A stretch of DNA of 21,907 bases, taken from a virus. A program made the position numbers and the translations under genes. Positions 1 through 21,907 of this stretch are shown one piece after another. The notes under the pieces are model-generated. The model ran no database searches. It was not told where the DNA came from and saw only the letters and a list, made by a program, of their open reading frames with translations. Within the stretch, counting starts at the first letter, position 1; the number at the start of each line of letters is the position of its first letter. Where the stretch lies: positions 1-21,907 of IMG/VR virus record IMGVR_UViG_3300036770_002586; one strand, written 5' to 3'.

Positions 1-1203
1 ATCAAAGATTTAATACGTCAAAGTAAAGACGATATCCAACAAGAAGAATTTCGTGTTAAAGCCATAGAAGAAGCAAACAAGCGTGTTAAAGAACAAATCG
101 AAAGTTTAAAACGTAGACAAAAGCTTTGGCAGGCTAAACATGACGAAGATTTGTTAGGACTAGCAACTGAATTATCAGAATTATCCGAAATAGATATTGA
201 GTCTGAGTTACAAGCACATAAAGATTTACTAGAATATAATAGATTAGTTTCATTAAAAAATGCATATGATAGTAAAGTTAGCCAACTTAGAAAAGACATG
301 TCTAAAGAATACACTAACTGTGAAAAATTAGATAAAGAAGTAAAAACATTAAAAGACCATAAGTGTTATGCTTGTGGGCATGAATTACATGATAAACAAC
401 ATACTACTGTATTAAAAGACAAAACCAAACAACTTACTGAAAGTAAAAAGTTACTAAAAGAATATGAACAACAATTAAATTCACTAACGGATAATCCAAT
501 TATTGTCATTGATAAGCCTATTACACACTATGTTACAGAAGCAGAAGCAGTAAAACATAGTAGCAAAATAGAAAACATTAATAACAGTATAGAAAACAAG
601 ATGAATGATACTGACCCATACAGTGAACAAATTACTGAAATGGAAAATCAAGCATTACAGGAAGTTAATTTTGATAAGATTAATCAAATAACAAGAACTA
701 TGGAACATCAAAAGTTCTTATTAGATTTATTAACAAGCAAGGATAGTTTTGTACGTAAGAAGATTATTGACCAAAATCTAAGTTATTTAAATTCACGACT
801 TACGCATTATTTGGACAAGATTGGATTACCACATCAGGTTGTATTCAAAAATGATTTACAAGTTGAGATTACAGAGTTAGGTCGTGAATTAGATTTTGAT
901 AATTTATCGAGGGGTGAGCGTAACAGGTTGATTTTGGGATTAAGTTTTGCATTCCGTGATGTATGGGAAAATTTATATGCACCTATTAATACATTGTTTA
1001 TTGATGAATTAATAGATAGTGGGTTAGATACAATGGGTGTAGAAAATAGTATTGCAATATTAAAAGACATGAGTAGAAGACGCCACAAGAGTATTTGGTT
1101 AGTTAGCCATCGTGAAGAATTAGCAGGGCGTGTTCCAAATGTATTAAAGGTAGTAAAAGAAAAAGGATTTACAAGCTATAGCACAGCAGTTGATACAGAA
1201 TAA
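1..1203 (+). CDS. 46: gp46-like recombination endonuclease ATPase subunit (5'-truncated by window)
   Basis: SbcC/Rad50-type ABC ATPase, the large subunit of the gp46/gp47 nuclease that resects DNA ends for recombination-dependent replication. The frame is open from base 1, so only the C-terminal 400 residues are in the window; the Walker A half lies upstream, and the TTG at 151 is not the start. Seen: a long lysine- and glutamate-rich coiled coil, a zinc-hook CYAC (CxxC) at 364-375, returning coiled coil, ABC signature LSRGE at 904-918, Walker B TLFIDE with its D-E pair at 1003-1008, D-loop-like SGLD just after, and H-loop histidine in VSHREE at 1108-1110. All C-terminal ATPase motifs are intact. 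Eighteen bases separate it from the nuclease gene downstream, so the two probably share a transcript. The family is clear; identity as gp46 rather than another SbcC homologue rests on the T4-like context. Confidence 0.93.
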   Translation: MKDLIRQSKDDIQQEEFRVKAIEEANKRVKEQIESLKRRQKLWQAKHDEDLLGLATELSELSEIDIESELQAHKDLLEYNRLVSLKNAYDSKVSQLRKDMSKEYTNCEKLDKEVKTLKDHKCYACGHELHDKQHTTVLKDKTKQLTESKKLLKEYEQQLNSLTDNPIIVIDKPITHYVTEAEAVKHSSKIENINNSIENKMNDTDPYSEQITEMENQALQEVNFDKINQITRTMEHQKFLLDLLTSKDSFVRKKIIDQNLSYLNSRLTHYLDKIGLPHQVVFKNDLQVEITELGRELDFDNLSRGERNRLILGLSFAFRDVWENLYAPINTLFIDELIDSGLDTMGVENSIAILKDMSRRRHKSIWLVSHREELAGRVPNVLKVVKEKGFTSYSTAVDTE

Positions 1204-1221
1204 AAATATTATTGTACTGTA

Positions 1222-1797
1222 ATGTTGATATATAAAGATATGCCAAGTCCACAAAAGAAAAAAGGCTCAAGTTTTGAGCGTGATGTAGCAAATTTCCTAA
1301 GTGAAATTTACCAAGAGAGTTTTATTCGTGCCCCAGGTAGTGGTGCATATGTGGGTGGCAAGAACCAATCTCGTAAAGAGTTTTTACATGAGGGTCAGGT
1401 TCGTTCATTTAAAGGGGACATTGTACCTGGACAAAGTTTTCCCCGTTTCAATGCAGAATGCAAAAGTTATAATGATTTTCCATTTCATTTGGTATTAACA
1501 GGTGACTGTAAAGTACTAAATACTTGGATCGAACAAATGTTAGCAGTAGCAGAACCTAACGATATGAATGTATTGTTTATGAAGTTTAATCGTAAAGGTA
1601 AATTTGTTGCTGTTCAATGTGGTCCTACATGGGTCACAGATAACTTTATGTATTATTCTAGTAAAAATTTTGGTGATTGGCTTATTATAGAATTTAATGA
1701 TTTTTTTAAACATAATAAAGACCTACTTAAAACATATTCAGCTACAAAAGACACCACGTCAGAACAACAAGAAAACATTTTAACAATTCAAACATAA
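1222..1797 (+). CDS. PD-(D/E)XK nuclease, Holliday-junction-resolvase-like
   Basis: Predicted nuclease of the restriction-endonuclease fold, of the kind that resolves branched DNA. Counting from the ATG at 1222 (191 aa), the expected acidic residues are visible: E19 in GSSFERDV, D66 in FKGDIVPG, and E79-C-K81 in NAECKSY, giving an E...D...ExK arrangement. The segment SFIRAPGSGAYVGGKN lies between E19 and D66. From memory, similar proteins occur in marine T4-like phages. It follows gp46 closely, which suits a recombination or replication role; it might do the job of T4 endonuclease VII, but that is inference. Neither candidate start has a good ribosome binding site: the ATG at 1240 (protein starting MPSPQKKKGSS) is an equally likely start. 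The C-terminal 20 or so residues are polar and look disordered. Confidence 0.8.
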   Translation: MLIYKDMPSPQKKKGSSFERDVANFLSEIYQESFIRAPGSGAYVGGKNQSRKEFLHEGQVRSFKGDIVPGQSFPRFNAECKSYNDFPFHLVLTGDCKVLNTWIEQMLAVAEPNDMNVLFMKFNRKGKFVAVQCGPTWVTDNFMYYSSKNFGDWLIIEFNDFFKHNKDLLKTYSATKDTTSEQQENILTIQT

Positions 1798-1807
1798 CAA
1801 TTTGTTT

Positions 1808-2124
1808 GGTCTAGGTTCCTAGACCCTCCTTGAGAAAGTACAGGTAGTGCTGTGCCGACAGAACTGGAGTAAGGGGTTATCCTCAATACACCGAGAGTGC
1901 AATCGACAAAGCGAACACTCAACAAGCCTATAGCTATTTTGTCTTGATGTTATAGGATGTGCGTTGCCGAAGATATGTTTACAAACATAAGCTTCACTAC
2001 AGGCCATAAACTTTACAGGGCAACCGGTAGGATATACAAGCAGTAAGGCTATGTGTATTGGCAAAGACAACATGGATTGACAGGCATGGCAAGTCAATTT
2101 TGGTAGTGCTGAATAGCACTACCA
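1808..2124 (+). ncRNA. Candidate structured RNA: hairpin-dense non-coding region
   Basis: The longest gene-free stretch of the window. Neither strand shows a convincing gene and the base composition is less AT-rich than the neighbouring genes. Hairpins found by eye: 1808-1815/1818-1825 (8 bp); 1838-1843/1850-1855 (6 bp with one G-U); 1895-1899/1916-1920; 1927-1934/1949-1956 (8 bp with one G-U); 1963-1968/2019-2024 enclosing 1969-1972/1992-1995 and 1974-1980/1983-1989; 2034-2038/2054-2058; 2076-2081/2093-2098; and 2101-2110/2115-2124 (10 bp). The two G-U pairs hold only if the plus strand is transcribed. I could not match it to tmRNA, RNase P RNA, a group I intron core or a tRNA. It could also be a DNA-level element such as a replication origin. 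No promoter was identified; it may be read from the gp46 transcript. Confidence 0.4.
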
Positions 2125-2159
2125 TGGACATCCTAGCGGCAAGTATAAGAAATAAGAAT

Positions 2160-2210
2160 ATAAAAAATAAGACCGAACGAAGTGAGGTCTTAGACGAACG
2201 TAGTTCGTCT
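2160..2210 (-). terminator. Intrinsic terminator after the gp26 frameshift region
   Basis: Read on the minus strand, two hairpins follow the TAA at 2211-2213: an 8-bp stem (2203-2210 with 2192-2199, 3-nt loop), then a 7-bp stem TAAGACC/GGTCTTA (2168-2174 with 2186-2192, sharing the base at 2192), followed by a T-rich tract (TTTTTT after TTA). The second hairpin plus T tract is a classic rho-independent terminator for gp26 transcription. Confidence 0.75.
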
Positions 2211-2441
2211 TTAAAAGAAAGGTAATTGCGATTTCTTAGTAACTTCTAAATTACTATCTATGATTTGATTAATAGCTTTACGTTCATTACTACTCATATT
2301 AAGGATATCTTCGTAACTAGCACCACCTCTCATATACCATGCCATGGTTAATGCATTTTTCTTTATACCCAGTACTTCTTTATCATAACCTGCTATTAGC
2401 TTCTCAACCTCATCTGGGTTAAGACGTAGAAGCCTCAGCCG
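2211..2441 (-). CDS. -1 frame extension of gp26 (gp51-like region), expressed by predicted frameshift
   Basis: A 76-codon open frame following gp26 on the minus strand, reading RLRLLRLNPDEVEKL through AWYMRGGASYEDIL to KKSQLPFF. The upstream stop in this frame is the TGA overlapping the GAT TTT codons of gp26, and there is no ATG, GTG or TTG before the ATG inside the AWYMRGG region, so it cannot be started normally without losing its N-terminal half. A -1 slip on T_TTT_TTC at 2441-2447 joins it directly to gp26 residue F275, giving a 351-residue fusion (2211-3265). I recall similar small conserved proteins after gp26 in marine T4-like phages, where the neighbouring hub gene 51 is a baseplate hub assembly factor; equating this with gp51 is inference. 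Arrangement and sizes resemble the frameshifted tail assembly chaperones of other tailed phages. Confidence 0.75.
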   Translation of the reverse strand, partial: RLRLLRLNPDEVEKLIAGYDKEVLGIKKNALTMAWYMRGGASYEDILNMSSNERKAINQIIDSNLEVTKKSQLPFF

Positions 2442-2447
2442 AAAAAA
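2398..2447 (-). promoter_or_regulatory. Predicted programmed -1 frameshift signal in gp26
   Basis: On the minus strand gp26 ends GAT TTT TTC GGC TGA. The heptamer T_TTT_TTC (2447-2441) fits X_XXY_YYZ exactly in the gp26 frame. After a 6-nt spacer (2440-2435) comes a stem-loop: outer GGCTT (2434-2430) with AAGCT (2402-2398), a 6-nt bulge, and inner CTTAACC (2423-2417) with GGTTGAG (2409-2403) closing a 7-nt loop. The gp26 stop codon lies within the spacer, so non-shifting ribosomes stop almost at once. Confidence 0.75.
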
Positions 2448-3265
2448 TCAGAAGCGTTTAATGTAAAGGGTTGTTTATATTTGTGTGTACAATTGGGACA
2501 TTCAATATCTAATGGTGGTAATTCAGTTTTAGCTTTTAATTCGGCATTATAATCACGTATAATAGTATAGATGTTTTTATCACAATTATGTAAGAAATCT
2601 AAAATATAATTAGGTTCATTAACCTGAGAGGTTGGTGTTTTTATATATTCAATTGCCTTACATAAAATTGTCATAGTAAGTTCAGTAACTTTACGTAATG
2701 CCTCTTGTCCTCTTTTGTTTTTTTCGTCATTATCTTGTACCTGTTCGATTGCAAGAAATGTTCTTTGTACTTCAAATTGTCCTAAACTAGCTTCGTTCAT
2801 TTCTTTATAAGTCAATGGTTTAAACTTAACACCTAATTCACCTATAGTTAATAATTTACTGTAATCAGGAGCTTTCATTCCTGCTAACACACTAATAAGA
2901 TTGATTCCATAATTACTTAAATTTTCACAAGAAGGACATTGTGATTCAATATCAAGTTCATTACCTCCACTTGCTGATTTAATTGCAATAAGAACTGCAT
3001 CTAAATCACTAGAACTAATTTTCCATGGATCTTTAATATTAGGCACGCAGCTTTTTATAAGTTCTACAATGGCTGAACCATTAAAAAGTGCATCAGGTGT
3101 TTTCGTTGTAATTTCATCAATAGCCGTCATTGGATAAACAGGAATTTCACCAGTTACTGGGATATCTATAACACCTTCAGGGTAATCTTTGCCCTCACTT
3201 GGTAACCGCAGAAATACCGCAGGTCTTCTAAAATATTGTTTTAATGGATTGTTTTCAAGCGACAT
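2435..3265 (-). CDS. 26: gp26-like baseplate hub subunit
   Basis: Homologue of the T4 gp26 baseplate hub / hub-assembly family (276 aa; T4 gp26 is 208 aa). Recognisable family blocks in order: RRPAVFLRLPSEGKDYP near residues 13-29, GEIPVYPMTAIDEITTKTPDALFNG near 39-63, and SCVPNIKDPWKISSSDLDAVLIAIKSAS near 72-99. Two CxxC pairs, CPSC at 110-113 and CPNC at 256-259, probably form one zinc ribbon. Start at 3265 is supported by AAAGGA five bases upstream of the ATG, and a late promoter core AATAAATA lies on the minus strand at 3318-3311. It is divergent from the tape-measure-like gene and is followed in the -1 frame by a conserved extension (see the frameshift entries), so it probably makes two products, 276 and 351 residues. 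Confidence 0.88.
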   Translation of the reverse strand: MSLENNPLKQYFRRPAVFLRLPSEGKDYPEGVIDIPVTGEIPVYPMTAIDEITTKTPDALFNGSAIVELIKSCVPNIKDPWKISSSDLDAVLIAIKSASGGNELDIESQCPSCENLSNYGINLISVLAGMKAPDYSKLLTIGELGVKFKPLTYKEMNEASLGQFEVQRTFLAIEQVQDNDEKNKRGQEALRKVTELTMTILCKAIEYIKTPTSQVNEPNYILDFLHNCDKNIYTIIRDYNAELKAKTELPPLDIECPNCTHKYKQPFTLNASDFFG

Positions 3266-3297
3266 GTTTTTCCTTTGGAAATATGTAATATTTGGAT

Positions 3298-3305
3298 ACT
3301 AAATA
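3298..3305 (+). promoter_or_regulatory. T4-type late promoter core for the tape-measure-like gene
   Basis: ACTAAATA, the same octamer found before gp20 (7159), the acidic core gene (9252) and the HNH gene (13235). There are 24 nt to the ATG at 3330. No clear Shine-Dalgarno sequence lies between. Confidence 0.65.
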
Positions 3306-3310
3306 CTATG

Positions 3311-3318
3311 TATTTATT
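3311..3318 (-). promoter_or_regulatory. T4-type late promoter core for gp26
   Basis: Minus-strand AATAAATA, one base from the T4 late consensus TATAAATA. It lies 45 nt upstream of the gp26 ATG and back to back with the plus-strand core at 3298-3305. Confidence 0.65.
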
Positions 3319-3329
3319 GGACAAATCCT

Positions 3330-6300
3330 ATGGCTGAAATAAATGATGAATTAGCTGAAACGCTTAGACGTTTAACTGAAGAAATGGCAAGCATGAATGC
3401 CATTACCCTAGCCAATAATAAAAGTTTACGTGATCAATTAAATGCAGCAGGAAAATTAAGTAAAGGCTTAAGTGATTTATCACATACTATTGAAGAAGAA
3501 AATCAAGTACGTGAAGAAGCTATAGCAAGAGAGCAGGCTTTTAAAAGTGCTCAAAAAAATAGTATTGATGCATTAAGGCAATTTGGTAGCGCAATAACAA
3601 ATGTAACAGATAATAGTTTCAGTAAGTATGAATCAGGTATTAAAAGTGCCACATCAGCCATAAGTGATATTGCTAGTCAATTTGGTCCATTAGGTAAAGC
3701 TATTAGTATGGCAGCGGGTGCAGTTGGAACATTTGCAGGTGCTATATTAAAACAAACCGATGCCGTTGTAAAAGGGTATGATGAATTAAGTAAATTTGGT
3801 GGTAATGTAGGATTAACTGCGGATGGTATTTTTAAGTTAGGCAAAGAAGCAGGATTTAGTAGCTATAATTTAGGCACATTCACGAAAAATATAAAAGATG
3901 CTGGTCAGAATTTAATTGCTTTAGGTAGTACATCAACCGGTGGCATAAAAGCTTTCGCACAATTTACAGCGGTTGGTGAAGATCAATTAAAGGCATATCG
4001 CAGATTAGGATATACACAAGATGAGTTAATTGAAGCACAAAACACTTATTTAAAACAACAATTAGATGGCGGACAACAATTAACTAAAAGTCCAAAAGAA
4101 TTACAAAAAGCTAGTTTAGCTTACATAGATCAACTTAATGTACTTGCTGAATTAACAGGTATTAGTGTTAAAAAACAGCAAGAAGCATTGGATATTGCCA
4201 ATGCAAACGAAAACTTTAATGCATATAAGTTTTCTATGGATCAAAAAGCTTTGGCGTTTGAAGAACAGGCAAGAAAAGAAACCGATGCAGGTAGAAAAAA
4301 AGAATTAGAAGCACAAGCTGCACAAATTAGACAAACTGTTAAAGTAAAAGAAGAATTTGCTTCAGTTGCAGTGAACACCATGTCAGCAGCAAAAGCTGCT
4401 GCTGTGTTAGAATCTATATCTACTGATGGTAAGACAGTGTTAACAGAAAATAATGCTAAATTAGAAATGGCTGGTATTAACATTGTTAAAATGAATGATG
4501 AATTGAACAAAGGTAAAAGTCAAACTGGTAGATTATTGGGTGAACAAGTAACAAGTGCTGAAAAATTTAATAAAGATTTTGGTGAAGCAGGATATAGATT
4601 CGGTAAAGCAAGTAAAGAATTGCAAGACACTTTTGGAATGGACAATAAGAGTCGCCAAACTGCGGCACAATATGCAAAATTAAGAACGGAAGAAGAACAA
4701 AAAGCGTTTGTTGAAAGAATGATCCAAGGTAAAAAAGACCTAGACGAAACTAAAAAAGCAGGTAAAGAAGGTCAAAAAGCAATTGACTCTGCTGCTGCAA
4801 GAGAATCAGGGGAAAGACAATTAAGAAAAGCATTAGATTCTATTATTGATGTTGTTAATCCATTCACAGGTAGTGTAAAAGGTAGTACAGCTGCCGCAGT
4901 TGCGTTGACTGCTGCTGCCGCTGCGGCAACATTTGCATTAGGTAAATTAGCTGCCAGTCAAATGGGAGGACTGGGTGGATTAAAAGACTTAGCAAGTAAG
5001 ATACCTGGATTAGGTGGATTAGGCGGGACAGGTGCAAAAGCAGCAACTACAGTAGCAACAGCCGCAGCTCCTGCAGCAGCTACCGCTGCCACAGGTGCTG
5101 CAAGCACCACTGCAGCCGCTAGTTCAGCAGCAGGAGCCTTAGCTAAATTAGCGGCCCCATTGGCAGGCTTAGCTAAGGCAGCACCTGTTATAGGCACTGT
5201 AGCAGCAGTTGGTAGCGGAATGATAGAAACTTATCAAGGGATTAAAAAAGCTGATAAGGAATTGGAAGAAGGTAAAATAACAAAAGAAGAAGCTAAGGTA
5301 CAAAAAGGTGAAGCTGTTGGTGGTGGAATTGGCACTGCTGCAGGTGGTGCAGCAGGAGCATTAAAAGGTGCTGCAATAGGTGCAGCCCTGGGTAGTGCTG
5401 TCCCTATAGTTGGAAATATAATAGGTGGTTTGTTGGGTGCAGCGGTTGGAGGATGGTTAGGAAGTAAAGCAGGCTCAGTAGTAGGAGAAGTAGTTGGTGG
5501 TAGTGTTGTCAAAATGACACAGGACGCGGACAAAAAAGTTGATGAGTCAGTAAAGAGTGTGGAAGCTAAACGTGAAGCAATTAAAAAGAATCCTAATTCT
5601 AAATCTACATATGAAGTAAACGGACGACAAGTTAGTAAAGAAGAATATGATGCTTTTAACGAACAAATGAAGGCGGAACGTCCAAAACCATTAGAAATGC
5701 CTGATTTGCCTAAAAAGGCTAAAGGCGGTATTACATCTGGTCCAAGTATAGCAGGTGAAGCTGGTCCAGAAGCTGTAGTGCCATTACCTGATAATAAAAC
5801 CATTCCAGTACAAATACAAAGTAATACATTATCAAACGAAACAGAAGATGATGAAGAACTAGAATTTAGAGAAAAATTAAATGAAGAACTAAAAGATAGC
5901 GAATTGACTTTGAAAAAACTTACTGCATCATTGGTACGTTGGGATGATTTAGCTAAAGAACAAATTAAATTAGAAGAAGAAAAGCAAGAAAAAACCGAAG
6001 AATTACAAAAAAGTACAAGTGTCGTAAGTCAGGCATTTAAGTTAGCAAGTATTGATTTAAGTAAGTTTTCTTCTCAAATAAAAGTTAAAATTGAAGAAGG
6101 TAAAGGTACAAAATCATCACCAACAGCACCTAGCACCGCACCGGCTATGTCTTTAAAAGGTAATACAACCACATCAGGCACAGGAATCACGCCAAGTAAA
6201 CAAGCTGGTACAGGTATAACACCTGGAGCAAAAGCAGGAGAAGGTATACAAATTAGTAGAGGACAACAACAAGAGTTATTATTAGGAGAACTTAAAAAAC

Positions 6301-7157
6301 AAGGAATTACTGATAATAGCGCATTGGCAAATATTATGGCTCAGGTTCAAGCAGAGTCAGGGTTTAAACCACGAAGTGAGGAAGTAGGTAGATATTCAGC
6401 TAAAACCTTATATAACTTATACGGTCCTGAACAGAGCAGAAATAAAGTTCGTTTTAAATCAATGGAAGAAGCAGAGTCAGTTGTTTCTCAAGGTCCCGAA
6501 GCGGTTGGCAATTTACTTTATGGTGGTAGAATGGGTAATGCCGCCGATGAAGGTTACAAATACCGAGGACGTGGATTAATTCAACTTACTGGTAAAAGTA
6601 ATTACGAACGATATGGAAAATTGATAGGTGTCGATCTTGTAGAAAACCCAGATTTGGCAAATGACCCCGATATTGCATCAAAGCTTGCTGTTGCATATTT
6701 CAAAGACAAAGAAAAAAGAGGGGTTGATCTTACAGACATAAGAGCAGTTGGTAAAGCTGTAGGCTATGCAGGAGGTGAGGCAGAAACACAAAAACGTGCT
6801 CAGTTAGCACAAGGATTTTCAAGTAAAATACAAGAACAACCAGCAAAAGCACAATTCGGTGGCATATTTTCAGGACCAATGACAGGATATCCTGTAGAAC
6901 TTCACGGTGATGAAGTTGTTGCTCCATTAGATACTAATAGTATGTTAGCAAAAATGCTTACAAGTCCACCAGGGGAACAACAAAAAGAAACAATACAAAC
7001 TATGGCCCCAACTAGTAACGATTTTATGCTTAGAGAAATGCAATCAATGAATGTTGAAATGATGGATATGATTGCAGGTAAACTTGATGCTATGATTGAT
7101 GCATTGGGTACAAGTAATGATTTACAAGGTAAGCTTGTAACATATTCTAGGGTTTAA
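3330..7157 (+). CDS. Tape-measure-like tail protein with GH19 muralytic domain
   Basis: 1275 aa, the largest gene of the window. N-terminal roughly 500 residues are helical and charged, with repeated coiled-coil-like stretches. Residues about 520-730 are Ala/Gly-rich with hydrophobic glycine-zipper segments (PIVGNIIGGLLGAAVGGWLG), likely membrane-active. Two blocks typical of tape measure proteins follow, GEAGPEAVVPLPDN near 810 and ELHGDEVVAPLDTN near 1190. Between them, residues about 975-1167 form a GH19 chitinase/endolysin-like domain: candidate catalytic E1009 in AQVQAESGF, then EEVGRYSAKTLYNLYG and the signature YRGRGLIQLTGKSNYERYG. Role (inference): sets tail length or forms the hub core, and cleaves peptidoglycan during injection. 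T4 keeps these jobs apart: gp29 (590 aa) is the tape measure and gp5 carries a different lysozyme. The neighbouring gp26 supports a tail role. Confidence 0.82.
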   Translation: MAEINDELAETLRRLTEEMASMNAITLANNKSLRDQLNAAGKLSKGLSDLSHTIEEENQVREEAIAREQAFKSAQKNSIDALRQFGSAITNVTDNSFSKYESGIKSATSAISDIASQFGPLGKAISMAAGAVGTFAGAILKQTDAVVKGYDELSKFGGNVGLTADGIFKLGKEAGFSSYNLGTFTKNIKDAGQNLIALGSTSTGGIKAFAQFTAVGEDQLKAYRRLGYTQDELIEAQNTYLKQQLDGGQQLTKSPKELQKASLAYIDQLNVLAELTGISVKKQQEALDIANANENFNAYKFSMDQKALAFEEQARKETDAGRKKELEAQAAQIRQTVKVKEEFASVAVNTMSAAKAAAVLESISTDGKTVLTENNAKLEMAGINIVKMNDELNKGKSQTGRLLGEQVTSAEKFNKDFGEAGYRFGKASKELQDTFGMDNKSRQTAAQYAKLRTEEEQKAFVERMIQGKKDLDETKKAGKEGQKAIDSAAARESGERQLRKALDSIIDVVNPFTGSVKGSTAAAVALTAAAAAATFALGKLAASQMGGLGGLKDLASKIPGLGGLGGTGAKAATTVATAAAPAAATAATGAASTTAAASSAAGALAKLAAPLAGLAKAAPVIGTVAAVGSGMIETYQGIKKADKELEEGKITKEEAKVQKGEAVGGGIGTAAGGAAGALKGAAIGAALGSAVPIVGNIIGGLLGAAVGGWLGSKAGSVVGEVVGGSVVKMTQDADKKVDESVKSVEAKREAIKKNPNSKSTYEVNGRQVSKEEYDAFNEQMKAERPKPLEMPDLPKKAKGGITSGPSIAGEAGPEAVVPLPDNKTIPVQIQSNTLSNETEDDEELEFREKLNEELKDSELTLKKLTASLVRWDDLAKEQIKLEEEKQEKTEELQKSTSVVSQAFKLASIDLSKFSSQIKVKIEEGKGTKSSPTAPSTAPAMSLKGNTTTSGTGITPSKQAGTGITPGAKAGEGIQISRGQQQELLLGELKKQGITDNSALANIMAQVQAESGFKPRSEEVGRYSAKTLYNLYGPEQSRNKVRFKSMEEAESVVSQGPEAVGNLLYGGRMGNAADEGYKYRGRGLIQLTGKSNYERYGKLIGVDLVENPDLANDPDIASKLAVAYFKDKEKRGVDLTDIRAVGKAVGYAGGEAETQKRAQLAQGFSSKIQEQPAKAQFGGIFSGPMTGYPVELHGDEVVAPLDTNSMLAKMLTSPPGEQQKETIQTMAPTSNDFMLREMQSMNVEMMDMIAGKLDAMIDALGTSNDLQGKLVTYSRV

Positions 7158-7158
7158 A

Positions 7159-7166
7159 ACTAAATA
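7159..7166 (+). promoter_or_regulatory. T4-type late promoter core for gp20
   Basis: ACTAAATA just after the TAA of the tape-measure-like gene, 11 nt before the gp20 ATG at 7178. If initiation is about 6 nt past the last A, as in T4, the leader is only about 5-6 nt. Confidence 0.65.
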
Positions 7167-7177
7167 ATATATACATT

Positions 7178-8953
7178 ATGACCTATAAGAAAAAATTCCT
7201 CAACAGAAGTGGTGTAAGTAGCCCGATTTCAGGTGTAAACAGTAATAGTGGTGCCTGGAATAGTATGAATGACACACCTACAGGTGGTTGGAATAATACA
7301 GAATTTGGTTATAAAAATTACATGAGTAGGTTACCTGAAGTATATACAGGTCACCCAAATCGTATTGAACGTTATAATCAATATGAAATGATGGATGTAG
7401 ATGCTGAAATTAATGCTTGTTTGGATATTATTTCGGAATTTTCTACACAAAAAAATGAACACAATAAAACACCGTTTAACTTTGATTGGAAAGATGATCC
7501 CACCCCACATGAAGTTGAACTACTTAAAACTCAACTTCAGCAATGGTGTAAATTAAACGAATTTGATAACCGTATTTTTAAAATATTTAGAAATGTTATA
7601 AAATACGGAGATCAAGTTTTTGTCCGCGATCCAGAGAACTTTAAGTTATATTGGGTCGATATGGTAAAAGTAATCAAAGTTATCGTAAATGAAAGTGAAG
7701 GTAAAAAACCTGAACAGTATGTATTAAAAGATATTAACATAAACTTACAAAATTTAAGTGTAGCACAAAAAACTAATACAGATTTTGCAGCTAATCCTGC
7801 AACTGGTTTAGGAGGCACTGGTGGAGGTACAAATACACCATACACAGTACCAGCCATGCCATATAATACAACAGGTAGTCGTTTTACATTAGGTCAAAGT
7901 GAAAGCGCAATTGATGCAAAGCACATATTACATGTAAGTTTAACAGAAGGATTAGATAGATTTTGGCCTTTTGGACAATCAATACTGGAAAACATTTTTA
8001 AAGTTTATAAACAAAAAGAATTATTAGAAGATGCTGTATTGATTTATCGTGTACAACGTGCTCCTGAACGTAGAATGTTTAAGATTGATGTTGGTAATAT
8101 GCCAAGTCACATGGCTATGGCTTTTGTTGAGCGCATTAAAAATGAAATTCATCAACGTAGAATACCTAGCTTGTATGGTGGACAAAGTATAGTTGATGCA
8201 TCATATAATCCATTAAGCATGAATGAAGATTATTTCTTCCCTGTAACAGCGGATGGACGTGGAAGTAGTGTTGAAGTATTACCAGGTGGTCAAAATCTAG
8301 GCGAAATTGATGATTTGAAATATTTTAATAATCGTTTAGCAAGAGGACTACGTGTTCCTAGTAGTTACTTACCAACAGGTCCTGATGATAATACTACACC
8401 ATTAAGTGATGGTAGAGTAGGCACAGCAATGATACAAGAGTTTCGTTTCAATCAATATTGTGAACGCTTACAAAGTTATATGTCAATGAAACTTGATGAA
8501 GAATTTAAGTTATTTTTACGTTGGCGTGGATTTAATATTGATAGTGGATTGTTTAGTTTAGTTTTTAATCCACCTCAAAATTTTGCAGCATACAGACAAA
8601 GCGAATTAGACACTGCAAGAGTTAGTACATTTGCAACAATGGAAGCTTTTCCATATATGAGTAAACGTTTTGCATTGGAAAGATTTTTAGGATTAACCGA
8701 AGAAGAAATTAAGAAAAACGAAAAACTTTGGGAAGAAGAAAACAAGAAAGAAGTTGTTGATGAACCAAAAGGAAATGATTTGCGTAGTATTGGTGTAAGC
8801 GCAAGTGATATTCAATCAGATCAAGATACTTTGGATCAAGCTGAACAAGGTGAAGAAGAACAAGGTCCTGAGGTTGCTGGACCTGTTGGTGGCGAAACGC
8901 CAGGTGTTGCACCAGCACCAACAGGTGCTCCAGGAGCTGCTGTACCCGCATAA
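7178..8953 (+). CDS. 20: gp20 portal vertex protein
   Basis: T4-family portal protein (591 aa; T4 gp20 is 524 aa). It forms the dodecameric portal that nucleates head assembly, holds the packaging motor and joins the tail. Diagnostic blocks: RIERYNQYEMMDVDAEINACLDIISEFST near residue 65, KYGDQVFVRDPENFKLYWVDM near 145, LTEGLDRFWPFGQSILENIFKVYKQKELLEDAVLIYRVQRAPERR near 255-300, and YLPTGPDDNTTPLSDGRVGTAMIQEFRFNQYCERLQ near 395-435. The C-terminal 50 residues are acidic, then rich in Pro, Gly and Ala, and probably disordered. Residues about 195-225 are Gly/Thr-rich (GLGGTGGGTNTP) and look like a loop insertion. First gene of the head module, driven by its own late promoter; no evident Shine-Dalgarno. 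Confidence 0.95.
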   Translation: MTYKKKFLNRSGVSSPISGVNSNSGAWNSMNDTPTGGWNNTEFGYKNYMSRLPEVYTGHPNRIERYNQYEMMDVDAEINACLDIISEFSTQKNEHNKTPFNFDWKDDPTPHEVELLKTQLQQWCKLNEFDNRIFKIFRNVIKYGDQVFVRDPENFKLYWVDMVKVIKVIVNESEGKKPEQYVLKDININLQNLSVAQKTNTDFAANPATGLGGTGGGTNTPYTVPAMPYNTTGSRFTLGQSESAIDAKHILHVSLTEGLDRFWPFGQSILENIFKVYKQKELLEDAVLIYRVQRAPERRMFKIDVGNMPSHMAMAFVERIKNEIHQRRIPSLYGGQSIVDASYNPLSMNEDYFFPVTADGRGSSVEVLPGGQNLGEIDDLKYFNNRLARGLRVPSSYLPTGPDDNTTPLSDGRVGTAMIQEFRFNQYCERLQSYMSMKLDEEFKLFLRWRGFNIDSGLFSLVFNPPQNFAAYRQSELDTARVSTFATMEAFPYMSKRFALERFLGLTEEEIKKNEKLWEEENKKEVVDEPKGNDLRSIGVSASDIQSDQDTLDQAEQGEEEQGPEVAGPVGGETPGVAPAPTGAPGAAVPA

Positions 8954-8961
8954 GATAAATA
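8954..8961 (+). promoter_or_regulatory. T4-type late promoter core, near-leaderless
   Basis: GATAAATA begins immediately after the gp20 stop (8951-8953), with 5 nt to the ATG at 8967. Initiation at T4-like spacing would be at or next to the start codon. Confidence 0.5.
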
Positions 8962-8966
8962 ATATC

Positions 8967-9197
8967 ATGTTACTAAACGAAATGTTTGATCCCCCAATAG
9001 CAGGTTATCAAGACCTTAAGTCTGATAACAGTAGACCTATGTGGAAAATGAGTCGTAAAACTAAACTTACATTAAAGCAAATAAGAACATTACGTAAGAT
9101 GATTGATGTAAGAAATTACGAAAAGAAAGAACATCTTAAAAAAGTAAGAGAACAATATGGTGCCAAACCTGAGCAATCAGAAGCACCTTCACTATAA
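8967..9197 (+). CDS. Small basic protein between gp20 and the acidic core protein (gp67 position)
   Basis: 76-residue protein starting MLLNEMFDPPIAGYQDL. The frame is open further upstream inside gp20, but the ATG at 8967 lies just beyond the gp20 stop and right after a late promoter core. It begins with a short Pro-containing segment and then has a strongly basic helical part, KMSRKTKLTLKQIRTLRKM through KKEHLKKVREQYG. In T4 this slot (20-67-68-21) holds the prohead core protein gp67, which is similar in length (80 aa) but acidic, so synteny suggests a head-assembly role while sequence similarity is not evident to me. I recall similar small basic proteins at the same place in marine T4-like phages. 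No motif assigns a biochemical function. Confidence 0.8.
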   Translation: MLLNEMFDPPIAGYQDLKSDNSRPMWKMSRKTKLTLKQIRTLRKMIDVRNYEKKEHLKKVREQYGAKPEQSEAPSL

Positions 9198-9212
9198 TCC
9201 TGCCGAAAACGT

Positions 9213-9243
9213 AAAAAAATAGACTATTTTGAGCTATTTTTTT
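9213..9243 (+). terminator. AT-rich hairpin, weak terminator candidate
   Basis: AAAAAAATAG (9213-9222) pairs perfectly with CTATTTTTTT (9234-9243), an 11-nt loop. A competing inner hairpin uses AAAATAG (9216-9222) with CTATTTT (9224-9230). It lies between the small basic gene and the next late promoter. Being nearly all A-T, it is weak; it ends in seven T residues. Confidence 0.5.
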
Positions 9244-9251
9244 GACTATCA

Positions 9252-9259
9252 ACTAAATA
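9252..9259 (+). promoter_or_regulatory. T4-type late promoter core for the prohead operon
   Basis: ACTAAATA 37 nt before the ATG at 9297, which has AGGAGA at 9282-9287. No further late core is seen before gp21, gp22 or gp23, so this probably drives all four genes up to the terminator at 13203. Confidence 0.65.
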
Positions 9260-9296
9260 ATTATTACAAAGCCATTCCAATCAGGAGAATTTAATA

Positions 9297-10154
9297 ATGG
9301 ATAACAAAAAATTTGAACAACTTATTGATTTAATTATCAATGAGAACGAAGATCAAGCAAGACAATTATTTCACGAAATAATTGTTGAAAAGTCCCGTGA
9401 AATTTATGAATCTATCATGGATGAAGAAATGATGGATGAGTCAATGGGTATGCATGAAGAAATGGAAGATGACATGGAAGAAGGCATGGGAGGTCAAGTA
9501 GGTGATTTACTTGATGAAATCAATGCTGAAGAAGAAATGTCAGAAGCCGAAGATGATGAAGACATTGAAGTAGACGATGAAGAAGAAGTCGAACTAATGC
9601 CCGGTGACGAAGATGACATGGACATGGGTGGTGAAGAAGATTTAGAAGACCGAATTGTTGATGTTGAAGAAAAGGTCGACGAATTAGAAAGACTCATGGC
9701 AGAATTCCAAGCAGAAATGGGCGGTGGTGATGACATGGGCGACGAAATGGGTGACATGGGTGACGAAGAAGGAATGGAAATGGGCGGCGAAGAGGAAGAA
9801 GAAGTCGCTATGATGGAAAATGTTCAACTTAAACAAGTTGGCGGTCAAACATATAACACATATGGTAAAATGGGTGACAATGGTGTACAAACAAAAAGCC
9901 CAAATCTAAACAATAGTGGTCAAGCTGGTATGGACAGCAAGCCAGTAAAGTTTAGTGGTGCTGCTGAAAGTGTACCAACAAGTCCTAAAGGCCCAAGCAA
10001 TTTATATAGCAAAGGCGAGACACAAGTAAAAGGTGCTGGAAACTTTAAGAATAGTCCTGCAAAAGACAATTTTAGAGAAAAAGGTGAGTCAACACCTAAA
10101 CCAGTAAAGAAAGACGGTGCAGCAGACAAGCACAGTCCAGTAGCTAAGAGTTAA
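9297..10154 (+). CDS. Acidic Met-rich prohead core protein (gp68 position)
   Basis: 285 aa in three parts. Residues 1-40 form a predicted helix (MDNKKFEQLIDLIINENEDQ...). Residues about 40-165 are extremely acidic and Met/Gly-rich (DDMGDEMGDMGDEEGMEMGG), with one heptad-like stretch LEDRIVDVEEKVDELERLM. Residues about 175-285 are basic and low-complexity, rich in Lys, Ser, Pro and Gly (QTKSPNLNNSGQAGMDSKPVKFSG). A good Shine-Dalgarno (AGGAGA) fixes the start. It sits where T4 has gp68, just before the gp21 protease, and from memory similar acidic proteins occupy this slot in marine T4-like phages. Role by inference: internal prohead core component, presumably cleaved by gp21 and removed or kept as acidic internal peptides. 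No enzymatic motif. Confidence 0.75.
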   Translation: MDNKKFEQLIDLIINENEDQARQLFHEIIVEKSREIYESIMDEEMMDESMGMHEEMEDDMEEGMGGQVGDLLDEINAEEEMSEAEDDEDIEVDDEEEVELMPGDEDDMDMGGEEDLEDRIVDVEEKVDELERLMAEFQAEMGGGDDMGDEMGDMGDEEGMEMGGEEEEEVAMMENVQLKQVGGQTYNTYGKMGDNGVQTKSPNLNNSGQAGMDSKPVKFSGAAESVPTSPKGPSNLYSKGETQVKGAGNFKNSPAKDNFREKGESTPKPVKKDGAADKHSPVAKS

Positions 10155-10168
10155 GGATCTGAGTGCAA

Positions 10169-10810
10169 ATGGCTTTGTATCTCAAGGAAACTCTAACATT
10201 TGATCGTGCCAATATGGTCGTTGAAAGTGTTAGGGAAGAAGGCGGTGATTTGAAGACTCTCTATATGAAAGGGATCTTCATTCAGGGCGGGGTAAAGAAC
10301 GCAAATGAGCGTGTATACCCCGTATCTGAAATTGAAAATGCCGTGGATACTCTTAACAAACAAATTAGCGAAGGTTATTCTGTACTAGGGGAAGTAGATC
10401 ACCCTGACGATCTAAAGATTAATTTGGATCGTGTGTCTCATATGATAACAAGTATGTGGATGGACGGGCCAAACGGGTTCGGTAAACTTAAAATATTACC
10501 AACTCCAATGGGTCAATTAGTAAAGACCATGTTGGAGAGTGGTGTTAAATTAGGTGTCTCAAGTCGTGGTAGCGGTAATGTTAACGATTTGGATGGCCGT
10601 GTCAGTGATTTTGAAATAATCACTGTTGATGTAGTTGCTCAACCAAGCGCACCAAATGCGTATCCTAAGCCTATTTATGAAGGTATGATGAATATGAAGT
10701 ATGGTCATAAAATGATTGAATTAGGTAAAGAGGTTAAGGGTGACAAAAAAGTAGAAAAGTACTTGAAAGAGGAAGTAATGCGCCTCATCAAGGACCTCAA
10801 AATCAATTAA
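10169..10810 (+). CDS. 21: gp21 prohead core protease
   Basis: Serine protease of the herpesvirus-assemblin-like T4 gp21 family, which matures the prohead by cutting scaffold and capsid proteins. Family blocks: YMKGIFIQGGVKNANERVYP (residues 32-51), GEVDHPDDLKINLDRVSHMI (74-93) with candidate catalytic H78, GVSSRGSG (129-136) with candidate nucleophile S131 or S132, and DFEIITVDVVAQPSAPNAYP (147-166). 213 aa, matching T4 gp21 in size. Start chosen at ATG 10169 (MALYLKETL); a GTG at 10163 in the same frame is the alternative and sits closer to AAGGA at 10153-10157. It lies 14 nt after the acidic core gene and 13 nt before gp22, in one operon. Confidence 0.93.
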   Translation: MALYLKETLTFDRANMVVESVREEGGDLKTLYMKGIFIQGGVKNANERVYPVSEIENAVDTLNKQISEGYSVLGEVDHPDDLKINLDRVSHMITSMWMDGPNGFGKLKILPTPMGQLVKTMLESGVKLGVSSRGSGNVNDLDGRVSDFEIITVDVVAQPSAPNAYPKPIYEGMMNMKYGHKMIELGKEVKGDKKVEKYLKEEVMRLIKDLKIN

Positions 10811-10823
10811 AGGGGAAAAGAGC

Positions 10824-11945
10824 ATGTTTGATGCTATCAAACCATTACTTGAAAGCGGTTTAATCAAAGAGGATGTAGCCCAAGAATTAAATGAAGCATG
10901 GGAAGGCAAACTCAATGAAGCCCGTGACCAAGTTCGTGCAGAATTAAGAGAAGAATTTGCACAACGCTATGAGCATGATAGAAGCGTGATGGTTGAAGCC
11001 CTTGATAAGATGATAACAGAAAGTCTACAAACAGAAATTGCTGATTTTAACGAAGAACGTAAATCATTAAGTGAAGAACGTGTTCGTGCAAAAATGCAAT
11101 TACAGGAAAGTGCAAGAAAGTTCAATGATTTTATGGTAACTAAATTAGCCGAAGAGATTCGTGAATTACGTTCAGATCGTAAGGCTCAAATGGAAAACCA
11201 ACAAAAATTAGAGAAATTTGTTGTACATGCTTTAGCTCGTGAAATTAAGGAGTTTTCACAAGATAAACGTGCTGTTGTAGAAGCTAAAGTTAAGTTAGTT
11301 GCAGAAGGTAGAGCGAAGTTAGATCAATTAAAGTCTAGATTCGTTAAGGAAAGTGCAAACAAACTTAATAACATTGTTACATCACATCTTAAGGGTGAAT
11401 TGTCACAATTAAAAGAAGATATTAAGTCAGCCAAAGAAAATAACTTTGGTCGCAAACTCTTTGAAGCTTTTGCAAGTGAGTTTAGTGTAACTTATTTAAA
11501 TGATAAGGCAGAAACACGTAAACTTTTAGCAAAACTAGAAGAAAAAGAAGCACAATTAGCAGAAGCAACAACCGCAATTAGCCAAACTAAAAAATTGGTT
11601 GAAAGCAAAGAGCGTGAAGTTCGCATGATCAAAGAAACTAATGAAAGAAAGAAAGTATTAGATGATTTACTTTCTCCTCTTAATAAGGAAAAATCTGAAG
11701 TTATGATGAGCTTACTAGAAAGTGTACAGACACCTAAGTTGAAGTATGCTTTCGACAAGTATTTACCAGCAGTTCTAAATGCAGGTACAATGAATGGTTC
11801 TGATAGAAAGGCTGAAAAAGCCACATTAACAGAATCAAAAATTGTAACAGAAGTGACTGGTGATAAATCTGCCAAGAAAGAAGTAAAAGAAGAATTCGAA
11901 GGGCGTGATAACGTCATCGATATTAAGCGTTTGGCAGGGCTTTAA
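10824..11945 (+). CDS. 22: gp22 prohead core scaffolding protein
   Basis: Main internal scaffold around which gp23 assembles. 373 aa, larger than T4 gp22 (269 aa). Almost entirely charged helix and coiled coil (EEFAQRYEHDRSVMVEALDKM, KFVVHALAREIKEFSQDKRA, TSHLKGELSQLKEDI), ending with the more conserved block NNFGRKLFEAFASEFSVTYLN near residue 215 and LLESVQTPKLKYAFDKYLPAVLN near 295-320. AGGGG/AAAAG upstream of the ATG at 10824 supports the start. Placement between gp21 and gp23 is the T4 order. It should be degraded by gp21 after prohead completion. Confidence 0.92.
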   Translation: MFDAIKPLLESGLIKEDVAQELNEAWEGKLNEARDQVRAELREEFAQRYEHDRSVMVEALDKMITESLQTEIADFNEERKSLSEERVRAKMQLQESARKFNDFMVTKLAEEIRELRSDRKAQMENQQKLEKFVVHALAREIKEFSQDKRAVVEAKVKLVAEGRAKLDQLKSRFVKESANKLNNIVTSHLKGELSQLKEDIKSAKENNFGRKLFEAFASEFSVTYLNDKAETRKLLAKLEEKEAQLAEATTAISQTKKLVESKEREVRMIKETNERKKVLDDLLSPLNKEKSEVMMSLLESVQTPKLKYAFDKYLPAVLNAGTMNGSDRKAEKATLTESKIVTEVTGDKSAKKEVKEEFEGRDNVIDIKRLAGL

Positions 11946-11974
11946 TTTATAGACATAATTAGGAGAAAATATAA

Positions 11975-13171
11975 ATGTCAAAAGTACTCTTAGAAAGCCG
12001 TTGGGACGAAACGAAAGATGCCCTGTTAGAAGGCTTAAAAGGACCTCGTCGTTCAACAATGGGTGTAATCTTAGAAAACACTCGTAAATCGCTACTCCAA
12101 GAAAGTAGTGCAGGTACAACAACAGCAGGTAATATTGCTACACTAAATCGTGTAATTCTACCAGTTATCCGTCGTGTGATGCCAACAGTTATTGCAAATG
12201 AACTAGTTGGTGTACAACCAATGACAGGACCAGTTGGTCAAATTCACACATTGCGTGTTCGTTATGCACAGTCATTAACTGATACATCAGCAGCAGCAAC
12301 AAGTGTAACAGCAGGTGAAGAAGCATTATCACCATTCAAGATTGCACAGGCATACTCACGTACTCCTTCAGGTACTAGCTCAACCAGTAGCTACACAGCT
12401 AATGATACAGCAAGTCTAGAAGGTAACGGTGGTAAGCAAATTTCTGTACAAATCTTAAGACAAGCTGTTGAAGCTAAGTCACGTAAGCTACAAGCAAGAT
12501 GGACATTTGAAGCAGCACAAGATGCACAAAGCCAACATGGTATCGACGTAGAAGCAGAAATCATGGCAGCTTTAGCGCAAGAAATTACTGCTGAAATTGA
12601 CCAAGAAATCTTATTGTCACTACGTACTTTAGCAAGTACAGAGTTTACATACAACCAAGCTACAGTATCAGGTACAGCTACATACGTTGGTGATGAACAT
12701 GCTGCATTAGCGGTTCTAATCAATCGTGTTGCTAACCTAATTGCACAGCGTACTCGTCGTGGTGCAGGTAACTGGGCAGTCGTATCAAGTGCAGCACTAA
12801 CAGTTCTACAAAGCGCAACAACATCAGCATTTGCACGTACCACAGAAGGTACATTCGAAGCTCCAACAAATACTAAGTTTGTTGGTACATTGAATGGTGC
12901 AATGCGTGTATTTGTAGACAGCTATGCTCCAGATACAACACCAGTACTAGTTGGTTATAAAGGTTCAAGCGAAACAGATGCAGCAGCATTCTATTGCCCA
13001 TACATTCCATTGATGAGCAGTGGTGTTGTTCTAGATCCAAGCACATTTGAACCAGTAGTTAGCTTTATGACTCGTTATGGATATATCGAGTTAACAAACA
13101 CAGCATCATCATTCGGTAATGCTGCTGACTACGTTGGGGAAATTGCAGTTCAGAACCTAACATTCCAATAA
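11975..13171 (+). CDS. 23: gp23 major capsid protein
   Basis: HK97-fold major head protein of T4-like phages. 398 aa, shorter than T4 gp23 (521 aa). Blocks: LNRVILPVIRRVMPTVIANELVGVQPMTGPVGQIHTLRVRY (residues about 57-97), FKIAQAYSRTPSGTSSTSS, KSRKLQARWTFEAAQDAQSQHGIDVEAEIMAALAQEITAEIDQE, RRGAGNWAVVSS, and a C-terminal VVSFMTRYGYIELTNTASSFGNAADYVGEIAVQNLTF. An N-terminal pro-segment with T4-type gp21 sites ((I/L)xE) is visible: L41-Q-E43 before SSAG is the best candidate, I32-L-E34 another. AGGAGA eight bases before the ATG sets the start. Last gene of the head operon; a strong terminator follows within 40 nt. Confidence 0.96.
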   Translation: MSKVLLESRWDETKDALLEGLKGPRRSTMGVILENTRKSLLQESSAGTTTAGNIATLNRVILPVIRRVMPTVIANELVGVQPMTGPVGQIHTLRVRYAQSLTDTSAAATSVTAGEEALSPFKIAQAYSRTPSGTSSTSSYTANDTASLEGNGGKQISVQILRQAVEAKSRKLQARWTFEAAQDAQSQHGIDVEAEIMAALAQEITAEIDQEILLSLRTLASTEFTYNQATVSGTATYVGDEHAALAVLINRVANLIAQRTRRGAGNWAVVSSAALTVLQSATTSAFARTTEGTFEAPTNTKFVGTLNGAMRVFVDSYAPDTTPVLVGYKGSSETDAAAFYCPYIPLMSSGVVLDPSTFEPVVSFMTRYGYIELTNTASSFGNAADYVGEIAVQNLTFQ

Positions 13172-13202
13172 ATCAAAATCTTTTCATTCGGGATGGGAAG
13201 TC

Positions 13203-13227
13203 AAAAAAGCGCCTTGTGCGCTTTTTT
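13203..13227 (+). terminator. Strong intrinsic terminator after gp23
   Basis: Perfect 10-bp stem AAAAAAGCGC (13203-13212) and GCGCTTTTTT (13218-13227) around the loop CTTGT. GC core plus T run is the classic rho-independent form. It lies 31 nt after the gp23 stop; it is symmetric and may also act on the minus strand. Confidence 0.92.
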
Positions 13228-13234
13228 GTTTTGT

Positions 13235-13242
13235 ACTAAATA
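13235..13242 (+). promoter_or_regulatory. T4-type late promoter core for the HNH/protease cassette
   Basis: ACTAAATA, only 7 nt beyond the terminator. Just 4 nt (CTTT) separate it from the ATG at 13247. A second core, AATAAATA at 13256-13263, is also followed after 4 nt by an in-frame ATG (13268). Confidence 0.6.
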
Positions 13243-13246
13243 CTTT

Positions 13247-13615
13247 ATGATTACTAATAAATATTCAATGATTTATAATGATATTATAAATCGTGCTAAA
13301 AATAGAAATTTAAATGGATGTTTTGAATTGCATTCTATTATTCCTATTTGTAGTATTATTGAAGATTTAGAAGGTAGCACAGATTATATTGTTAAGCTTA
13401 CACCAAAAGAAAACTTCATATGTCATTTATGTTTATTAAGAATGGCTGAAAACACTGAATTAAATAGTATAGAACAAAATTTTAATATTTTACTTAACAA
13501 TAGAAGAAAAAAACAAATCACTGCAAGACAATATGAAAGTGAAAAATTAAAATTCCTAGAAAATAAAAATTTGTCTCAAAATATACCATTGGATAATATT
13601 AATAACTATGTCTGA
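13247..13615 (+). CDS. Degenerate HNH-type homing endonuclease-like protein
   Basis: 122 aa from the ATG at 13247; the frame is open back to 13193, but that would run through the terminator, so the start was placed after the late promoter (13268 is an alternative). The block CFELHSIIP followed by DYIVKLTPKENFICHLCLLRM matches the phage HNH family pattern HHIIP...NLVxLTxREHFICHxLLxKM. Residue H29 is kept but the adjacent His of the HHIIP pair is Ser30, the N-L pair is D46-Y47, and REH is KEN, so catalysis is doubtful. The C-terminal half is a basic helix (NNRRKKQITARQYESEKLKFLENK). It is more AT-rich than gp23 and overlaps the protease gene by 8 nt (ATG inside its last codons), which suggests translational coupling. 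Family assignment fairly sure; activity unlikely. Confidence 0.75.
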   Translation: MITNKYSMIYNDIINRAKNRNLNGCFELHSIIPICSIIEDLEGSTDYIVKLTPKENFICHLCLLRMAENTELNSIEQNFNILLNNRRKKQITARQYESEKLKFLENKNLSQNIPLDNINNYV

Positions 13616-16130
13616 TAAAAAAATATATCAAATTTGTACCAATACAGAAAGTGATTGGGACTATGTACATGAAGTATTGACAAGAGATGGTACATTAGAA
13701 GATAATATTCCTACTAGAGGTATCGATTTGGTTGATTTTAAAGAGCATAGTCCTACTAGGTCTACTTATTTGATGACTGAGGAAGAAGCAGAATTATTAA
13801 AACAAAATCCAAGAATTAAGTTTGTTTGTTTGGATTATGCTAGTTACCCTGAATATAAACCACCTAAAGAAGAATTACACACTGTACCATATAGATATGT
13901 TTCTACTGTAAAAAATTACAGAAACTTTTCAAATCCAAGTATTATGCCCACCACGCCAACATCTGCTGATTTAGATAGAGCAGGTTACCAATTACTTAGA
14001 ATGACACAAAAAGAAAATCCATGGTATGGTATTAGCGCACAAACTGTTATACAAAATAAAATACCAAACACTGCTACTGGTATTGGAGTAGATGTTATAG
14101 TAGGAGACGATGGTTGTGATTTTGGTCATGCGGAATTTCAAACTAATACTGGATCAGGACCAGATGATTTAATAGATGGAAACGTATTAAGCAATACTGG
14201 TACCTGTATGTTAGTAGATTTAGTTTTAGAAGCGCCATATTATATTGATCCTGCATGGTTTAATGCTAGCCCAAGCACTAGGTTAACTACTAGATGGGAT
14301 GGTACTACGGTGCCGGTTGAATCAGTAGCAAGAACATGGTGGGGAAATTCATCACAGCGATCAAGTGAATTTAGTAGTGCAGGTACAGTAACAATTACCT
14401 CTAGTTATACAAGGGCAAATTGTAATGGAGATAACTTAAATAGTCCAGGTGAGGGTGATCATGGCACATGTTGCGGTGCTTTAACCTATGGTAGGACACA
14501 AGGATGGGCGTACAATGCTAATAAGTTTTTTATTAATGTATACGGAACTTACGGAGCAGGTATCGAACAATATTTTGACCTAGTAAAAATATTTCATCAA
14601 ATTAAACCTATTAACCCTACATATGGCACAAGAAATCCAACAATATGTAGTAATAGTTGGGGCTACAGAGCGGTACAAGGAAGTTCAGGTGGTGCATATT
14701 ATTTTAGACAAGGAACTACTGGTCAAGGAGGCGTGACATTTACTGGAGCAAGTAAGCCTGCTTTTATGCAATATTTAGGAAGTACAGGAGACGCTGGTAG
14801 ATTTAAAGGTGAAATGTTAGATAATAGCTTTACTGAAGCAGGCAATGAATTAATCCAAGCAGGCGTCATTTTTGTAGCAGCAGCAGGAAACAGTAATCAA
14901 CAACAAGTAGGATCAGATCAACCAGATTATAATAATTATTGGGCTAGTGGTCTTAATATAGAATTATCCAAGGCAACGCATTCAGAATTTGGTTTAACAT
15001 GCTATAATACAACAAGTCGTAGAGGTTTCCCTCAACAATTGGGGAAATACACATCAAATGGACAAGTAGTTTATCCTGCAATTAATATAGGAGCATTAGA
15101 TGATCAAAATATGTCAGACGGGAAAGAACGAAAAGTAAATTATAGTGATATGGGTGATCAAATTGATGTATATGCTCCCGCAGATGGAACAATGGCAGCT
15201 AATCGTGGGTATACTCCTGAATATTTAAGACCAGACACTTACCCAGGATCAGGTGCACCACAGGGTTTTACTGCACTTTGTAATGCTATTGCAAGATTAA
15301 ATGGTACCTCAAGCTTTAATGCTGAGCCAAACACAGGCTGGAGGCTTATCACTACTAGTGATACCACTGCTACATTAACTTCTATTCCTAGTGACTTAAA
15401 AGGGTCAGCAGGATTAAGTTTATTATCTATATCAGGTGGAGATAATGATGACGGTTATTATGGAGTAAACATATCAGGTGGAGGTGGATTTACTATAACA
15501 TTTGCAAATTCTACATTTGGTAATGTTTTTATTTCAACTAACAGTTTAGTAACTTTTACATCAGGGTATATTGATTTAACTTTTAATGAATCTACACCAA
15601 CTATGCGTAAAATTTGCATTAGTGCGGATGATAATAGTTGTCAACGTTGTTATGGTGGGTTTGAAGGCAGTTCTCCTAATCGTAGAATAAGATTTAGATT
15701 TGAAGGAACTAATGATATATCAGGGGTTGTTGGTAGTCCCAACATGGTATGGGAATTAACATTATACGAAAATGCTAGAAGTCAATTTGATATACAAATT
15801 GGAGAAAACGCTAGGTACACCACCGATGCATCCTTTTTTGATGCATCTTTTGGAGGAACAAGTGCTGCTTGTCCTGTATCTACAGGGTTTATAGCTACTA
15901 AATTAGAATCAAATAGAAATTGGACTTGGCAAGATGTAAGAAGCTATTTACAGTCAATTTCTATACAAGATGAAAGTAAATTTTATCAAGGACCAACCCC
16001 AACAACTGCCACAAGTTCTGATTGGGCAGATTTAAACAGTTTGATGGGAGGTACTAGGAGAGTCTTATATAATCCTCAAACGTTAACAATTAGTAATGTA
16101 TCGTTTACTGAGGGTATAAACATTACATAA
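13608..16130 (+). CDS. Subtilisin-like serine protease (S8) with propeptide and inserted beta-rich domain
   Basis: 840 aa. Residues 45-80 (RSTYLMTEEEAELLKQNPRIKFVCLD) resemble an inhibitor I9 propeptide. The catalytic triad is intact: D167 in VIVGDDGCDFGH, H285 in GDHGTCCG, S752 in GGTSAACP; the oxyanion Asn is N428 in VAAAGNSN, with SNSWG at 348-352. N428 and S752 are 324 residues apart, against 66 in subtilisin. Most of the excess falls at about 560-740, a Gly/Asn/Ser-rich, probably beta-sandwich segment with blocks like CISADDNSCQRCYGGFEGSSPNRR that I recall from marine phage virion proteins. No signal peptide. Position between the capsid and fibre genes suggests a virion-associated protease or a processing enzyme; the substrate is unknown. 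Its ATG overlaps the HNH gene by 8 nt, and its stop lies 4 nt from the stop of the convergent gene. Confidence 0.88.
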   Translation: MSDKKIYQICTNTESDWDYVHEVLTRDGTLEDNIPTRGIDLVDFKEHSPTRSTYLMTEEEAELLKQNPRIKFVCLDYASYPEYKPPKEELHTVPYRYVSTVKNYRNFSNPSIMPTTPTSADLDRAGYQLLRMTQKENPWYGISAQTVIQNKIPNTATGIGVDVIVGDDGCDFGHAEFQTNTGSGPDDLIDGNVLSNTGTCMLVDLVLEAPYYIDPAWFNASPSTRLTTRWDGTTVPVESVARTWWGNSSQRSSEFSSAGTVTITSSYTRANCNGDNLNSPGEGDHGTCCGALTYGRTQGWAYNANKFFINVYGTYGAGIEQYFDLVKIFHQIKPINPTYGTRNPTICSNSWGYRAVQGSSGGAYYFRQGTTGQGGVTFTGASKPAFMQYLGSTGDAGRFKGEMLDNSFTEAGNELIQAGVIFVAAAGNSNQQQVGSDQPDYNNYWASGLNIELSKATHSEFGLTCYNTTSRRGFPQQLGKYTSNGQVVYPAINIGALDDQNMSDGKERKVNYSDMGDQIDVYAPADGTMAANRGYTPEYLRPDTYPGSGAPQGFTALCNAIARLNGTSSFNAEPNTGWRLITTSDTTATLTSIPSDLKGSAGLSLLSISGGDNDDGYYGVNISGGGGFTITFANSTFGNVFISTNSLVTFTSGYIDLTFNESTPTMRKICISADDNSCQRCYGGFEGSSPNRRIRFRFEGTNDISGVVGSPNMVWELTLYENARSQFDIQIGENARYTTDASFFDASFGGTSAACPVSTGFIATKLESNRNWTWQDVRSYLQSISIQDESKFYQGPTPTTATSSDWADLNSLMGGTRRVLYNPQTLTISNVSFTEGINIT

Positions 16131-16134
16131 TAAA

Positions 16135-16500
16135 TTATATAGTAAGATCAGTATCAACTGTTATATCTAATATTGATTTAGTTTTATCTTTTAATTTTTT
16201 CTTTTGTAATGCAGCACAGTTTAAACAATAAGTTTTTACGTTATTTTTTTCTTTATTTTTTCTATTTCCATCTTTATAAAATAAAGAAAGTTGAATTTTA
16301 TCTTCGGCCGTAAAACCGCATTTTTCACATTTGTTTTTCTTACTTTGTAAATAGCTATAATTGTCGCTATACTTACCTTTAGCACAACTAGCACAATATT
16401 TGTGCCATTTTTGAAATCCATATTTGCTTTTACCATTAGGTTTTACCAATGATATATTACAAATTTCACATAGCTTACGTCTAGGTTGTCTCAATAACAT
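16135..16500 (-). CDS. HNH-like zinc protein with four CxxC pairs, catalytic His lost
   Basis: 121 aa from the ATG at 16500 (a TTG at 16503 precedes it). Four CxxC motifs: C11/C14, C36/C39, C58/C61, C92/C95, enough for two zinc sites. The second half, KCEKCGFTAEDKIQLSL-FY-KDGNRKNKEKNNVKTYCLNC, follows the phage HNH pattern C..CGF...QL.v-HH-iDGN..NN...NL.tlC.NC, but the His-His pair is F74-Y75 and the usual trailing His is absent. All zinc ligands are kept, so it probably still folds and may bind DNA. A perfect minus-strand TATAAATA lies 4 nt upstream of the ATG. It converges on the protease gene. A DNA-binding relic or repurposed homing endonuclease is the likeliest reading. Confidence 0.78.
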   Translation of the reverse strand: MLLRQPRRKLCEICNISLVKPNGKSKYGFQKWHKYCASCAKGKYSDNYSYLQSKKNKCEKCGFTAEDKIQLSLFYKDGNRKNKEKNNVKTYCLNCAALQKKKLKDKTKSILDITVDTDLTI

Positions 16501-16504
16501 CAAG

Positions 16505-16512
16505 TATTTATA
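16505..16512 (-). promoter_or_regulatory. Perfect T4 late promoter core (minus strand)
   Basis: TATAAATA on the minus strand, identical to the T4 late consensus, then CTTG and the ATG at 16500. The only exact consensus match in the window. Confidence 0.75.
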
Positions 16513-16567
16513 AAAGGAAAAAAGATATAACTGGTTCTTTTTTCTATCATAAGTACTATTCCAATAT

Positions 16568-16575
16568 GATAAATA
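16568..16575 (+). promoter_or_regulatory. T4-type late promoter core for the fibre genes
   Basis: GATAAATA 21 nt before the ATG at 16597, with AAGGGA between them as ribosome binding site. It probably serves both fibre genes. Confidence 0.65.
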
Positions 16576-16596
16576 TAATATAAGGGATTTTAATTT

Positions 16597-19566
16597 ATGT
16601 CATCAGATCCATTTAATTCGGCCGGTGGTTTTAGCGCAAGTATACCACCTATTACTGTTGTTGATGCCAATGGTAACGTTGTTACTAATATTGATACCAC
16701 AGGAAATGTAGCTGCCAACAATATTTATGGTAATAACTTTTATTGGGCAAATGGACAACCCTTTACGCCTGGTGGTGGACAAGGAATACAAGGTGTACAG
16801 GGTATTCAAGGATTTTATGGTTTACAAGGACTTCAAGGTATATCTGGAACAGGAACACAGGGTATACAAGGTACGATAGGTTTACAGGGTGATATAGGTT
16901 TACAAGGGTTACAAGGTATTGCAGGATCTACTGCGGCGCAAGGTATACAAGGTATAACTGGTAATCAAGGTATTACAGGTAGTCAAGGTGTACAAGGTGT
17001 AACTGGTAGCCAAGGTGTACAAGGGATAACTGGTAGTCAAGGTATTACAGGGAGTCAAGGTGTACAAGGTTTAACTGGTAGCCAAGGTGTACAAGGGATA
17101 ACTGGTAGTCAAGGTATACAAGGACTTCAAGGTGTACAAGGTGTAACCGGTAGTCAAGGCGTACAAGGCGTACAAGGTGTAACCGGTAGTCAAGGCGTAC
17201 AAGGACTTCAAGGCGTACAAGGACTTCAAGGCGTACAAGGCGTACAAGGACTTCAAGGCGTACAAGGCGTACAAGGACTTCAAGGCGTACAAGGACTTCA
17301 AGGCGTACAAGGCGTACAAGGACTTCAAGGCGTACAAGGCGTTCAGGGAACACAGGGTGTACAAGGTGTACAAGGAATACAGGGTATTCAAGGCGTTCAG
17401 GGAACACAGGGTGTACAAGGTGTACAAGGAATACAGGGTATTCAAGGAATACAAGGAACACAAGGACTGCAAGGTACTACTATTGCACTTACTGTAAGTC
17501 AAGGAAATATCACAGGCGGAAATATAATAAATGTAGTTTCAAATGTTTCTGGTTTAATTTTTGATACCGATACTGGTTTCAACGTCACAGATTTGGGTGC
17601 AGGTAATGTTGTAGTATCATTGGGAAGTACATTTAAAACTTGGGAAGTTAATGGTCAACCAAGTCTCGTTGCTGTAGGTGAAGATACAGTTGAGTTTATT
17701 GCCGGTAATGGTATTGTAATTACTACAGATCCAAATTCGACTCCTCAAAGTATTACTTTTTCTTCTACCGGTGGTAGTGGATCAGAAATTAGCAATGGCA
17801 ATAGTAATGTTAACATAGCTAATGCTGATGGTAATATTACTTTTGCAGCAAATGGTATAGCAAATGTCATGACAGTTGGAGAAACAGGAGTATATATACC
17901 TAACACCTCGGGTGGTGCTACAAACATTCAACTAGGTGATCCAACACAAGGAAATTTAGTTACAAATGCAGTATCACTTACAAATTCATCATCAGTAAGT
18001 AATGCTATTGCACAATTAAACAACGTATTAGGTAAACTAGTTCCACCAAGTCCAAATAATTTCCCTGGTGGGCAAACATTAACTATTTCTAGTTTGTCAA
18101 CATATCGTATGGCAAATTTTGTACAAACAGATAATACACCAGGAGCCAACAAATCAGTTTCAGGCGGCACCACTGTAACTTCAGTTAGAAGAGCCAGTTC
18201 TTATACTACTTCAAACATTGCAAATGTTGGCCCAGGTGATCAAGGTACAATTACTGCATTTTTAAATGGTACTGATTCTGGTAATCGAACATTAACTACA
18301 TCATTGGATGGAAATGGAACATATAGTAACTTAGTAATTTTCAATAATTATGATTATAATGTTGTCAATGCAAATATTGCAGCAGGTTTTTGGTCAGTAT
18401 TTTCTAGTAGAGCAAGTGGTACAGTAACCGAAGGATGGAATGAAGTAAAAATTGCAGATAGTGCTACAAGTAATACTAATACTCCAAGTTGGTATTATGA
18501 TAGTAGTGCACCAGGTACACCTGCATTCAGTAATGTAAGTTTTTCAGCTCCTGGATCACCAACTTATACATATTCAAGTACTGTACCTCACTATCCAAAT
18601 ACAAATCAGTTTACAGCAAACTTTGAAGTTAATCGATTAAGCGGAAATATGTATCCAACAAGTGACACATTTATAACTGGTACAGCAGCAGGTGCATTTG
18701 CTGCTCCTGCAAGTGTAACATATGCTACAGCAGGTGTTACAACACCCTTAGCACAAAATTTATATGTAAGTTCAGGAACACAATTAGTTTCAACAACTGC
18801 AAACATCACGTCAGGGTTTGGTGCAAGTAGTAGCAGTCCAACTGTAAGTGCTAATAATAGTTATAATGTTGGTACACAATCATTATCTCCTGGTGCTAAT
18901 ATACTTTACAAAACTGGCACATCCAGTACAATGGAAGAAGCAAATATTGTTATTACCGGTACTGTTGGTGTTGGATCGGGATTGGCATTTAGAATTGATA
19001 ATCCAGGATCAACAGATACTCCTAGTTTTTCAGCAAGTGCTACTGCGTTTAATAGTCAAACAGGACCGTTACAAACATATGATGCAACAATAGTTGCAGC
19101 AATAATGAAACACGATATTACAAATTATGCTACTGGATATTTACCAGTAGGACCAAATTTGAGTAGCGGTAGAGGTGGTTCACAATACTTTACTTTTAAG
19201 TTCATTAGAACCTCACTGTCAAAGTTTGATTTTAAATGGACAGGCACATTGGCTGGATTATGGGTAGCATTACCAGGAAGCACAATAGATTCTACATCTA
19301 CATTAAATGGTTGGTTAGATTTAAGTTTAGCATATGCTGGTGCAGGTGTACCTGGAGCTAACACAGATGCAGGTGGAAATGGTAGTAATGGAGCAGCATT
19401 AGGTGGAGTAGCTCCATTAAATTCTGCTCAAACAAATAAAGCAATAACAGCAACATTTGGTACAGTAAGTTCATCAAGTACAGGAACAAATGAAATTTAT
19501 GTTCGTATCAAATTAACAAGTGGACAGAGTATCACAGCATTTAGTTTACAAGCAGCAAGCAATTAA
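16597..19566 (+). CDS. Collagen-like tail fibre protein 1
   Basis: 989 aa. Residues 1-58 are a short N-terminal domain ([21 protein letters not shown], then [15 protein letters not shown]) of a type I recall at the N-terminus of marine phage fibres, probably the virion attachment part. Residues about 59-294 are a Gly-X-X array, first mixed (GITGSQGVQ), then almost pure Gly-X-Gln. Residues about 300-600 are Asn/Thr/Ser-rich beta structure ([22 protein letters not shown] near 465-486). The C-terminal part contains blocks such as [52 protein letters not shown] and [37 protein letters not shown], which recur, as I remember, in cyanophage fibre C-termini and probably form the receptor-binding trimer. 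Intact; 12 nt separate its stop from the next fibre gene. Confidence 0.85.
16773..17475 (+). repeat. Gly-X-Gln coding array in fibre 1
   Basis: Nine-base periodic array GGN-NNN-CAR. The 5' part alternates with Gly-X-Thr-Gly-Ser-Gln units; 17200-17337 is built of 18- and 27-bp units (GGACTTCAAGGCGTACAA, with or without an extra GGCGTACAA). Leu is mostly CTT and Val mostly GTA. Confidence 0.9.
17338..17445 (+). repeat. Exact 54-bp tandem duplication in fibre 1
   Basis: 17338-17391 and 17392-17445 are identical over 54 bases, including the mixture of CAA and CAG codons, so the duplication is recent. Each copy encodes 18 residues (six Gly-X-Gln triplets, X = V, T, V, V, I, I). Confidence 0.9.
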
Positions 19567-19578
19567 GGATAATAAGTA

Positions 19579-21907
19579 ATGTCAATTTCACAAAGTCAAA
19601 AATTAGACCTACTCTATAAGCAGGCATTTGGTGTTACAAAAACGGACACAGAGGCAAATAAGAGCCCAAGTAATGAATCTATTCCAAGCCCATTACTTAT
19701 AAGAGGAGATACTGTTTGGGTAGAGGCTGATCAAATACCAGCTATAGCAGCAGATGTGCCTGGATATGTACAAGGATATACAGGAACAGGTGCTATTCAA
19801 TGTGTTGCAGACACTACTACGGTTCCCATTGGAGGTATTTATCCAACATGGTTGACAAATTTGACATATTGGATTCCTCAAGAATTTGGCTCAACTTACT
19901 TAGTTAAAACATATGTTGATAACCCAGGTGCAATTAACCCAGAGATTACTGGTACACAAATTTTTGATGCAGGATCAAGTGGTACAGGTGAATATTGGTT
20001 CAATTACCAGTCTGGTGTATTGAACTTTATTGGAAATACTATTCCAACAGCATTAACATCAGGTAAAGTCATTTATGTTGTCGGGTATCGTTATATTGGT
20101 ACAGTAGGATTATCTGGAGGAGGTGGTGGTCAAGGATTACAAGGTATTCAAGGGTATCAAGGATTACAAGGTGTTCAAGGGATATTAGGTAGTCAAGGAA
20201 CACAAGGACTACAGGGAGTTCAAGGAGTTCAAGGACTACAAGGTACACAAGGACTACAGGGTGTTCAAGGAGTTCAGGGAACACAAGGCACACAAGGCGT
20301 TCAAGGACTACAAGGCGTTCAAGGACTACAAGGCGTTCAAGGACTACAAGGCGTTCAAGGTACACAAGGACTACAGGGTGTACAAGGCGTACAAGGCACA
20401 CAAGGACTACAGGGAGTTCAAGGTACACAAGGACTACAGGGTGTTCAAGGTACACAAGGCACTCAGGGAGTACAAGGTACACAAGGCGTTCAAGGTACAC
20501 AAGGCGTTCAAGGCACACAAGGACTACAGGGTGTTCAAGGTACACAAGGCGTACAAGGCACACAAGGCGTTCAAGGCACACAAGGACTACAGGGAGTTCA
20601 AGGTACACAAGGACTACAAGGCGTACAAGGTACACAAGGCGTTCAAGGAACACAAGGTACACAAGGTACACAAGGTGTTCAAGGAACACAAGGCGTACAA
20701 GGACTACAAGGAACACAAGGTGTACAAGGACTACAAGGCGTTCAAGGCACACAAGGACTACAGGGTGTACAAGGTACACAAGGCGTCCAAGGTACACAGG
20801 GTGTACAAGGCGTTCAAGGCACACAAGGCGTACAAGGAACACAAGGCGTACAAGGCGTTCAAGGTACACAAGGCGTTCAAGGTACACAAGGACTACAAGG
20901 CGTTCAAGGTACACAAGGCGTCCAAGGTACACAGGGTGTACAAGGCGTTCAAGGCACACAAGGCGTACAAGGCATTCAAGGTACACAAGGCGTTCAAGGT
21001 ACACAAGGACTACAGGGTGTTCAAGGTACACAAGGCGTACAAGGCACACAAGGCGTACAGGGTACACAAGGCGTACAGGGTACACAGGGCGTACAAGGTA
21101 CACAAGGCGTACAAGGCATACAAGGCGTTCAAGGTACACAAGGCGTTCAAGGTACACAAGGCGTTCAAGGAACACAAGGCGTACAGGGTACACAGGGCGT
21201 ACAAGGTACACAAGGCGTTCAAGGTACACAGGGCGTACAAGGTACACAAGGCGTACAAGGTACACAGGGCGTACAAGGTACACAAGGCGTACAAGGTACA
21301 CAAGGAACACAGGGAGTACAAGGACTACAGGGAGTACAAGGACTACAGGGAGTTCAAGGTACACAAGGCGTTCAAGGTACACAAGGCGTTCAAGGTACAC
21401 AAGGCATACAAGGCATACAAGGCGTACAAGGACTACAGGGAGTTCAAGGAACACAAGGCGTTCAAGGTACACAAGGCACACAAGGCGTTCAAGGTACACA
21501 AGGCACACAAGGCGTACAAGGACTACAGGGAGTTCAAGGTACACAAGGCGTTCAAGGTACACAAGGTACACAAGGCACACAAGGCGTTCAAGGTACACAA
21601 GGCGTACAAGGCACACAAGGCGTTCAAGGTACACAAGGCGTACAAGGTACACAAGGAACACAGGGAGTACAAGGACTACAGGGAGTTCAAGGTACACAAG
21701 GACTACAAGGCACACAAGGCGTTCAAGGTACACAAGGAACACAGGGAGTACAAGGACTACAGGGAGTTCAAGGTACACAAGGCGTTCAAGGTACACAAGG
21801 CATACAAGGCATACAAGGAGTACAAGGACTACAGGGAGTTCAAGGTACACAAGGCGTTCAAGGTACACAAGGCACACAAGGCGTTCAAGGTACACAAGGA
21901 ACACAGG
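19579..21907 (+). CDS. Collagen-like tail fibre protein 2 (3'-truncated by window)
   Basis: At least 776 codons, open to the window end. AAGGA at 19565-19569 overlaps the stop of fibre 1 and precedes the ATG by 9 nt, so the two genes are probably cotranscribed. Residues 1-180 form an N-terminal domain beginning [21 protein letters not shown] and continuing with [42 protein letters not shown] and [19 protein letters not shown] to [16 protein letters not shown] recall this domain from marine T4-like phage virion proteins, where it is probably the virion-attachment end. From about residue 184 to the window end all is Gly-X-Gln, roughly 197 triplets, X almost always V, T, L or I. The C-terminal receptor-binding part is outside the window. 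Confidence 0.85.
20128..21907 (+). repeat. Long Gly-X-Gln coding array in fibre 2 (continues past window)
   Basis: At least 1.78 kb of period-9 DNA (GGN-NNN-CAR) staying in the same frame throughout. Units such as GGTACACAAGGCGTTCAA recur many times, and longer blocks reappear, for example near 21403-21449 and 21799-21845 (differing at one base over most of the length). Leu is CTA or TTA, never the CTT used in fibre 1. I saw no proline or charged residue in it. Confidence 0.92.

Follow-up and report, generated by a model that had tools for sequence, protein, structure and literature searches.

Gene 26 of this phage is in all probability a tail assembly chaperone gene carrying a programmed −1 ribosomal frameshift, which, judged from sequence, would yield a short and a long form of its product. 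The window, that is, the entire 21.9-kb virus record analyzed here, holds a T4-like head and tail gene cluster in which the portal, prohead protease, and capsid genes occupy the plus strand and gene 26 the minus strand (Table 1). The original prediction of a gp26-extension fusion made by frameshifting is supported at this level by conservation of the signal, and its coordinates and lengths (276 aa, 76 codons, and 351 aa) all hold. According to the proposed mechanism, the majority of ribosomes would read T_TTT_TTC, add one residue, and stop at TGA, giving the short form. A fraction would pause at a stem-loop that starts 7 nt past the heptamer, the two tRNA-Phe would re-pair one base back (on TTT TTT), and a further 76 codons would be translated to give a long form that has its first 275 residues in common with the short one. 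Both forms would then act together on the tape measure protein during building of the baseplate hub and tail. In T4 and its close relatives, the two products would instead be encoded by a pair of paralogs, gene 26 for the short form and gene 51 for the long one. We infer the slippage itself, its rate, and the chaperone role of the products.

Table 1. Features of the gene 26 locus (window coordinates)
Feature	Position	Strand	Evidence or remark
Gene 26, short form, 276 aa; T4 gp26-type baseplate hub / tail assembly chaperone N-domain	2435..3265	−	PF12322, phrog_150, AlphaFold2
Slippery heptamer T_TTT_TTC	2441..2447	−	Sequence; phase kept in 153/153 loci; no synonymous change at either codon (obs/exp 0.00)
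Zero-frame TGA stop of the short form, one codon past the heptamer	2435..2437	−	Sequence; equal distance in 145/153 loci
Probable stimulatory stem-loop (outer 2433-2428/2404-2399, inner 2427-2422/2412-2407)	2399..2433	−	Covariation, synonymous suppression
Extension in the −1 frame (76 codons past the slip at 2441-2214, TAA stop at 2213-2211)	2211..2447	−	Long form 351 aa
Divergent neighbor, probable tape measure protein with GH19/lysozyme-like domain	3330..7157	+	PHROG and Glyco_hydro_19 matches

The short form matches PF12322 (T4_baseplate) with an E value of 3.9e-14 and a score of 53.3 bits, which exceeds the curated cut-off of 24.5, and matches the baseplate hub family phrog_150 (E 1.9e-14). 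Its AlphaFold2 model is an alpha/beta structure (pLDDT 90), and its CxxC pairs are invariant. Comparison with solved structures by sequence and Foldseek gave nothing significant. The HK97 tail assembly chaperone gp13 (2OB9) aligned to gp26 over 100 of 107 residues with a Z score of 5.5 and an rmsd of 4.5, a suggestive match that falls below the level at which the aligner is to be trusted. The product of the divergent neighbor matches the tape measure families phrog_794 (E 2e-11) and phrog_167 (E 5e-6) as well as Glyco_hydro_19 (E 1.5e-9), and a tape measure gene is found in the same position in RaK2, 121Q, and PA5oct. Tail assembly chaperones are typically recognized by a short and a long form of one protein encoded next to the tape measure gene, the arrangement predicted here. 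In T4, both gp26 and gp51 figure among the hub assembly chaperones, and the finished particle lacks gp51 although this protein is needed (PMC3004832). The 64-nt spacer that separates gp26 and the tape measure gene (3266-3329) contains CTAAATA on one strand and AATAAATA on the other, motifs similar to T4-type late promoters, and AAAGGA precedes the gp26 ATG within it. A scan for sigma-70 promoters found nothing above shuffled sequence.

The 3′ end of gene 26 reads GAT TTT TTC GGC TGA. As had been claimed, the gene ends on an in-phase T_TTT_TTC, a heptamer of the X_XXY_YYZ type in phase for a −1 slip and preceding the zero-frame stop. Two scans of viral contigs gave 156 gp26 sequences including the window, of which 153 have a readable end; many of these loci are near-duplicates, and they reduce to 92 distinct 60-mers and 87 distinct 78-codon extensions. 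TTTTTTC was kept in phase at every one of the 153 ends, the outcome expected of a functional signal in the original prediction, and the zero-frame stop lies three codons farther away in the eight loci that do not share the spacing of the window. A match to the extension was detected in 150 loci, each time in the −1 frame. Across the 87 unique extensions, no synonymous change was seen at either slippery codon, whereas phenylalanine elsewhere in gp26 is encoded 587 times by TTT and 297 times by TTC. In the window, a −1-frame TGA sits immediately 5′ of the heptamer, which is therefore the very point at which this frame opens. This frame is closed directly upstream of the heptamer in 80 of the 153 loci, the window among them; in these there can therefore be no upstream start, and entry has to occur within about 10 nt.

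A conserved stem, composed of 6 bp outer and 6 bp inner helices, begins 7 nt past the heptamer, inside the 5–9 nt range for stimulatory RNA structures. A stem-loop had been proposed here with 5 bp outer and 7 bp inner helices, and its existence is borne out. The inner stem is imperfect in the window itself, and the conserved form differs from the minimum-energy fold of the window. When the two-part structure was counted on 83 distinct junctions, aligned gap-free, it was paired in 82.3% of cells, against 41–56% when slid by one to three columns, and contained 96 compensatory double-change cells, against 46.2 in shuffles (0/500). RNAalifold returned no consensus structure for the same 83-row junction alignment, and for the window by itself the fold is only a modest improvement on shuffled sequence (z −1.3). 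These two results weigh against a strong folding-energy claim but leave the comparative evidence untouched. Near the slippery site, neither a frameshift element nor a tRNA turned up in Rfam and tRNA scans.

Synonymous change in the 87 unique extensions was also suppressed in the outer stem. Observed/expected values were 0.24 and 0.12 for the codons of the 5′ arm and 0.46 and 0.05 for those of the 3′ arm, with values of 0.85–0.99 in blocks outside the heptamer and stem. Within the interval 2398-2447, in which suppression had been anticipated, it is thus located at the heptamer and the outer arms. Since the suppression is confined to the heptamer and stem arms and the ratio is about 1 elsewhere, selection acts on the signal as RNA. 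With the heptamer in phase throughout, the conservation of this junction is, at the level of sequence comparison, far beyond chance.

The extension itself evolves as a protein by the pattern of its substitutions. Its frame is open in 87/87 unique relatives, and the other two frames hold 7–8 stops each. Over extension codons 22–76, the −1 frame has a mean pS of 0.78, a mean pN of 0.28, and a pN/pS of 0.36, compared with pN/pS values of 1.13 and 1.54 for the other two frames over the same codons. An alignment of 64 rows has a mean column identity of 62%, and conservation begins right at the slip (FFR..LL) and extends through AWYMRGG.SYEDILNMS..ER. The AlphaFold2 model of the extension is all-helical and confident (pLDDT 89). 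A Pfam or PHROG identity was sought for the extension with no confident match; pooled members gave only weak matches to PHROGs without known function.

The same features bear on other explanations of the broken frame. The extension could be a separate small gene, with its own or a coupled start at the gp26 stop, beside which the heptamer would be incidental. Phosso and Atu_ph07 do have an ATGA overlapping the gp26 stop, and the annotations of P-SSM2 and KVP40 show a separate 'gp51' gene and a separate ORF, respectively. However, the first ATG, GTG, or TTG in the −1 frame of the window is an ATG 102 nt in, just 5′ of the AWYMRGG block, and it has no Shine-Dalgarno match, in agreement with the earlier claim that no usable start precedes that region. 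A usable start is generally lacking in the relatives as well, where start positions vary and most have no Shine-Dalgarno match. Protein conservation starts immediately past the heptamer, incidental Phe-Phe codons would not be fixed as TTT TTC, and we regard a separate gene as very improbable.

Transcriptional slippage on the T6 run, in place of ribosomal slippage, could also produce the long form. The heptamer has six T residues, and the run is longer in HTVC008M, Cr30, and phiM12. For polymerase slippage, however, the run is a short one, and the phase of T_TTT_TTC, the C that is fixed in the clade of the window, and the covarying stem 7 nt downstream fit tandem tRNA slippage, so transcriptional slippage seems very unlikely. 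The only point in favor of an artifact, with one longer ORF interrupted by a sequencing indel or by gene decay, is the frame break itself. Across many assemblies, 153 loci break at one and the same codon, a dozen named phages show the break too, and both frames are under selection; this reading is scarcely credible and can be taken as refuted. Programmed −1 ribosomal frameshifting is the preferred explanation.

Frameshift sites of this kind are found well beyond the immediate relatives of the window. T_TTT_TTC and a −1 extension are kept in Phosso, Atu_ph07, 121Q, PA5oct, and RaK2, where the extension is annotated as a separate hypothetical protein or truncated ORF, or is absent from the annotation. 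The same combination is present in P-SSM2, S-PM2, DLP6, KVP40, and phiW-14, and T_TTT_TTT with a −1 extension in HTVC008M, Cr30, and phiM12. The suggestion that the arrangement is not usually described for T4-like baseplates needs amending, as the same kind of site recurs in cyanophages, KVP40, and phiM12-type and RaK2-type phages. The gp26-type gene of Salmonella phage Vi01 ends GAA ATT TTC ATT TAA, and a −1 extension is present; the site there is A_ATT_TTC, with no classical heptamer.

Among frameshift phages with long or complete genomes, PF12322 is found in one gene each (Phosso, Atu_ph07, 121Q, PA5oct, P-SSM2, S-PM2, KVP40, RaK2, and others), whereas T4 has two such genes, encoding gp26 and gp51. 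A profile of eight cyanophage/KVP40-type extensions matches the C-terminal ends of the gp51 proteins of T4, Krischvirus, Aeromonas 31, RB43, KARL-1, and phiP4-3, and gave no match to the gp26 proteins. The P-SSM2/KVP40-type extensions match gp51 C-termini with E values of 1e-5 to 1e-11 in a search of ten sequences only, and this similarity, 40 residues long, is also remarked on in the KVP40 record. Direct homology between the window extension and gp51 was considered and is weak; the link is drawn instead through the other T4-like extensions, to which the window extension is itself weakly similar (hhalign probability 17%, E 0.0015). By position, and less strongly by sequence, the extension is best read as the counterpart of the C-terminal part of T4 gp51, and on this resemblance the pair would best be interpreted as short and long tail assembly chaperones.

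In a midpoint-rooted tree, gp26 and gp51 form a sister pair (92/79) adjoining KVP40 and nested among frameshift phages, with moderate support at these forks. This nesting favors frameshifting as the ancestral state and duplication as the derived one. T4 has probably split the short and long chaperones by a later duplication, which would be the origin of its helper genes 26 and 51. We lean toward the broader proposal that the −1 frameshift is ancestral in the whole T4 superfamily and that gp26 and gp51 are short and long isoforms duplicated after the KVP40 lineage branched. If this is true, the 'hub assembly catalyst' gp51 is a long chaperone whose ratio to gp26 matters, not an enzymatic activity. 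The comparison gives the T4 pair a testable origin.

Conserved frameshifting of tail chaperone genes has been recognized since Xu, Hendrix and Duda 2004 (as cited in PMC9024508 and PMC10885494). Chaperone genes of T4-like phages were identified by Vladimirov, Gautam and Davidson (2022, Virology 566:9, as cited in PMC10885494 and PMC12846349). Following that work, PMC10885494 describes some T4-like phages in which a short gene is accompanied by a long, fused one in place of frameshifting, and poly-T slippery sites in the chaperone genes of T4-like phages are attributed to the same work in PMC12846349. Pakpunavirus Adele and the Vandenendeviridae likewise have a conserved poly-T site ending the tail chaperone gene, with the −1 frame open in all genomes, but the motif is GTTTTT and the phage families are different (PMC12846349).

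The locus resembles lambda gpG/gpGT in that the two forms would have a common N-terminus through a slip near the gene end and the gene adjoins the tape measure gene. The lambda slippery site is G_GGA_AAG. The window differs in having T_TTT_TTC, a PF12322 family protein, and divergence from the tape measure gene, in place of the single operon with the chaperone gene upstream as in lambda. T4 gp26 and gp51 have the PF12322 domain, and gp51 bears the C-terminal extension found in the −1 frame of other T4-like phages. In T4, however, these are two divergent genes, gene 26 ending GAG TTC TTT GAG with no slippery site, whereas both forms are predicted to come from one gene in the window. KVP40.0327/KVP40.0328 and P-SSM2 gp26/gp51 are closer: gp26 is adjacent to a short ORF resembling the gp51 C-terminus, with T_TTT_TTC at the junction, but they are annotated as two genes with no frameshift fusion. 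Tail-chaperone frameshifting, T4-like slippery sites included, has thus been published, and what is new is this strongly documented example, well supported by sequence comparison. It adds a large, mostly uncultivated T4-like clade and several cultured jumbo phages to those with predicted frameshifting tail chaperones, and the RNA-level evidence (synonymous suppression and covariation) is unusually clean. It would also explain the absence of a separate gp51 in these genomes and correct annotations that miss or split the extension.

Several other features of the window merit description. Between a PDDEXK/RusA-like gene and the gp26 extension lies a non-coding region of ∼410 nt (1798-2210, plus strand) that is conserved and covarying. 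It folds with a z score of −5.0, has nhmmer matches (E<1e-10) in the window and its relatives, 130 records in all, and gave 63 RNAalifold pairs, 38 of them with compensatory double changes. It matched nothing in Rfam even at E<=5, and its core pattern is absent from cellular genome contigs. The region has the look of a large, structured plus-strand phage RNA that is as yet undescribed and, among the features of this stretch, may be more novel than the frameshift. A hairpin at 2192-2210, AGACGAACGTAGTTCGTCT, directly follows the stop codon of the extension and is also the 3′ end of the structured region; it is possibly a bidirectional terminator between convergent units. Directly 3′ of the major capsid gene is a homing-endonuclease-like ORF of 140 aa (13193-13615), and an 840-aa protein with subtilisin-like motifs (GHGT, GTSAACP) is encoded at 13608-16130, downstream of the capsid gene. 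The genes at 16597-19566 and 19579-21906 encode two long proteins, probably fibers, in which collagen-like G-x-Q-G repeats are extensive.
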